Origin: Microbacterium sp. LWO12-1.2
Lineage (GTDB): Bacteria > Actinomycetota > Actinomycetes > Actinomycetales > Microbacteriaceae
Length of the DNA stretch: 64,000 nucleotides
Reading direction: 5' to 3'
NCBI RefSeq assembly: GCF_040675875.1
Contig: NZ_JBEGII010000001.1
Span: 558,001-622,000 of the forward strand
In this document: piece after piece, positions 1-64,000 of the stretch
Numbering within the stretch: the stretch's first letter is position 1
Layout: every line of letters begins with the position of its first letter
Position numbers and translations under genes: made by a program
Notes under the pieces: generated by a model
What the model saw: only the letters and a program-made list of their open reading frames with translations
Told to the model about the DNA's origin: nothing
Database searches by the model: none

Positions 1-1
1 C

Positions 2-1351
2 GGCACCCACCGCATCCTCACCGATCAGGTGATGTTCAAGGACCTCGGTCTCATGATCATCGACGAGGAGCAGCGGTTCGGCGTCGAGCACAAGGACGCG
101 CTGAAGAAGATGAAGACGAACGTCGACATCCTCGCCATGAGCGCGACCCCGATCCCGCGCACGCTGGAGATGGCGGTCACCGGCATCCGCGAGATGTCGA
201 CGCTCGCCACCCCGCCGGAGGACCGGCATCCGATCCTGTCGTTCGTCGGGCCCCGCAGCGACAAGCAGATGGGTGCGGCGATCCGTCGCGAGATCCTCCG
301 CGAGGGGCAGATCTTCTTCGTGCACAACCGTGTGTCGTCGATCCAGCGCGTCGCGAGCGAGCTCGCCGAGCTCGTCCCGGAGGCGCGGATCGCCGTGGCG
401 CACGGGCAGATGGGCGAGCATCAGCTCGAACAGGTGGTCGACGACTTCTGGGAGCGCAAGTTCGATGTGCTGGTGTCGACCACGATCATCGAGACCGGCC
501 TGGACATCTCGAACGCCAACACGATCATCATCGACCGCGCTGATCGCTACGGTCTGTCGCAGCTGCACCAGCTGCGAGGACGAGTGGGCCGAGGGCGCGA
601 ACGGGCATACGCCTACTTCCTCTACGACGAGATGAAGCCCCTGAGCGAGACCGCCGCCGACCGCCTGCAGACCATCGCGGTCAACAACGAGCTCGGCTCC
701 GGCATGCAGGTCGCCCTGAAGGACCTCGAGCTGCGCGGCGCGGGCAACCTGCTCGGCGCCGAGCAGGCGGGCCACATCGCGGGTGTCGGTTTCGACCTGT
801 ACCTGCGCATGATCGGCGAGGCCGTCGCCACGTTCCGGGGTGAGGAGGTCGAGACCGGGCAGGAGCTGCGGCTCGAACTGCCGCTCGACGCGCGCATCCC
901 CGAGGATTACATCGACAGTGAGCGCCTGCGTCTCGAGGCGTACCAGAAGCTGTCGGCGGCATCGGCCGCGACCGCGAAGGACGACGCGATCGACCTCGTG
1001 ATCGAGGAGCTCACCGACCGCTACGGCACCCCGCCACCCGAGGTCGAGGGGCTCCTCGCGATCGCACGGCTGCGTCGTCGTGCCGCGCGCATCGGGCTCA
1101 CGGATGTCGTCGTGATGGGGTCGAACCTGCGCATCGCGCCCGCCCACCTGGAGGACTCGATCAAGGTGCGCCTCCAACGCCTGTATCCGAAGGCCAAGCT
1201 CGTGGCCGGTGGCGATGCGCTGGTCGTGCCGATGCCGACGGTGCCGGCCGCCGTGGGCGTGGGGCTCGATCCGCTTCCGGATGCAGAGCTGCTGCAGTGG
1301 GTCGGCCAGCTCTTCACCGCGATCTTCCCGGAGCCCGCCAAGCCCGAGTAG
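2..1351 (+). CDS. mfd: Transcription-repair coupling factor Mfd, C-terminal part (5' end outside window)
   Basis: Mfd is a DNA translocase that removes RNA polymerase stalled at lesions and recruits UvrA. The window opens inside the gene, which is in frame from base 2. Visible helicase motifs, in order, are the DEEQRFGV box, [29 protein letters not shown] and QLRGRVGRG. These are followed by a roughly 200-residue C-terminal region that matches the autoinhibitory part of Mfd in position. The UvrB-like and RNA-polymerase-binding domains lie beyond the left edge. The first complete gene on the right begins 68 bases after the stop. Identification is firm; only the C-terminal 449 residues are seen. 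Confidence 0.96.
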
Positions 1352-1419
1352 TGGGGGTTTCGGTGTCGGCCGTGCGACGACACGATGCTGAGACCGGACG
1401 ACACCACTATCCTGGCGTC

Positions 1420-2037
1420 ATGTTGTACGAGCACCTCGGGGCTCGGCCCCGGATCCATGACACCGCCGTCGTCGCTCCCACCGCCGTGATCTCCGGCGAC
1501 GTCGAGATCGGCGCGGGCTGCCAGATCCTGCACGGCGCCGTGATCACCGCAGAGGGCGGGCCGATCACGCTCGGCGAGCACGTGATCGTGATGGAGAACG
1601 CCCTGATCCGCGCGACCGCCGCGAACGCGGTGCACATCGGGGCACACACCCTGATCGGGACTCTCACGAGCATCGCGGGGGCGACCGTCGGGGAAGAGGT
1701 CTTCTTCGCCTCGGGTGCCCGCATCTTCAACGGCGCTCTGGTGGGGGCGCGGTGCGAGGTGCGTGTGAACGCCATCGTCCATCGTCGCGCGGTGCTGCCG
1801 GAGGGCACGGTCGTGCCGATCGGCTGGGTCGCGGTCGGTGATCCTGTGCAGCTGCTGTCGCCGGATCGCGAGGCCGAGATCGCCGCCGCACAGCCAGATC
1901 TCGACTTCCCCGGCCACGTGTTCGGCGTCGATCGCGACACCCCTGATCTGATGGTGCAGCTCACGGAGCGCTACGGCAGCTCGCTCGCGCGTCACGCCGG
2001 CGACGTGCGCATCGACGATGCCCGCGAAGGTCGGTGA
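1420..2037 (+). CDS. Hexapeptide-repeat (gamma-carbonic-anhydrase-like) protein
   Basis: This is a 205-residue left-handed beta-helix protein of the gamma carbonic anhydrase / transferase hexapeptide superfamily. Repeats of the form hydrophobic-G-x-x-x-x run from about residue 15 to 140. In true gamma enzymes three zinc histidines occur in this region. Here one expected turn reads TLTSIAG rather than M-L-H-G, so at least one ligand appears missing and enzymatic activity is doubtful. The start is the ATG at 1420: TATCCT (1408-1413) is followed by six bases and the ATG, a leaderless arrangement. Its 3' end is close to the next gene, so the two may be co-transcribed. The function is unknown beyond the fold. 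Confidence 0.8.
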   Translation: MLYEHLGARPRIHDTAVVAPTAVISGDVEIGAGCQILHGAVITAEGGPITLGEHVIVMENALIRATAANAVHIGAHTLIGTLTSIAGATVGEEVFFASGARIFNGALVGARCEVRVNAIVHRRAVLPEGTVVPIGWVAVGDPVQLLSPDREAEIAAAQPDLDFPGHVFGVDRDTPDLMVQLTERYGSSLARHAGDVRIDDAREGR

Positions 2038-2044
2038 GGGTCGC

Positions 2045-5008
2045 GTGGCGGAGGGTGAGGGCCTCGTGCGTCCGGATGTGGATGAGGCCGGTGCCGAGAC
2101 CATCGCGCGCGAGTGCTACGGCCTGGTCGCGACGGCGACCGAGCTCGGCAGCAATCAGGATCGGAACTTCCTGCTGACGGCGTCGGACGGCACGCGCAGT
2201 GTGCTCCGGATCGACAACCCGGTGTTCGGCGACGACGCCCGCGACGCGCAGCACGCCGCTCTCGACGCCTATCGCGCCGCGGGCCTGGCCGTTCCTGCGG
2301 TGCTGCCTGGTCTCGACGGGGAACTCACCCAGCGTTGGGGCGGCTTCGCGGCACGACGCAGCGAGTTCGCCGAGGGAGAGCCGCTGGTGGACGCGGGCTA
2401 CCTCGCCCCGGTGGTGCTGGCGGAGTTCGGCGCGCTCGCGGCGGCATCCGTCAACGCCCTCGCGGAGCTCAGGCACCCCGGCCTGGACCGGGACCAGATG
2501 TGGGACATGCGTGTCGCGTACGAGCAGACGGTGGCGCTGGCCCCGGCGATCGCCGACGACCCGTTGCGCACGCGCGTGCTCGCGGCGGCGGAGGAGGCGC
2601 GCGGGGCGCTGGCGGCGGTGGCGACGGAGCTTCCCGTGCAGCCGATCCACGGCGATCTCACCGACGACAACGTGATGGGACGCCGGGGCGCTGACTCGAG
2701 ACTGCACCCGCACGCCGTGCTGGATCTCGGGGACCTGGGTCTCGGGTGGCGCGTCGCCGAGCTCGCCGTCTGCGTCTCGTCGATGCTGCACCACGAAGCG
2801 GATCGGCCGCTGCGGGTGCTCGAGACGATCGCCGCTTTCCATGCGGAGGCGCCGTTGAGTACGGCCGAAGCCCGCGCGGTGTGGCCGCTGGTCGTGCTGC
2901 GGGCGTCGCTGCTGGTCGCCAGCGGGTGGCGGCAGCTCGAGATCGACGGGGCGAACGACTACGCCAGGGAGCGGATCGCGGGGGAGCAGGCCATCTTCGA
3001 CGCGGCCACGCTGCTGCCGCTGGCCGAGATGACCGAGCATGTGCTCGCCCGGATCGGGATCGATGCTCCCGAGTTCATCGTCCCGGAGCTCTTCTCACCC
3101 CTCGCTCCGGGGCGGCACGAAGCCACCTCTGTGGCGCCGTTGCTCCCTGATCTCGGTGGGGAGGTCCTGATCGTGGACCTCGACGTCGAGTCCGGCGCAC
3201 TCGATGCCGGACGTTGGCTGGACCCTGACGCCGAGACCGCGCTTATCGCGTCGCTTCTCGGACGCGGCACCGTCGTCGTCCCCTACGGATTCTTCCGTCT
3301 GACGCGCGCGGCGATCGATCGCGCGGATTCGACCGAGACCTGGCCGATCGATGCGGAGATCCACGTCGCGCCCGGTCGGCAGCTGCGCGTCACCGCGCCG
3401 GTGGGTGGACAGCTCGAGCGCGAGGACGGTGTGGTCAGCATCCTTCTCGACAGCCTCTGGGTGCTCGAGGTCCGCGGGCTCCAGGAAGAGGCGCAGAGGG
3501 CGACGGCCGTTCGAGCGGGTGACACGATCGGCATGCTCGGTGTGTCCGACCAGCCGCGCGTGCTCACGCTGTGTCTCCGCCGCATCGATGCTCCGTCGCT
3601 GGACAGAGCCGGCGTCGGAGCCGCGCTCGTGACCCCGGAACGTGTTCCCGCCTGGATCCGTTTCACCGCCGACCCGGCACCCCTGCTCGGCCTTCCGTCG
3701 CTCGTGGAGCAGGACGAGTCCGCGGAAGAGCTCGAGCGTCGCAATGACATCTTCGCGGCCGCGCAGGAGCGCTACTACGAGCGACCTCCGCAGATCCAGC
3801 GCGGCTGGCGGCACCACCTGGTCGACACGACGGCCCGCTCGTACATCGACATGGTCAACAACGTCGCGGGCCTCGGACACGGTCATCCGAAGATCGCGGA
3901 CGTGGCGAATCGTCAGTTGCGCACGCTCGCCACGAACTCTCGGTTCCTGTATCGCGAACTCGCCGAGTACAGCGAGGCGCTGCTCGCCCTCATGCCCGAC
4001 GACAGCGATCTCGACACCGTGCTGCTGGTGAACAGCGGTTCGGAGGCGGTCGATCTCGCGATCCGTCTCGCACAGGCCGCCACCGGCCGCCGCACGGTCG
4101 TCGCGCTGCGCGAGGCGTACCACGGCTGGACGATGGCGAGCGATGCCGTCACCACGAGCGCGTATGACAATCCCTTCGCCCTGGCCACGCGTCCTGACTG
4201 GGTGCACGTCGCCGATGTGCCCAATCGCTTCCGTGGCACCTACCGCGGAGCCGACACCACTGATCGCTATCTCGCGGATCTGGCGGATGACCTCGAGGAC
4301 CTGCAGCGGGATGACCGGCAGGTCGCCGCATTCCTGTGCGAGTCGATCCTCGGCAACGCCGGGGGAGTCCTGCTGCCGGACGGCTATCTCGCCGGTGCGT
4401 ATGCGCAGGTCAGAGCGGCCGGCGGCCTCTGCATCGCCGATGAGGTGCAGGTCGGGTTCGGACGCATGGGGTCCTCGTTCTGGGGCTTCGAGCAGTCCGG
4501 CGTGATCCCCGATATCGTGACGATCGCGAAGCCCATGGGCAACGGATTCCCGATCGGCGGGGTCATCACCTCGAAACGCATCGCGGATGCGCTCTCGACC
4601 CAGGGGCAGTTCTTCTCCTCGGCGGGAGGCAGCACACTCAGCTGCGCGGTCGGCCTGGCCGTGCTCGACGCGATGGTCGAGGACGGTCTGCAGCGCAACG
4701 CGCTCGACGTCGGGGCCCGGCTGGCCGAGGGGCTGCGAGGCTTGGCGACACGGCATCCGCTCATCGGCGTCGTGCACGGCGAGGGGTTGTATCTCGGCGT
4801 CGAGCTCGTGCGCGACCGGGAGTCGATGGAACCGGCGGCGTCTGAGGCGGCGGCGATCTGCGAGCGTCTGCGCGAGCTCGGAGTGATTGTGCTGACCACT
4901 TCCGAGCGATCCAACGTGCTCAAGATCAAGCCGCCGCTGTGCCTGACGGCGCAGAGCGCGGATCAAGTCGTCGCGATGCTCGATCGGGTGCTCTCGGAAG
5001 GCTGGTAG
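2045..5008 (+). CDS. Fusion protein: APH-type kinase, degenerate M23-like domain, class III aminotransferase
   Basis: This very large protein (987 residues) joins three domains. Residues 1-340 are an aminoglycoside-phosphotransferase/choline-kinase fold with the catalytic HGDLTDDN loop (His202) and a DLGDLG metal-binding segment near 228. Residues about 345-530 resemble the M23/LytM region of this known fusion family, but the zinc H-x3-D and H-x-H motifs are absent. Residues about 545-987 are a class III PLP aminotransferase with NSGSEAVD, DEVQVGFGR and the Schiff-base Lys829 in IAKPMGNGFP. Human relatives of the two active domains are hydroxylysine kinase and the ethanolamine-phosphate / phosphohydroxylysine phospho-lyases, so a kinase plus phospho-lyase on an amino alcohol is a reasonable inference. 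The GTG at 2045 is preferred (GGTGAGG upstream); an ATG at 2018 overlapping the previous gene is possible. Confidence 0.88.
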   Translation: MAEGEGLVRPDVDEAGAETIARECYGLVATATELGSNQDRNFLLTASDGTRSVLRIDNPVFGDDARDAQHAALDAYRAAGLAVPAVLPGLDGELTQRWGGFAARRSEFAEGEPLVDAGYLAPVVLAEFGALAAASVNALAELRHPGLDRDQMWDMRVAYEQTVALAPAIADDPLRTRVLAAAEEARGALAAVATELPVQPIHGDLTDDNVMGRRGADSRLHPHAVLDLGDLGLGWRVAELAVCVSSMLHHEADRPLRVLETIAAFHAEAPLSTAEARAVWPLVVLRASLLVASGWRQLEIDGANDYARERIAGEQAIFDAATLLPLAEMTEHVLARIGIDAPEFIVPELFSPLAPGRHEATSVAPLLPDLGGEVLIVDLDVESGALDAGRWLDPDAETALIASLLGRGTVVVPYGFFRLTRAAIDRADSTETWPIDAEIHVAPGRQLRVTAPVGGQLEREDGVVSILLDSLWVLEVRGLQEEAQRATAVRAGDTIGMLGVSDQPRVLTLCLRRIDAPSLDRAGVGAALVTPERVPAWIRFTADPAPLLGLPSLVEQDESAEELERRNDIFAAAQERYYERPPQIQRGWRHHLVDTTARSYIDMVNNVAGLGHGHPKIADVANRQLRTLATNSRFLYRELAEYSEALLALMPDDSDLDTVLLVNSGSEAVDLAIRLAQAATGRRTVVALREAYHGWTMASDAVTTSAYDNPFALATRPDWVHVADVPNRFRGTYRGADTTDRYLADLADDLEDLQRDDRQVAAFLCESILGNAGGVLLPDGYLAGAYAQVRAAGGLCIADEVQVGFGRMGSSFWGFEQSGVIPDIVTIAKPMGNGFPIGGVITSKRIADALSTQGQFFSSAGGSTLSCAVGLAVLDAMVEDGLQRNALDVGARLAEGLRGLATRHPLIGVVHGEGLYLGVELVRDRESMEPAASEAAAICERLRELGVIVLTTSERSNVLKIKPPLCLTAQSADQVVAMLDRVLSEGW

Positions 5009-5082
5009 TCAGCGGGGTCAGCTTCGAATTCCGCACCCTTTCGCAATGTTAAATGCGTATTTCGTACCCGTTTTGGGGATTG

Positions 5083-5120
5083 CGCTGAGGAATACCGGGG
5101 GTACATAGTGATGCTCAGCG
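5083..5120 (+). promoter_or_regulatory. Inverted repeat in the leader of the amino-acid permease
   Basis: CGCTGAG (5083-5089) and CTCAGCG (5114-5120) form a perfect 7-bp inverted repeat around a 24-base loop containing GGGGGTACATAG. It sits about 50 bases before the permease start in an unusually AT-rich spacer (5009-5168). It could be an operator or a leader hairpin. No regulator gene lies next to it. Confidence 0.35.
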
Positions 5121-5168
5121 TCAGACGACCCGATGTCCGACCCATGCGCTGTTCCCCGAGGAGTACAC

Positions 5169-6596
5169 ATGGCCACGAAGACCAAGCCGCTCGCCCAAGG
5201 AGGCGGGACGCTCAAGCGTAATCTCGGATTGTGGGCCATCGTCGGCCTCGGTCTGGGGTACATGACCCCGACTGTCGTCTTCGACACGTTCGGCATGGTC
5301 GCCCGCGACACCGACAACGTGGTGCCCGCGGCGTACCTCGTCGCCCTCGTGGTCATGGTGTTCACGGCGATCAGCTACGGCAAGATCTCCAGCGCGATCC
5401 CGAGCGCCGGATCCGCCTACACCTACGTGCGGGAGTCGATCCACCCGAACCTCGGCTTCATGGTCGGCTGGACCTCTCTGATCGATTACGTGCTGCTCCC
5501 GATGGTGAACTGCCTCATCATCCGCAGCTACCTGGAGGCGCTGTTCCCCGACATCCCCGGCTGGATCTGGGTGGTGCTGTACTGCATCCTCGTCACGAGC
5601 ATCATCTACATGACGATGCGCGGCACCTCGAACCTCAACATGATCCTGCTGGTCTTCTCGATCGTGGTGATGGTCGTCTTCGTGGTCCTGGTGATCGCGC
5701 AGCTGATGCGCGGCGAAGGCGCCGCGACAATCGCCTCGATGGCTCCGTTCTTCCACGATGGCGCGACGATGAGCGCCGTGCTCATGGGCGCGACGATCGT
5801 GTGCTTCTCGTTCATCGGCTTCGACGCGGTCACGATGTACGCGGAGGAGGCGAAGGATCCGAAGATCATGCCGAAGGCGATCCTGCTGACGGTCCTCCTG
5901 GGCGGCGCGATCTTCCTGGTCGCCGGTTACCTGTCGCAGTTGCGCTTCCCCGACTGGAACGAGTTCGCACCGGGCGGAGACATGCAGTTCGTCGAGGACT
6001 CCACGCTCCCGATCATCGGCAACCTGGTCGGAGGGCCGGTGCTGATGGCCGTCCTGACAGCGGCCGGCTTCTGCGCCACGCTCGCCTCTGGCCTGGCGTC
6101 GCACGCCTCGGTGTCGCGCATGCTGCTGGTGATGGGCCGCAACAACGTGCTGCCGCAGAAGGCGTTCGGCTACATCAACCCCCGCACGCACACCCCGACG
6201 TTCAACATCGTGCTGGTCGGGGCGATCTCGCTCCTCGCGATCCCGTTCACGCTCGAGCTGATCGCGGCGTGGATCAACTTCGGCGCGCTGATCGCCTTCA
6301 CCTTCGTCAACATCTCGGTGATCGCGTGGTTCGCGATCCGCAAGGGACGCCGCAAGACCCCTGCCGACATCTTCAACTTCATCGTGATGCCGGGAATCGG
6401 TATGGTCCTCACCGGGCTCCTGTGGGCGAACCTGCACGAGGATGCTCTGCGCGGCGGTCTGGTCTGGACCGCGATCGGCCTCGTCTACCTCGCCATCATC
6501 ACGAAGGGCTTCCGCAAGAAGGTCGTCGCCTTCGACGAGAACCAGGCCGTCACGGGCTTCAACAAGGTGGTCAAGGTGCCTGTCGACGAGAGCTGA
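5169..6596 (+). CDS. APC-family amino-acid permease
   Basis: This is a 475-residue inner-membrane amino-acid/polyamine/organocation transporter with about twelve hydrophobic segments. The N-terminal segment (LGLWAIVGLGLGYMTPTVVF) carries the glycine-rich first helix of the family, and IGFDAVTMYAEEAKDPK is the conserved region after helix 6. The ATG at 5169 has a GAGGAG ribosome site six bases upstream. The gene is separated from the kinase-aminotransferase fusion by 160 bases, so it may have its own promoter, but the pairing suggests that the permease imports the fusion enzyme's substrate. Substrate identity cannot be read from the sequence. A strong hairpin follows the stop. Confidence 0.9.
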   Translation: MATKTKPLAQGGGTLKRNLGLWAIVGLGLGYMTPTVVFDTFGMVARDTDNVVPAAYLVALVVMVFTAISYGKISSAIPSAGSAYTYVRESIHPNLGFMVGWTSLIDYVLLPMVNCLIIRSYLEALFPDIPGWIWVVLYCILVTSIIYMTMRGTSNLNMILLVFSIVVMVVFVVLVIAQLMRGEGAATIASMAPFFHDGATMSAVLMGATIVCFSFIGFDAVTMYAEEAKDPKIMPKAILLTVLLGGAIFLVAGYLSQLRFPDWNEFAPGGDMQFVEDSTLPIIGNLVGGPVLMAVLTAAGFCATLASGLASHASVSRMLLVMGRNNVLPQKAFGYINPRTHTPTFNIVLVGAISLLAIPFTLELIAAWINFGALIAFTFVNISVIAWFAIRKGRRKTPADIFNFIVMPGIGMVLTGLLWANLHEDALRGGLVWTAIGLVYLAIITKGFRKKVVAFDENQAVTGFNKVVKVPVDES

Positions 6597-6614
6597 CGCG
6601 ATATCCCGAGACGA

Positions 6615-6650
6615 GAAGAGCCGCCTGCCCGAGAAGGGAGGCGGCTCTTC
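6615..6650. terminator. Bidirectional terminator between permease and gdhA
   Basis: A perfect 12-bp stem, GAAGAGCCGCCT (6615-6626) and AGGCGGCTCTTC (6639-6650), lies between two convergent genes. It ends in a short TTCC rather than a long T-run, as is common in GC-rich actinobacteria. Confidence 0.8.
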
Positions 6651-6669
6651 CGTGTGAATCGATCGCTGA

Positions 6670-8121
<1,452 letters not shown>

Positions 8122-8138
8122 CTAGCGGGCACCCCGGA

Positions 8139-8156
8139 ACCGTCGGCTCGGACGGT
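8139..8156 (-). terminator. Small hairpin after ppc
   Basis: ACCGTC (8139-8144) and GACGGT (8151-8156) make a 6-bp stem with a 6-base loop directly after the ppc stop. It is short and lacks a T-run, so it is a weak candidate terminator. Confidence 0.35.
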
Positions 8157-8162
8157 CGAGTG

Positions 8163-10898
8163 TCACCCGGTATTCTGCAGGCCCGCTGCGACACCGCTCA
8201 CGGAGAGCAGCAGAAGCCGCTGCTGCTCGGCATCGGCACCGGAACCGGTGGCTTCGGTGTCGCCGGCCGAGCGCAGCGCGCGCAGTGCCCGCAGCTGCAG
8301 GAGCGACAGGGCATCCACATACGGACTGCGCAGTTGCACGGCCCGCTGCAGGATCGGCTTGCCCTCCAACAGGCCCTCGCCGCCGGTGAGGCGGATGACC
8401 CATTCCCTGGTGAGCGCGAGCTCGTCGAGCACCAGTGCGGCGAGGTCGTCGCGGTCGCCGAGAGCGAGGTACTGGCGAGCGATGCGCTCGTCTGTCTTCG
8501 CGAGACTCATCGCCACGTTGTCGATCATGGTGCGCAGCAGCGGCCATTCCCGGTACGCCTCGACGAGCAGGTCCTCGTCGCCGACGGCCTGGAGCGCGGT
8601 GCCCAGCCCGAACCAGCCGGCGAGGTTGATGCGCGCCTGGGTCCATGCGAACACCCACGGGATCGCCCGTAGATCCTCGAGCGATTCCACCGAGAGGCCG
8701 CGGCGCGCCGGACGCGAGCCGAGCGCCAGCAGCCCGATCTCCTCGAGGGGGGTGACGGTGGCGAACCACGGGGCGAAGCCCTCGGCCTTCACGAGCGAGA
8801 AGAAGCGTTCGCGTGAGGCCGCATCCATGGTGGCCGCGACCTCGGCGTACCGGGCGGCCGCGCCGCTGGTGCGCTTCTCGACGCTCGGCGACGAGGCCAG
8901 CAGCGTGGCTGCGGCGACCTGGTCGATGTGGCGCATCGCGATGGCTGGCTCGCCGTACCGGGCGAAGATGACCTCGCCCTGCTCGGTGAGCTTGAAGCGA
9001 CCATCGACCGAGTGCGGGGGCTGCGCGAGGATCGCGGAGTTCGCCGGCCCGCCGCCGCGGCCCAACGCACCGCCGCGGCCATGGAACAGGGTCAGCTCGA
9101 TGTCGGACTCCTGCGCCCACAGTGCGATCTTCTCCTGCGCCTCGTAGAGCGCGAGGTTCGCGGCGACCGGGCCGACGTCCTTCGACGAGTCGGAGTATCC
9201 GAGCATGACTTCGAGCTTGTTGCCGGTCTCGGCCATGCGAGCCCGGAACTCGGGGAACGTCACGGCCTCGGCCAGGATCTCCGGCGCCGCCTGCAGGTCC
9301 GCGAAGGTCTCGAACAGCGGGACGACGTCGAGCACGGGTGCGTCGTCGCCCAGCGCGTACTTCGCGAGGCGGTGCACGTTGGCCAGGTCGGAGGCCGCCT
9401 GCGTGAACGACACCACATAGCGTCCGGCGGCGCGCAGGCCGCGCTCGCGCTGGATGTCGGCGATCACGCGGAAGACCTCCAGCACCTCCTCGGTCTGCGC
9501 GCTGATCGCCGCACCCGCATCGAGCTCGGCGAGAGCCTTCGCGTGCACCTGGGAGTGCTGGCGCACCTCGAGCTCGGTGAGGTGGAAACCGTAGGTCTCG
9601 ACCTGCCAGATGAGGTGCTGCACGCCGCCGAAGGCATGACGCTTCGCGCCGCCGGCCGCGAGCGACGACTGCACGCTCCGCAGATCGGACAGCAGCTCCT
9701 CCGGGCGTGTGTAGCGCAGTTCTCCTTCGCCGTGCCTGGTCGCGGCGACGCGGCGCGCGAGCACGAGGAGCACGCGGCGGTGCGGTTCGTCGGGGGAGCG
9801 GGTGGCGAGTTCTCCGGCGACGCCCGGCTCTGCGGCGGCGAAGCGCTCCCACAGGGCGATCACCTCGGGGCTCGGAGGCGTGCCTTCCGCGTCGAGCGTC
9901 AGCGTGCGGCCGATGCGCTCGAGTGCACGCTCGAGTCCACGGAGCACGTGGTCGGCCGCGATGTCCGACGCCTCGCGGGTCACCGACGCCGTCACGAACG
10001 GGTTTCCGTCACGATCGCCGCCGACCCAGGAACCGACGCGCACGAACGCCGGGACGATCGGTGCGCTGGAGCCGGAGTCGTCACCGCGGAGTGCGTCGTC
10101 GATGCGGCGGTACACGTGGGGGACGGTGGTGAAGAGCGTCTCGTCGAAGACACCCATGACGGTACGCACCTCATCCGTCGGAGACGGCTTCTGAGAGCGC
10201 AGCGGGGCGGTGCGCCAGAGCGTGTCGATCTCCTCGAGCATGCGGCGGTGGGCGCGGTGCGCCTCGGCTCCACCCGTGCTCGCCGCGTCATGCTGGGTCA
10301 GCAGCTCTGACAGGCGGCGGATGCTCGACGAGACCGCACGACGGCGGGCCTCGGTCGGGTGTGCGGTGAAGACCGGGTGGAAGCGGAGGCCCTCGAGGCG
10401 ACGGCGCGCCTCGTCTTCTCCGACCTCGCTCTTCAGCTGGGCGTATGCGGTGGCGACGGTGTCTGCCATCCGGCCGGGGACGTCTGGCCGGCCCTGGGCC
10501 CCTGAGCCTGTCGAAGGGTCCGGCTGCCCCGCCCGCTCGCGAAGCACCCGCACCCGCTGGTGCTCCTCGGCGAGGTTGACCAGGTGGAAGTAGCACGTGA
10601 AGGCGCGGGCGACCTCGTCTGCCCGTGCGACGGTGAACGACTCCGCGATCGCCGCAGCCCGGTCGAAGGCGTCGGGCGTCTCTTCGTCGTAGGCCTGGAT
10701 CGTCGCGAGGCGCAGGCGCTCGACGTCTTCGAACAGGGCGTCGCCGCCGGCTTCGCGCAGCACCTGTCCGAGCAGGACGCCGAGCATCCTGACGTCATTG
10801 CGCATCGCATCGGGAATGCCGCGGCCGGCCTCGAAGCGGCCGATCACGCGGATGGCCTCGGTGTTCGTGGGCTCGGGGAAGGTGTGTTCGGGGGTCAC
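8163..10898 (-). CDS. ppc: Phosphoenolpyruvate carboxylase
   Basis: Converts PEP and bicarbonate to oxaloacetate, replenishing the TCA cycle. The protein has 911 residues, normal for the family. Catalytic His180 sits in VFTAHPTEARRR. GYSDSSKDVGP and FHGRGGALGRGGGP are the PEP- and phosphate-binding signatures toward the C-terminus. The GTG at 10898 is chosen because TACGCT (minus strand, 10905-10910) lies exactly six bases upstream, a leaderless start; further upstream codons would overlap this promoter. Residues 127-133 (DPSTGSG) are encoded by a copy of a palindromic repeat (10500-10518) that also occurs upstream of eno, in a loop before the catalytic core. Confidence 0.96.
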   Translation of the reverse strand: MTPEHTFPEPTNTEAIRVIGRFEAGRGIPDAMRNDVRMLGVLLGQVLREAGGDALFEDVERLRLATIQAYDEETPDAFDRAAAIAESFTVARADEVARAFTCYFHLVNLAEEHQRVRVLRERAGQPDPSTGSGAQGRPDVPGRMADTVATAYAQLKSEVGEDEARRRLEGLRFHPVFTAHPTEARRRAVSSSIRRLSELLTQHDAASTGGAEAHRAHRRMLEEIDTLWRTAPLRSQKPSPTDEVRTVMGVFDETLFTTVPHVYRRIDDALRGDDSGSSAPIVPAFVRVGSWVGGDRDGNPFVTASVTREASDIAADHVLRGLERALERIGRTLTLDAEGTPPSPEVIALWERFAAAEPGVAGELATRSPDEPHRRVLLVLARRVAATRHGEGELRYTRPEELLSDLRSVQSSLAAGGAKRHAFGGVQHLIWQVETYGFHLTELEVRQHSQVHAKALAELDAGAAISAQTEEVLEVFRVIADIQRERGLRAAGRYVVSFTQAASDLANVHRLAKYALGDDAPVLDVVPLFETFADLQAAPEILAEAVTFPEFRARMAETGNKLEVMLGYSDSSKDVGPVAANLALYEAQEKIALWAQESDIELTLFHGRGGALGRGGGPANSAILAQPPHSVDGRFKLTEQGEVIFARYGEPAIAMRHIDQVAAATLLASSPSVEKRTSGAAARYAEVAATMDAASRERFFSLVKAEGFAPWFATVTPLEEIGLLALGSRPARRGLSVESLEDLRAIPWVFAWTQARINLAGWFGLGTALQAVGDEDLLVEAYREWPLLRTMIDNVAMSLAKTDERIARQYLALGDRDDLAALVLDELALTREWVIRLTGGEGLLEGKPILQRAVQLRSPYVDALSLLQLRALRALRSAGDTEATGSGADAEQQRLLLLSVSGVAAGLQNTG
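10500..10518. repeat. Palindromic repeat copy within the ppc reading frame
   Basis: CCCTGAGCCTGTCGAAGGG, a 19-base imperfect palindrome (CCCT...AGGG ends), lies inside ppc. It is identical to 21695-21713 upstream of eno. On the ppc strand it reads in frame as part of PDPSTGSGAQG. This motif is known to me as a frequent dispersed element in many high-GC bacterial genomes. Confidence 0.8.
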
Positions 10899-11039
10899 GA
10901 TTCGAGCGTATCCCGGCTCGGAAGCATGGATGACACGCATGACAGGACGTGACGCGGGGCGACCGGCCTCCGGCACCGCGCGGTGCGCGAATCGCCAGGG
11001 GCCGCCCGTGCCGACGTCCACCGACCTAGCATGGAGGCG

Positions 11040-12206
11040 ATGCGCATCTCAGCGAACCCTCTTCGCGGGCAACAGTTCCCCGCCGTCCTCCTGCTCGTGG
11101 CAGCGGGGCTCGGCCTCCTGCTCGCCAACCTGCCGACGCACGATGCGGTCGCTGCCGTCCTCGACTTCCACATCGCGGTGCCGGGCACCGGGCTCGACCT
11201 CTCGATCGCGCACTGGGTCTCGGATGGGCTCCTCGCCCTCTTCTTCCTCATGGTGGCGATCGAGCTGCGGCACGAACTGACGCACGGCGAGCTCGATTCC
11301 GTGCGGAAGGCCGTGCAACCGGCGATCGCGGCGGCGGGCGGTGTGATCGCGCCTATCATCGTGTATCTGCTGATCGCGGGCGACGGCGCCACGGCAACCG
11401 GCTGGCCGATCCCGACAGCGACGGACATCGCCTTCGCGTTGGGCGTGCTCGCGATGTTCGGGCGCGGGTTGCCCTCGACCGTGCGCGTCTTCCTCTTGGC
11501 GCTCGCGATCCTCGACGACATCATCGGGATCGTCTTCATCGCCGTGCTCTTCGCCAACGATGTCCAGTGGTTGCTCATCGGCATCGCAGGCGTCGGCGTG
11601 GTGGTCTTCTGGTTCCTCAGCAGGATGCTTCATGAGCGAGGCCACGTACTGATCGCCGTTGCGATGGTCGTGGTGGGGGTCACCACCTGGGGTGTGGTCG
11701 CGGCATCGGGTATTCACGCCACGATCGCCGGAGTGCTGCTGGGCCTGGTGATGTCGCCTGTGCCCGCCGGTCGTGCGCGGCACGCACTGGAACCGACGGT
11801 GAACGGAGCGGTGCTTCCGCTGTTCGCTTTCGTGGCGGCGTTCGTGATGATCCCTGCCGTGTCTCCCTCGCAGCTCTCCCCGGCGTTCTGGGCCATCGTC
11901 GTGGCTCTGCCCGTCGGAAAGATCATCGGTATCTCACTCTTCGGTTTCATCGCGATGCGCATCCGCCCTCGTGGCGCCGCCCCCGCCCTGCCGTTCTTGG
12001 ACATCCTGGCCGCCGGTGCCTTGGGCGGCATCGGCTTCACGGTTTCGCTGCTGCTCGCCAACCTCGCATTCGCCGCCGATGACGTCGTCCGCGACCAGGC
12101 CATCCTGGGCGTGTTGGTCGGTTCGTTGATCGCACTCGTCCTGTCCGGGGTCCTCGTCTCGTTGCGCGCGCGCTGGTACCGTCGGGTCGCGTCCGCGTCG
12201 TCGTGA
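11040..12206 (+). CDS. nhaA: Na+/H+ antiporter NhaA
   Basis: Electrogenic membrane antiporter exchanging sodium for protons in pH and salt homeostasis. It has 388 residues, as in Escherichia coli NhaA, with about twelve membrane segments. The conserved GWPIPTATDIAFALGVL and LAILDDIIGIVFIAVLF segments are present; the paired aspartates in the latter are the ion-binding site of the family. ATG 11040 has TAGCAT at 11027-11032 seven bases upstream, with GGAGG between them. An in-frame ATG at 11031 is less likely. It is divergent from ppc. Confidence 0.93.
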   Translation: MRISANPLRGQQFPAVLLLVAAGLGLLLANLPTHDAVAAVLDFHIAVPGTGLDLSIAHWVSDGLLALFFLMVAIELRHELTHGELDSVRKAVQPAIAAAGGVIAPIIVYLLIAGDGATATGWPIPTATDIAFALGVLAMFGRGLPSTVRVFLLALAILDDIIGIVFIAVLFANDVQWLLIGIAGVGVVVFWFLSRMLHERGHVLIAVAMVVVGVTTWGVVAASGIHATIAGVLLGLVMSPVPAGRARHALEPTVNGAVLPLFAFVAAFVMIPAVSPSQLSPAFWAIVVALPVGKIIGISLFGFIAMRIRPRGAAPALPFLDILAAGALGGIGFTVSLLLANLAFAADDVVRDQAILGVLVGSLIALVLSGVLVSLRARWYRRVASASS

Positions 12207-12280
12207 GCCCGCCTCTCCGCGAGGACGACAGCGTCGACGAGTTCTCGGCCGGCGATCTCTGATCAAGCGAAGGAACAACC

Positions 12281-12946
12281 GTGAGCACTGGCGACACCGC
12301 CCGCGAAGAACATGATCCGCTGCGTGCGGCGGCCGAGACCATGCAGGCCGTGCGAGAGCGGTGCGTGTGGTCGCAGCGCATCACCCACCGCGACCTGGTG
12401 CCCTACCTGATCGAGGAATCCCACGAGGTGATCGACGCTGTCGAGAGCGGCACGCGCGCCGATCTGCGGGAGGAGCTCGGCGACCTGCTCTGGCAGGTGC
12501 TGTTCCATTCCGCGATCGCCGCGCAGGACCCGGATGACCCTTTCGACATCGACGACGTGGCCCGCACACTGACCGAGAAGATGGTGCGGCGGCACCCGCA
12601 CGTCTTCGCGGATGCCGTGGCGCGCACTCCGGAGGAGGTGCTGGTGCACTGGAACGCCGCGAAGGCGGCCGAGAAGCGCATGCGCAACAGCGTCCTCGAC
12701 GGCGTGCCGCGGGGGATGCCTGCCCTCGCTCTCGCGCAGAAGCTCGTCGGGCGCGCCGCCGGCGTGGGCGTGGTCGTGCCCGTTTCCGCGGCGATGGATG
12801 CGCCGAAGACCGAAGCCGAGCTCGGCGATGCGCTGCTCGCGTTGGTCGATGGCGCTCGGGCGAACGGCTGGGATGCCGAGCGCGCCCTGCGTGAACGGCT
12901 GCGCGTCGTGGAAGCCGATGTGCGCGCGGCGGAGTCCGGCACCTGA
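12281..12946 (+). CDS. mazG: MazG-type nucleoside triphosphate pyrophosphohydrolase
   Basis: House-cleaning enzyme hydrolysing (d)NTPs to monophosphates. The 221-residue protein shows the MazG metal site EESHEV followed by EELGDLLWQVLFH, and a second TEKMVRRHPHVF block characteristic of MazG proper. The GTG start has AAGGA seven bases upstream. mfd-mazG-eno is a conserved actinobacterial order, here interrupted by nhaA, ppc and others on the mfd side. hisS follows after 43 bases. Confidence 0.92.
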   Translation: MSTGDTAREEHDPLRAAAETMQAVRERCVWSQRITHRDLVPYLIEESHEVIDAVESGTRADLREELGDLLWQVLFHSAIAAQDPDDPFDIDDVARTLTEKMVRRHPHVFADAVARTPEEVLVHWNAAKAAEKRMRNSVLDGVPRGMPALALAQKLVGRAAGVGVVVPVSAAMDAPKTEAELGDALLALVDGARANGWDAERALRERLRVVEADVRAAESGT

Positions 12947-12989
12947 CCGCACGACACGGTGGTGCCGACAGACCTGGGAAGATGGTTCC

Positions 12990-14267
12990 GTGGCTACTGT
13001 GAACCCGCCGCGCGGCATGCGCGACATCCTCCCCGCCGACAAGGCCCGCCGCGAGCGTGTGCTCTCCGTCATCCGTGAGCGCTACCTCGCCCATGGCTTC
13101 GACGAGATCGAGACTCCGGTCGTCGAGGAGTACAGCCGTCTGCACGCCGGGATCGGCGGCGACAACGAGAAGCTCGCCTACAACGTGCTGCGTCGCGGGC
13201 TCGATGCCGAGGCGATCCGGAATGCCGCCGATGACCCCGCCGCGCTCTCCGATCTCGGGCTGCGCTACGACCTGACTGTTCCACTCGCCCGCTTCTACGC
13301 CAGCAACCGCGGACAGCTGCCTGCGGTGTTCCGCTCGATCCAGATCGGACCCGTGTGGCGGGCCGAGCGTCCGCAGAAGGGCCGCTACCGCCAGTTCGTG
13401 CAGTGCGACATCGACATCATGGGCGACGACTCCTCACGCGCCGAGGCCGAGCTCATGGTCGCCTCTCTCGATGCGGTCGACGCGCTCGGGCTCGAAGGTG
13501 CGACGGTGCGGATCAACGACAGGCGCGTGCTGGACTGGATGCTCGACAGCTTCGGCTTCGCTGCCGAGGAGCGGCCCGGCGTGCTCATCACGATCGACAA
13601 GCTCGACAAGATCGGACCGGACGGCGTGGCTGCCGAACTGCGCGAGCGGGGTGCCGCGGCATCCGCCGTCGACGCGTTCGAGGCCTTCCTCCGCCGCCCC
13701 CAGACCATGGAGTACAACCCGTTCGGGGAACGCCAGATCCGCAAGGCTCTGCCCGAGGACGCGCCGGACGTGATCGTCTCGCACCTGGTCGGCATCGGCG
13801 AGGCCGTCGCAGCGGGCCGCGCGCAGTCCGACATCCCGCTGGTCTTCGACCCGTTCCTCGTGCGCGGCATGGGCTACTACACCGGCACGATCTTCGAGCT
13901 CGCGCACCCTTCCGTCGACTACTCGCTCGGTGGTGGCGGGCGCTACGACGGCATGATCGGCCGGTTCCTCGGGCAGCAGGTTCCCGCGGTCGGGTTCTCG
14001 CTCGGCTTCGAACGGCTGGTCGACCTGGTCACCGCGGGCGCGGATGCCGAGGCGCAGGCGATCGTGCTGATCCACGACGCCGATGTGCCGGTCGCCGAGC
14101 TGCTGGCTCACAAGACGGCGCTGATCGGTACGGGAGCCCGGGTGCGCCTGGAGCGCCGCACCAAGAACCTCAAGGCGCTGCTCGAGCGGGCATCCGCCGA
14201 GGGCTACACCGGATTCGCGACCGTCATGGCCGGCGCGACGGAGCTCGAGGTCAAGCTCCTCGGCTGA
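12990..14267 (+). CDS. hisS: Histidyl-tRNA synthetase
   Basis: Charges tRNA-His. The protein has 425 residues. Class II motif 1 lies near PRGMRDILP and the following helix, motif 2 is FRSIQIGPVWRAERPQKGRYR, the histidine-binding motif is RGMGYYTGTIFEL, and motif 3 is PAVGFSLGFERL. The C-terminal anticodon-binding domain runs from about residue 335. GTG 12990 follows GAAGAT plus six bases, a weak leaderless-type promoter. A repeat-rich spacer of 237 bases follows. Confidence 0.95.
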   Translation: MATVNPPRGMRDILPADKARRERVLSVIRERYLAHGFDEIETPVVEEYSRLHAGIGGDNEKLAYNVLRRGLDAEAIRNAADDPAALSDLGLRYDLTVPLARFYASNRGQLPAVFRSIQIGPVWRAERPQKGRYRQFVQCDIDIMGDDSSRAEAELMVASLDAVDALGLEGATVRINDRRVLDWMLDSFGFAAEERPGVLITIDKLDKIGPDGVAAELRERGAAASAVDAFEAFLRRPQTMEYNPFGERQIRKALPEDAPDVIVSHLVGIGEAVAAGRAQSDIPLVFDPFLVRGMGYYTGTIFELAHPSVDYSLGGGGRYDGMIGRFLGQQVPAVGFSLGFERLVDLVTAGADAEAQAIVLIHDADVPVAELLAHKTALIGTGARVRLERRTKNLKALLERASAEGYTGFATVMAGATELEVKLLG

Positions 14268-14297
14268 CCGATGCCGGTGCGCGGCTCGTGTGCCGCG

Positions 14298-14372
14298 CCG
14301 AATGCAGGAGATCGTGCGGCCTGCAGGATCATCTGACGGCGTTTCCTCCTGCATTCGGCACTATCTCCTGCA
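14298..14372. repeat. Interleaved inverted repeats after hisS
   Basis: Two inverted repeats overlap. CCGAATGCAGGAG (14298-14310) pairs perfectly with CTCCTGCATTCGG (14346-14358). TGCAGGAGATCGTGC (14303-14317) pairs, with one mismatch, with GCACTATCTCCTGCA (14358-14372). The element could fold in two mutually exclusive ways. It may be a dispersed intergenic repeat or the hisS terminator. Confidence 0.6.
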
Positions 14373-14395
14373 CGTCGCGCCGGGTTCCGGATGCA

Positions 14396-14444
14396 GGGTG
14401 CGGGGTGCGGGGTGCGGGGTGCGGGGTGCCGGGTGCCGGGTCCC
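14396..14444 (+). repeat. Seven tandem copies of a 7-base unit
   Basis: Four exact GGGTGCG units are followed by two GGGTGCC units and one GGGTCCC. The tract ends 60 bases before the SGNH hydrolase start and about 50 before its -10-like hexamer, so copy-number change could affect the upstream promoter region. Confidence 0.85.
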
Positions 14445-14504
14445 GGACGCCAGACGAGGGATGCCGTTCACGGCGCGTTCACGCGGACGCGATCGAATCG
14501 GGGC

Positions 14505-15314
14505 ATGGGTCGAACGCGCCTCGTGGTCGCCGGAGCGGTCGCCGCGGTCTCCGGGCTGCTGGTCGGTGGGCGGATGCTGCTCACCCGACAGGCGGCGATC
14601 GCACGCCGCAGGATCGGGAAGCCGCTCGGTGAGGACTCGCTCGACGCCGACCGGGTGTGGCGTGGCTCTCTCGAGGGCGAGCCGGTCGAGCTGCTGCTGC
14701 TCGGCGATTCACTGGCCGCGGGACTCGGGGCTGCGAGGCGCAAGGAGACGCTCGGCGGCCGCCTCGCCAAGGGGCTCGGCCAGCGGATGCATCGCCCCGT
14801 GCGGCTGCGTACCGTCGCGGTCGTCGGCTCCGAGTCGCCTGACCTCGACGGCCAGATCGACGCGCTCGCTGCGCAGGCCCGCGTCCACGTCGCTGTGATC
14901 GTGGTCGGCGGCAACGACGTGACGCACCGGCTGCCCGTCTCGGTCTCGGCGAGTCATCTGCACACCGCGATCGGTCGGCTGCGGGAACGCGGCGCGCAGG
15001 TCGTGGTCGGCACCTGTCCCGATCTCGGAGCGCTGCGGGCGGTGCCGCAACCGCTGCGGCGCCTGGCGTCGAGCCTGTCCCGGCGTCTGGCCGGCGTTCA
15101 GGCAGAGACGGCCCGGCAGGCAGGCGCGGAAGCGGTCGATCTGCGCCGGGCCGTGGGACCCCTCTTCTTCGACGAACCGGAGGAGATGTTCAGCATGGAC
15201 CGGTTCCACCCGAGCCCGCTCGGCTACCGGCGCACCGCCGAGGCGCTGCTCCCGGCGGTGCACCGTGCGGCACAGGCGGCGCTCAGCTCGTCGCGTCAGA
15301 CGGAGCAGAGCTGA
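14505..15314 (+). CDS. SGNH/GDSL-family hydrolase, membrane-anchored
   Basis: Probable esterase or acyl-hydrolase. The 269-residue protein starts with a hydrophobic segment (residues 5-24), probably a signal anchor. It then shows block I LLGDSLAAG (catalytic Ser), block III VGGNDV and block V DRFHPSPLGY with the Asp-x-x-His pair. ATG 14505 follows TCGAAT plus six bases. The last 32 bases overlap, in antisense, the end of the neighbouring VOC gene. Substrate unknown. Confidence 0.85.
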   Translation: MGRTRLVVAGAVAAVSGLLVGGRMLLTRQAAIARRRIGKPLGEDSLDADRVWRGSLEGEPVELLLLGDSLAAGLGAARRKETLGGRLAKGLGQRMHRPVRLRTVAVVGSESPDLDGQIDALAAQARVHVAVIVVGGNDVTHRLPVSVSASHLHTAIGRLRERGAQVVVGTCPDLGALRAVPQPLRRLASSLSRRLAGVQAETARQAGAEAVDLRRAVGPLFFDEPEEMFSMDRFHPSPLGYRRTAEALLPAVHRAAQAALSSSRQTEQS

Positions 15315-15810
15315 ACGAGGCCGCCCACTCGGCGACGCGTCTGGCGCTCTCCTCGGCGGACAGGTCCTCGACGCGGGTCATGATCGACCAGCGCACCCCG
15401 AACGGGTCGCGGATACTCGCGTAGCGGTCGCCCGAGACGAAGTGCGATGGTGCTTCACGCACGGTCGCACCGGCCTGGACCGCCCGATCCACTACCGCGT
15501 CGACATCCGAGACATACAGCCCCATCGAGTAGCAGTCGTCGTCGCCCGGGGGAGAGGGCACGAGGTGGTACTGCGGATTCGGTTCGCCGAGTTGCAGCAT
15601 GCCGCTGCCGAAGTCGAGGTCGGCGTGGGCGACGACGCCACCGAACTCGGTCACATCCACGACGCGGGCGCCGAACACGTCGCGGTAGAACTCGATGGCG
15701 CGGGCTGCGTCGGGGATCGCGAGGAACGGCGTCAGCGACGTGGCGCTGTGCGGGCGTCCTGCGGTCGTGTGGGTGCCGGTGACTCCGGTGGTGGGGATCT
15801 CGTCGGTCAT
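15283..15810 (-). CDS. VOC-superfamily (glyoxalase/bleomycin-resistance fold) protein
   Basis: A 175-residue protein with paired beta-alpha-beta-beta-beta modules: LTPFLAIPDAARAIEFYRDVFGA begins the domain, and GDRYASIRDPFGVRWSIMT closes it. Such PhnB/glyoxalase-like proteins bind a metal or small ligand; the reaction here is unknown. Residues 1-25 are a polar N-terminal tail. ATG 15810 follows TACCGT plus six bases on the minus strand, a leaderless start. It is divergent from the AraC regulator with 105 bases between, which suggests that the regulator may control it. Confidence 0.85.
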   Translation of the reverse strand: MTDEIPTTGVTGTHTTAGRPHSATSLTPFLAIPDAARAIEFYRDVFGARVVDVTEFGGVVAHADLDFGSGMLQLGEPNPQYHLVPSPPGDDDCYSMGLYVSDVDAVVDRAVQAGATVREAPSHFVSGDRYASIRDPFGVRWSIMTRVEDLSAEESARRVAEWAASFSSAPSDATS

Positions 15811-15857
15811 GAGCCCACGGTAGGTCGGTGAGGACGGCGGTGGCTTGAAGATCCGCG

Positions 15858-15876
15858 ACAGGCTTCGCTCGCCTGT
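15858..15876. promoter_or_regulatory. Candidate operator between VOC and AraC genes
   Basis: ACAGGC and GCCTGT form a perfect 6-bp inverted repeat with a 7-base spacer in the 105-base divergent promoter region. The two leaderless promoters lie on either side (15817-15822 minus, 15904-15909 plus). It is a candidate site for the adjacent AraC-type regulator. Confidence 0.4.
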
Positions 15877-15915
15877 ATGTGAGGCGATGTCGTCGGGGAA
15901 CTCTACGCTGAGCGC

Positions 15916-16695
15916 ATGGTGGACTCGTCGGGCGGTGTGCTGTATCCGGCACGCTTGCCGGAGTTCCACCGTCTTCCTGCGACCGGTGCCGCTGCGGATC
16001 TCGCGGCGTGGTTCTGGATCCCGGAGTGGGACATCGCGCCTGGCTGCTCCTCCCGGCAGGAGATCGTCGGCTACCCCGCGCTCAATCTGGTGGTCGAGCA
16101 GAGCGGCGTCACCGTGTCGGGGCCGACCACGCGGGCTTCGCACCGCGACCTCCGCGGCCGAGGCTGGGCGGTCGGTGCTCTCCTGCGCCCCGCGGCGGTG
16201 GCGGCTCTGGTCGACGACCCCGCCGCGCTGGTCGATACGGTGCGCACGCTGGCGGAGCCGTCGCTCCAGGCCGAGGTGGCGGCGGCGATGGCGTCGGGCG
16301 CGGGGCATCGGGACCGTGCGGTCGAGACGTTCTCGCGATGGCTCGTCGAGCGCGTCGGTCCTCTCGACGAGTCCGCCCATCAGGCGAATGCGCTCGTCGA
16401 GGTTCTCGGGGGAGCGGGGGCCGCGCTCACACCGGTCGAAGCGGCGTCGAGACTGGCCGTGTCGGTGCGCACGCTGCAGCGCATGGCGCATCGCTATGTC
16501 GGTGTCTCTCCGGCCGCGATGATCCGACGGCGGCGCCTCCAGGAGGCGGCACAGCTGGTGCGTGAGGATCCGGGGGCCGACCTCGCGGCGATCGCCGCCG
16601 AGCTCGGCTACGCCGACCACGCGCACCTCACCCGCGACTTCCAGGCGGTACTGGGCCTGGCGCCGCGCACCTACCGCGCCGGACTGAGCGGGTGA
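15916..16695 (+). CDS. AraC-family transcriptional regulator
   Basis: The 259-residue regulator has an N-terminal sensing domain (about 1-150) beginning LPEFHRLPATGAAADLAAWFW and a C-terminal double helix-turn-helix. The first helix-turn-helix is AASRLAVSVRTLQRMAHRYVG and the second lies around AAELGYADHAHLTRDFQ. Both are typical of AraC/XylS proteins. ATG 15916 follows TACGCT plus six bases, so it is probably leaderless. The likely targets are the divergent VOC gene and itself. The ligand is unknown. Confidence 0.88.
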   Translation: MVDSSGGVLYPARLPEFHRLPATGAAADLAAWFWIPEWDIAPGCSSRQEIVGYPALNLVVEQSGVTVSGPTTRASHRDLRGRGWAVGALLRPAAVAALVDDPAALVDTVRTLAEPSLQAEVAAAMASGAGHRDRAVETFSRWLVERVGPLDESAHQANALVEVLGGAGAALTPVEAASRLAVSVRTLQRMAHRYVGVSPAAMIRRRRLQEAAQLVREDPGADLAAIAAELGYADHAHLTRDFQAVLGLAPRTYRAGLSG

Positions 16696-16697
16696 GG

Positions 16698-17933
16698 TCA
16701 GGAGTGGGGGCGCTGCATGCGGATCCGGACGAGACGGTACGCGACTCCGACGGCGAGCACCGCGGCGCCGACGAGTGAGGCGACGACGGGCAGCGTGTTC
16801 ACCAGCAGCAGGCACCCGAGCGCGCCGACCACCTGCATCATGCGCGGGTACCTGCGGGCCGCGCCCTCCTGCCGGAAGGCTGCCGCGTTCGCGATCAGGT
16901 AGTACGTGAGCACGCCGAATGAGGAGAACCCGATGGCTCCCCGCAGATCCGCCACCAGAACGATGGCGACCACGATCAGCGCGATGGTGATCTCCGCGCG
17001 ACGCGGCACCTGCCAGCGTTCGTCGACCTTCGCGAAGAACGTCGGTACGTCGCGCTCTCGCGCCATCGCGAGGGTCGTGCGTCCGATCCCCGTGAGCAGG
17101 GCGAGCAGCGCACCGAGCGAGGCAGCAGCGGCCGACACCCGCACGAGAGGTTCGAGCGGCGCCCATCCCACCGCGGCGACGACGTCGGCCAGCGGAGCAG
17201 TGCTTGTGGCGGCGCTTTCGCCGAGCACTGTCACGACGGTGATCCCGACCAGCGCGTAGACGACCACGGCGCCCGTGAGCGCAAGGGTGATCGCCCGCGG
17301 GATGGTCCTCGCCGGATCGACGACCTCCTCGCCCATCGTGGCGATGCGGGCGTATCCGGCGAACGCGAAGAACAGCAGTCCCGCGCCCTGCAGCACGCCG
17401 TACGCCGTGGCGCTCTGCAGGCTGATCGGCGTCGTGACGGGCGAGCCCGCGAGGCCGAACGCGACGACGACCGCGAGCCCGAGCAGGGAGCCAGTGACGA
17501 GGATGCGGGTGAGCAGAGCCGTTCGTGTGACTCCGAAGCAGTTCACCGCGGCGAGCGCCGCGACGGCCGCCACGGCGACGGTGGGCTGCCACTCGGCGGG
17601 CGCGGCGTACGCGGCGAACGTCATGGCCATTGCGGCGCAGCTCGCGATCTTGCCGATCACGAAGCTCCACCCCGCGATGAATCCCCACCACGGTCCGATC
17701 TCCGCTCTGGCATACGCGTAGGTGCCGCCCGCGACCGGATATGCGGCGGCGAGCTGGGCTGATGCGGTGGCGTTGCAGTAGGCGACCACTGCGGCGATGG
17801 CGAGAGCGATCAGCACGCCGCTGCCCGCCACGCCGATCGCCGGCGCCCACACGGAGAAGACCCCGGCGCCGATCATCGACCCGAGTCCGATGGCGACCGC
17901 ATCACCGGTCTTCAATCGTCGCGCGAGGGGCAT
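16698..17933 (-). CDS. APC-family amino-acid permease
   Basis: Membrane transporter of 411 residues with about twelve hydrophobic segments. The first helix carries AIGLGSMIGAGVFSVWAP, the substrate-binding glycine motif of the APC superfamily. AGGTYAYARAEIGPWWGFIAG is the helix 2-3 region. It differs in sequence from the permease at 5.2 kb and is closer to the short APC (YjeH/AAT-like) type. ATG 17933 follows CACGAT plus six bases. The gene ends two bases from the end of the AraC gene, which converges on it. Confidence 0.88.
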   Translation of the reverse strand: MPLARRLKTGDAVAIGLGSMIGAGVFSVWAPAIGVAGSGVLIALAIAAVVAYCNATASAQLAAAYPVAGGTYAYARAEIGPWWGFIAGWSFVIGKIASCAAMAMTFAAYAAPAEWQPTVAVAAVAALAAVNCFGVTRTALLTRILVTGSLLGLAVVVAFGLAGSPVTTPISLQSATAYGVLQGAGLLFFAFAGYARIATMGEEVVDPARTIPRAITLALTGAVVVYALVGITVVTVLGESAATSTAPLADVVAAVGWAPLEPLVRVSAAAASLGALLALLTGIGRTTLAMARERDVPTFFAKVDERWQVPRRAEITIALIVVAIVLVADLRGAIGFSSFGVLTYYLIANAAAFRQEGAARRYPRMMQVVGALGCLLLVNTLPVVASLVGAAVLAVGVAYRLVRIRMQRPHS

Positions 17934-17970
17934 CCCGCTATCGTGGCACGCGCCGGTGAACGGGAGATGA

Positions 17971-18441
17971 TCAGCTCCGTGCGGCGGTGACGCGTTTCTT
18001 CTCGCGGATGTAGACCTCGCGTCGCACCTTCGCGACGACGTCGCCGTCGCGGTCGGTGATCACGGTCTCGAACCATTCGAGTACCTTGGCTCCGCCGCGT
18101 GCGCGCTCGCGGATCTCCGCGGCCTTCTCCTTCGTCACCTCGAACTCCGCCGTGAGTACTCCGCGTCCCGGCTTGAGGAACTCGATCTCTCCTCGCGTGT
18201 CCCACACCACATGGTCCCGCCCGAGCTGGTGCATCACGAGCATGAAGAAGTACGGGTCGGTCATGGCCGACATCGACCCGCCGAATGCGGTCTTGACGTA
18301 GTTGCGGGTGAACACGTTCACGTGCAGCTCGACGGTCGCGTGCGTCCAGTCCTCGCTGAAACGGCGGACCCGGATGCCGCTGAACAGGTTCGGGATCCAC
18401 AGGCTCATGCCCATGGCGAGGCGGCGAGGAGTGATGCGCAT
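17971..18441 (-). CDS. DUF4442 (hotdog/thioesterase-fold) protein
   Basis: The 156-residue protein matches DUF4442, a hotdog-fold family. The conserved central part is HVNVFTRNYVKTAFGGSMSAMTDPYFFMLV, and the C-terminus is VITDRDGDVVAKVRREVYIREKKR. The predicted role is an acyl-CoA thioesterase-like or fatty-acyl-binding protein; this is family-based. ATG 18441 follows CACACT plus six bases. An upstream ATG at 18561 is rejected because it would overlap the promoter and operator of the divergent GntR gene. Confidence 0.8.
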   Translation of the reverse strand: MRITPRRLAMGMSLWIPNLFSGIRVRRFSEDWTHATVELHVNVFTRNYVKTAFGGSMSAMTDPYFFMLVMHQLGRDHVVWDTRGEIEFLKPGRGVLTAEFEVTKEKAAEIRERARGGAKVLEWFETVITDRDGDVVAKVRREVYIREKKRVTAARS

Positions 18442-18499
18442 GGCGCCAGTGTGGCCGAACGTATCGCCGTCACGTAGTCGGATGGAGAATTGCGACAAT

Positions 18500-18520
18500 A
18501 ATTCTAGTTTCACTAGAATT
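18500..18520. promoter_or_regulatory. Operator palindrome of the GntR operon
   Basis: AATTCTAGT (18500-18508), TTC, ACTAGAATT (18512-18520) form a perfect palindrome with 9-bp arms. A half-site-like ACTAGT follows at 18528-18533. It lies 22-42 bases before the GntR start. Its AT-rich composition stands out strongly from the surroundings. YtrA-type GntR proteins bind palindromes of this layout upstream of their own operon. Confidence 0.85.
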
Positions 18521-18541
18521 AAGCCAACTAGTGGAGGACGC

Positions 18542-18892
18542 ATGCTGATCAAGGTCGACATGAGCAGTGGGGCCCCGCTCTACGAGCAGGTCGCTGCATC
18601 TGTGCGGGCTGACATCGTGGCAGGACGCGTCGCTCCCGGCGATCGCCTCCCGTCTGCGCGTGATCTCTCCGACGCCTTGGAGATCAACCTGCACACGGTT
18701 CTCCGCGCCTATCAGCAGCTCCGCGACGAGAGCCTGATCGACCTGCGTCGCGGTCGGGGTGCGGTGATCTCCGCATCCGCCGCCCCGCTGGCGGAGTTGT
18801 CGCAGGACATCTCCGCACTCGTCGCACGTGCCGCAGCCCTCGGGCTTTCCTCCGCCACCCTCGCCGCCCTGATCAAGGAGACCGCAGTATGA
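18542..18892 (+). CDS. GntR-family regulator, YtrA subfamily
   Basis: This short regulator (116 residues) has the GntR winged helix: APLYEQVAASVRADIVAGRVAPGDRLPSARDLSDALEINLHT at about 11-52, then a short two-helix tail instead of a large ligand domain, as in YtrA. The ATG has GGAGG five bases upstream. Its stop overlaps the next gene's start by four bases (ATGA). Two membrane-protein genes follow in the same operon, and the operator above suggests autoregulation. The inducer is unknown; YtrA-type regulators often respond to cell-envelope stress. Confidence 0.9.
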   Translation: MLIKVDMSSGAPLYEQVAASVRADIVAGRVAPGDRLPSARDLSDALEINLHTVLRAYQQLRDESLIDLRRGRGAVISASAAPLAELSQDISALVARAAALGLSSATLAALIKETAV

Positions 18893-19914
18893 ACGCCGAC
18901 ATCCGCCGTGCCCGTCGCGCCTTCTGGTGGGTGGGCGTGATCGTCCCTTCTGCCATGATCGCCCTGTCGGCCGTCGTCGTCCTGGCCTGGCTGCCGGAGA
19001 TCCCGGATCCGTCGGCCATCCACTGGGGGTCCGACGGCGTCAACGGCTACGGCCCGCGCTGGATCCACCTGGTCATCCTCATCGGCATCGGCGGCGGAAT
19101 GGTCGCCCTGTTCGCATTCATCGCCCTGCTCGCGCACAAGATGCCGCGGGGCGGTGGAGAGCCGGCGCCGGATGGTCCGCAGTGGTCGGCGACCGCGCGA
19201 TTCCTCGGTGCGGCGAACCTCGCCACCGCCGGCTTGATGTCGCTCACCGCGCTGGTCTCTGTCGGTGTGCAGCGGGGGCTCGCGGATGCCGCGGATGCTC
19301 CCGACATCACTGCGTGGGTCTTCCTCGGTTTCGTCGTCATGATCGCGCTGGGGGTCCTGGGATGGTTCCTCCAGCCGCTGTTCGCTCCGTCCGCTGGTCC
19401 GTCCGACGCTCCGGCGACGCCCATGCCGCTGGCGGATCATGAGCGCGCGGTGTGGATCAAGAGCGTGACGATCGCGCGCTCCGGCCAGATCGTCCTGGGC
19501 GTCGGCGTCTTCATCAGCATCGCCATGGCCGTGTTGTTGCTGGCTCAGGGTATCCCCGCGTGGTGGATCACCGCGGCGGTGGCCCTGTTGCTGGTGGGTG
19601 CAGTCGTGACCACGCTGAGCTTCCGGGTCCGTGCGAGCACGACCGGGCTGCAGGTGCGATCCGCTGTGGGCTGGCCGAAGATCGAGATCCCCGCGACGAG
19701 CATCTCGAGCGCGCGGGCGATCCAGATCGACCCCTTCGCCGAGTTCGGCGGCTGGGGATACCGCATCAGTGCCGACGGCCGCCGTGGGGTCGTGCTCCGG
19801 GGTGGGTCCGCCCTCGAGGTGACCCGCACGGACGGACGTCGATTCGTGGTCACCGTCGACGACGCAGAGACAGCGGCCGCGGTCCTCGCGACCGCGGCCC
19901 GGAAGGAAGGCTGA
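18889..19914 (+). CDS. DUF1648-domain membrane protein
   Basis: A 341-residue integral membrane protein with about six hydrophobic segments. Near the N-terminus IPDPSAIHWGSDGVNGYG matches the DUF1648 signature. The C-terminal ~100 residues form a soluble PH-like region (TTGLQVRSAVGWPKIEIPATSISSA). It is translationally coupled to the GntR gene by an ATGA overlap and is followed after three bases by the CPBP protease gene. The function is not established; the operon context suggests an envelope role. Confidence 0.82.
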   Translation: MNADIRRARRAFWWVGVIVPSAMIALSAVVVLAWLPEIPDPSAIHWGSDGVNGYGPRWIHLVILIGIGGGMVALFAFIALLAHKMPRGGGEPAPDGPQWSATARFLGAANLATAGLMSLTALVSVGVQRGLADAADAPDITAWVFLGFVVMIALGVLGWFLQPLFAPSAGPSDAPATPMPLADHERAVWIKSVTIARSGQIVLGVGVFISIAMAVLLLAQGIPAWWITAAVALLLVGAVVTTLSFRVRASTTGLQVRSAVGWPKIEIPATSISSARAIQIDPFAEFGGWGYRISADGRRGVVLRGGSALEVTRTDGRRFVVTVDDAETAAAVLATAARKEG

Positions 19915-19917
19915 CGC

Positions 19918-20871
19918 ATGACCGATTCCCCCGAGAACGCCACTCGCCGTGTCCCCTGGCTGGCCGTGATCGCGTTCGTCGTGCTCGCGTGCGGTCTCGC
20001 CTGGCTCGTCGCGCTTCCGCTCTGGCTCGGGAACGGGCTGGCTGAGCCCTTCACCGCCGTGCTGCTTCCGGTCATGATGTGGACTCCGGCGGTCGCCGCA
20101 CTCATCGTCACTTTCGCGATGCGCGTTCCTGCGCGGGGCGACCGGGTGCGGTTCCTGGGCCTCTGGCCCTTGCGTCCGGCCAAGCGCGTCGTCTGGATGC
20201 TCGTGCTCGCGTGGCTCGTGCCCCCACTGCTGGTCGGCGCGAGCATCCTGGTGGCTGCGGCGCTCGGCTTCGTGACGCTCGACCCCACGTTCGTGGGTCT
20301 GTCTGCCCAGCTGGCGCAGGCGCTTCCCGAGGGGACTCCGATGCCGCCCATCGAGGTCGTCGTGGTCGCGCAGCTTGCGATCATCCCCGTCGGCGCACTC
20401 TTCAACAGCATCTTCGCCTTCGGTGAGGAGCTGGGGTGGCGCGGATGGCTCGTTCCGGCGCTGCGACCCCTCGGCACTTGGCCGACGCTGCTCCTCAGCG
20501 GAGCGATCTGGGGCTTCTGGCACAGCCCGGTGATCCTCCTCGGCTACAACTTCGGCCGCACCGACATCACGGGCGTGCTGTTCATGATCGGCGGCTGCGT
20601 GGCCTGGGGCATCCTGCTCGGCTGGCTGCGTCTGCGCTCGGCATCCGTCTGGCCTGCGGTCATCGCCCATGGATCTCTGAATGCGGCCGGGGGGCTCGTC
20701 CTGCTCTTCGCGGCGTCGCAGCCCGATCTCGCCCTCGCCGGACCGCTCGGCGTCGCCGCATGGATCGTGATCGCGGTCGTCGTCGTGGTGCTGGTGCTGA
20801 CCGGTCAGTTCCGCCAGCAGCCCGAACTCGCGGGGACCCGCGGCCGTCTGCTGTCGCCGCCGCGCTCCTGA
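19918..20871 (+). CDS. CPBP-family intramembrane glutamic endopeptidase
   Basis: The 317-residue membrane protein of the CAAX-protease/bacteriocin-processing (Abi) family carries all three motifs: EELGWRGWLVPAL (two glutamates and arginine), FWHSPVILLGYNF and HGSLNA. About eight membrane segments are visible. It is the third gene of the GntR operon, three bases after the DUF1648 gene. Members act in peptide processing, bacteriocin self-immunity or as scaffolds. The substrate here is unknown. Confidence 0.86.
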   Translation: MTDSPENATRRVPWLAVIAFVVLACGLAWLVALPLWLGNGLAEPFTAVLLPVMMWTPAVAALIVTFAMRVPARGDRVRFLGLWPLRPAKRVVWMLVLAWLVPPLLVGASILVAAALGFVTLDPTFVGLSAQLAQALPEGTPMPPIEVVVVAQLAIIPVGALFNSIFAFGEELGWRGWLVPALRPLGTWPTLLLSGAIWGFWHSPVILLGYNFGRTDITGVLFMIGGCVAWGILLGWLRLRSASVWPAVIAHGSLNAAGGLVLLFAASQPDLALAGPLGVAAWIVIAVVVVVLVLTGQFRQQPELAGTRGRLLSPPRS

Positions 20872-20874
20872 CCG

Positions 20875-20910
20875 CGCCGTGGGAGGGGCCTTGACGCCCC
20901 TCCCACGGCG
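20875..20910 (+). terminator. Strong terminator of the GntR operon
   Basis: A perfect 15-bp stem, CGCCGTGGGAGGGGC (20875-20889) and GCCCCTCCCACGGCG (20896-20910), has a 6-base loop and begins four bases after the CPBP stop. It has no T-run. It is the strongest hairpin of its size seen in this region. Confidence 0.85.
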
Positions 20911-20925
20911 GGGTTTGCTGGGCAG

Positions 20926-21585
20926 ATGGAACCCACCGCTGAAGCCTGGTCCCTCACCGACGCCTATCTGACCGAAGTCCTGGTCGGTCATGATCCCGCC
21001 CTCGAGGCCGCGCTCGCCGCGCAGCGCAACGCGGGGATGCCCGCCATCGAAGTCGCGCCGGTCGCCGGAAAACTGCTGCAGCTGCTCGCGCGCATCAGCG
21101 GTGCGCGCCGTGTGCTCGAGATCGGCACCCTCGGCGGATACTCGACGATCTGGCTCGCCCGCGCAGTGGGGCCGGGAGGGAAGGTCGTGACGGTCGAGGC
21201 GGAGGCCGCCAACGCCGCTGTCGCGCGGGCGAGCATCGATGCGGCCGGCGTCGGTGATCGCGTCGACATCCGCATCGGACGAGGAGCCGACGTCCTGCCC
21301 ACACTGGTCGGCGGATTCGACCTGGTCTTCATCGACGCCGACAAGGAATCCAACACGATCTACCTCGACTGGGCGGCGAAGCTCGGACACCCCGGGACCG
21401 TGGTCGTGCTCGACAACATCGGCAGGGAAGGAGAGATCGTGCGCGACGACTCCGACGATTCGAAGGTGATCGGCACGAGGGACGGCCTGCGGATGCTGGG
21501 GGAGGACCCGCGCTTCGACGCCACCGCCCTGCAGACCGTCGGTGCGAAGGGATGGGACGGCGTCGCGCTCGCCGTCGTCCTCTGA
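20926..21585 (+). CDS. O-methyltransferase (methyltransferase 3 family)
   Basis: SAM-dependent class I methyltransferase of 219 residues, similar in layout to catechol / caffeoyl-CoA O-methyltransferases. The SAM motif is VLEIGTLGGYSTIWLARA. The metal-binding region is FIDADKESNTIYLDWA, followed by VVVLDNIGREGEI. ATG 20926 follows TTTGCT plus six bases directly after the upstream terminator. The gene seems to be transcribed alone. The acceptor substrate cannot be inferred. Confidence 0.9.
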   Translation: MEPTAEAWSLTDAYLTEVLVGHDPALEAALAAQRNAGMPAIEVAPVAGKLLQLLARISGARRVLEIGTLGGYSTIWLARAVGPGGKVVTVEAEAANAAVARASIDAAGVGDRVDIRIGRGADVLPTLVGGFDLVFIDADKESNTIYLDWAAKLGHPGTVVVLDNIGREGEIVRDDSDDSKVIGTRDGLRMLGEDPRFDATALQTVGAKGWDGVALAVVL

Positions 21586-21614
21586 GTACCCGATCGCTGC
21601 GGTGCAGGCCCCTC

Positions 21615-21699
21615 GCTTCCCCGGATAGGTCCGTCGCCTCCCCGGATGGGTCCGTCGCCTCCCCGGACGGGTCCGTCGCCTCCCCGGGATGGGTCCCTG
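21615..21699 (+). repeat. Four tandem copies of a 21-base unit upstream of eno
   Basis: Units start at 21615, 21636, 21657 and 21678. The consensus is GCCTCCCCGGATGGGTCCGTC. The first unit has two changes, the third has one, and the last runs into the palindromic repeat. It contains no spacers, so it is not CRISPR. Confidence 0.85.
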
Positions 21700-21713
21700 A
21701 GCCTGTCGAAGGG
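21695..21713. repeat. Palindromic repeat copy at the eno promoter
   Basis: CCCTGAGCCTGTCGAAGGG, identical to 10500-10518 in ppc. It ends six bases before the eno -10 hexamer and so covers the -35 region. Confidence 0.8.
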
Positions 21714-21719
21714 TCGGGC

Positions 21720-21725
21720 TAGACT
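21720..21725 (+). promoter_or_regulatory. Predicted eno -10 hexamer
   Basis: TAGACT, giving a transcript start near 21732 and a leader of about 49 bases with AAGGAG before the GTG. No good -35 hexamer exists; that position is filled by the palindromic repeat. Confidence 0.55.
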
Positions 21726-21765
21726 GGGCGCGGATCGACGACGCTCCACACAACGTTTTCCCTGA

Positions 21766-23061
<1,296 letters not shown>

Positions 23062-23089
23062 GCGCAGCTGAGACAGAAGTAGCCGCGCA

Positions 23090-23132
23090 GCGGCTTGACC
23101 GAGTCGCCCCACGGGCGACGTGACCAAGCCGC
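23090..23132 (+). terminator. Two-tier hairpin between eno and ftsB
   Basis: An outer 8-bp stem, GCGGCTTG (23090-23097) and CAAGCCGC (23125-23132), encloses an inner 7-bp stem, GTCGCCC (23103-23109) and GGGCGAC (23113-23119). It has no T-run and lies just before the ftsB ribosome site, so it may be an attenuator or an mRNA-stability element rather than a full terminator. Confidence 0.55.
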
Positions 23133-23161
23133 CAGCGCAGCGGCAGAACGAAGGAGGGGCC

Positions 23162-23725
23162 GTGGCACGACGACCGGCTCCTCCTTCGTCGTCTCCGGCG
23201 AAAGCGTCTCCGGTGAAGACTCCCGCGGCGAAACCTGCCTCCTCGTCATCGCCACGGAGGTCCCGGCCGGCCGGCAAGGGGGCAGAGAGTCCCCGCGTCG
23301 ATGTACGCGAATGGGCGTCCGGCATCCGCCTCTCGGCGTTCTCGGTCATCATGCTCTCGTTGGTCGTTCTGGGCGCGTGGGTGCTCGTGCCGACGCTGGG
23401 CACGTTCATCGACCAGCGTCAGAAGATAGCTGCCCTCGAGGCGTCCGTGCAGGTGAGCGAAAGTCAGATCGCTGCTCTCGAGCAGGAGCGCGAACGGTGG
23501 CAGGATCCGGCCTACATCACCACTCAGGCGCGTGAGCGGCTGTACTACGTCAAGCCTGGCGAGGTCGTCTACCTCATCGACAACGACCTCGACCCCGCAG
23601 CTCTCCCGCGGGAGCAGGATCCGGTGAGTGACACGCTCGAGGAGAAGCCCGCCGACTGGATGCCCCAGTTGCTGCGCACCCTCACCTCTGCGGGGCTCAG
23701 CGAGACCGCCGCGGTCGCGCCCTGA
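23162..23725 (+). CDS. ftsB: Septum formation initiator FtsB/DivIC
   Basis: Bitopic division protein of 187 residues. It has a long Ala/Pro/Ser/Lys-rich cytoplasmic tail (1-50), one membrane helix (about 57-77), a short coiled coil (82-115) and the family motif AYITTQARERLYYVKPGEV (here DPAYITTQARERLYYVKPGE). It would act with FtsL and FtsQ at the septum. GTG 23162 is chosen for its AAGGAGG site six bases upstream, rather than the ATG at 23120. Its position after eno is conserved in actinobacteria. Confidence 0.92.
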   Translation: MARRPAPPSSSPAKASPVKTPAAKPASSSSPRRSRPAGKGAESPRVDVREWASGIRLSAFSVIMLSLVVLGAWVLVPTLGTFIDQRQKIAALEASVQVSESQIAALEQERERWQDPAYITTQARERLYYVKPGEVVYLIDNDLDPAALPREQDPVSDTLEEKPADWMPQLLRTLTSAGLSETAAVAP

Positions 23726-23772
23726 CCGCGCGCTCGGAGCATCCTCTCGGCAGCCTCCCCTACGCTGGAGGG

Positions 23773-24309
23773 GTGACCACGCCGCCTTTCCCTGCCCCGA
23801 CCTCCGCCGAGCTCGCCGTCGTCTCCGCTCAGCTCGGACGCACGGCCCGTGGCGTCGTCGGGATCGCCGCGCGATGCGTGTGCGGTAATCCGACCGTGGT
23901 CGCGACCACCCCGCGGCTGCCTGACGGCACGCCGTTCCCCACGTTCTACTATCTGACGCACCCGGCGGCCACTGCGGCGATGTCGACGCTCGAGGCGACG
24001 CAGATCATGCCAGAGCTCGCCGCGCTCCTCGCTGAGGATGAGTCGGTCGCGGCCGCATACCTCGCCGCGCACCAGGCGTATCTCGCCGACCGCGCGCAGT
24101 TCGGCGACGTCTCCGAGATCGACGGCATCTCCGCGGGCGGCATGCCGACCCGCGTGAAGTGCCTGCACGCACTCGCCGGCCACGCCCTTGCGGCAGGTCC
24201 CGGAGTGAACCCGATCGGCGATGAGGCGCTTGCGCGCGCATCCTGGTCGCCCGAACGCTGCGGGTGCGACGACCCCGGTGCGGCCACGCGCGACGAGCCG
24301 GACGCATGA
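23773..24309 (+). CDS. DUF501 protein
   Basis: The 178-residue member of DUF501 is found next to ftsB in most actinobacteria. Cys-containing GIAARCVCGNPTVVATTPRLPDGTPFPTFYY and a C-terminal CGC (RCGCD) suggest possible metal binding, though this is unproven. GTG 23773 follows TACGCT plus six bases, a leaderless start. The stop overlaps the next gene's ATG (ATGA). The biochemical function is unknown. Confidence 0.9.
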   Translation: MTTPPFPAPTSAELAVVSAQLGRTARGVVGIAARCVCGNPTVVATTPRLPDGTPFPTFYYLTHPAATAAMSTLEATQIMPELAALLAEDESVAAAYLAAHQAYLADRAQFGDVSEIDGISAGGMPTRVKCLHALAGHALAAGPGVNPIGDEALARASWSPERCGCDDPGAATRDEPDA

Positions 24310-25601
24310 TCCGGCGGCGGATGCTGCGCAGCGTCGTCGCCATCGCGGCGGTGACGGCATCCGTCCTGCTGCTCGGGGCGACGGCGACACCGGGACCCGT
24401 CGCGGATGATCCGACCGACCCCGTGCGCGCGTCGGAGTACTGGCTCGACGGCGCTCGCATCCGAGAGGCCTGGCAGACCACGCGCGGCGAGGGTGTCACG
24501 ATTGCCGTCATCGACACCGGCATCGGAATCGTCCCCTCGACATTCGGCGACGCTGTGGTCGGCGGAACCGATGTCTCGGGAGCCGGAACGCCGGATGGCC
24601 GTACCCCGCTCGGAGCGATCGACGGCAACCATGGCTCCTGGGTGGCGTCCCTCGCTGCCGGACGCGGTGCAGCGGACGGCACCGGCATGATCGGTGTGGC
24701 ACCGGAGGCGAACCTGCTCTCCATCTCGGTCGGTTTCGGCTCGGCTGCTGCCGTCCCCTTCACCGAGCAGGTCGCCAAGGGTATGCGCTGGGCCGTGGAC
24801 AACGGCGCCGACGTCATCAACCTCTCCTTCACCACGAACACGCTCGACTGGGATGAGAGCTGGGACGACGCGTTCCTCTACGCCTTCGAGCATGACGTCG
24901 TGGTGGTCGTCGCGGCGGGGAACCGGGGGAGCGGTACGAGCATCATCGGCGCCCCGGCCACGATCCCCGGTGTGCTCACGGTCGCCGGCGTCGACCAGAC
25001 GGGGACGGCGAGCATCGAAGCGTCGACCCAGGGCATCGCGATCGGGATCTCCGCGCCCAGCGAAGGGTTGCTGGGGGTGTCCGCCGACGGCAAGCTGGCC
25101 TCGTGGAGCGGCACCAGTGGTGCGGCTCCGATCGTCGCGGGTATTGCGGCGCTCATCCGCTCCGCGCACCCCGACATCAAGGCCATCGACGTCATCAATC
25201 GCATCATCAAGACGGCGATCCCGGTGGACGGTGCCGAGAAGCCCAGCGATCCGCTCTACGGCTACGGGCTGGTGGACGCGGCAGCCGCGATCGACGCGAA
25301 CCTTCCCGCCGTCGACAAGAACCCGATGGGCGACCTCGCCGAATGGGTGCGGCTCTTCCGTCGCGCCGAGGCCGAGCCGCTGCCGGAACAGACCATCGCG
25401 CCGGTGCAGATACCGCCTCTGCCGGATGCCGATGCGCCGACCGAAGCCGGTTCACCGCTGCTTCCCAGTGCTGATTCACTGCGCTACGGTACCCTGCCGC
25501 TCGTCGCGCTCACAGTCCCTGGTATCCTGATAGCGCTTGGCGTCACCGCTGCTGCCCGGCGCATCCGATCGGCGCGCTCTCTTCGCACGCCAAAACCCTG
25601 A
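24306..25601 (+). CDS. Membrane-anchored subtilisin-like (S8) serine protease, mycosin-like
   Basis: Secreted protease of 431 residues. It has a signal peptide (about 1-28, RRRMLRS then hydrophobic), the catalytic triad Asp70 (VIDTGIG), His109 (NHGSWVA) and Ser271 (SGTSGAAP), and oxyanion Asn206 (AAGN). A proline-rich linker and one C-terminal membrane helix with a basic tail (ARRIRSARS) complete it. This layout matches actinobacterial mycosins, but no type VII secretion genes are visible here. It is translationally coupled to DUF501, where ppx is found in many relatives. Confidence 0.88.
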   Translation: MIRRRMLRSVVAIAAVTASVLLLGATATPGPVADDPTDPVRASEYWLDGARIREAWQTTRGEGVTIAVIDTGIGIVPSTFGDAVVGGTDVSGAGTPDGRTPLGAIDGNHGSWVASLAAGRGAADGTGMIGVAPEANLLSISVGFGSAAAVPFTEQVAKGMRWAVDNGADVINLSFTTNTLDWDESWDDAFLYAFEHDVVVVVAAGNRGSGTSIIGAPATIPGVLTVAGVDQTGTASIEASTQGIAIGISAPSEGLLGVSADGKLASWSGTSGAAPIVAGIAALIRSAHPDIKAIDVINRIIKTAIPVDGAEKPSDPLYGYGLVDAAAAIDANLPAVDKNPMGDLAEWVRLFRRAEAEPLPEQTIAPVQIPPLPDADAPTEAGSPLLPSADSLRYGTLPLVALTVPGILIALGVTAAARRIRSARSLRTPKP

Positions 25602-25621
25602 CTCCAAGGAGTTGTCCCCCT

Positions 25622-27142
25622 GTGCCCAAGATTCTGATTGTCGGTGGCGGCTACGCCGGTTTCTACACCGCATGGAAGCTCGAGAAGCACCTCCGCAAGG
25701 GTGAGGCCGAGGTCACCATGGTCGACCCGCTGCCGTACATGACGTACCAGCCCTTCCTGCCTGAGGTCGCCGCCGGTTCGATCGAAGCCCGCCACTCCGT
25801 GGTCGCGCACCGTCGTCACCTGAAGCGCACCAACGTGCTCACGGCGAAGGTGACGAACATCAATCACGCCGAGAAGACGGCGACGATCACGCCGCCGGTG
25901 GGGGACCCGTACGAGTTCTCGTACGACCAGATCGTCGTGACCGCCGGTGCGGTCTCGCGCACGTTCCCGATCCCGGGCATCGCCGACAACGCGATCGGCC
26001 TGAAGACGATCGAAGAGGCCGTCGCGATCCGCGACCGCGTCATGTCGAACTTCGACAAGGCGGCGTCGCTGCCGGCCGGTCCGGAGCGCGACCGTCTGCT
26101 CACCGTCGTCGTCGTCGGCGGTGGCTTCGCCGGCATCGAGGTGTTCGCCGAGCTCCGCTCGCTGGCCTCCGCGCTGGTGGGTAAGTACCCGCAGCTGCGC
26201 TTCGAGGACACGCACTTCCACCTGATCGAGGCCATGGGGCGCATCATGCCCGAGGTCTCGCTGCAGACGAGCGAGTGGGTCCTCAAGGACCTCGCCAAGC
26301 GGGGCGCCAATGTGCACCTCGACACGCAGCTGACCAGCGCGGTCGACGGCAACGTCGAGCTCTCGACGGGCGAGGTCATCCCGACCGACGTCATCGTCTG
26401 GACTGCGGGTGTCATGGCCAACCCGACCGTCGTGCGCGGCGGAGATCTGCCGGTCGAAGAGCGTGGTCGCATCCAGACCCGCGCCGACCTGCGCGTCGGA
26501 ACGCCTGAGGCCTTCGTCGAGGGCGCCTGGGCCGCCGGTGACGTCTCGGCCGTCCCTGACCTGTCGGGTGGTGGCGTCGGCGGCTTCTGCGTGCCGAACG
26601 CCCAGCACGCCGTGCGTCAGGCGAAGCTGCTCGCGAAGAACATCGTCGCTGTGCTCCGTGGAGAGAACCCCAAGGAGTACTTCCACAAGAACATGGGCGC
26701 TGTCGCCGGTCTCGGCCTGTACAACGGCGTCTTCCAGTCCGGCAAGATCGCGCTCAAGGGCTTCGTCGCCTGGGTCGCGCACCGTGGTTACCACGGTCTC
26801 GCGATGCCGACGTGGGAGCGCAAGTTCCGCGTGATCTGGGGCTGGTGGAACAACCTGTGGCTCGGCCGCGATCTCGTGAACCTCGAGACCGTGCAGAACC
26901 CGCGTTACGTCTTCGAGGAGTTCGCCGCCCGTCCGCGTCCGGCCGCTGACGCAGCGCCCGCCGCCGCACCGGCTGCCGCGAAGGCTCCGGCCGCCGCGAA
27001 GAAGGCTCCCGCGAAGGCCTCCGCTGCCGACAAGGCTGCCGCCGACACGGCCGAGGTCGCTGAGAAGGCGCCGGCCAAGAAGGCTCCGGCGAAGAAGGCT
27101 CCGGCCAAGAAGCCCGTCGCGGAGAAGGCTGCCGCCAAGTAA
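25622..27142 (+). CDS. ndh: Type II NADH dehydrogenase with lysine/alanine-rich tail
   Basis: Single-subunit, non-proton-pumping NADH:menaquinone oxidoreductase at the inner membrane face. The FAD-binding GGGYAGFY is at residue 8 and the NADH-binding GGGFAGIEV near 165. An amphipathic membrane-binding region includes GYHGLAMPTWERKFRVIWGW. The last 70 residues (437-506) are Ala/Lys/Pro-rich with repeated APAKK units, resembling histone-H1-like tails and unusual for this enzyme. The GTG start has AAGGAG ten bases upstream. A strong terminator follows. Confidence 0.93.
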   Translation: MPKILIVGGGYAGFYTAWKLEKHLRKGEAEVTMVDPLPYMTYQPFLPEVAAGSIEARHSVVAHRRHLKRTNVLTAKVTNINHAEKTATITPPVGDPYEFSYDQIVVTAGAVSRTFPIPGIADNAIGLKTIEEAVAIRDRVMSNFDKAASLPAGPERDRLLTVVVVGGGFAGIEVFAELRSLASALVGKYPQLRFEDTHFHLIEAMGRIMPEVSLQTSEWVLKDLAKRGANVHLDTQLTSAVDGNVELSTGEVIPTDVIVWTAGVMANPTVVRGGDLPVEERGRIQTRADLRVGTPEAFVEGAWAAGDVSAVPDLSGGGVGGFCVPNAQHAVRQAKLLAKNIVAVLRGENPKEYFHKNMGAVAGLGLYNGVFQSGKIALKGFVAWVAHRGYHGLAMPTWERKFRVIWGWWNNLWLGRDLVNLETVQNPRYVFEEFAARPRPAADAAPAAAPAAAKAPAAAKKAPAKASAADKAAADTAEVAEKAPAKKAPAKKAPAKKPVAEKAAAK

Positions 27143-27160
27143 TCTCCTGCGCTTCACATC

Positions 27161-27192
27161 GAAAGGCCCTTCCCGCTCGGGGAGGGCCTTTC
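27161..27192 (+). terminator. Terminator of ndh
   Basis: GAAAGGCCCTTCCC and GGGGAGGGCCTTTC (one G-U pair) form a 14-bp stem with a 4-base loop, followed by GTGTTCCC. Confidence 0.85.
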
Positions 27193-27235
27193 GTGTTCCC
27201 TGGCGTGCTCGGAGGAGATGCATAACTCTGACCGA

Positions 27236-27241
27236 TAGTCT
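27236..27241 (+). promoter_or_regulatory. Predicted promoter of the manganese-riboswitch transcript
   Basis: TAGTCT lies about seven bases before the first riboswitch base, so transcription would start at the aptamer. No clear -35 is seen. Confidence 0.5.
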
Positions 27242-27245
27242 CGGC

Positions 27246-27345
27246 CGAGCAAGGGGAGTACTCCCGTCTGCGGCGCAGTCGTCACTACGGACATGTCATC
27301 GTGTCCCGGCCCGCCGGCCCGAGAGGGTGGAGGAGACCTTGGCGT
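27246..27345 (+). ncRNA. Predicted yybP-ykoY (Mn2+-sensing) riboswitch
   Basis: The stretch has the hallmark AAGGGGAGTA (27251-27260) of loop L1 and, about 75 bases later, GAGACCTTG (27333-27341), matching the L3 segment. CAAGG (27250-27254) and CCTTG (27337-27341) pair as P1. Between them are GTCGTCA and ACGGAC, also seen in this family. A five-pair hairpin, CTTCG (27411-27415) with CGAAG (27421-27425), covers the ribosome site of the following gene, a plausible expression platform. The family is known to bind Mn2+ and activate metal-export or membrane-protein genes. Assigned by eye; a covariance-model score is needed. Confidence 0.75.
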
Positions 27346-27434
27346 CCGCCTCGCGGACCGCCGTGGTCACCCCTGCCGTCGTGCCGACGTGGAGGCTCCC
27401 CGCTGGTCCGCTTCGCTCCACGAAGGGATCACCC

Positions 27435-28298
27435 ATGGGAAAGCTCTCCCGCCTCCTCGGCCTGGCCACAGAGGCCCTCGACAAGACCACCGGTTCGACG
27501 CGTGCTCAGGGCGGTGGGGCATCGCGCTCGACCGATTGGGGCGACCTGGGACGTCGGGCGGCCGACGTCGTGCGGGGTTCCTCCGAGACGCCTCCCGGTC
27601 GGGACGCGACTCAGGGAGTGCGTCCGATGGCGGCCGACCCGTACGCGCCCCCGCCCGCCGCCGGTGCGCCTGCGACCGTGAGCCGGGTGAGCGCGGGTGC
27701 ATCGGTGTCAGAGGCGGACCGCGCGGCGATCGCGCGCTACGACTACCTTCTCCGCACGGCCGATCCTGCACAGGTCGAGCGGATCCATCGTGATGCCTTC
27801 GCGCGGTTGACTCCGCAGCAGCGCGAGCACATCGCGGCCAGGATGCGTGAGGAACTCGCACCGGGCGAGCGTCCGCCCTCCTCGTCGTCGGAGGATCTGG
27901 CGCGTGCCGCCGGGCGTTCGGAAGCCATGAACCCCGGGCGCATGCGCGGGCTCCTCTCACGTGTCCGTGGTGGGGGCGCCGGCGGTGCGATGCTCGCGGG
28001 AGGCGCCGCCGTCGGAGTGCTCGGCGCGGTCGCCGGTGGGGCTGCGCTCAGCGCCGTCGCCGCTCCGCTCCTGGAGCAGGCGGCGGGCTTCGGAGTCGAC
28101 TTCGAATCGCTCGCCGCCGGAGTGGATGTCGAGGCGCTGGCCGGCGGAATCGATGTCGAGTCCCTCGCAGGCGGAGCGGAGGGACTGGCCGGATCCGTCG
28201 GGGATACCGTGACAAGTCTCGGCGAGACCGCCTCCGGCTGGGGCGAGCAGCTGGGGAACCTCGGGATTCCCGGGATCGGCGACCTGTTCGGCAGGTGA
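27435..28298 (+). CDS. Unknown protein downstream of the predicted Mn2+ riboswitch
   Basis: A 287-residue protein. The N-terminal third is polar and low-complexity. Residues about 95-145 hold a conserved-looking block, ARYDYLLRTADPAQVERIHR, then LTPQQREHIAARMREEL. A Gly/Ala-rich hydrophobic segment follows near 180-215. The C-terminus has three tandem copies of a unit like G-(V/I)-D-(V/F)-E-(S/A)-L-A-(A/G)-G. Proteins with the RYDYLLRTA block are sometimes labelled cation-transporting ATPases, but no P-type ATPase motif is present. The ATG at 27435 has GAAGGG upstream. The riboswitch suggests a role in manganese handling. Confidence 0.75.
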   Translation: MGKLSRLLGLATEALDKTTGSTRAQGGGASRSTDWGDLGRRAADVVRGSSETPPGRDATQGVRPMAADPYAPPPAAGAPATVSRVSAGASVSEADRAAIARYDYLLRTADPAQVERIHRDAFARLTPQQREHIAARMREELAPGERPPSSSSEDLARAAGRSEAMNPGRMRGLLSRVRGGGAGGAMLAGGAAVGVLGAVAGGAALSAVAAPLLEQAAGFGVDFESLAAGVDVEALAGGIDVESLAGGAEGLAGSVGDTVTSLGETASGWGEQLGNLGIPGIGDLFGR

Positions 28299-28311
28299 AT
28301 GCTGAGCCGGT

Positions 28312-28328
28312 GACTCAGCCGAGTCTTT
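28312..28328 (+). terminator. Hairpin with T-run before dedA
   Basis: GACTC (28312-28316), AGCC, GAGTC (28321-28325) are followed by TTTT. An alternative stem, GCTGAG (28301-28306) with CTCAGC (28314-28319), would exclude it. The T-run merges into TACCAT (28329-28334), a -10 for dedA. Confidence 0.5.
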
Positions 28329-28366
28329 TACCATGTCCCCACAGCCCCTGACAGAGACGAGCCCTC

Positions 28367-29068
28367 ATGAGCCCCGCCGCTGCCATCGCGACAGCCACCG
28401 AACACGGTTTCACCGGTCTGACCGGTTTCGCCGCCGATGTCCTCACCGCCCTCGGAGACATCGGCGTCGGCGTGCTGGTGTTCATCGAGGTGCTGATCCC
28501 GCCCATCCCGAGCGAGGTGATCCTGCCGTTCGCGGGGTACCTGAGCCAGAGCGGCGAGCTGCACCTCGGCTGGCTCATCTTCTGGAGCACCCTCGCCTCG
28601 TGGATCGGCGCGCTGCTGCTCTACGGCCTGGGACGCGCCATCGGGATGGAACGGGCGGTGCGGTTTCTCGCGGCCACACGACTGGTGAGCAGGTCTGATC
28701 TCGACCGCGGTGCGCACTGGTTCGCGCGCAGCGGCGGCTGGACGGTGCTGGTCGGTCGCATGGTCCCCGGCGTCCGGAGCCTGATCTCGATACCGGCCGG
28801 CGCATCGCGCATGGGGCTGGTGCGCTTCAGCATCTACACCATCGTCGGCAGCGGCCTCTGGAACGCGATGCTCATCGGTGTCGGAGCCGCCCTCGGCACC
28901 CAGCACGAGAAGCTCGAGAGCTACCTCGGCTATCTCGACTACGTCGTGTACACGGCGATCGCCGTGGCGCTCGTCGTGCTGGTCATCCGCCGCATCCGCG
29001 AAGCGACCACACCACGTTCGCTTGCGGCCCGTGCCGACGCGGCCGCGATCGACGCCGCGGGAGAGTGA
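28367..29068 (+). CDS. DedA-family membrane protein
   Basis: The 233-residue SNARE-associated/DedA protein belongs to a family of undecaprenyl-phosphate and phospholipid transporters. The conserved features are FIEVLIPPIPSEVILPFAGYL (acidic and proline-rich re-entrant loop) and VGRMVPGVRSLISIPAGASRM (the family arginines). Four to five hydrophobic segments are visible. ATG 28367 has no strong ribosome site; TACCAT at 28329 gives a short leader. It ends two bases from the 3' end of the antisense tRNA gene. Confidence 0.9.
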   Translation: MSPAAAIATATEHGFTGLTGFAADVLTALGDIGVGVLVFIEVLIPPIPSEVILPFAGYLSQSGELHLGWLIFWSTLASWIGALLLYGLGRAIGMERAVRFLAATRLVSRSDLDRGAHWFARSGGWTVLVGRMVPGVRSLISIPAGASRMGLVRFSIYTIVGSGLWNAMLIGVGAALGTQHEKLESYLGYLDYVVYTAIAVALVVLVIRRIREATTPRSLAARADAAAIDAAGE

Positions 29069-29070
29069 AG

Positions 29071-29143
29071 TACCCCCGGTCGGACTCGAACCGACACTGA
29101 AGCGATTTTAAGTCGCCTGCCTCTGCCATTGGGCTACGGGGGC
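29071..29143 (-). tRNA. tRNA with anticodon UAA (nominally Leu), class I fold
   Basis: A full cloverleaf reads on the minus strand. The acceptor stem is GCCCCCG/CGGGGGT with a G1-U72 wobble and discriminator A73. The D-arm is GCCC/AGGC with one mismatch. The anticodon stem is GGCGA/TCGCT around loop CTTAAAA (anticodon TAA). The variable region is only five bases (TCAGT), and the T-arm GTCGG-TTCGAGT-CCGAC is perfect. It is 73 bases long with no encoded CCA. The anticodon reads UUA, a leucine codon, yet leucine tRNAs normally carry a long variable arm. TAGGCT six bases upstream (minus strand, 29156-29161) is a fitting -10. Confidence 0.88.
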
Positions 29144-29155
29144 GTCGTCCTCGCC

Positions 29156-29161
29156 AGCCTA
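29156..29161 (-). promoter_or_regulatory. -10 hexamer of the tRNA gene
   Basis: On the minus strand this reads TAGGCT, placing the transcript start about six bases before the mature tRNA 5' end. Confidence 0.55.
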
Positions 29162-29234
29162 TCGGGGCAGCGTCCGCTGCGACGGGGTGTCGTGAGACGT
29201 GATCCCGGGTACGGTCAGGCCGTAGGGTGGGGGA

Positions 29235-30482
29235 GTGCTCGATCTCACCGATGAACTGAGCCCCGTCGAGGGCACCCTCGCTGTCGCCCCGGAGTGGGAG
29301 GATCCCGCCCGCTATTGGCCGCGACTCTCCGCCGCGACCGGCCATCTTCCCGCCCCGGTGGCGGTGATCGATCGGGAGGCGCTGCGCTATAACGCGATGG
29401 ATCTGCTCGTCCGATCGGGTGGCCTTCCCATCCGTGTCGCATCCAAGTCGGTGCGCGTGCGCGCCGTGCTGGATGCGGTGCTGCGGCTGCCGGGATACCG
29501 CGGCATCCTCGCCTTCACCCTCGCTGAGGCACTCTGGCTCTCCGAGGACCATGACGACATCATGCTGGGCTACCCCACGGTCGACCGTGCCGGCCTCGAA
29601 CAGCTCTTCGCTGATGAGCGTGCCGCACAGCGGATCACCCTCATGATCGACGACCCCGTGCATCTCGACTTCATCGACAGCGTGGCAGGACCGGGGGAGC
29701 GCCCGGAGATCCGCGTCGCGATCGATGTGGACGCCTCCTGGCGGTCGGCCGTCCTCGGCCATATCGGCGTGCGCCGCTCCGCACTGTTCAGCGCGGGCGA
29801 GGTCGTCGCCTTCGCGCGCAAGGTCGTGGCACGACCCGGGTTCCGTCTCGTCGGCCTCCAGATGTACGACGCGCAGATCGCCGGCCAGGGCGATGATGCC
29901 GGCCCGGATGCGCCCCTGATCCGTCTCGTGCAGGCGCGGTCGCGTGCGGAGCTGCGAGAGCGGCGCGCGGCCATCGTCGATGCGGTGAGCGGTGTCGCGG
30001 CGCTGGAGATCATCAACGGCGGCGGCACGGGTTCGCTCGAGTTCACCGGCAGCGACGAGTCGTTGACCGAAGCCAGCGCCGGGAGCGGTCTACTCGGTGG
30101 CCATCTGTTCGACGGCTACCGCTCATTCCAGCCGGCACCCGCGTCGGCCTTCGCGTTCGATGTCGTCAGACGCCCGGCCGCAGACATCGCAACCGTGCTC
30201 GGCGGCGGCTGGATCGCCTCGGGTCCTCCCGTCGCGTCGCGCCAGCCGCTCCCGGCGTGGCCGCAGGGATTGCACACCCTTCCGCGAGAGGCGGCGGGCG
30301 AGGTGCAGACTCCGCTCCAGGGCAAGGCCGCGTCGAGCCTGGGGGTGGGCGATCGCGTCTGGTTCCGGCACTCCAAGAGCGGTGAGCCGGCCGAGCGCGT
30401 CGAGCAGTATCACCTGGTGTCCGGGGACGAGGTCATCGACGAACTGCCCACATACCGCGGCGAGGGAAAGGCGTTCCTGTGA
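29235..30482 (+). CDS. Alanine-racemase-fold PLP protein (amino acid deaminase/aldolase-like, COG3616)
   Basis: A 415-residue PLP enzyme with an N-terminal alanine-racemase TIM barrel. The likely PLP lysine is in LPIRVASKSVRV (about residue 72), and EIINGGGTGS is a phosphate-binding segment. The C-terminal part has VWFRHSKSGEPAER, typical of D-threonine aldolase / D-serine dehydratase-like proteins, whose metal histidine would lie here. The reaction is uncertain. GTG 29235 follows TAGGGT plus six bases (leaderless). The stop overlaps the next start (GTGA), so it is coupled to the oxidase gene. Confidence 0.85.
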   Translation: MLDLTDELSPVEGTLAVAPEWEDPARYWPRLSAATGHLPAPVAVIDREALRYNAMDLLVRSGGLPIRVASKSVRVRAVLDAVLRLPGYRGILAFTLAEALWLSEDHDDIMLGYPTVDRAGLEQLFADERAAQRITLMIDDPVHLDFIDSVAGPGERPEIRVAIDVDASWRSAVLGHIGVRRSALFSAGEVVAFARKVVARPGFRLVGLQMYDAQIAGQGDDAGPDAPLIRLVQARSRAELRERRAAIVDAVSGVAALEIINGGGTGSLEFTGSDESLTEASAGSGLLGGHLFDGYRSFQPAPASAFAFDVVRRPAADIATVLGGGWIASGPPVASRQPLPAWPQGLHTLPREAAGEVQTPLQGKAASSLGVGDRVWFRHSKSGEPAERVEQYHLVSGDEVIDELPTYRGEGKAFL

Positions 30483-31792
30483 CGAGGATCGGCGGCACGT
30501 GGCAGAACTGGGGACGGTCGGCGTCGGTCCGGCCGGTGAGGGTGGAACGCCCGAGAAGCCCGGAGGGGGTCCAGCGGGCCGTTCAGGCCGCGGCGTCTCA
30601 GGGCCTCGCCATCAAGGCGGTCGGTGCCGGACACAGCTTCACAGGGATCGCGGTCGCGCCCGGAGTCCTGCTCGAGCTCGACGACCTGCAGGGCCTGGTC
30701 GCGGCGGATGCCGTCACCGGTCGGGTCACTCTCCTCGCCGGCACGAGGCTGCACCGCATCCCCGCGCTGCTGGCGCGCTACGGCCTGGCGATGCAGAACC
30801 TCGGCGACATCGACCGGCAGTCGATCTCGGGCGCCATCTCCACGGGAACGCATGGGACCGGCACCGGATTCGGGGGCCTCGCGACACAGGTCGTCGGTAT
30901 CACCCTGGTCACCGCGGCGGGTGAGTTCCTGCGCATCGATGAGGAGCAGAACAGCGAGCTGCTGCCGGCCGTCGCTCTCGGCCTCGGCGCGTTGGGCATC
31001 ATCGTGGAGGTGACGCTGCAGTGCGTGCCCGCATTCGTCATGCACGCGATCGACGAGCCCGCACCTCTGGAAGACGTGCTGGCGACGCTCGGCGAGCGGG
31101 CAGCGGCATCCGATCATTTCGAGTTCTACTGGTTCCCCCACACCGAGGTCGCCCTCACCAAGCGTCAGACACGGATGCCGGAGTCCACGGTGCGCCGGCC
31201 GCTCCCCGTCATCGGCAGGTGGATCGACGAGACGCTGCTCTCCAACGGCGTGTACCGGGTGGTCTGCGCAGCCGGACAGGTGGTTCCTGCAGTGACGCCG
31301 CCGTTCAGCCGTCTGGCGGTGAAGCTCACGGGGAACCGCGAGTACACCGATCTATCGAACCGCGTGCTGACCCAGAGCCGAACGGTGCGCTTCCGGGAGA
31401 TGGAGTACGCGCTGCCTGCCGAGAACGTCGTGTCGGCCTTCCGGGCCGTGCAGGCGCTGATCACGCAGCGCGGCTGGCGGATCGAGTTCCCGATCGAGGT
31501 ACGTTTCGCCGCAGAGGACGACAGGTGGCTGTCGACCGCGCACGGACGAGCGACGGGCTACATCGCCGTTCACCGCTACTGGCGTGCCGACCCCACGGCG
31601 TACTTCGAAGCCGTGGAGGAGATCATGCTGGCGCACGGTGGTCGTCCGCACTGGGGCAAGCTCCACACGCTCGACGCGGAGAGGCTCCGAGAGCGGTACC
31701 CGCGCTTCGATGACTTCCTGGCATTGCGGGACCGATTGGACCCGGAGCGTCGTTTCGGCAACCGTTATCTCGAGCGCGTGCTCGGAGCCTGA
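30479..31792 (+). CDS. FAD-linked sugar-1,4-lactone oxidase (ALO/gulonolactone oxidase type)
   Basis: A 437-residue VAO-family flavoprotein. The FAD domain includes AVGAGHSFTGIA, with His52 at the position that binds FAD covalently, and SISGAISTGTHGTG. The C-terminal ALO domain ends with PHWGKLHTL and RYPRFDDFLALRDRLDPERRFGN, the HWxK-type active site of aldonolactone oxidases. It would oxidise an aldono-1,4-lactone; the substrate is unknown. It is translationally coupled to the racemase-fold gene. A link between the two activities is not evident. Confidence 0.9.
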   Translation: MTRIGGTWQNWGRSASVRPVRVERPRSPEGVQRAVQAAASQGLAIKAVGAGHSFTGIAVAPGVLLELDDLQGLVAADAVTGRVTLLAGTRLHRIPALLARYGLAMQNLGDIDRQSISGAISTGTHGTGTGFGGLATQVVGITLVTAAGEFLRIDEEQNSELLPAVALGLGALGIIVEVTLQCVPAFVMHAIDEPAPLEDVLATLGERAAASDHFEFYWFPHTEVALTKRQTRMPESTVRRPLPVIGRWIDETLLSNGVYRVVCAAGQVVPAVTPPFSRLAVKLTGNREYTDLSNRVLTQSRTVRFREMEYALPAENVVSAFRAVQALITQRGWRIEFPIEVRFAAEDDRWLSTAHGRATGYIAVHRYWRADPTAYFEAVEEIMLAHGGRPHWGKLHTLDAERLRERYPRFDDFLALRDRLDPERRFGNRYLERVLGA

Positions 31793-31883
31793 GGCGGATT
31801 CACAGCCGCGGCGGGCGCCGTGCCCAGTACACGTGCAGACAGCGCCGATAGGATGAGACAAAACGAGGAAGGGTGGGCCTCTG

Positions 31884-32450
31884 ATGGAATGGCTTGTGCC
31901 AGTACTGATCGTCGTAGGCGTGATTCTGCTGGTCGGGATCTATCTGTGGGCGACGTACAACTCGCTGGTGCAGCTGAACGTCAGAGTCGACGAAGCGTGG
32001 AGCGGCATCACGGTGCAGCTCAAGCGACGAGCCGATCTCATCCCCAACCTCATCGAGACCGTCAAGGGCTATGCCTCGCACGAAAAGGCGGTCTTCGAGA
32101 ACGTCACTCGTGCGCGCGCCGAGACGCTGAACGCCGGCAGTCCCGGTGCGGCCGGTATCGCTGAAGGACATCTACAGCAGGCCCTGCGCAGTCTGTTCGC
32201 GGTCGCTGAGGCGTACCCGCAGCTGCAGGCCAGCCAGAACTTCCTCCAGGTGCAGCAGGCCCTGGTCGACACCGAGGACAAGATCCAGGCGGCGCGTCGT
32301 TTCTACAACGGCGGCGTGCGGGAGCTGAACACCAAGATCAAGGTGTTCCCGAACAACCTCTTCGCCAAGGGGCTCGGTTTCACGGAGCGCGAGTTCTTCG
32401 AGGTCGCCGACAGCGGTGCCATCTCGGAGCCTCCGCGCGTTCAGTTCTGA
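31884..32450 (+). CDS. lemA: LemA-family membrane protein
   Basis: The 188-residue protein has one N-terminal membrane helix (residues 4-25) followed by a helical-bundle domain with the LemA pattern YNSLVQLNVRVDEAWSGITVQLKRRADLIPNLIETVKGY and FNGGVRELN-like (FYNGGVRELNTKIKVFP). Function unknown; the family is often found with envelope proteases. TAGGAT (31849-31854) gives a leader of about 23 bases containing GAAGGG. No partner gene follows, since the next gene is on the other strand. Confidence 0.92.
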   Translation: MEWLVPVLIVVGVILLVGIYLWATYNSLVQLNVRVDEAWSGITVQLKRRADLIPNLIETVKGYASHEKAVFENVTRARAETLNAGSPGAAGIAEGHLQQALRSLFAVAEAYPQLQASQNFLQVQQALVDTEDKIQAARRFYNGGVRELNTKIKVFPNNLFAKGLGFTEREFFEVADSGAISEPPRVQF

Positions 32451-32465
32451 CGTCGGCCTTCGCCG

Positions 32466-33368
32466 TCACCAGACCGAGAGTTCCACTCCCGTCTCTGTGA
32501 AGGCGATGTCGCCGCGGAGATTCCAGGACTCGGTCCGATAGGTCGTGGTGCGGGTGACGCCGTCCTGCCCTGTGCCGGTGACGGTCGCGACCAACACGCC
32601 TTTCGCGGCGTCGAATCCGGTCGCGTTCAGCGTGAGCACGGGTGACGAGTCGACGCGATAACGGATGTCGCTGACCTCCCGGAACTCCGTGCCCCAGGGA
32701 ATGCGGATGCCGCACCCGGACGGGATGACGTCCCCGCCCTCCGTGCATTGGGCGAGGTGCTCGTCCAATGCGGACTGCGCGGCCTCCGTCGCCGCCGGGA
32801 GGAGCGTCACGTCGAGTGCGGCCCGCACCGATTCTCCCGGGAGCACGATCGCGTCGGTCTCGCCGTCGAGCAACCCCCTCGGCGCGACCGTGATCGAGTA
32901 GACGGCGGGGAAGAGGGCGATCTCCTCGCCGAGTGCGAAGGTCGCGTCGCCGATAGCGACGAAGCCGCCCGCTGAGGCCTCGGCACGCACGCTGCCGAGA
33001 CCGGACGCGTCCACTCTCCAGCGTCCACCGGTGTGCGACAGCGACAGCGACGCGGCGTGCTGCTCGCCGCCGAGCACGAACAAGACCTCAGCAGTCGCGG
33101 TGTCCCCGCTCTGGTCCACGGAGGTCAGCGCAACCTCCTGGATGCGTGCGTCCGCCGCCGCGAACGCGGTGAGGGCGGCCTTCGACGCCGCCGCGCTCAC
33201 CGCGGTGAGTGCTTCGGCGTCGCCGGACTCGAGCGCGTGCAGGTAGGCGAGCGCCGTGTCCTCCGTCGATGCGGGCCGACTCGTGGAGTGCCAGATCCAC
33301 AGACCCGCCCCGACGATCAGCACCAGCGCGACGGCGCCGGCGAGCAGCCACACCGCGCGGCGTGTCAT
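32466..33368 (-). CDS. Hypothetical membrane-anchored protein
   Basis: A 300-residue protein with one N-terminal membrane helix (about 5-25) and a large extracytoplasmic part. Residues about 35-115 (EDTALAYLHALESGDAEAL ... AEVLFVLGGEQHAASLSL) resemble an NTF2-like or DUF4878 fold. The rest is beta-rich with two cysteines (QCTEGGDVIPSGCG) that could form a disulfide. ATG 33368 overlaps the stop of the upstream glycosylase gene (ATGA). No family assigned with certainty. Confidence 0.72.
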   Translation of the reverse strand: MTRRAVWLLAGAVALVLIVGAGLWIWHSTSRPASTEDTALAYLHALESGDAEALTAVSAAASKAALTAFAAADARIQEVALTSVDQSGDTATAEVLFVLGGEQHAASLSLSHTGGRWRVDASGLGSVRAEASAGGFVAIGDATFALGEEIALFPAVYSITVAPRGLLDGETDAIVLPGESVRAALDVTLLPAATEAAQSALDEHLAQCTEGGDVIPSGCGIRIPWGTEFREVSDIRYRVDSSPVLTLNATGFDAAKGVLVATVTGTGQDGVTRTTTYRTESWNLRGDIAFTETGVELSVW

Positions 33369-34624
33369 CCGGAATGCTCCCTGGCATGAGTATGGCGGCG
33401 CACGGATGCCGCAGCGTCGCCGCGGAGGGCGCCGTGGATCGCATCGGCGGCGTCGCCCCAGCCCGATACGGAGACGTGCTCCAACCCCTGCCAGGTCGCT
33501 GCGAGGGCGATCTCGCAGGCGATCCGCTCCGCATCCTCCGGTTTCGCCTGCGGCTCCCACCAGGCCGACTGCACCTGAAGGGTCGATGCGGGACGGTCGG
33601 CCTTGAGGTCGACGCGGGCGACGATGCGGTCGCCGACGAGCACGGGGAGCGAGTAGTAGCCGTAGCGACGCTTCTCGGCCGGTACGTAGATCTCGATGCG
33701 GTAGTCGAGGTGGAAGGCGCGCAGCGCCCGGTCGCGGAACCAGACGACCGGGTCGAAAGGCGTGAGAACAGCTGCCGCGTCGACACGGCGGGGGAGGACG
33801 GCATCACGGTGGCGCCAGGCGGGCAGCGGACGTCCGCCACGCTCCCACCCGCGTACCTGCACGGGAAGCAGCTCGCCGGAATCGGTGAGGTCCGCGATCG
33901 CCTGAGTGACTGCTGCGCGATCGCGGATCCGGTAGTAGTCGGCCAGATCGGACTGCGTGGCGACACCGGAGGAGCGTGCTGCGCGGGCGACCAACGTGCG
34001 GATGGCCTCGCTTCGGGGAATCTCCTGCCGCCGGATGTGCTCCGGGATCACCTGCGCTGCGAGCGCGTACGTGCGCTCGAACCCCTTGCGCCCACTGATC
34101 GCCACATCACCCGTGCGCCACAGGTGCTCGAGCGCGAGCTTGACGTCATCCCAGTCCCACCAGGTGCCGCGTTCGCGCGGGGCATCGGCGCGGAGATCGG
34201 CGGGTCGGAGCGGTCCACGTGTGCGCAGCTCGTCCTGCACCCACTGCAGCGTGCGGGCGTTGCTGCTCGCCCAGGAGTCCTCGGCCGACCACCGGCGGCG
34301 GAAGTCGTCCATCCTGAACTGCCAGAGCGGCCAGTCCTCGATCGGGATGAAGGTGGCCTCGTGCGCCAGGTACTCCACATAGTGCGTCGTCCGCGACAGG
34401 AAGACCTTGTCGAGCAGCGCAGGATCGTAGGCTCCGAGCCGCGACAGCAGCGGGAGGTAGTGCGAGCGGGCGAACACATTCACCGAGTCGATCTGCAGCA
34501 CTCCGATGCGGTCCATCACGCGATGGATGTGCGCGGCAGAGACCGACACCGGACGCGCGCGGGTGAACCCCTGAGCGGCCAGTGCCATCCGTCGCGCCTG
34601 AGCGGGGCTGAGAGTGTCTGTCAC
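33365..34624 (-). CDS. Winged-helix (HTH_42) protein, YcaQ/AlkX-like DNA glycosylase
   Basis: The 419-residue member of the HTH_42 (DUF1006) superfamily belongs to the group of bacterial glycosylases that open interstrand crosslinks. Near the N-terminus IGVLQIDSVNVFARSHYLPLLSRLG contains Gln-Ile-Asp, fitting the Q-x-D active-site pattern of the YcaQ subgroup rather than the Q-x-Q of AlkZ. Three winged-helix modules and a C-terminal beta-barrel fit the length. GTG 34624 follows TACGCT plus six bases (leaderless), ruling out the longer upstream reading. It is divergent from the AI-2E gene and coupled to the hypothetical protein downstream. Confidence 0.84.
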   Translation of the reverse strand: MTDTLSPAQARRMALAAQGFTRARPVSVSAAHIHRVMDRIGVLQIDSVNVFARSHYLPLLSRLGAYDPALLDKVFLSRTTHYVEYLAHEATFIPIEDWPLWQFRMDDFRRRWSAEDSWASSNARTLQWVQDELRTRGPLRPADLRADAPRERGTWWDWDDVKLALEHLWRTGDVAISGRKGFERTYALAAQVIPEHIRRQEIPRSEAIRTLVARAARSSGVATQSDLADYYRIRDRAAVTQAIADLTDSGELLPVQVRGWERGGRPLPAWRHRDAVLPRRVDAAAVLTPFDPVVWFRDRALRAFHLDYRIEIYVPAEKRRYGYYSLPVLVGDRIVARVDLKADRPASTLQVQSAWWEPQAKPEDAERIACEIALAATWQGLEHVSVSGWGDAADAIHGALRGDAAASVRRHTHAREHSG

Positions 34625-34700
34625 GCCGTCAGCGTATCGTCGGCCGACGACATCCGACTCGCGGCATCGTGCGCTCCCGTGATCGCCGTAGACTTGGGCG

Positions 34701-35897
34701 ATGAGCGACGAGCAGCGGCCCAGGCTGAGGGATCTCTTCCGTCCGCGCCCGGTCACGACAGACCGCACGGTGACGACAGAAGCTGACGAGGCGGTGCCGC
34801 TCACTCTGCGTGTCGCCGCGGGTTACGCCTGGCGGCTGCTGCTGCTCGCCGCGGCGATCGGCGTGTTCATCTGGCTGGTCATGCTGCTCAAGCTGCTCGT
34901 GATCCCGCTGATGGTGGGAATCCTCATCACGGCTCTGCTGTGGCCGGCATTCGACTGGATGCTGCGCCACCGGTTCCCGCGGTGGCTGGCCATCCTCATC
35001 GCGTTGCTGGGAACCGCCGCCATCGTCGGTGGGCTGCTCTGGCTCGTCATCTGGCAGGTGCGCGTCGAGCTGCCCGATGTGCAGAAGAGGTCGGCAGAGG
35101 CCTTCGACCAGTTCCAGGTGTGGCTCCACGACGGACCGCTCAACCTGTCGGACACGCAGATCGCGAACTACCTCCAGCAGGGCCTCGACATGCTCAATGA
35201 GCAGGCGCAGGTGCTGTGGACGGGTGCGCTCGCGATCGGCACCACCGTCGGCCACGTCGCCACGGGCGCCGTGCTCTCCCTGTTCATCCTCATCTGCCTG
35301 CTCGCCGACGGCGCCGGCATCTGGCGCTGGACGCTCAAGCTGTTCCCGCGCAACGGACGTCAGGCTGTCGACGGTGCCGCACACAATGGCTGGAAGACCA
35401 TCGTCAACTACGCGCGGACACAGCTCTTCGTCGCCACGATCGATGCCGTCGGCATCGGTCTCGGAGCCTTCCTGTTGCAGGTTCCACTGGCACTGCCCGT
35501 CGCAGTGCTGGTGTTCCTCGGTTCCTTCATCCCGATCGTCGGTGCCGTCGTCACCGGCGCCGTCGCCGTGTTCCTCGCCCTCGTCTACAACGGTCCCTGG
35601 ATCGCGCTGTGGATGCTCCTCGTCGTGCTCGCAGTGCAGCAGCTCGAAGGACACATCCTGCAGCCGATCCTGATGGGATCCGCCGTGAAGGTCCATCCGC
35701 TGGCCGTCGTCCTCGTCGTCGCGGGTGGCGCCATGATCGCCGGCATCCCCGGTGCACTCTTCGCGGTGCCGTTGGCGGCGTTCGTCAACGTCGCCGCGGT
35801 GACCCTGAGCACCGGGTCGTGGCGCACCGGCGTCGACCCGAGCGGAGACCTGATCTGGAGCACAGTACCGCGTGAGCGGAGACGGAGGAATCAATGA
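34701..35897 (+). CDS. AI-2E family transporter (UPF0118)
   Basis: The 398-residue membrane protein has about eight hydrophobic segments and the family region VPLALPVAVLVFLGSFIPIVGAV followed by GPWIALWMLLVVLAVQQLEGHILQP. The family name comes from one member thought to export autoinducer-2; others act as Na+(Li+)/H+ antiporters, so the substrate is open. ATG 34701 follows TAGACT plus six bases (leaderless). The stop overlaps the threonine deaminase start (ATGA). Confidence 0.9.
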   Translation: MSDEQRPRLRDLFRPRPVTTDRTVTTEADEAVPLTLRVAAGYAWRLLLLAAAIGVFIWLVMLLKLLVIPLMVGILITALLWPAFDWMLRHRFPRWLAILIALLGTAAIVGGLLWLVIWQVRVELPDVQKRSAEAFDQFQVWLHDGPLNLSDTQIANYLQQGLDMLNEQAQVLWTGALAIGTTVGHVATGAVLSLFILICLLADGAGIWRWTLKLFPRNGRQAVDGAAHNGWKTIVNYARTQLFVATIDAVGIGLGAFLLQVPLALPVAVLVFLGSFIPIVGAVVTGAVAVFLALVYNGPWIALWMLLVVLAVQQLEGHILQPILMGSAVKVHPLAVVLVVAGGAMIAGIPGALFAVPLAAFVNVAAVTLSTGSWRTGVDPSGDLIWSTVPRERRRRNQ

Positions 35898-37123
35898 GCG
35901 AAGTCCCCAGCCTGGCCGAGTTCGAGTATGCAGCTCAGAGTCTGGCTGAGGTGATCTCGCACACGCCGACGCTGCCGTCGCGAGCCCTCTCCGACATCCT
36001 CGGGGTTCCCGTCGTGCTGAAGATGGAGAATCTGCAGCGCACCGGGTCCTTCAAGATCCGCGGTGCCGCATACCGGCTGTCCCGCCTGAGCGCTGAGGAG
36101 CGCGCACGCGGCGTCGTGGCGGCGTCCGCCGGCAACCACGCGCAGGGTGTCGCACTCGCCGCCCAGGAGCTCGGTATCGCGGCCACGATCTTCATGCCGC
36201 TGGGTGTTCCGGTACCCAAGCTGCTCGCCACACGGGGCTACGGTGCCGACGTGGTGCTCGAGGGCGAGACGGTCGCCACGTCGCTCCGGCTCGCCGCCGA
36301 GTTCGCCGAGCGTACGGGCGCGGTGCTCATCCCACCATTCGACCACCGCGATGTGGTGATCGGCCAGGGCACGCTCGGCCTCGAACTGCTCGAGGACGCC
36401 CCCGACGTCGAGACGATCGTGCTCGGCATCGGCGGCGGAGGTCTCATCGCCGGCGTCGCTGCCGCGGTGAAGGCTCGCGCCGCGCAACTGGGCCGCACGG
36501 TCCGCATCATCGGTGTGCAGGCGGAGAATGCCGCTGCCGTGCCGCCGTCTCTCGCGGCCGGCCACCCCGTCGACATCGTCACGCGCCCGACCATCGCCGA
36601 CGGCATCCTGGTCGCGCGCCCCGGCGCCATCCCCTTCGACATCATCAAGGACCACGTCGATGAGGTCGTCACCGTCTCTGACGATGATCTCGCCCGCGCC
36701 ATCCTGGTGCTTCTCGAGCAGGCCAAGGTGGTCGTCGAACCCGCCGGCGCCGCCGCGGTCGCCGCGATCCTCGCCGGCAAGGTGCCCGCGACGGGCAAGA
36801 CCCTGGCGGTGCTCTCCGGAGGCAACATCGACCCGCTCCTGCTGCAGCGGGTCGTCTCCCACGGGCTCGCGGCTTCCGGTCGCTACCTCACGATCCGCAT
36901 CCCGCTTCCCGACCGTCCCGGACAGTTGGCGCGCGTGTCCGAGCTGATCGCACACGCCGGGGCCAACGTGATCGAGGCGATGCACACGCGTCACGGTCAC
37001 GGTCTGCAGATCAGTGAGGTCATCCTCGAGCTCAGCGTCGAGACTCGCGGTCCTGAGCATTCCGAGCACACTCTCGACACGCTCCGCGCTGCCGGATTCG
37101 AGCCGATCCTCGTCCCGGATTGA
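35894..37123 (+). CDS. ilvA: Threonine ammonia-lyase with C-terminal ACT domain
   Basis: PLP enzyme deaminating threonine to 2-oxobutyrate. The 409-residue protein has Lys54 in TGSFKIRGAAYR, the SAGNHAQG phosphate loop and GIGGGGLIAG. The single C-terminal ACT domain starts near 330 (RYLTIRIPLPDRPGQLARV). One ACT domain and this length match the short, often catabolic or Clostridium-type form rather than the two-ACT biosynthetic enzyme. The isoleucine pathway is the usual role in actinobacteria. It is coupled to the AI-2E gene, probably without functional meaning. Confidence 0.92.
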   Translation: MSEVPSLAEFEYAAQSLAEVISHTPTLPSRALSDILGVPVVLKMENLQRTGSFKIRGAAYRLSRLSAEERARGVVAASAGNHAQGVALAAQELGIAATIFMPLGVPVPKLLATRGYGADVVLEGETVATSLRLAAEFAERTGAVLIPPFDHRDVVIGQGTLGLELLEDAPDVETIVLGIGGGGLIAGVAAAVKARAAQLGRTVRIIGVQAENAAAVPPSLAAGHPVDIVTRPTIADGILVARPGAIPFDIIKDHVDEVVTVSDDDLARAILVLLEQAKVVVEPAGAAAVAAILAGKVPATGKTLAVLSGGNIDPLLLQRVVSHGLAASGRYLTIRIPLPDRPGQLARVSELIAHAGANVIEAMHTRHGHGLQISEVILELSVETRGPEHSEHTLDTLRAAGFEPILVPD

Positions 37124-37145
37124 GCGCCATCGCGCGACGGAACGC

Positions 37146-37181
37146 AGAGCGCCCCTCCTGCTACGGCAGAAGGGGCGCTCT
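37146..37181. terminator. Bidirectional terminator between ilvA and greA
   Basis: AGAGCGCCCCT (37146-37156) and AGGGGCGCTCT (37171-37181) form an 11-bp stem, with a further CTGC/GCAG pairing inside. It serves two convergent genes. Confidence 0.85.
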
Positions 37182-37198
37182 CGTGTCTCGGGGACGGA

Positions 37199-37687
37199 TC
37201 AGCCGGTGTACGTCTCGACGTTCACGATCTCGACCGCGATCGAGCGGCCGTTCGGCGCCTCGTACGACGACTTCTCGCCGACCTTGAGTCCGAGGATGGC
37301 CTGGCCGAGCGGGCTCGCCTCGCTGTAGACGTCGAGGTCGCTACCTGCGGCGATCTCGCGGCTGCCGAGCAGGAAGACCTCTTCGCCCCCGGCGACGATG
37401 GCGGTGACGACCGTACCGGGCTCGACGATGCCACGGCTGGCGGGAGCCTCGCCGACCTTCGCGGTCTTCAGCAGACCCTCGAGGGTGCGGATGCGGGCCT
37501 CCTGCTTGCCCTGTTCATCCTTCGCAGCGTGGTAGCCGCCGTTCTCCTTGAGGTCGCCTTCTTCGCGGGCGGCCTCGATGCGCTTGGCGATCTCGTCGCG
37601 ACCGAAGGTCGACAGGTGCTCCAGCTCGGCGACGAGTCGGTCATACGCTTCCTGCGTGAGGAAGGGAACCTGAGCGTCGGTGGACAT
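37199..37687 (-). CDS. greA: Transcription elongation factor GreA
   Basis: Binds the RNA polymerase secondary channel and stimulates cleavage of backtracked RNA. It has 162 residues. The N-terminal coiled-coil hairpin contains LTQEAYDRLVAELEHLS and EAREEGDLKENGGYHAAKDEQ, with the tip acidic residues. The C-terminal FKBP-like domain has SPLGQAILGLKVGEKSSYEAPNG. ATG 37687 has GAAGGAG eight bases upstream. Confidence 0.97.
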   Translation of the reverse strand: MSTDAQVPFLTQEAYDRLVAELEHLSTFGRDEIAKRIEAAREEGDLKENGGYHAAKDEQGKQEARIRTLEGLLKTAKVGEAPASRGIVEPGTVVTAIVAGGEEVFLLGSREIAAGSDLDVYSEASPLGQAILGLKVGEKSSYEAPNGRSIAVEIVNVETYTG

Positions 37688-37739
37688 GACGAAGCTCCTT
37701 CTTTCGGTATCCCGGCGCGTACTGCGGGGGATATGCCAA

Positions 37740-37766
37740 GACGCCCCGGCACGGTGCCAGGGCGTC
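37740..37766 (-). terminator. Terminator of the DUF4307 gene
   Basis: GACGCCC (37740-37746) and GGGCGTC (37760-37766) enclose a second stem, GGCAC with GTGCC. It lies between the DUF4307 stop and the greA start on the minus strand. Confidence 0.7.
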
Positions 37767-37783
37767 GTCTGTCTGCGATGAGT

Positions 37784-38170
37784 CTAAGCGACCCAACAGG
37801 TGTTCACCAAACCTGTGGTGGCCGCAGCAACGGTCGGAACAGTGGCGGACACCGCCGTCGAATGGCTCTCTCCTGCGGCGATGTCGACGAGCTTCCAGCC
37901 GACGACGCCGAACTCCTCGTCGAGGGCCTCGACGATGCAGATGACATCCTTGCCCTGCACCCCGGTCACCTGGAACCGGACCTCCACGGAGTGCTCGTCG
38001 ACCAGATCGAAGCCCAGATCGTCGGCGTCCACGGAGGACATGGACTGCGTCACGGTCATCCAGCTGAACGCCCCGACCACGAGTGCGGCGATGACGATTC
38101 CCACGATCCAGGGTCCCCGACGCTTCCGCGTGCGGCCGTATCGGTCGTCGAGCTGTGCTGCTGTCGTCAC
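37784..38170 (-). CDS. DUF4307 membrane protein
   Basis: A 128-residue bitopic protein. Its basic N-terminus (DDRYGRTRKRRGPW) is followed by one membrane helix (about 21-40) and an extracytoplasmic domain ending TTGLVNTCWV, typical of DUF4307 next to greA in actinobacteria. The start is GTG 38170 with no clear ribosome site. A shared promoter region with the divergent gene contains TAGGCT (38191-38196). Function unknown. Confidence 0.85.
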   Translation of the reverse strand: MTTAAQLDDRYGRTRKRRGPWIVGIVIAALVVGAFSWMTVTQSMSSVDADDLGFDLVDEHSVEVRFQVTGVQGKDVICIVEALDEEFGVVGWKLVDIAAGESHSTAVSATVPTVAAATTGLVNTCWVA

Positions 38171-38238
38171 GGGAGGGGTCTTCCGGTCGTTAGGCTGGTA
38201 CTTCCAGGTTATGCGACCTGCGCACGAAAGGCAGACAC

Positions 38239-38523
38239 ATGCTCGCTCTGACCGAGACCCCGATGCCGACGCCCACCATGACGGTGGCGCCGGAGGCTGT
38301 CACTCCGGGCTTCGTGGGCTTCGCGGTGATCGTCATCATCGTGATCGCGGTCATCCTGCTGATCTGGGACATGAACCGCCGTATCCGCCGAGTGCGCTAC
38401 CGCGAAGAGGTGCGCGAGGAGCTCGACGCAGAAGAAGCCGCACGTGCCGCCGACGAGGCCACCGAGACGGATGCCGACCTGCCGATCGTCCGCGAGGGCG
38501 ACGAGGGCGACACCCGCACGTGA
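38239..38523 (+). CDS. Small single-pass membrane protein
   Basis: A 94-residue protein with one strongly hydrophobic segment (about 25-45, GFAVIVIIVIAVILLIWDM) followed by a basic stretch (NRRIRRVRYREE) and an acidic tail. The ATG has a weak GAAAGGC upstream, and TAGGCT (38191-38196) gives a leader of about 36 bases. It is of the kind commonly found opposite DUF4307 in this lineage. Function unknown. Confidence 0.78.
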   Translation: MLALTETPMPTPTMTVAPEAVTPGFVGFAVIVIIVIAVILLIWDMNRRIRRVRYREEVREELDAEEAARAADEATETDADLPIVREGDEGDTRT

Positions 38524-38548
38524 GGCGAGTGGGCGTGACGGTGAGAGC

Positions 38549-39319
38549 TCAGTGCATCGTCATGCCGCCGGTGACGTTGAGGCCCTGCCCCGTCATGTAG
38601 CCGGCGAGATCGCTTGCCAGGAACAGAGCGACTCCCGCGACGTCACTCGGCGTCCCCGTCCGTCCGAGCGGTACCTGGGAACGATCCTCTGCGGCGATCT
38701 CCTCGGCCGACATCCCCCGAATGGCACCCCCTTCGATGCGCTCGCGGTGCTTCATGGGCGTCTCGATGATCCCCGGGCAGATCGCGTTCACGAGGATGCC
38801 GTGCGGAGCCAGCTCGACCGCCATGCTCTTCGTCACCCCGAGCACGGCGTGCTTCGACGCCACGTATGCGGTCATTCCGCGATACCCGTTCTTACCGGCC
38901 TGCGAGGCGATGAAGATGATCCGCCCCTTCCGTCCGGCGGACACGAGGCGCTTCGCCACATGTTTGGCCACCAGGAACGAACCCTTCGCGTTGACGTCGA
39001 GGTTGCGATCCCACTGCTGCTCGGTGGTCTCGGTCGCGAACGCCAGCGTCGAGGTTCCGGCGGCCATCACGACGACGTCGACCGGCCCCACCTGCTCCTC
39101 GATCGCCTCCAGCGCGGTGTCGACGGCGTTCTCGTCCGACACGTCGAGATGCAGCGACCATTCCCGCTCCCGGCCCTCGCGCAGCCCTCCCTCCGGAGTG
39201 CTGAGGTCCGCTCCGACGACGGTCGACCCCGCTGCGAGGAAGGCATCGACGATGCCTGCGCCGATGCCGCTGGCCCCGCCCGTGACCAGGACCACTCGCC
39301 CGTGCAGCTCCTCGAACAC
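38549..39319 (-). CDS. Short-chain dehydrogenase/reductase, last gene of the luxS operon
   Basis: A 256-residue NAD(P)-dependent oxidoreductase. The cofactor motif TGGASGIG is at 13-20. An acidic residue after the second strand (ADLS, Asp38) suggests NAD+ preference. The catalytic residues are Asn110, Ser139, Tyr152 and Lys156 (YVASK). GTG 39319 starts two bases after the luxS stop; ATG 39346, inside luxS, is an alternative, and neither has a good ribosome site. The position in the operon suggests that it acts on a product of LuxS or of the neighbouring dehydrogenase, but the substrate is unknown. Confidence 0.88.
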   Translation of the reverse strand: MFEELHGRVVLVTGGASGIGAGIVDAFLAAGSTVVGADLSTPEGGLREGREREWSLHLDVSDENAVDTALEAIEEQVGPVDVVVMAAGTSTLAFATETTEQQWDRNLDVNAKGSFLVAKHVAKRLVSAGRKGRIIFIASQAGKNGYRGMTAYVASKHAVLGVTKSMAVELAPHGILVNAICPGIIETPMKHRERIEGGAIRGMSAEEIAAEDRSQVPLGRTGTPSDVAGVALFLASDLAGYMTGQGLNVTGGMTMH

Positions 39320-39320
39320 G

Positions 39321-39794
39321 TCAGACGCCCACGCGGGAGAATGCATCCAGGCTGATCCCCTGAGCGAGGATCCGCTTCGACCATTCGCGAGCGCTGTGCA
39401 GGCTGTGGTCACGGTAGTTCCCGCAGCTGACCTCATCGACTCCGGGGACCTGTTCCCACGTGATGTCGGTGGCGATCGCGGTGAGGCTCTCGCGCACGGC
39501 ATGTGCGACGTCTGCGACGGCGGGTTCGCCCCAGGTGATCAGATGGAACCCTGTTCTGCAGCCGAACGGGGAGATGTCGATCACGCCGTCCAGGTGGTCG
39601 CGCAGCAGGCTCGCCAGCAGATGCTCGATGGTGTGCAGGCCGGCAGTCGGGATCTCGCCCTCGTTGGGCTGCACGAAACGGACGTCGAAGTTGGAGATCG
39701 CATCGCCATGCGGACCCTGCTCCACCGCGATGAGGCGAATATAGGGCGCGAGGACCGCGGTGTGGTCGAGGGTGAAGCTTTCGACTTCTGCCAT
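39321..39794 (-). CDS. luxS: S-ribosylhomocysteine lyase LuxS
   Basis: Cleaves S-ribosylhomocysteine to homocysteine and 4,5-dihydroxy-2,3-pentanedione (DPD), the precursor of autoinducer-2. The 157-residue protein has all metal ligands: His54 and His58 in HTIEHLL, and Cys124 in SCGNYRDHS. Glu57 and Cys79 (FGCRTGFH) are the catalytic pair. The ATG has AAAGGAA eight bases upstream, 12 bases after the dehydrogenase stop. No Pfs nucleosidase is in the operon, so the substrate must be made by a gene elsewhere. Confidence 0.97.
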
Positions 39795-39806
39795 GGGATG
39801 TTCCTT

Positions 39807-40937
39807 TCAGGAGACGGTGGGGACGGAATGGTGAGCGAGCGCGACGCGGTCGAGTCGGGACTGACGGTCTTCGAGGGCGTGCATGGTGGCGATGAGCTCG
39901 GCGGCGGACGGCGACGGATCGAGGAGATGCACGCTCGAGTGCTCTCCTGTCGCGATCTCGGCGATCGTGCCGAGCGTTGCGGGGTCCTGTGCCGAGAGGC
40001 CGAGGTCCGCCAGCGAGCGGGGGAGGCCCAGAGCCGCGTACAGCTCGTTCATGCGGTCGATCTCCTCCCATCGGCGTTCATATGCGAGCTGCACAAGGAT
40101 GCCATATGCGACCTTCACTCCGTGCAGGAGGTCGCGCGTCTGCACGAAGGCACTGAGCGCGTCACCGATCGGATGCGCGGCAGTGGCACTGCCGGCTTCG
40201 GCGCCGAGCGCCCCGACGAGGCCCGCGGTGATCACGCACGCTTCGGCGAGGATGGCCCACGCCTCGCTGCGGACGCCTCGGCGCATGTCGTCGACTGCCG
40301 CGATTCCGTGGCTGGAGACCAGCTCTCCGCAGCGTGCAGCGGCCAGTCCGCCGAACGCCGTCAACGTGTCTGCGGTGTCGGCCCGGTCGAATGCGGCGCG
40401 GGTCTCGACGTGCTTGGCGATGGTGTCCGCGATGCCGGAGACGAAGAGCGCGACGGGCGAGTCGAACACGATCCGCGGATCCAGCAGCAGTCCTCGAGTC
40501 GGTGTGTCCCAGATCTCATGGCCGAGGTGACGGTGCTCGTCGTCGTAGTAGACACTGACGGCGGACCACCCCGAGCAGGTGCTGACGAGCGTCGGAGCGA
40601 GGTACACGGGCAAGGCGAGCGGATGCCCGACCGCTTTGGCGGTGTCGAGCACCTTTCCGCCGCCGAGCCCCAGTACCGCGTCTGCGCCTCTGCTCGTGGC
40701 GAGATCCTGAAGGCGGGTGATCTCGGCGGGACTGCACTCGCTCGTGAATCCGGCGTCGATGATCTCGACGGCGCTCAGATCGGGGAGAAACGGTGCGGCG
40801 GCGCGAAGCGAGTGGGCGCCGTGCACCCACAGCACCCTGGTGATGCGGTCTCTGTGCAGGAGTCCCGGCAGTTCGTCGATCGCGCCGATGCCGGAGTGCA
40901 CGATCGCGGGCCCCGGCCGCACGCGCGTCCGCGTCAT
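39807..40937 (-). CDS. Iron/zinc-containing alcohol dehydrogenase, GldA-like
   Basis: A 376-residue member of the group III dehydrogenases, closest by eye to glycerol dehydrogenase. The NAD loop is GLGGGKVLDTAKAVG (92-102). The metal ligands are Asp171, His255 and His272, nearly the numbering of the Geobacillus glycerol dehydrogenase site. PTLVSTCSGWSAVSV aligns to the GldA nicotinamide loop, with Cys121 where GldA has Asp, so substrate preference may differ. GldA-type enzymes reduce vicinal dicarbonyls and hydroxyketones, which would suit DPD. The ATG overlaps the aminotransferase stop (ATGA). Confidence 0.88.
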   Translation of the reverse strand: MTRTRVRPGPAIVHSGIGAIDELPGLLHRDRITRVLWVHGAHSLRAAAPFLPDLSAVEIIDAGFTSECSPAEITRLQDLATSRGADAVLGLGGGKVLDTAKAVGHPLALPVYLAPTLVSTCSGWSAVSVYYDDEHRHLGHEIWDTPTRGLLLDPRIVFDSPVALFVSGIADTIAKHVETRAAFDRADTADTLTAFGGLAAARCGELVSSHGIAAVDDMRRGVRSEAWAILAEACVITAGLVGALGAEAGSATAAHPIGDALSAFVQTRDLLHGVKVAYGILVQLAYERRWEEIDRMNELYAALGLPRSLADLGLSAQDPATLGTIAEIATGEHSSVHLLDPSPSAAELIATMHALEDRQSRLDRVALAHHSVPTVS

Positions 40938-42094
40938 CGCTGCGCCCCCTTCGCGACGGCGAGCCGCTCGACGAGCTCGTGGAGACGCTCCAGCGGATGC
41001 ACGAGGCTGATGCGGATGAACCCCGCCCCACCGGCGCCGAAGCCGCTTCCCGGGGCGACGGCGACGCCGTGCTCGGCGAGCAGACGTTCCGCGAAGGCGA
41101 CATCGTCGTCTCCGCGGAGCCCCACCCACACGAAGAAGGTCCCGGAGGGCGCGACCACATCCCACCCCTGGGCGCGGAGCGCATCCACGACGAGGTCGCG
41201 GCGGGCGAGGTATGTCGCCAGGAGGTCGTGTGCGACCTCCTGGTCCCCGGCGAGAGCCGCGGCCGCCGCATCCTGCGTCGCCCCGAAGATGGTGCTGAAC
41301 GCGTGCGCCTGGTAGCTCCGCATCGCCGCGATGAGCGGGGCAGCGCCGGCAGCGAAGCCGATCCGCCATCCGGCCATGTTGTAGGTCTTGGAGAGCGTGG
41401 AGACCTCGACCGTCCTGCTCGTGTCGACCGTCAGCGCGGAGAGGGGGCGTGCGTCGTATCCGAGAGACGAATAGGCGAAGTCGTTGATGACGGCCGCCTC
41501 GAGTCGTGTGCTCTCCGCGACCGCATCGTCGAACGTCGAAACGGTGGCGACTGCTCCGGTGGGGTTGTGGGGGTAGTTGAGCAGGATCGCCGCAGCGTCG
41601 TCGAGATCGCGCAGCGTGGCGAAGTCCGGCTGGTACCCGCGTGCTCGATCCAGCGGGAGGGTGCGCAGCTCGGCGCCCGCGAGCTCTGCCGCTGTCGCGT
41701 AGGCGGGGTAGCCGGGATCAGGTACCACGAGCGTCCGTCCCTCGTCGACGAGCCCGAGAATCGCGGCCATCAGTGCCTCATGCGAGCCGTGGAACGCGGC
41801 GATCTGGGTGTCGGGATCGAGCACCACGCCGTGATCCTCCTGGTACCGCGCGGCGATCGCGTGCGAGAGCGCAGGCCGCACCCGGTACGCGGGGTATCCG
41901 TGGTTGACAGGATCAGCCACCGCGGCCTGCATCGTCGCGACGATGTGCGCCGGCGTCGGGAGATCGGGGTTGCCCTTGGACACGTCGATGACGTCCAGGC
42001 CCGCCGCGCGCGCCTGCGCGACGGCGCGGTCGAGAGCACCGAAGAAGTTCGGCGGGAGGTTCTCGACCCGTGCCGCAGCGCGCAGCGCCGTCAT
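40934..42094 (-). CDS. Class I/II PLP aminotransferase
   Basis: A 386-residue fold-type I aminotransferase. Visible features are the PDPGYPAY and NYPHNPTGA segments, PLP Lys236 in STLSKTYNMAGWR, and the carboxylate-binding arginine in FIRISLV. The sequence fits the broad aspartate/methionine-aminotransferase group (Ib-gamma). In an operon with a methionine importer and LuxS, a methionine or homocysteine 2-oxoacid transamination is a reasonable guess. ATG overlaps the metI stop by four bases. Confidence 0.88.
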   Translation of the reverse strand: MTALRAAARVENLPPNFFGALDRAVAQARAAGLDVIDVSKGNPDLPTPAHIVATMQAAVADPVNHGYPAYRVRPALSHAIAARYQEDHGVVLDPDTQIAAFHGSHEALMAAILGLVDEGRTLVVPDPGYPAYATAAELAGAELRTLPLDRARGYQPDFATLRDLDDAAAILLNYPHNPTGAVATVSTFDDAVAESTRLEAAVINDFAYSSLGYDARPLSALTVDTSRTVEVSTLSKTYNMAGWRIGFAAGAAPLIAAMRSYQAHAFSTIFGATQDAAAAALAGDQEVAHDLLATYLARRDLVVDALRAQGWDVVAPSGTFFVWVGLRGDDDVAFAERLLAEHGVAVAPGSGFGAGGAGFIRISLVHPLERLHELVERLAVAKGAQR

Positions 42095-42750
42095 CGACGT
42101 CGCAGCTTCCGGGCGAGGCGGGTGCCGAACAGCTGGATGAGCTGCACGATGACGACGAGCGTCACCACGGTGACGAGCATCGTCACCCCATCGAACCGCT
42201 GATAGCCGTAGGAGATGGCGAGGTCGCCGATGCCCCCGGCTCCCACTGTTCCGGCCATGGCGGTCGCATCCAGAAGGCCGATCGTCGCGGTCGTGAGCGC
42301 GAGCACGAGAGATCCCCGTGCCTCGGGCAGGAGGAACCGTACGAAGATCTGCACGGGGGTCGCTCCCATCGACTTCGCGGCTTCCACGATGCCCTCGGGA
42401 ACCTCCAGGAGGGAGTTCTCGACGAGCCGGCCGATGTAAGGCGCGACCATGAGGATGAGCGGAACCAGTGCCCCGTTCACTCCGATGGAGGTGCCGACGA
42501 TCAGCCGGGTGAACGGGAGGATCGCGACGAGCAGGATGATGAACGGGAGTGACCGCACGACGTTGATGAACGCATTGAGCACGAAGGAGATCACCGCATT
42601 GGGCAGCACCCCAGCGGGTCGGGTCACGACCACGGCGATGCCGAGCAGGATGCCGAGGAGCGACCCGAAGAAGAGGGAGATCCCCAGCATGTAGAGCGTC
42701 TCGCCGAGCGCTTCGAGGAAGAGCTCGGGAGTGAGCAGAGTGTCGATCAC
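42091..42750 (-). CDS. metI: Methionine ABC transporter permease
   Basis: A 219-residue permease with five membrane segments and the EAA loop EAAKSMGATPVQIFVRFLLPEA that docks on MetN. The D-methionine/MetI family pattern FVLNAFINVVRSLPFIILLVAILPFTRL is present. It overlaps both neighbours (ATGA), consistent with tight stoichiometric expression with metN. Confidence 0.94.
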   Translation of the reverse strand: MIDTLLTPELFLEALGETLYMLGISLFFGSLLGILLGIAVVVTRPAGVLPNAVISFVLNAFINVVRSLPFIILLVAILPFTRLIVGTSIGVNGALVPLILMVAPYIGRLVENSLLEVPEGIVEAAKSMGATPVQIFVRFLLPEARGSLVLALTTATIGLLDATAMAGTVGAGGIGDLAISYGYQRFDGVTMLVTVVTLVVIVQLIQLFGTRLARKLRRR

Positions 42751-43811
42751 AGGATGACCTCCTCGACGCTGACGATCCGGTCGGTCAAGTAGCTGAACGC
42801 GGCCTTCCGTTGGCTGTCATCGCCTTCGACCTGGACGACCATGTGGCCGACCGTGCGGTCCTGGATATCGGTCATGTCGGCGTGCAGGATGTTGACGCGC
42901 AGGCCGAAGTCGGAGATGAGAGCGCCGACGATCGGACTCGTCACCTCCTCGTCGATGAACCTCAGCCGCCACAGGGGGTGCCCGCCGACGGCACGACGCA
43001 CCCGCTCCGGAAGCTCGTGCGGGATGACGGTTCCGACGAATGCCTGCGCGATGGCCGTCTGCGGTCGCACGAAGACGTCCATCACCGTGCCCTGCTCGAC
43101 GATGCGCCCGCCCTCCATCACCGCGACGGAGTGACAGAGGTTCTTGATCACGTCCATCTCGTGCGTGACGACGAGGATCGTCGTTCCGTACTCTCGGTTC
43201 ACCCTTCTGAGCAGGTCGATGATCTGGAGAGTCGTCGAAGGATCCAGGGCGCTCGTCGCCTCGTCGCACAGCAGCACCGCAGGATTGCGGATGATGGCGC
43301 GTGCGATGCCGACGCGCTGCTTCTGTCCGCCGGAGAGCTGGCCCGGGTACGCGCCGAGCCGCGAACCCAGCCCCACGAATTCCAGCGCCTCCGTGGCGCG
43401 CTCACGGGACTCGCGCCGTCCGATGCCGTCGAGTCTCAGGGGCAGCGCCACGTTGTCCAGGACCGTGACCGTGTCCAGCAGCTGGAACTGCTGGAAGATC
43501 ATGGCGGTGTGCTTGCGTGCCGCTCGCAGCTCCGCCGTCGACAGCGAGGCGAGATCGACGCCGTCCACCTGGACGATCCCGGACGTCGGTGCCTCCAGGG
43601 CGTTGACCATTCTGATCAGGGTGCTCTTGCCTGCGCCGCTGTGCCCGATGACGCCGAAGATGTCCCCGCGGCGAACGGCGACGGTGACATCGTCGAGGGC
43701 GGTGAGCTGTTCACCGCCGCGACCGTACCGACGGGTCACACCCTCCAGCCGGACGGCTGTCGTCGTCAGATCGGACGCCGCGGCGCCGAGTCCCTGACTC
43801 GACGCCGTCAT
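42747..43811 (-). CDS. metN: Methionine ABC transporter ATP-binding protein
   Basis: The 354-residue ATPase has Walker A GHSGAGKST (56-64), signature LSGGQKQRV, Walker B LLCDEATSALD and the H-loop VVTHEM. The last ~75 residues form a NIL domain (LRFIDEEVTSPIVGALISDFGLRVNILHADM), the methionine-sensing regulatory domain of MetN. ATG 43811 shares one base with the metQ stop. An upstream reading to 43919 is rejected because it would enter metQ. Confidence 0.95.
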   Translation of the reverse strand: MTASSQGLGAAASDLTTTAVRLEGVTRRYGRGGEQLTALDDVTVAVRRGDIFGVIGHSGAGKSTLIRMVNALEAPTSGIVQVDGVDLASLSTAELRAARKHTAMIFQQFQLLDTVTVLDNVALPLRLDGIGRRESRERATEALEFVGLGSRLGAYPGQLSGGQKQRVGIARAIIRNPAVLLCDEATSALDPSTTLQIIDLLRRVNREYGTTILVVTHEMDVIKNLCHSVAVMEGGRIVEQGTVMDVFVRPQTAIAQAFVGTVIPHELPERVRRAVGGHPLWRLRFIDEEVTSPIVGALISDFGLRVNILHADMTDIQDRTVGHMVVQVEGDDSQRKAAFSYLTDRIVSVEEVIL

Positions 43812-44668
43812 CAGCGCTCCAGGGCGGCCGGGAGGTGGTAGCCGTCGTACTGCTCGTTCGATGCGATGTAGTCGGCGAAGGCGTCTGATTCGTACGCCGC
43901 CTCGATCGCCTTCGCCCACTCGCTGTCGAGGTTCTTCTCATCGACGGCGACGACGACGGAGAATTCGTCCGTCAGATCCTCGAGCTGCAGCGCGTCGGTG
44001 AGCTTCAGCCCTCCGGACACGACGAAGTTGCCCTGGATCACGCTGTAGTCGACGTCCGCGAGAGCAGGGACCTGCTGCGCGTTCTCCATCTCCACGAATG
44101 CGAGATCGTGCGGGTTGTCGACGACGTCGGCCAACGAGGTCGTGGCCGGGTCGATGTCGTCGGAGAGGGTCACCCAGCCGACGGACTCGAGCACCTTGAG
44201 TGCACGGTACTCGTTCGCAGGCTGGTTCGGCACGGCGACGGTTGACCCCTTCTCGACCTCGTCCAGGGTGGACTTCTTTCCGCCGAACAGCGCCATCGGC
44301 GGACCCGGCACCTGGACGAGCGCCGCGTTGGAGAGGCCCTCCTGCTGGTTGATCGCCTCGAGATAGACAGGGTGCTGCATGATGTTCGCGTCGATCTCTC
44401 CGTCGCTGAGCGCGACATTGACGATGACGCCGTCGGTGAAGTCCTTGGTCTCCACCGTGTAGCCCTCCTCTTCGAGGATCGGTTCGATGCCCGCGGTGAA
44501 CATCTCGAGGTAGGGCCCGGGGGTGAAGCCGATCGTGATCGTCTTCTTGGCTGACGCGCTCGAGCCGTCGTCCGCGGAGGTCGACGGCGCTGACGAGCAG
44601 CCGGACGCGAGGACGGCGACGAGGGCGGTGGATGCGGACAGGGCGATGACGCGACTGATTCGACGCAT
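43811..44668 (-). CDS. metQ: Methionine-binding lipoprotein (NlpA family), first gene of the luxS operon
   Basis: The 285-residue substrate-binding lipoprotein has a basic N-terminus, hydrophobic segment and lipobox LASGC (lipidated Cys24). The NlpA/MetQ body includes KKTITIGFTPGPYLEMF, IMQHPVYLEAIN and KGSTVAVPNQPANEYRAL. TAGGTT (minus strand, 44707-44712) gives a leader of only about 31 bases with GGAG near the ATG, too short for a SAM riboswitch. The ligand could be methionine or a related thioether. Confidence 0.95.
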   Translation of the reverse strand: MRRISRVIALSASTALVAVLASGCSSAPSTSADDGSSASAKKTITIGFTPGPYLEMFTAGIEPILEEEGYTVETKDFTDGVIVNVALSDGEIDANIMQHPVYLEAINQQEGLSNAALVQVPGPPMALFGGKKSTLDEVEKGSTVAVPNQPANEYRALKVLESVGWVTLSDDIDPATTSLADVVDNPHDLAFVEMENAQQVPALADVDYSVIQGNFVVSGGLKLTDALQLEDLTDEFSVVVAVDEKNLDSEWAKAIEAAYESDAFADYIASNEQYDGYHLPAALER

Positions 44669-44796
44669 GAGGACACTCCGGAGAACGAGGATGGGCGGGT
44701 TTCTCGAACCTAACGGCCGAGAGAACCTCCTCCGTCATCCTGTTACGAACCGTGTCGAAACGATCCGCTCCGATGGGGCCCGGAGTCCTCAGCCCC

Positions 44797-45534
44797 TCAG
44801 AGGGGAACGCCCAGCGAGGGGGAGAGCGGCGCGAGCGCGATGAGCAGGCATGCGGTCCAGTGGCAGAGGAATGCCAGGACCGTGCAGACGTGGAAGATCT
44901 CGTGGAAGCCGAATCGGCCCGGCCACGGGTTGGGCTTCTTGAGCGCGTAGATGATGGCGCCGCCGGTGTAGAGCAGCCCGCCGACGATCACGAGGATCAT
45001 CATGGCGACGTTGGCCGCGAACAGGTCGGCCATGAACATCACTGCCGCCCATCCCATGAGCAGATAGAGGGCCACGTAGAGCCAGCGGGGCGCGTGGATC
45101 CAGAAGACGCGGAACAGGATGCCGACGACGGTGCCACCCCACACGAGACTCAGCAGCAGCGTGCCCTTCTCCGGAGGGAGCGCCAGCGTGGCGAGCGGCG
45201 TGTAGGTTCCCGCGATCAGCAGGAAGATGTTGGCGTGGTCGATCCGCTTCAGGATCAGCTTGACACGGGGCTTCCAGTCGAAGCGGTGGTACAGAGCGGA
45301 GTTGCCGAACAGGAGCAGCGAGCTCGCCATGAAGACGGCGGCCGACCACTTCGCCGCACCGCCCTGGGCGACGATGATCAGCACGATACCGGCGACGATG
45401 GCAACCGGGAAGGTGCCGGCGTGGATCCAACCGCGCCACGTCGGGCGGATCTCGGCCACCGCTTCATCGACGGCGGCAGCGTCGAGGAGGGGTAGCTGAG
45501 GAAGATCTTCGCCGGTGGATTCGGGAGTGCTCAC
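44797..45534 (-). CDS. Hemolysin III / PAQR-family membrane protein
   Basis: The 245-residue protein has seven hydrophobic segments and the HlyIII motifs: NSALYHRFDW, KRIDHANIFLLIAGTYTP and, at the end, GFHEIFHVCTVLAFLCHW. The His/Asp set is the predicted metal site of the PAQR family. Hemolytic activity is not implied. GTG 45534 follows TAGAGT plus six bases (leaderless). It stands divergent from uppS with 81 bases between, a pair common in this family of bacteria. Confidence 0.92.
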   Translation of the reverse strand: MSTPESTGEDLPQLPLLDAAAVDEAVAEIRPTWRGWIHAGTFPVAIVAGIVLIIVAQGGAAKWSAAVFMASSLLLFGNSALYHRFDWKPRVKLILKRIDHANIFLLIAGTYTPLATLALPPEKGTLLLSLVWGGTVVGILFRVFWIHAPRWLYVALYLLMGWAAVMFMADLFAANVAMMILVIVGGLLYTGGAIIYALKKPNPWPGRFGFHEIFHVCTVLAFLCHWTACLLIALAPLSPSLGVPL

Positions 45535-45615
45535 AGCCTCACTCTAGGCGCGCCCGCATGCCGGTGGCCGTACATATCCTCAGCTTCCTGGCGGCGAGCA
45601 CGGTAGCGTAGGGAG

Positions 45616-46398
45616 GTGATTTCACGCGAGAGCCAGGGGCGAGGGCCGCTGTATCGGCTCTACAGCAATCGGCTGCGCCGCCAGCTGGATTCCGCCTCGG
45701 TACCGCACCACGTCGCCATGATGATCGACGGCAACAGGCGGTGGGCCCGACAGCTCGGCTACACCACCCCGGCAGAGGGGCATCGGGCCGGTGCGCTCAA
45801 GATGCACGAGTTCCTCGGATGGTGCGATGAGCTCGGCGTGCGCGTGGTCTCGCTGTATCTGCTCTCGAGTGACAACCTGCGCAAACGTGACTCCGCAGAG
45901 CTTGCCGACCTGATCGAGATCATCGCCGAGCTCGCCGAGGCACTGTCCCGAGAGGGCAACTGGCGTGTCCAGCACGTGGGGCGCGCCGACATCCTTCCGC
46001 CCGAGTTGGCGCGCGTCCTCGCCGACGCGGAGCAGCGAACCAAGGGACACACCGGACTCCACGTCAACCTGGCCGTCGGCTACGGCGGGCGCAACGAGAT
46101 CGTCGACGCCGTGCGCAGCATCATCGTCGCGCACGAGGCATCGGGCGGCACGCTGGAGGATCTGGCGGCGCATCTCACACCGGAGATGATCGGGGAGCAC
46201 CTGTACACCGGCGGACAGCCCGATCCCGATCTCGTCATCCGCACGAGCGGCGAGCAGCGGCTCAGCGACTTCCTGCTCTGGCAGAGCGCCCACAGCGAGT
46301 TCTACTTCGTCGAGGCTCTCGGCCCGGACCTGCGCCAGGTCGATTTCCTGCGGGCGATCAGAGACTACGCGGACCGGGATCGGCGCTTCGGGCGCTGA
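45616..46398 (+). CDS. uppS: Isoprenyl transferase (undecaprenyl/decaprenyl diphosphate synthase type)
   Basis: The 260-residue cis-prenyltransferase makes the polyprenyl carrier used in cell-wall synthesis. Asp38 in VAMMIDGNRRWAR is catalytic. The region RTSGEQRLSDFLLWQSAHSEFYF is the conserved dimer and substrate segment. GTG 45616 follows TAGCGT plus six bases (leaderless). Chain length cannot be told from sequence alone. Confidence 0.94.
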   Translation: MISRESQGRGPLYRLYSNRLRRQLDSASVPHHVAMMIDGNRRWARQLGYTTPAEGHRAGALKMHEFLGWCDELGVRVVSLYLLSSDNLRKRDSAELADLIEIIAELAEALSREGNWRVQHVGRADILPPELARVLADAEQRTKGHTGLHVNLAVGYGGRNEIVDAVRSIIVAHEASGGTLEDLAAHLTPEMIGEHLYTGGQPDPDLVIRTSGEQRLSDFLLWQSAHSEFYFVEALGPDLRQVDFLRAIRDYADRDRRFGR

Positions 46399-46449
46399 GC
46401 AGGCGCGGGCGGGCCAGTGGCGGCGTCGGCGACGTGTCACAATGACGCG

Positions 46450-47580
46450 GTGAGCGCTTTCGACGACTACCTCGGCACTTTCGACAGTGAACCGGGCTAC
46501 CTGAACTGGGCGGCGTTCGGGCCGCTGTCGCCCTCGGTGCGCGAGGAGATCTTCGCGGACGCCGACCTGCTCGGCAGCGGGCGACCGTCGTCGCTCGCGC
46601 TGGTCGCAGAGCGCTTGGGCCAGGCCCAGGAGATCGTCGCCGAACTCCTGGGCGCCGACGCCGCAGATGTCACGCTGCAGCCGTCATCCACTCAGGGGCT
46701 CGCACACGCGCTGTATGGGATGACGGGCACGGTGGTCGCCTCCAGTGCGGAGTTCCCCAGCGTCAGTCTGACCCTGGAGCGGGCGGGCGCCGCGTCGCAT
46801 GGCGCACTGGTGCCTCGCTGGATCACGCCCGATGACGGCCGGGTCACCGCCGACGCCGTCGCAGAGGCACTGGATGACGACGTCACGGCGCTCGCGGTGA
46901 GCCATGTCGACTTCCGCACCGGGTTCCGCTCCGATCTCGATGCGCTGCGTGAGCTCATCGGCCCCGATCGACTGCTCATCGTCGATGCGGTGCAGTCGTT
47001 CGGGATGATCGACGTCGACTACTCCGTCGCCGACGTGGTCGTCGGGCACGGCTACAAGTGGCTGCGCGCCGGGCGGGGCACGGCCTTCGCCTGGTTCTCG
47101 CCTCGGGCCAGAGAGCGGATCACCCCGGTGTTGAGTGGCATCACCGGAACGGTGGGCTCCGGCCTCGCCGTCGACGAGCGTCCGGGACCTGCGGCTGACG
47201 CGCGCGCGTACACCGTGAGCGGGCCGGACACTCTTGCCGCCGGACGACTTGCGATCGGCGCGCGTGATGTGCGCGACGCCGGTGTCGGGGCGATCGAGAA
47301 CAGGCTCGCCGAACAGGTCGATCTGGTGCTGGAGATCGCCGATCGGCACGGGATCACGGTCAGCTCGCCCCGTGAGCGTGATCGGCGGGCCGGGATCGTG
47401 GCGCTGACGCCGCAGGAGCCTGCACGGTTGGCCGCCGCACTCGCCAACGCGGGCGTCGTGGTCACCGCGCGGGGAGCATCCGTGCGTCTCGCACCGCACG
47501 CCGGCACGGACCAGGCCACCATCGCGCTTCTCGATGAGGCACTGGCGGCATTCGGCAACGAGACGTTCATCAGCGCGTAA
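46450..47580 (+). CDS. Class V PLP aminotransferase
   Basis: A 376-residue fold-type I enzyme of the NifS/CsdA and kynureninase-like group. The PLP lysine is in VVGHGYKWLRAGRGTAFAWF. Upstream SHVDFRTGFRSDLDALREL and VDAVQSFGMIDVD contain the cofactor-binding Asp and Gln. No catalytic desulfurase cysteine is obvious at the C-terminus, so it is unlikely to be a cysteine desulfurase. GTG 46450 follows CACAAT plus six bases. Substrate unknown. Confidence 0.88.
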   Translation: MSAFDDYLGTFDSEPGYLNWAAFGPLSPSVREEIFADADLLGSGRPSSLALVAERLGQAQEIVAELLGADAADVTLQPSSTQGLAHALYGMTGTVVASSAEFPSVSLTLERAGAASHGALVPRWITPDDGRVTADAVAEALDDDVTALAVSHVDFRTGFRSDLDALRELIGPDRLLIVDAVQSFGMIDVDYSVADVVVGHGYKWLRAGRGTAFAWFSPRARERITPVLSGITGTVGSGLAVDERPGPAADARAYTVSGPDTLAAGRLAIGARDVRDAGVGAIENRLAEQVDLVLEIADRHGITVSSPRERDRRAGIVALTPQEPARLAAALANAGVVVTARGASVRLAPHAGTDQATIALLDEALAAFGNETFISA

Positions 47581-47639
47581 CGAATCACTGGCGTGTCTAC
47601 GCACGGTTATGTCGGTGAGTGGTCGTACCTTCTAGGCAT

Positions 47640-47740
47640 CGGGCAAGGAGCCCGGTCGGGTCGGCCTTCAGGTTAGCGACTCGTGGCCCCTGGTCGACTC
47701 TTTCGAATAGCCGGGAATTCTCCCGGGTCGGGAGTGGGTC
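47640..47740 (+). promoter_or_regulatory. Structured leader of phoH
   Basis: CGGGC (47640-47644) and GCCCG (47650-47654) form a hairpin at the probable transcript start. CCGGGA (47711-47716) and TCCCGG (47721-47726) form another 14 bases before the GTG. TAGGCA (47633-47638) is a plausible -10. A leader of nearly 100 bases is long for this genome. Confidence 0.4.
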
Positions 47741-49126
47741 GTGACCTCACGTACAGCGCAGCAGTCCACCAGCACCGCGCAGCAGTCCACCCGTCAGACG
47801 ACGGCCAGGCGAGCAGCCTCCGCAGACCCTGACCAGGACCTGCGGACGTATGTCCTCGATACGTCCGTCCTGTTGAGCGATCCGCAGGCGTTCTTCCGTT
47901 TCGCCGAGCATTCCGTCGTGCTCCCGGTCGTCGTGATCTCGGAGCTCGAGGGCAAGCGCCACGATCCGGAGATCGGCTACTTCGCGCGGCAGGCGTTGCG
48001 GCACCTCGACGACCTGCGCATCGAGCACGGCAGACTGGACTTCCCGGTCGAGGTCGGAGAAGGCGGCACGCTGCGCGTCGAGCTCGCGAACACGGACTCC
48101 TCGGTCCTCCCCGCCGGCATCCGGCTCAGCGACAACGACACGCGCATCCTCTCGGTCGCGATGCACCTCGCCCAGGACGGTCAGGACGTCACGATCGTCT
48201 CGAAGGACCTGCCCATGCGTGTGAAGGCGGCCTCGCTCGGTCTGCGGGCGGAGGAGTACCTCGCCGAGCAGGCGGTGGACTCCGGCTGGACCGGGATCAC
48301 CACTCTCGACCTCTCCGGCGACGAGATCAGCGACCTCTACGAGAGCGAGGTCGGGCTCAGCGAGGATGCGCGCGGCCTGCCGATCAACACCGGGCTCATC
48401 ATCCATTCGGAGCGCGGCTCGGCACTCGGACGTGTGACGGGAGACGGCGAGTACCGCCTGGTGCGCGGTGACCGCGACATCTTCGGGATGCACGGCCGTT
48501 CCGCCGAACAGCGGATCGCCATCGACCTGCTCCTCGACCAGGAGGTCGGGATCGTGTCGCTCGGCGGTCGCGCCGGCACCGGCAAGTCGGCGCTGGCACT
48601 GTGCGCCGGGCTGGAAGCGGTGTTGGAGCGGCAACAGCAGAAGAAGATCATCGTGTTCCGCCCACTCTTCGCTGTGGGCGGTCAGGAGCTCGGCTATCTC
48701 CCCGGCGATCAGGGCGAGAAGATGGGGCCGTGGGGACAGGCGGTGTTCGACACTCTGGGCTCGGTGGTCTCCGGGAACGTCGTCGAGGAGGTCATCGAAC
48801 GAGGCCTGCTCGAGGTGCTCCCGCTGACGCACATCCGCGGACGTTCTCTCCACGACGCCTTCGTGATCGTTGACGAGGCGCAGTCGCTGGAGCGCAACGT
48901 GCTCCTGACGGTCCTGAGCCGCATGGGGCAGAACTCCCGTGTGATCCTCACGCATGACGTCGGCCAGCGCGACAACCTGCGCGTCGGCCGTCATGACGGC
49001 ATCGCCAGCGTGATCGAGACCCTCAAGGGACACGATCTGTTCGGACATGTGACGCTGATGCGCTCGGAGCGCTCGGCGATCGCGGCCCTCGTCACCGAGC
49101 TGCTGGAGGGCGGAGAGCTCAGCTGA
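47741..49126 (+). CDS. PhoH-family ATPase with N-terminal PIN domain
   Basis: The 461-residue protein joins a PIN ribonuclease domain (about 33-165: [16 protein letters not shown], acidic residues in [10 protein letters not shown]) to a PhoH ATPase (about 255-461: Walker [14 protein letters not shown], Walker [11 protein letters not shown]). This PhoH2 form is described as an RNA helicase/RNase. Residues 4-20 hold a duplicated AQQST motif. The GTG has GGGAG about seven bases upstream. It is preceded by a structured leader. Confidence 0.92.
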
Positions 49127-49139
49127 CGTCGGAGAGCGG

Positions 49140-49173
49140 AACAGCGGATGCCGTGCACTCGGCATCCGCTGTT
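49140..49173. terminator. Terminator of phoH
   Basis: AACAGCGGATGCCG (49140-49153) and CGGCATCCGCTGTT (49160-49173) form a perfect 14-bp stem with a 6-base loop. Confidence 0.88.
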
Positions 49174-49235
49174 CTGTGCCGGGGCGCTGCGTGCACGACG
49201 CACGCACAGATGCACGGTGGATTGGAGCATGTGAT

Positions 49236-49269
49236 CGTGCATCCGTGCCCCGAGCGTGCATCCGTGCCC
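49236..49269 (+). repeat. Two direct copies of CGTGCATCCGTGCCC
   Basis: Copies lie at 49236-49250 and 49255-49269, with a period of 19 bases and a partial third, CGTGCA, after it. The tract lies in the 165-base spacer after phoH. Confidence 0.7.
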
Positions 49270-49291
49270 TGGCCGTGCAGGAGAGGTCGGC

Positions 49292-50124
49292 TCAGACGCG
49301 GCTGCGAAGGCGCGCGAGGGCGGCGATGACTGCCGCCTGGACCGAGGGCCAGTCATGGACGACCGGGCATAGTCGAAATGCAGGGTCTCGTAGCCGAGAG
49401 CGGATGCCGCGGCATCCCGTACCAGGTCCTTGTGGCGGTTCGATGGTCCGTCGTGGTTGTCCTTGCCGTCCGCTTCGAGGATGAGCAGTCCTCCCACCAC
49501 GAAGTCGACGCGTCCGACACCATCGATGCGCACCTGGCAGTCCAGACGGATGCCGAGGATGTGCTGCCGAAGTCGCAGCAGCGATTCCAAACCGCTCTGC
49601 GCGTCTCCGCGGGCGAGGTCGACGAGCCAGCGAGCGCTCGCAGGCACACGCGTGCGGATATACGCGCGAGCCGCACGAGAGAGCAAGCCCTTGTTCCACG
49701 AGGATTCGAAGGCAGCGAAAAAGGCCTCCTCTCCTCCACAGTTGTGGAGATGCACGAGCGCTGTGGCGACGTCGACGGCGCCGAAACGAGTCTTGCCCCG
49801 GAAGTTGTGCGCGATGCATGTGCATCCGGGGTGCGGATGCCTGCGGCCGTTCTCGCCGAGCCAGACATGCAATCCGCCATCGTCCAGCGTCCAGATGCCG
49901 TGTCGCCGCAGCGCCGATCCGCAGGTCAGGGCGCCACCGTGCGCGGCTGCGGTGCGGACCTCGGCATCCGCTCGTGGCACGGCGAAGACACCGGCGCGAA
50001 CGCGTTCGATGCGCTGGGACCGAACGTCGCCGGCGAGGCGTTTGCGAGCTATGCCGTGACGCTGTAGCTGAGTTCCCCGGGCGACGCCTCCGAGGCGCGT
50101 GATGACGGTGGCAGGATCGAGCAT
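49292..50124 (-). pseudogene. Frameshifted AbiEi-type antitoxin-domain / DUF559 protein
   Basis: An ATG at 50124 opens a protein with an N-terminal winged-helix-like region (ARGTQLQRHGIARKRLAGDV) of the AbiEi_3 kind, and a C-terminal DUF559/Vsr-like nuclease fold (CQVRIDGVGRVDFVVGGLLILEADG with Asp and Glu, then GYETLHFDYA). After DYA, near 49368, the reading frame shifts. The natural ending VVHDWPSVQAAVIAALARL continues in another frame to a stop at 49292, while the original frame runs on as nonsense-like sequence into the phoH gene. A one-base loss, real or from sequencing, explains this. Confidence 0.68.
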
Positions 50125-50220
50125 GCAGTCGACTCTGGCGTATCCGCGCCTCAGGTCTCGGGAACTGGTGAGATCTTCGCGGCATCAGATCCTGTGGACG
50201 AGAAGTCTCCCGGAACAGAG

Positions 50221-50288
50221 GCACGCCTCGGGCGCATATGCACGGGCCGAATCGATGATTCGATCGTGCAGATGCGCCCGAGGCGTGC
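50221..50288. repeat. Long nested palindrome between fumC and the AbiEi-like gene
   Basis: GCACGCCTCGGGCGCAT (50221-50237) pairs with ATGCGCCCGAGGCGTGC (50272-50288). TGCACG pairs with CGTGCA inside, and CGAATC with GATTCG innermost. The arms are nearly perfect over about 30 bp in a 68-base element. It may end fumC transcription (minus strand). Confidence 0.8.
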
Positions 50289-50309
50289 AAATGAGCCTGG
50301 CGTCGAGGA

Positions 50310-51728
50310 TCAACCCGGGTGGGTCATCGACAGCAGGTCGAGCTTCTCGTCGAGCTGCTCGAGCGTCAGGTCGCCGCGCTCGACGTAGCCGAGGTCGATC
50401 ACGGCGTCGCGCACCGTGATGCCCTTGGCGACGGAGTGCTTCGCGATCTTCGCCGCAGCCTCGTATCCGATGAGCTTGTTGAGCGGGGTCACGATCGAGG
50501 GGCTCATTCCGGCGAATGCCGCGGCGCGCTCGAGGTTGGCCTGCAGGCCGTCGATGGTCTTGTCGGCGAGAACGCGCGAGGCGTTCGAGAGCAGACGGAT
50601 CGACTCGAGCAGAGCGGTGCCCATCACGGGGATCGCGACGTTCAGCTCGAAGGAACCGGAGGCACCGGCCCACGCGACCGTCGCGTCGTTGCCGATGACC
50701 CGGGCGCACACCATGAGGACGGCCTCGGGCACGACCGGGTTGACCTTGCCGGGCATGATCGAGGAGCCGGGCTGCAGGTCGGGGATGTGGAGCTCGCCCA
50801 GACCGGTGTTAGGGCCGGAGCCCATCCAGCGCAGGTCGTTGTTGATCTTCGTCAGCGACACCGCGATCGTGCGCAGAGCGCCGGAGGCCTCGACGAGACC
50901 GTCACGGTTCGCCTGCGCCTCGAAGTGGTCCTTCGCCTCGGTGATCGGCAGCTCGGTCTCGGCGGCGAGCAGAGCGATGACCTTCTGCGGGAAGCCGAGG
51001 GGCGTGTTGATTCCGGTGCCGACCGCGGTGCCGCCCAGCGGAACCTCGGCGACGCGGGGGAGGGCGGACTGCACGCGCTCGATGCCGAGACGGATCTGGC
51101 GGGCGTAGCCGCCGAACTCCTGACCGAGGGTCACCGGGGTGGCGTCCATCAGGTGGGTGCGGCCGGACTTCACAGCGTCCTTCCACAGCTCCGCCTTCGC
51201 CTCGAGTGCCACGGCGAGGTGGTCGAGTGCCGGGATGAGCGTGTCGATGAGGGCCTGCGTGACGGCGATGTGCACGGAGGTCGGGAACACGTCGTTCGAC
51301 GACTGCGAGGCGTTCACGTGGTCGTTGGGGTGCACGTTCGCGCCGAGGATGCGCGTCGCGAGCGTCGCCAGCACCTCGTTCATGTTCATGTTCGACGACG
51401 TGCCCGAACCGGTCTGGTACGTGTCGACCGGGAACTCCCCGTCGTGGGCGCCGGAGGCGACCAGATCGGCGGCCTGTGCGATCGCATCGGCGATGGCGCC
51501 GTCGAGCGTGCCGAGCTCCTTGTTCGCGAGCGCAGCGGCCTTCTTGATGCGGGCGAGGGCGGCGATCTGCGTTGACTCCAGCCCCTTGCCCGAGATCGGG
51601 AAGTTCTCCACGGCGCGCTGCGTCTGCGCTCCGTACAGCGCGTTCACGGGCACATGCACTTCACCCATGGTGTCGTGCTCGATGCGGTACTGCGCCGCAT
51701 CGCCGCTGCGCTGATGTGTGTCGGTCAT
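50310..51728 (-). CDS. fumC: Class II fumarate hydratase
   Basis: TCA-cycle enzyme interconverting fumarate and malate. The 472-residue protein shows [21 protein letters not shown] and the signature [15 protein letters not shown] near the active-site serine loop, plus the N-terminal [16 protein letters not shown]. It is the last gene of the xseA-xseB-DUF4245-carbonic anhydrase-fumC string. The ATG overlaps the carbonic anhydrase stop (ATGA). Confidence 0.97.
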
Positions 51729-52384
51729 TCCGATTCCTCCTGAGATTCGGGGTCGATCCCCACAGTGATGACGGGCACGGCCGTGCCCTCGGCCAGACGG
51801 TAGTTGGCGCCGACGATGCCGAGACGGCCCTCGGCGACGGCGTTGCTGATCAGTTCAGATGACTGGAGCAGATCAGCCACGGTGTTGCGCAGGTGCTCCT
51901 GGCCGACGAGCTCGGCATCGATCTCGGCGACCGTGGTGCCGCCGTTCTCGGCCAGCACCTTACGTGCGGCGGGGACGATCGGCGAGATCAGCTTCCAGAT
52001 GTGCGGAGGGAGCGGCGTCGCGTCGATGGCGGTGCCGTCGATCGCCGCGCGTACGGCGCCGCACGAGTCGTGGGCGAGCACGACGATCAGCGGGACGTTC
52101 AGCACGGCTACCGCGTACTCGAGGCTCGCGACGATCGACTCGCCGATCACCTGGCCGGCGTTGCGGACGACGAAGAGGTCTCCGAGGCCCAGGTCGAAGA
52201 TGATCTCGGCCGCCAGACGCGAGTCCGAGCAGCCGAACAGCGTCGCCACCGGATTCTGCGCTGCGGCGAGATCCTTGCGGCGGGCGACGTCCTGGTTCGG
52301 ATGACGCGGCTCATCCGCGACGAACCGACGGTTGCCGTCCCGCATCTGCTTCCACGCGGCTGCGGGAGTGAGGTCGTGTGTCAT
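51725..52384 (-). CDS. Beta-type carbonic anhydrase
   Basis: Zinc enzyme interconverting CO2 and bicarbonate. The 219-residue protein has zinc ligands Cys52, His105 and Cys108 (GCSDSR and AHDSCGA) and the Asp54-Arg56 dyad. ATG 52384 overlaps the DUF4245 stop by four bases. It may supply bicarbonate to PEP carboxylase, though it sits with fumC and exonuclease VII genes. Confidence 0.94.
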
Positions 52385-53025
52385 TGTGCCTCCGAGAGTG
52401 CGCGGATCTGCGGAACGAGGGATTCGGCGAGGTCGGCGGTCGACGCCGCGGACCGAGCGCCGTAGAGCAGCACGTAGTCGTCTCCGGCCTGCGTCCCGAT
52501 GGCGTAGGTGATGTTCTGCTCCGCCCCGGCGCCGCCGGGCTGGTAGACATCCCAGTCCAGGCCGTCGATACGGACGGTGTCGGTTGGCGCGATGCCGTTC
52601 AACCGCTGGGGAGCCCAGCTCGAGTCTGCGTCGAAAGCCTGAGCGAGGCGGATGTAGCCCCGCTCGTCTTCGTCGGCGGGTGCCAGGGTGACGTCCCACA
52701 CGACGGTCGCCCCACTCGTGAGTCCCGCGGCATTGACGCGCCAGAAGTCACCCAGATCCGGGACGATGACCGGGCTTTCCATGGTCGACTCGACGTTCGC
52801 TGCGATGCCGACGAGGTCGATCTTCTTGGCGGTCGTCGGCTCGCCGCGCGGCACGGCGAAGATGATCACGGCGACGACGGCGACGGTGACCAGAAGCGCG
52901 GCGATCAGGCTTCTCATCGTCTGGCTCGAGCGATACGCCTTGCTGGATGCGGCCTTGCGGGCTGCGGTCTCTTCCGGAGTCTCCGGGCGGCCGAGCTCGG
53001 CGACGATGGGCGCGGGTTTGTTCAT
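52381..53025 (-). CDS. DUF4245 membrane protein
   Basis: The 214-residue protein has a cytoplasmic tail, one membrane helix (about 38-58) and an extracytoplasmic domain with FWRVNAAGL and [10 protein letters not shown]. The DUF4245 family is regularly found beside xseB and fumC in actinobacteria. The ATG overlaps the xseB stop (ATGA). Function unknown. Confidence 0.86.
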
Positions 53026-53252
53026 GACTCGTCCTCGTCGGATGCGGCGGCGCGGGCGGCGTCGAGGCGGCGCTTCGCACCCAGGAGCCACTCCTCGCAG
53101 CGCGCGGCGAGGGCTTCGCCGCGCTCCCAGAGGGCGAGGGACTGCTCGAGCGTCGGAGCCCCTTGTTCGAGTTCGGCGACGACCTTGACCAACTCGTCAC
53201 GGGCTGCCTCGAACGACAGCGTCTCCAGAGGGGTGTCGTTCAGAGCGCTCAC
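53022..53252 (-). CDS. xseB: Exodeoxyribonuclease VII small subunit
   Basis: The 76-residue XseB has the conserved [35 protein letters not shown] helix pair that binds XseA. It lies 61 bases after xseA, in the same operon. Confidence 0.95.
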
Positions 53253-53313
53253 TCCTCCATCCTACGGCGTGCGGCTGACAGCGACGATGGAGCAAGGGGG
53301 GAACGCACCGAGG

Positions 53314-54591
53314 TCAGGTCTCCTCGGCGATCTCGCCCTCCGAGCGCGCGGCCACGGATCCTCGGTCGAGCGTGATCGTCAGGGCGCTGCCAGCCGGAGC
53401 CTGTGCGGCATCGCGCAGGATCACGCCACCGTCGAGGTGCGCGATCGCGTAGCCGCGCGCCAACGTCGCCGCGGGGGAAAGCGCTCGCAACGACGCGCGG
53501 AGCTCGCTCGTGCGGCGGCCGGCGGAGTCGAAATGCCTGGTCATGGTCTCGCGTCCCCGAGAGAGGAGGAGCCACAGCTCTTGAGCGCGCGCGTCGATGA
53601 TGGGAGCGGGGGAGCGCAGCACCGGACGCGAGCGCAACTGTTCCAGCTGCGCGATGTCGTGCGACAGGCGCTGTGTGATGCGAGTGGTCGACCGCGAGCG
53701 CAGCTGGGCGATCAACGCGCGTTGTTCACCCACGTCCGGGACGACCCGCTTCGCTGCGTCCGTCGGCGTGGACGCTCGCAGATCGGCGACATCATCGAGC
53801 AGGGGATGGTCGTTCTCGTGGCCGATCGCACTGACGATCGGAGTGGATGCCGCGGCGACCGCTCGAACCAGGCGTTCGTCGCTGAAGCCGAGCAGAGTCT
53901 GCGGGTCGCCTCCGCCGCGGGCGATGATGATCACGTCGACCTCGGGGTCTGCATCGAGGCGGGCCAGCGCGGCGAGGGTGTCGGGGACGCAGCGGTCACC
54001 CTGCACAGCCGCATATTCGGTGCGGAAGCGCACCTGGGGCCAGCGCAGCTCGGCGTTGCGATGCACGTCCTTCTCGGCGTCGGATCGCTCGCCGGTGATC
54101 AGTCCGATGACGTGCGGGAGGAAGGGCAGGCGCTTCTTGCGCGCGAGGTCGAACAACCCCTCCTGGCGGAGCTGTGCGCGCAGCTTCTCGAGCCGCTCGA
54201 GCTGGTCGCCGAGACCGACGTGCTTCATGGCGGACACGGTGAAGCTGAAGTCGCCGGCCTTGACGAAGTAGTCCGCCTTGACGGCGGCAACGACGTGATC
54301 GCCGATGCCGAGATCGGAGGGGATGCGTCCGCGCACGCTCGACCACACGCGGATCGAGATCTGCGCGTCGGACTGTGTGTCCTTCAGGCGGGCGAAGATG
54401 TTGCCGCCGCGCACGTTCCACGAGGTGATCTCGCCCTCGACCCAGACCGTGTTCCAGCGTGCGATGAAGTCGCGGATCGTCCCGTTGAGGCGGGCGACGG
54501 AGGTGGGGGCCTCCGCCGTGGAATCGCGTGGAGCGACCGCATCCGCCGGGGGAGCTTCCCCCGCACCCTGTGCGGCTTCGAAGACTGTCAT
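53314..54591 (-). CDS. xseA: Exodeoxyribonuclease VII large subunit
   Basis: The 425-residue subunit degrades single-stranded DNA from both ends. An N-terminal OB-fold (VWVEGEITSWNVRGGNIFARLKD) precedes the catalytic domain with VIGLITGERSDAEKDV, IIIARGGGDPQTLLGFSDERLVRA and the GHENDHPLLDDVADLRASTPTDAA segment. A long coiled coil (about 280-360) and short C-terminal strand region follow. It begins the five-gene operon that ends with fumC. Confidence 0.95.
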   Translation of the reverse strand: MTVFEAAQGAGEAPPADAVAPRDSTAEAPTSVARLNGTIRDFIARWNTVWVEGEITSWNVRGGNIFARLKDTQSDAQISIRVWSSVRGRIPSDLGIGDHVVAAVKADYFVKAGDFSFTVSAMKHVGLGDQLERLEKLRAQLRQEGLFDLARKKRLPFLPHVIGLITGERSDAEKDVHRNAELRWPQVRFRTEYAAVQGDRCVPDTLAALARLDADPEVDVIIIARGGGDPQTLLGFSDERLVRAVAAASTPIVSAIGHENDHPLLDDVADLRASTPTDAAKRVVPDVGEQRALIAQLRSRSTTRITQRLSHDIAQLEQLRSRPVLRSPAPIIDARAQELWLLLSRGRETMTRHFDSAGRRTSELRASLRALSPAATLARGYAIAHLDGGVILRDAAQAPAGSALTITLDRGSVAARSEGEIAEET

Positions 54592-54691
54592 GCGCTGCCT
54601 GTTCTCCTGCCGCTGATCATGGTGTCGGTGGTTCCGGGGGACTGAGGGCGCGCCCAGGCCTTTCCAGGTGAAGCGCCGGTAGAATCGAAGC

Positions 54692-55771
54692 GTGACCTCG
54701 ACTGTCGTTCATCTCCCTGCCCCGCGCATCCCACGAGTGCGTGCGTCGTCCGGGCGGCTTCAGGATAACCCGGTCGTCGGACAGAAGCGGGTCCTGCTCG
54801 CTGCGCCGCGCGGATACTGCGCCGGCGTCGACCGCGCCGTGGTCGCCGTCGAGAAGGCGCTCGAGCGCTACGGGGCTCCGGTGTACGTGCGCAAGCAGAT
54901 CGTGCACAACATCCACGTCGTCACCGAGCTCGAGGCGAAGGGCGCGATCTTCGTCGAAGAGGTCGACGAGGTGCCCGAGGGTGCGCACGTCGTCTTCAGC
55001 GCGCATGGCGTCTCGCCGGCCGTGGTGACGGCGGCGTCTGACCGCGGCCTGCACGCGATCGACGCGACCTGCCCACTGGTCACCAAGGTGCATCGCGAGG
55101 CCGTGCGGTTCGCCCGCGACGACTTCGAGATCCTGCTGATCGGTCACGAAGGGCATGAGGAGGTCGAGGGGACGGCAGGAGAGGCCCCGAACCACGTCAC
55201 CATCGTGAACTCGCCGGACGAGGCCGACACCGTGCAGGTGAAGGACCCTTCGAAGGTCGTCTGGCTCTCGCAGACCACGCTCTCGGTCGACGAGACCATG
55301 GAGACAGTGAACCGTCTGCGCACGCGCTTCCCCGAACTGCACAATCCGCCGTCGGACGACATCTGCTACGCGACCCAGAACCGCCAGGTCGCGATCAAGA
55401 AGGTCGCCGCTGCGGCAGATCTCGTGATCGTCGTCGGCTCGTCGAACTCCTCGAACAGCGTTCGGCTCGTCGAGGTCGCGCTCGAGTACGGCGCGAAGGC
55501 GGCGTACCGCGTCGACTACGCCGAAGAGGTTCAGCAGGAATGGCTCGACGGCGTCGAGACGGTCGGCGTGACCAGCGGTGCATCCGTGCCCGAGGTTCTG
55601 GTGCGCGAGGTCCTCGATGCTCTCGATGACGCCGGGTACCGTGACGTCGAAGAGGTCAAGACAGCTGAGGAGGACCTGATGTTCTCCCTGCCGAAGGAGC
55701 TGCGTCACGACGCCTCCGGCCAGCGTGATGATCGTGCGCTCGGGGGACGCGCGACCGGAGGAGGCGCGTAG
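54692..55771 (+). CDS. ispH: 4-hydroxy-3-methylbut-2-enyl diphosphate reductase
   Basis: Last step of the MEP isoprenoid pathway. The 359-residue protein has the 4Fe-4S ligands Cys43 (RGYCAGV), Cys127 (DATCP) and Cys225 (DDICYATQN), plus the catalytic glutamate region. GTG 54692 follows TAGAAT plus six bases (leaderless). The IclR gene begins two bases after its stop. Confidence 0.97.
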
Positions 55772-55773
55772 CG

Positions 55774-56565
55774 TTGAGCGCCGCGGAAGCGGAGCCGACC
55801 CTCATCGGGTCAGTGCAGCGTGCGCTTCGTCTCGTCGACATCGTCGCGAACTCGCCACGACCGCTTCCCGTCAAGATGCTGGCGGCCATCACAGGTCTCA
55901 CGCCGGGCACGACCTACAATCTCGTCCGGACGCTGATCCATGAGGGCTACCTCGCGTCGGAGCCGGACGGATTGGTGCTCGGGAGTCGATTCCCGGCGTT
56001 CCAGCACGAGACCGATGCGCGCGGGGTCTTCCTCGCCCGGGTGCGCGCCGCACTGCGTGATGTCACCGACGAGCTGGGGGCCACCGCGTACCTGTCGCGT
56101 TTCGACGACGGTGAGATGCATCTGGTCGACATCGTCGACGCCGTGCACAACCCTCGTGTCGAGCTCTGGGTGGGGTTGCAGTCCAGTGCACACGCGACAG
56201 CGTTGGGCAAGCAGATCCTCGCGGATCTCCCCGGCGACGATCGCCTCGACTACCTCTCGCGACACCGGCTGGAAGAGCTCACCCCGCGGACCATCAAGGA
56301 TCGGCGGATCCTGCTCACCCAGCTGGAGCATTCGCCCGGGTGGACAGTCGACCGAGAGGAGTATGTGATCGGCGCCACTTGCGTCGCGGTCCCGGTGATC
56401 GCCCCGAACGTCACGGCCTCGCTGGCCATCTCGCTGCCGGCCGATCGGGCGATCGTCGATCGAGCGCTGGTCTCACGGCTGCAGAGCACGGCGCGCCGTT
56501 TGTCGTTGCAGCTCGGCGCTGACTCCTTGGACGGCTCGAGCCCCGGGGGCGAGTTCACTATCTGA
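55774..56565 (+). CDS. IclR-family transcriptional regulator
   Basis: The 263-residue regulator has an N-terminal winged helix (GSVQRALRLVDIVAN ... AITGLTPGTTYNLVRTL) and a C-terminal IclR effector domain (AHATALGKQILADLP, ECVAVPV-like ATCVAVPVIAPNVTASLAIS). The TTG start has GGAGGAGG about eleven bases upstream. It is 2 bases after ispH. A perfect palindrome 19 bases after its stop, in the promoter of the small RNA, is a candidate target. Confidence 0.9.
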   Translation: MSAAEAEPTLIGSVQRALRLVDIVANSPRPLPVKMLAAITGLTPGTTYNLVRTLIHEGYLASEPDGLVLGSRFPAFQHETDARGVFLARVRAALRDVTDELGATAYLSRFDDGEMHLVDIVDAVHNPRVELWVGLQSSAHATALGKQILADLPGDDRLDYLSRHRLEELTPRTIKDRRILLTQLEHSPGWTVDREEYVIGATCVAVPVIAPNVTASLAISLPADRAIVDRALVSRLQSTARRLSLQLGADSLDGSSPGGEFTI

Positions 56566-56583
56566 AGAAACCGACCTGGTGTT

Positions 56584-56596
56584 AAGCGAATCGCTT
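56584..56596. promoter_or_regulatory. Operator-like palindrome in the small-RNA promoter
   Basis: AAGCGAATCGCTT, a perfect palindrome around one A, lies immediately upstream of TATGAT (56600-56605), the best -10 hexamer in this region. A bound protein would block the promoter. The IclR-family product just upstream, or a LacI-type regulator elsewhere, could bind. Confidence 0.65.
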
Positions 56597-56599
56597 TCC

Positions 56600-56605
56600 T
56601 ATGAT
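56600..56605 (+). promoter_or_regulatory. -10 hexamer of the small RNA
   Basis: TATGAT, close to the consensus, with predicted start near 56612. No recognisable -35. Confidence 0.6.
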
Positions 56606-56611
56606 CGGACG

Positions 56612-56752
56612 AGTAGTCGTCTGTGCAAACGGCACTACGGGTCGGCGGATTGTCCCCAGCTCTCCGAGACCCAATTGGATGTGGAGCGTCCCCAGCGTTC
56701 CTCGTCCGCGGCCCCGAGAGTCCCCAATTCTTCGGGGCCGCCATCGTTTTCG
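56612..56752 (+). ncRNA. Predicted C-rich-loop small RNA, three TCCCCA hairpins (6C-like)
   Basis: A free-standing transcript about 140 bases long, with its own -10, operator and terminator. Hairpin 1 is GGGTC/GACCC plus CGGA/TCCG with TCCCCA at 56653-56658. Hairpin 2 is GGAGCG/CGTTCC with loop TCCCCAG (56689-56695). Hairpin 3 is CGGCCCCGA/TCGGGGCCG with TCCCCA at 56721-56726 and then CATCGTTTT. Repeating one C-rich motif in three loops is the logic of the actinobacterial 6C RNA, but each loop has four Cs, not six. No convincing coding sequence lies within. Confidence 0.7.
56708..56750 (+). terminator. Rho-independent terminator of the small RNA
   Basis: GCGGCCCCGA (56708-56717) with TCGGGGCCGC (56732-56741), then CATCGTTTT. 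It also forms the third TCCCCA hairpin. Confidence 0.8.
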
Positions 56753-56802
56753 GACCTGCCGACTGGCAGCCCGCTCACACACGCGGCGATTAGCATGGCG
56801 GG

Positions 56803-57321
56803 ATGAGCGATACACGGCCCCAGTACGGCGAACTCGCAACCCCGGAAGAGCAGCGGCTGGCCGCCGGTCTTCCGCCGCTCACCGAAGTGCAGCCCGCTGT
56901 CGTGGCTCCTGAGCCGGCCCCGCAGGCCGTGGTGGCAGAGCCCGCCCGACGGCGACCGGTGGATCGTTTCGCGACCATCGCGTTGCTCGCCTACGGCCTC
57001 GTCAACGTCGTCATGACGGCGATGTCGTATCTCGACCTGCCCGCGTCGATGAACCAGACGATGAAGATGATGGGGATCGACGGCGAGTTCACGAACTTCG
57101 CGCAAGGGCGCCTCTGGGGGACCATCGCGGCGATCGTTCTCGTGATCGGCTGGTGCGTCACGGCCGCACTGTCCGTTCGGCGTCTGCGCCGCGGAAAGCT
57201 GTCGTGGTGGGTGCCGATCGTGGGTGCCGTAGTGACCCTCCTCGTCACGTCGATCTGTATCGCGGTGCCGATGATGGGCGACCCCGCCTTCATGGAGTAT
57301 GTGACCTCCTTCGGTCAGTAG
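56803..57321 (+). CDS. Hypothetical membrane protein (DUF6264-like)
   Basis: The 172-residue protein has a Pro/Ala-rich cytoplasmic tail (1-50) and three to four hydrophobic segments (VDRFATIALLAYGLVNVVMTAMSYL, GTIAAIVLVIGWCVTAAL, WWVPIVGAVVTLLVTSICIAV). A duplicated AVVAPEPAPQAVVAEP lies in the tail. ATG 56803 follows TAGCAT plus six bases (leaderless). It resembles small Microbacteriaceae membrane proteins of DUF6264; the match is by eye. Confidence 0.7.
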   Translation: MSDTRPQYGELATPEEQRLAAGLPPLTEVQPAVVAPEPAPQAVVAEPARRRPVDRFATIALLAYGLVNVVMTAMSYLDLPASMNQTMKMMGIDGEFTNFAQGRLWGTIAAIVLVIGWCVTAALSVRRLRRGKLSWWVPIVGAVVTLLVTSICIAVPMMGDPAFMEYVTSFGQ

Positions 57322-57350
57322 TCCCGCGCCGCGGTCGGTACTGTCGAAAG

Positions 57351-58610
57351 GTGCTCCAGAACAGTTTCGGCGTCCATGTCTCCTACGCGTCCGTGGATCG
57401 TGGTGACGGATCCGACCCGAGGACCGTTGCGACCGACATCCTCGCCCGTCTGCGCGTGCCGGCGGGCCTGCGTGATGCGACCGGTGAGTGGGGTGATCGG
57501 CAGGAGGCGGTGCTCGCCATCCCGGTGACCGATGACGGTCACGTGCTGACCCTCAGCGGGGACGACCGGGTCGAGTCGACGCTGACAGCCGCCGACCTGC
57601 GCGTCGCGTTCCAGCAGCAGCAGCTCACGCTCTGGCTCGACGTGGATGGGGATCTCGACCTCGCGTTCGACGCCGATTCCGAGCACGAAGAGGATTCGCA
57701 GGCTGCGGAAGAGTCGATTCCGCCGATGGGTGCCGAGCGGGACGCCCCGCTCGAGGCGGACGCGTTCGATCCGCCGACCGTGCGGGTGTCGACGTTCTCG
57801 CACCGAGGTCCAGCCGTCGCGCGGATCCTCGCGACGGCGCTCGGGGCGACCGTCGACCACCGTGAATCCGGCGACTGGTCGCTGCAGCGGCTCGAAACCT
57901 CCGACGCGACCGGCTACTGGGTTACCTCCCGGGCCGACCTGCCTCTGGTCGAGTTGAACCGCGCCGACTCCGCCAGCTGGTTCGAGGTGACGGTGGGCGG
58001 GGGCGGCGTCGTCCCGTTCTGGACCGATGCCGAGCGTGACACGCAGGCCGTGCTCGACATCGACGCCATCACCGTGCCCGAGACCGCGGAGATCTATCGC
58101 CGCCTGCTGACCGAAGGTGATGGCAGCAGGGACGAGCTCCTCGAGGTCGCGGCCCGGGTGGCGCTCGACGTCGACGCGGCGCACCGTGCGCTGATCCCGG
58201 AGTCGCTCGGCGGAGTGGCGGGGGAGCGGGCGCGGCAGCGGGCCTTCATCGCGGCGTTCGGCGTGCCGTCCGACCTCATCGACGCAGCGTTCGACGATTC
58301 CGCAGAGCCTGTGGGGCGACGTTTCGTTCCGGTGGGCTGGTGGATCGCGGCACGTGAAACGGCGATCGCCGGAATCGGAGAGGTCACCTCACTCACCCGT
58401 CGACAGCGGCCGCTCGCCCGACTGGCCGATGCGGTGCGCCGTCGCCCTGTCTGCGGGCTCCTGGTGTCGCTCGGCGAACTCGGGGCTGGCATGTGGGTGA
58501 TGTCCCGCTCGCGCGGAGCGGTGAAGAGCGTGGGCGTGTTCCTCGTGATCGACGCGATGATCGACACCGCGATCTGGCTCACCCGCATCTGCAGGCGTCG
58601 TCGCGGATAA
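57351..58610 (+). CDS. Hypothetical protein with C-terminal membrane segment
   Basis: The 419-residue protein matches no family I recognise. The N-terminal third is polar with a long acidic stretch (about 97-135). The middle (about 140-320) looks globular, with RVSTFSHRGPAVARILATALGA and VTVPETAEIYRRLLTEGDGSRDELLEVA. The end has hydrophobic segments and a basic tail (CRRRRG). GTG 57351 follows TACTGT plus six bases (leaderless), much shorter than the longest possible reading. A terminator is shared with fbaA. Confidence 0.7.
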   Translation: MLQNSFGVHVSYASVDRGDGSDPRTVATDILARLRVPAGLRDATGEWGDRQEAVLAIPVTDDGHVLTLSGDDRVESTLTAADLRVAFQQQQLTLWLDVDGDLDLAFDADSEHEEDSQAAEESIPPMGAERDAPLEADAFDPPTVRVSTFSHRGPAVARILATALGATVDHRESGDWSLQRLETSDATGYWVTSRADLPLVELNRADSASWFEVTVGGGGVVPFWTDAERDTQAVLDIDAITVPETAEIYRRLLTEGDGSRDELLEVAARVALDVDAAHRALIPESLGGVAGERARQRAFIAAFGVPSDLIDAAFDDSAEPVGRRFVPVGWWIAARETAIAGIGEVTSLTRRQRPLARLADAVRRRPVCGLLVSLGELGAGMWVMSRSRGAVKSVGVFLVIDAMIDTAIWLTRICRRRRG

Positions 58611-58638
58611 CGTCACGCCGTCGCGTGCAGCACGCGCC

Positions 58639-58686
58639 GCACACGAGAGATGCCCCGACCATTCGGCCGGGGCATCTCTCGTGTGC
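58639..58686. terminator. Bidirectional terminator before fbaA
   Basis: A perfect 19-bp stem, GCACACGAGAGATGCCCCG (58639-58657) and CGGGGCATCTCTCGTGTGC (58668-58686). It is among the strongest hairpins in the window. Confidence 0.9.
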
Positions 58687-58699
58687 AGAGGTGAGTTCG

Positions 58700-59728
<1,029 letters not shown>

Positions 59729-59912
59729 GAGAACTCCTGCGATTGGTGAGCCGGGACAGCAGTCACTCTATCGGGGCGCGCAGGCGGATGCCGAAGGCGG
59801 GAGGAGCCGCGGGTGCCTGCGCATCTGCCGTTCTGTTAAGAATCACGTTTCCTTCGTCGTTGTAGACCCGAAAGCAGGCGATTCTGCGCATGTCGATGAC
59901 TAGGCTGACCGC

Positions 59913-60899
59913 ATGGTGAGTCTGACTGCTGATCTGAGCCCGCTTCGTCCCGACCGCAACCTGGCGATGGAGTTGGTGCGCGCCACGGAGGCGGCGGCGA
60001 TCCGCGCCGTACCGTTCATCGGTCGCGGGGCGAAGGAAGCAGCCGACGGGGCGGCTGTCGACGCGATGCGCGCGTTCCTCGGAACGGTCGACTTCCAGGG
60101 TCGCGTCGTGATCGGCGAGGGCGAGAAGGACAATGCGCCGATGCTCTTCAACGGCGAGGTCGTGGGCACGGGGCGTGGCCCGCTGTGCGACATCGCCGTG
60201 GACCCGATCGACGGAACCTCGCTGACCGCGGCGGGACGCCAGAACGCTCTCTCCGTGATCGCGGTGTCCGACCGGGGCACGATGCTCGACGCCTCCACCG
60301 TCTTCTACATGGACAAGCTCGTCACCGGGCCTGCTGGCGTCGGCGTGGTCGACATCCGGCTGCCGATCGGCGAGAACATCCGTAAGCTCGCCGGTGCGTT
60401 GGGCAAGCCCGTCGACGAGATCGTCGTCTCGGTGCTCAACCGTCCGCGCCACGAGAAGCTGATCCAGGACATCCGCGATGCCGGCGCCGGTACTCGCCTG
60501 ATGAGCGACGGCGATGTGGCCGGCGGTATCAACGCGGCGCGGCATGACGCCCGCACCGACATGTGCGTCGGAGTCGGCGGCAGCCCCGAGGGGATCGTCA
60601 CGGCGTGTGCCATCAAGGCCCTGGGCGGACACATCCAGGGGCAGCTGTGGCCACGCGATGACGACGAGCGTCAGCGCGGGATCGATGCCGGTCTCGAGAT
60701 GGACCGCGTGTACGAAGCCGACGATCTCGTGCAGGGCAGCAACACCATCTTCGTCGCGACGGGCGTCACCGATGGCCAGCTCGTCGCCGGCGTGCGTCGC
60801 GAGCGCGGCTACGTGTACACCGAGAGCGTCGTCCTGCGCGGCGCGTCCGGAACCCTGCGCCGTATCGCCTCAGAGCACCTCGTCTCCAAGTGGCTGTGA
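59913..60899 (+). CDS. glpX: Class II fructose-1,6-bisphosphatase
   Basis: Gluconeogenic phosphatase of 328 residues. The metal site is VIGEGEKDNAPML ... CDIAVDPIDGTSLTAAG, and IKALGGHIQGQLWPRDDDERQ also matches GlpX. ATG 59913 follows TAGGCT plus six bases (leaderless). It is divergent from fbaA, whose product it acts on. Confidence 0.96.
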   Translation: MVSLTADLSPLRPDRNLAMELVRATEAAAIRAVPFIGRGAKEAADGAAVDAMRAFLGTVDFQGRVVIGEGEKDNAPMLFNGEVVGTGRGPLCDIAVDPIDGTSLTAAGRQNALSVIAVSDRGTMLDASTVFYMDKLVTGPAGVGVVDIRLPIGENIRKLAGALGKPVDEIVVSVLNRPRHEKLIQDIRDAGAGTRLMSDGDVAGGINAARHDARTDMCVGVGGSPEGIVTACAIKALGGHIQGQLWPRDDDERQRGIDAGLEMDRVYEADDLVQGSNTIFVATGVTDGQLVAGVRRERGYVYTESVVLRGASGTLRRIASEHLVSKWL

Positions 60900-61124
60900 G
60901 CGTTGCGGCGGCCTCTCGCGCTGGCTCTGCATAGGGCCTGAGCCGCGCGGAGTGCCCTTCCCGCACGCGCTTGCGGATGACGTCGCGTTCGCCATCGTTA
61001 CCGACCCGGTACCGCTCTTCGTGTCGCTGGTCCCCTGATTGCAGGGGCAGCGTGTCACAATTGTCACTGGGTTTGTCGCCGTCGACGGAGCCGCCAGGCA
61101 CCGCAGGCACAGGAGGGCGAGCAC

Positions 61125-61418
61125 ATGGCAATTCAGCAGCACAACGGCCCCACGGCCGCAGCAACGAAGATCGTCACGACGAACACGGGTCGTATCCTGC
61201 GTGTGAGCGCGGATGTCGAAGCTGGCGGAGCAGTGGCCCCGGCCGCGCCCGTCGCTCCCGGTCCCGTCGCGATCGACCCGGCACGTCGGGCGGACGTTCT
61301 CTTCCGCAAGCGTCGTGACGAGGGTCACGAACTCAGCTCCTGGTGGATGATCGGCGCTTTCCTCGCGACCAGTGGACTCGTCATTCTGCTGCTGAGTGGT
61401 GTTCCCGGCGCTGCCTGA
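61125..61418 (+). CDS. Small hypothetical membrane protein
   Basis: A 97-residue protein with a polar N-terminal part (alanine- and proline-rich 35-50) and one C-terminal membrane helix (about 73-92, WMIGAFLATSGLVILLLSG). The ATG has AGGAGGG seven bases upstream. The 225-base spacer before it has ACAATTGT (61056-61063) in a near-palindromic GTCACAATTGTCAC, a possible regulatory site. Function unknown. Confidence 0.75.
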   Translation: MAIQQHNGPTAAATKIVTTNTGRILRVSADVEAGGAVAPAAPVAPGPVAIDPARRADVLFRKRRDEGHELSSWWMIGAFLATSGLVILLLSGVPGAA

Positions 61419-61468
61419 CCTTCACCGCCGCTCGATCCCAGAGGCTGTTGGCCTCAGGGGCTGTTAGC

Positions 61469-62722
61469 TCACGGACGGTCTTCGTGCAGGCGCGCACGGA
61501 CTTCGCCGACATCGGCTCGCAGCGCAACTGCATCTGGCTCGTCATCGGTCCCGACCAGTTCCGGTGCGGTGAACCGTCGCGCTGACGCGGTGACGACCTG
61601 CGGGGCAGCGTCGAGCGTCGAGGCATCGATGCCGGGGAACTGCCGCGCCGTCACCAGCACGCGATTCTCGAGTGAGCCGGCGAACTTGTTGTAGCTGTCG
61701 ACCGTTCGCTCGAGGGCCCTCCTCAGATCGTCGGCGTGACCGGCGAGCACGCCCAGACGGTCGTACAGCTGCGTGCCGAGGTTGAGCAGGCTCCTGGCCT
61801 CGGTCGAGACCTCCTGCTGCGTCCAGGTGTAGGCCACGGTCTTCAGGACGGCCCAGAGATTCACCGGAGAGGCGAGCGCGACCCGCTTGCTGAACGCATA
61901 GTCGAGCAGCGTCGGGTCTTCGTCGATCGCGGCGGCGAGCAACGACTCGCTGGGCAGGAAGCAGATCACGAACTCGGGACTGGCATCGAGCCCCGACCAG
62001 TAGGCCTTCTTCGCGAGCGCGTCGATGTGCGCGCGCACCGCCTTGACGTGCTTCTGCATGTACGCACGGCGCCGCGGTTCGTGGGCGTCGCCCCCGGGCA
62101 ACGCTGAGGCCTCGAGGTAGGCATCGAGGGGCACCTTGGCATCGACGGGGATCGACGTTCCGCCGGCGAGCCGGATGACCATGTCGGGGCGGCCCTGCCC
62201 GCGGTCCGAGGAGATCGTCGTCTGCAGGTCGAAGTCCACATGACGGGTGAGGCCCGCCGCTTCCACGACACGGCGCAACTGCGTCTCGCCCCAGACGCCG
62301 CGCGTGGCGGTGGATCGGAGCGCTCCGGCCAGGGACTCGGTCGTGGCGCGCAGCGCCTCATCGGACTCCTGTGCACGTCGCAGCTGCTCGGCGAGCGTGC
62401 CGAACTGCGCCTGCCGCTCCTGCTCGATCGCGGCGACCTTGCTCTGCATCTGCTGCAGGCTCTCGCGCACCGGTGCGAGCGCAGTCAGCACGGCGTTCTG
62501 CTGCTGCACGCGCTGGGCCTCGGCACGTTGTTCGGTGCGGGCGTGCTCGACCGCGTCGCGATACAGGTCGTACTGGCGGTCGCGGTCATCCCGCGCCGCC
62601 GCGAGTTCAGCTTCGGCGCGGGCGAGGGCGGCGGCACCGCGGCCGGTGTGGAGCGCCCATCCCAGCGCGCCGCCGGTCACGAGCGCCGCGAGGACGAGAA
62701 GAACGATCAGCGGAGCATCCAT
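61469..62722 (-). CDS. rmuC: RmuC-domain DNA recombination protein
   Basis: The 417-residue protein has an N-terminal membrane anchor (about 5-25), a long coiled coil (35-125) and the RmuC nuclease-like domain (RGVWGETQLRRVVEAAGLTRHVDF, PDMVIRLAGGTSIPVDAKVPLDAYLEA, EFVICFLPSESLLAAAID). Members limit recombination at inverted repeats. ATG 62722 follows CACCAT plus six bases. Confidence 0.92.
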   Translation of the reverse strand: MDAPLIVLLVLAALVTGGALGWALHTGRGAAALARAEAELAAARDDRDRQYDLYRDAVEHARTEQRAEAQRVQQQNAVLTALAPVRESLQQMQSKVAAIEQERQAQFGTLAEQLRRAQESDEALRATTESLAGALRSTATRGVWGETQLRRVVEAAGLTRHVDFDLQTTISSDRGQGRPDMVIRLAGGTSIPVDAKVPLDAYLEASALPGGDAHEPRRRAYMQKHVKAVRAHIDALAKKAYWSGLDASPEFVICFLPSESLLAAAIDEDPTLLDYAFSKRVALASPVNLWAVLKTVAYTWTQQEVSTEARSLLNLGTQLYDRLGVLAGHADDLRRALERTVDSYNKFAGSLENRVLVTARQFPGIDASTLDAAPQVVTASARRFTAPELVGTDDEPDAVALRADVGEVRARLHEDRP

Positions 62723-62781
62723 AGCCTCATGGTGCCGCAGGGGTCAGACATTGCGGCGCAGCGCGCCACGAGCACCAGAGC

Positions 62782-63375
62782 TCAGGCGACCGCGCGTTCT
62801 GGAACGGCGACCGCCGGGGTGGTGACACGGAGGCCGAGGGAGTCGGCCAGGGCGTGCACATCCGCAGCTCCGGCGCGCCACGCGGAATCGATCACGATCT
62901 GTGCGCACGCACGGGCATCCGCGAGGGCGTCGTGGTGTGAGAACTCTGCGAAACCGGCCGCGGCCGCCGCCACAGGCAGTCGGTAGGAGTCGAGCTGATA
63001 GGTCTTGCGAGCGACCTGCAGGCTGCACAGCGAGCGATAGGGCGGGCACACCGCGCCGGTGGCCTCGGAGGCGCGACGCAGCACGTTGAGGTCGAAGCCG
63101 GCGTTGTGCGCGACCAGTACATCGGCACCGGCGAAGTCGCACAGGCGGTCGAACTGCTCGGGCCAGGTGTCTGCGGAGTGCACGTCCTCCGGCCGGATGC
63201 CGTGGATGCGCACGTTCCACTCCTGGAACTCGTCGTGGCCGGCGGGCGGCTGAATCAGCCAACCGGCAGTGGCGACGACCTCGCCGTCACGCACGCGGAC
63301 GAGTCCGACGGAGCAGGCTGAGGCGGGGCTGGAATTCGCCGTCTCGAAGTCGATAGCGGTGAAGTCCAGGGGCAC
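62782..63375 (-). CDS. DnaQ-like 3'-5' exonuclease
   Basis: A 197-residue DEDDh exonuclease. The motifs are DFTAIDFETAN (Asp-Glu), LVAHNAGFDLNVLRR (Asp) and HHDALADARACA (His-Asp). The size suits the epsilon-subunit-like proteins that lack the polymerase III tail. GTG 63375 is chosen; GTG 63384 is an in-frame alternative, and a nearby ATG is out of frame. It may assist repair or proofread outside the replisome. Confidence 0.88.
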   Translation of the reverse strand: MPLDFTAIDFETANSSPASACSVGLVRVRDGEVVATAGWLIQPPAGHDEFQEWNVRIHGIRPEDVHSADTWPEQFDRLCDFAGADVLVAHNAGFDLNVLRRASEATGAVCPPYRSLCSLQVARKTYQLDSYRLPVAAAAAGFAEFSHHDALADARACAQIVIDSAWRAGAADVHALADSLGLRVTTPAVAVPERAVA

Positions 63376-63435
63376 GTCATCCACTCTCTCCCGATGGGTC
63401 GGCGGTGCTCGGAGGACTCGCCGTAGGCTGGTCAC

Positions 63436-64000
63436 ATGGCTGATGAGCGCGCGACATCCTTCGGTGCACAGGCAGGCAACTACGAGGTCGGCAGGCCCGA
63501 GTACCCGTTCGACGCGGTCGCATGGATGCTCGAGCGGATGCCCGACGGGTCTCGGCGCATCGCAGACGTCGGGGCGGGCACGGGCAAGCTCACGCGCGCG
63601 CTCGTCGCCGCGCCCGATGCCGAGGTCGTCGCGCTGGATCCTGATCCGGCCATGCTCGCCGCGCTGCGCGACGCGATCCCGGGGGTGCCGACGTTCGTCG
63701 GGTCTGCGGAGCGGCTGCCCCTCCCTGAGGCGAGTCTCGACGCGGTCGTGCTCGGTCAGGCGTGGCACTGGGTCGAGCCTGTCGCGGCGTCGGCCGAGAT
63801 CGGCCGCGTCGTCCGCTCCGGGGGAGTGCTGGGGCTGATCTGGAACATTCGTGACGAACGTCAGGAGTGGGTGCGCCGGCTCACGGCGATCATGCACGGC
63901 AGCGCCGCGGAGGAGATGCTGGCCGCGGGCGACCCCGTCGTGCACGCCCCGTTCGGGCCTGTCGAGGAGGAGACGTGGGAGTGGCCGCGCCCGATGACGC
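63436..64000 (+). CDS. Class I SAM-dependent methyltransferase, 3' end outside window
   Basis: At least 188 residues are present. The start is MADERATSFGAQAGNYEVGRPEYP, a UbiE/COQ5-like N-terminus. The SAM motif I is IADVGAGTGKLTRALV, and later LGQAWHWVE. The closest general family is methyltransferase type 11. ATG 63436 follows TAGGCT plus six bases (leaderless). The right edge cuts it. Substrate unknown. Confidence 0.88.
   Translation, partial: MADERATSFGAQAGNYEVGRPEYPFDAVAWMLERMPDGSRRIADVGAGTGKLTRALVAAPDAEVVALDPDPAMLAALRDAIPGVPTFVGSAERLPLPEASLDAVVLGQAWHWVEPVAASAEIGRVVRSGGVLGLIWNIRDERQEWVRRLTAIMHGSAAEEMLAAGDPVVHAPFGPVEEETWEWPRPMT

Follow-up and report, generated by a model that had tools for sequence, protein, structure and literature searches.

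A conserved, covarying small-RNA gene with three UCCCCA loops in Microbacterium

Described C-rich-loop RNAs and the Microbacterium locus

The actinobacterial 6C RNA (RF01066; B11 in mycobacteria) is described in a passage of PMC4046766 as having two loops, typically of six C each, and parts of PMC10470900 and PMC12395582 place the acting loop of the M. marinum 6C/B11 RNA in its terminator and have its loops acting on mRNA targets. A second RNA, sX13 of Xanthomonas, is presented in sections of PMC3771888 as three stable stems, each with an apical loop of four or five C, and through these C-rich loops, independently of Hfq, it represses mRNAs that carry G-rich motifs close to the start. The same sections report that in Staphylococcus aureus a UCCC loop motif is found in many RNAs, and that loops of RNAIII pair with ribosome sites.

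Here we describe a conserved and covarying small-RNA gene, confined to Microbacterium within the genomes sampled, which lies in the window, by which we mean the whole stretch of 64,000 nucleotides of Microbacterium sp. LWO12-1.2 that was analysed. Its parts are listed in Table 1. A preliminary description of this interval had recorded a TATGAT, three TCCCCA motifs and a last stem-loop acting as terminator with TTTT, all of which are present, the terminator-like stem being GC-rich; the 5' hairpin P1 is a fourth hairpin that it did not contain. We infer that the RNA starts 6–7 nt past the -10 and take the TTTT as its end. The covariance model R1 scores the window copy, which belonged to its training set, at 135.7 bits with all 139 positions covered.

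Table 1. Positions in the window of the small-RNA gene, its parts and its neighbours
Feature	Position	Strand	Description
Putative promoter block	56576..56605	+	CTGGTG 56576-56581; spacer with AAGCGAATCGCTT 56584-56596; -10 TATGAT 56600-56605
Small RNA gene, ~139 nt	56612..56750	+	Covariance model R1 and covariation
5' hairpin P1	56613..56638	+	Both-side changes in 8/8 modelled pairs (A2)
Hairpin H1, loop 1 UCCCCA 56653-56658	56640..56671	+	Both-side changes in 12/12 pairs (A2); loop in 42/43 copies
Hairpin H2, loop 2 UCCCCA 56689-56694	56677..56707	+	Both-side changes in 10/11 pairs (A2); loop in 41/43 copies
Hairpin H3, terminator-like stem, loop 3 UCCCCA 56721-56726	56708..56741	+	Paired cells 95.8%; both-side changes in 5/14 pairs (A2); loop in 41/43 copies; then TTTT 56747-56750
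Upstream neighbour, IclR-family regulator gene	55774..56565	+	PF09339 and PF01614; outside the RNA
Downstream neighbour, DUF6264 protein gene	56803..57321	+	PF19779

The block ahead of the RNA probably serves as its promoter, as CTNGNG is invariant across 30 aligned loci and, by reading, each of these has a TANNNT -10, although the spacer has diverged in L126, L130, L297 and L300. An operator-like palindrome had also been reported here; AAGCGAATCGCTT is indeed in the spacer, but of the 30 aligned loci the window copy alone has the perfect palindrome, most of the others carrying a GGCAYGCGCTTT-like stretch at that position. The DUF6264 gene, in turn, probably has a -10 of its own just 5' of its ATG: a putative TAGCAT lies at 56791–56796, six bases before the ATG, the gene appears leaderless, and a TTAGCATGGCGGGATGA-like sequence precedes it, by reading, in most of the 30 loci.

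At the window locus every Rfam family stays below its gathering score. The best match below threshold is sX13 (RF02232; 21.5 bits, E 0.063), with which the window RNA shares three stems with apical loops of the 4C or 5C kind. The differences are considerable, as only H2–H3 align with the sX13 model of 115 positions, the window loops are all UCCCCA, and the score lies far under the gathering score of 50. Furthermore, sX13 belongs to another phylum and is a polA-locus RNA in the portions of PMC3771888 concerned, whereas the RNA described here sits in the ispH–DUF6264 interval.

With 6C the likeness is that of an actinobacterial small RNA with C-rich loops. The definition of 6C, two stem-loops with about six C each, contrasts with the three four-C UCCCCA loops and additional 5' hairpin seen here, and the locus is a different one. 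RF01066 (gathering score 47 bits) has no hit at the window locus; its two hits in the window genome (G000), at 34.8 and 28.3 bits, lie elsewhere and under the cut-off. Conversely, R1 gives no match at E<=0.5 with the 6C loci L034, L035, L036 and L040, of which L034 and L035 are in other neighbourhoods, beside what reads as a secretion-type ATPase gene. The suggestion that the window RNA might be a 6C variant does not survive these searches. A weak 6C-like hit in the window genome (L041, G000:C1:2238223) looks like an ordinary terminator downstream of a gene and was set aside. A 6C hit of at least 40 bits was found in five of 35 Microbacterium genomes (G011, G013, G016, G019 and G020), none of which carries the window RNA, numbers too small to call a mutual exclusion.

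The UCCC-motif RNAs of S. aureus, RNAIII among them, are from another phylum and are likened to the present case by loop motif, in that the motif is common to many RNAs of one genome. As a stand-alone, structured and conserved noncoding element, as is characteristic of the C-rich-loop trans-acting small RNAs, the window RNA is a candidate for an RNA that works like them, while being a member of no family tested.

Structure, loop conservation and distribution

The predicted folding energy of segment 56584–56760 is -78.6 kcal/mol, whereas its shuffles average -60.1 (z -4.51), and none of 200 dinucleotide shuffles folds as well as the window copy. Covariation was assessed in two alignments. The first, A1, was made with MAFFT from sequence only, using 30 copies fetched out of 41 blastn-positive genomes, and R1 was built from it with the structure read off the alignment. 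In A1, 89.9% of cells pair and 18 of the 45 pairs show changes on both sides, compared with a shuffle mean of 10.5 (0/500 reach 18) and with 3–6 pairs in slid controls. The second, A2, comprises 43 matches from 44 loci searched and was fitted to R1, hence leaning towards the model; both-side changes are seen there in 35/45 pairs, against 12–15 in slid versions. To count events rather than sequences, changes were also mapped onto a protein tree of DUF6264 plus IspH that covers 41 of the 43 copies, a double change being a branch on which both sides switch from one standard pair to another. The tree carries 66 double changes in 30/45 pairs, against 2–7 in slid versions, so that the compensatory stem changes looked for in relatives are there. 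The model structure was drawn from part of the tested sequences, which favours it over the slid versions, but we judge the gap to be too large for this bias in the choice of structure alone. Copies occur at every length from 134 to 141 nt, and thus no reading frame is kept, which argues against a small protein. From all of this we hold the existence of a structured RNA to be nearly certain.

The three UCCCCA loops are all present in 39 of the 43 copies, in support of the proposed small-RNA gene with three conserved C-rich loops, the exceptions being L026, L113, L121 and L126. L121, which adjoins an iclR gene containing a stop codon in G114, has the look of a decayed copy. In A1 the mean column identity of loops 1, 2 and 3 is 1.00, 0.98 and 1.00, against 0.63, 0.87 and 0.92 in the stems of H1, H2 and H3, which bears out the proposal that selection acts on the loops. 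Two groups of copies have an H1 of different construction that still displays the same loop. In the predicted fold of the window copy the UCCCCA motifs are unpaired with probabilities of 0.69, 0.84 and 0.85, and the corresponding means over the 39 copies with all three loops are 0.83, 0.84 and 0.76.

By blastn the region is found in 41/198 genomes of the genus. R1 detects it in 47/198 Microbacterium genomes at E<=0.01 and, with a best hit of at least 44 bits, in 42/198, about a fifth; the 44-bit line was set after viewing the hit list, the next hits (up to 41.4 bits) being other RNA types or decayed copies. The prefilter of this search was loose, with 8 or 16 candidates scored per genome, and divergent copies may escape it. 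In a sample of 398 genomes of the family, four reach 44 bits or more, all of them Microbacterium. Ten genomes of this sample give R1 matches at E<=0.1, and the five belonging to other genera score no more than 25 bits; those inspected are terminators or code, the best two (L047, L048) being terminator-like and L050 lying inside a coding gene. A DUF6264 match is present in 172 genomes, and at the 29 such loci fetched from other genera there is neither an R1 match at E<=0.1 nor an IclR match, IspH being within 210 nt in 20, further off in seven and off the locus in two. Phages and plasmids gave no match, nor did plasmids for a second RNA type. The small RNA is restricted to Microbacterium in this sample.

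Gene neighbourhood, proposed mechanism and candidate targets

The RNA sits in the ispH–DUF6264 interval in 39 of 42 carriers. The order ispH–iclR–RNA–DUF6264 is found in 33 (26 of loci L001–L030 plus L110, and six more by coordinates and protein matches), and six others have ispH–RNA–DUF6264 without iclR (L007, L016, L026, L113, L126 and L130). L020 has neither iclR nor ispH inside 1.5 kb, and at L127 and L128, which score 44–45 bits, the RNA lies away from ispH, iclR and DUF6264. Control of the RNA by the adjacent regulator, as had been suggested, is not upheld: IclR (E<=1e-30) is missing from 8/42 carriers, and of the iclR-less loci L007, L016, L026 and L113 keep the promoter block unchanged, although it has diverged in L126 and L130. 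We conclude that the IclR regulator is a frequent neighbour and a dispensable part. A role for the palindrome as an IclR operator was likewise rejected, since it lacks conservation and these four loci retain the promoter block.

In three genomes iclR is found in other surroundings (L122, L123 and L124). Behind the relocated gene there are hairpins with AUCCCCAG and GUCCCCAG loops in L124 (G094) and UUCCCCAG hairpins in L123 (G013), both genomes being without the window-type RNA; R1 gives no match with L123 at E<=0.5 and 11.9 bits only with L124. Behind the iclR of L122 (G100) no C-loop element is visible.

We propose that the gene would produce an independent regulatory RNA some 139 nt in length, whose transcription may start from its own promoter and end at the third hairpin. 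Each of the three UCCCCA loops would most likely serve as an exchangeable seed for pairing with mRNA stretches of the UGGGGA type, and pairing might lower the translation or stability of the message, as in sX13 and 6C/B11. By analogy with these RNAs, we consider it probable, if some way from certain, that this is a regulatory RNA of this length acting by antisense pairing of C-rich loops with G-rich mRNA.

A search of 464 kb of the window genome (434 predicted genes with 427 starts, predicted by a script that favours starts with a ribosome site) finds UGGGGA at 1/427 starts in the upstream 30 nt and at 1/427 in the downstream 20 nt, ranking 27 of 30 permutations, and so gives no support for many targets at ribosome sites. 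Within 170 nt upstream, UGGGGA occurs in 17/416 sampled genes. The word CTGGGGAC is rarer genome-wide than its reversed control (84 against 127), and 10/84 of its sites fall within -100 to +60 of a predicted start on the same strand. In the window genome a CTGGGGACGC is found some 39 nt ahead of the mtrA start (L195), with TGGGGA in five other carriers, and many carriers have TGGGGN or TGCGG at that position. As a target the mtrA leader was rejected: in the 70 genomes covered, out of 197 that have mtrA, TGGGGA within 110 nt is found in 6/42 carriers (one of which, G023, is almost without upstream sequence) compared with 4/28 non-carriers, and is not conserved.

One candidate target is the message for a Tat-like exported protein, which has no match in Pfam or NCBIfam and whose upstream regions carry conserved tandem G-runs, often CUGGGGACUGGGGA. 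A tandem CTGGGGACTGGGGA-like sequence is seen in L242 and many of L335–L362, often about 80–90 nt before the start codon. Using one pattern for both sets, and leaving out 2/29 loci nearly without upstream sequence, two G4 runs 1–5 nt apart and no more than 170 nt upstream are found at 16/27 exported-protein loci, against 8/416 sampled genes of the window genome; for tandem UGGGGA the counts are 10/27 and 0/416, and for any UGGGGA 18/27 and 17/416. The gene was chosen because of its double site, the species are related and conservation extends to other parts of the interval, and therefore this candidate target is a lead and not a proof. The preliminary idea of pairing with G-rich ribosome sites thus finds little support: it has this one conserved tandem site in its favour, and against it the scarcity of UGGGGA near starts, while the distance of the tandem site from the start codon in many loci places it off the ribosome site.

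RNAs sharing the loop, and alternative readings

A wider set of C-loop elements was uncovered through weak second R1 hits and a search for two GUCCCCAG words 10–40 nt apart. Across the 198 Microbacterium genomes there are 87 instances of the two-word pattern, spread over 72 genomes, compared with 25 of its reversed control. Coordinates identify 35 of the 87 as the window RNA itself, leaving 52 against 25; outside the genus there are 9 against 16 (158 genomes). The paired-loop pattern is in excess in Microbacterium and not in the rest of the family sample. Among the 18 of 87 pattern loci that were viewed, some hits are coding or chance (L150, for instance, reads as coding).

The second RNA type (L111, L112, L114, L115 and L119) has two tight GUCCCCAG hairpins below an inverted repeat resembling AAAGGTC/GACCTTTGG, and the presence of the AAAGGTC...GACCTTTGG repeat upstream of all five suggests a common regulator. 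Further types are represented by L116–L118, at three places in G083, and by L120, L138 and L140. In L141, L142, L145, L148, L160 and others the hairpins lie below a palindrome like TGTCCCCC..GGGGGACA. A TGTCCCCCAAAAGGGGGACA-like palindrome stands upstream of many of the GUCCCCAG-loop RNAs (L141, L142, L148, L134, L145, L155 and L042) and might be an operator that these RNAs have in common or else a terminator lying before them, its GGGGAC arm being complementary to the loops. None of eight loci of the wider set reaches a gathering score in Rfam.

The window genome has three further places with several CCCCA loops in predicted hairpins. L234 (G000:C1:3216505-3216608, minus strand) is predicted to form three hairpins, whose loops show UCCCCAG, UCCCCAG and UUCCCCAA; the third has a strong GC-rich stem. 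In L225 (G000:C1:2644818, minus strand) hairpins with AUCCCCAG and GUCCCCAG loops come before a long GGGCCCUCUCGAG stem that contains CCCCAGUCCCCA; the first loop is only half open in the fold (0.46), and the locus has a relative in L129 (G092). L042 (G000:C1 3360900-3361152) consists of two adjacent C-loop elements, the first with CCCCCAG, UCCCCAG and AGUCCCCAAUG loops and the second a six-C hairpin below the TGTCCCCCAAAAGGGGGACA palindrome, and hits with an identical 28.3-bit 6C score occur in several relatives. Word counts in G000 show no excess, either for GTCCCCAG (84 against 127 in the reversed control) or for CCCCAG-N15-45-TCCCCA (20 against 26), and the noncoding parts of the 464 kb hold 2 TCCCCA hairpins against a top of 4 for permuted words; the case for the other C-loop RNAs of this genome thus lies in their predicted hairpins and not in counts.

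It is conceivable, and we put it forward tentatively, that Microbacterium has a genus-specific set of many unlinked small RNAs which differ in architecture but share the loop (G)UCCCCAG, acting as one network of redundant seeds under different promoters and converging on the same UGGGGA mRNAs or on the same C-tract binding protein. Of such a set, the window RNA would be the best-conserved member seen.

CsrB and RsmY are RNAs built to titrate a protein, in their case without C-rich loops. A model on this plan, in which repeated identical C-rich loops hold back a protein that binds single-stranded C-tracts, would suit the three identical loops, the fact that several unlinked Microbacterium RNAs carry this loop too and the lack of enrichment of complementary sites near starts. 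It is nonetheless unlikely, though worth keeping in mind, given that, in the parts of PMC3771888, PMC10470900 and PMC12395582 concerned, sX13 and 6C/B11 use their loops on mRNA sites that are G-rich or complementary. Descent from 6C, with relocation of a divergent copy, we regard as very improbable, notwithstanding the actinobacterial host and C-rich loops that include one in the terminator; the failure of each model to find the other RNA and the different neighbourhood of 6C refute this reading at the level of model match and locus.

The steady position of the RNA near DUF6264, with a DUF6264 match at 41/43 loci, could instead reflect a cis element without a trans role, located either ahead of DUF6264, as its leader or attenuator, or at the 3' end of the iclR or ispH mRNA, as a tail with a strong terminator. 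We think this improbable, as DUF6264 seems to own a -10 by its start codon, past the terminator-like hairpin, the RNA persists whether iclR is present or absent, as well as at the two loci away from all three genes, and three near-invariant loops are needless for a plain terminator. A module in which the neighbouring IclR-type protein regulates the RNA is a poor prospect to about the same degree. The two are associated, 34/39 genomes with this IclR carrying the RNA and 34/42 RNA carriers having this IclR, and the C-loop hairpins behind the relocated iclR genes of G094 and G013 leave room for some link between them; but in six genomes the order is ispH–RNA–DUF6264 and iclR is absent, the promoter block being the same in four of them, iclR stands in G100 with no such element in view, and much of the linkage is accounted for by common descent of the locus. 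Antisense pairing of the loops with mRNA is the reading we prefer to each of these alternatives.

The RNA adds a covariation-backed small RNA family to Microbacterium. Among the papers listed by full-text searches of open-licence literature, judged by title and abstract opening, none is a small-RNA study of this genus, and none of those listed for C-rich-loop RNAs of actinobacteria names the window RNA. It looks like an unlisted RNA regulator able to pair with G-rich messages, in which C-rich loops would be a solution reached again without detectable kinship to 6C. The set of RNAs sharing this loop, if real, would offer a test of why one genome keeps several RNAs with one seed, and of pairing against protein binding as the mode of action of such loops.
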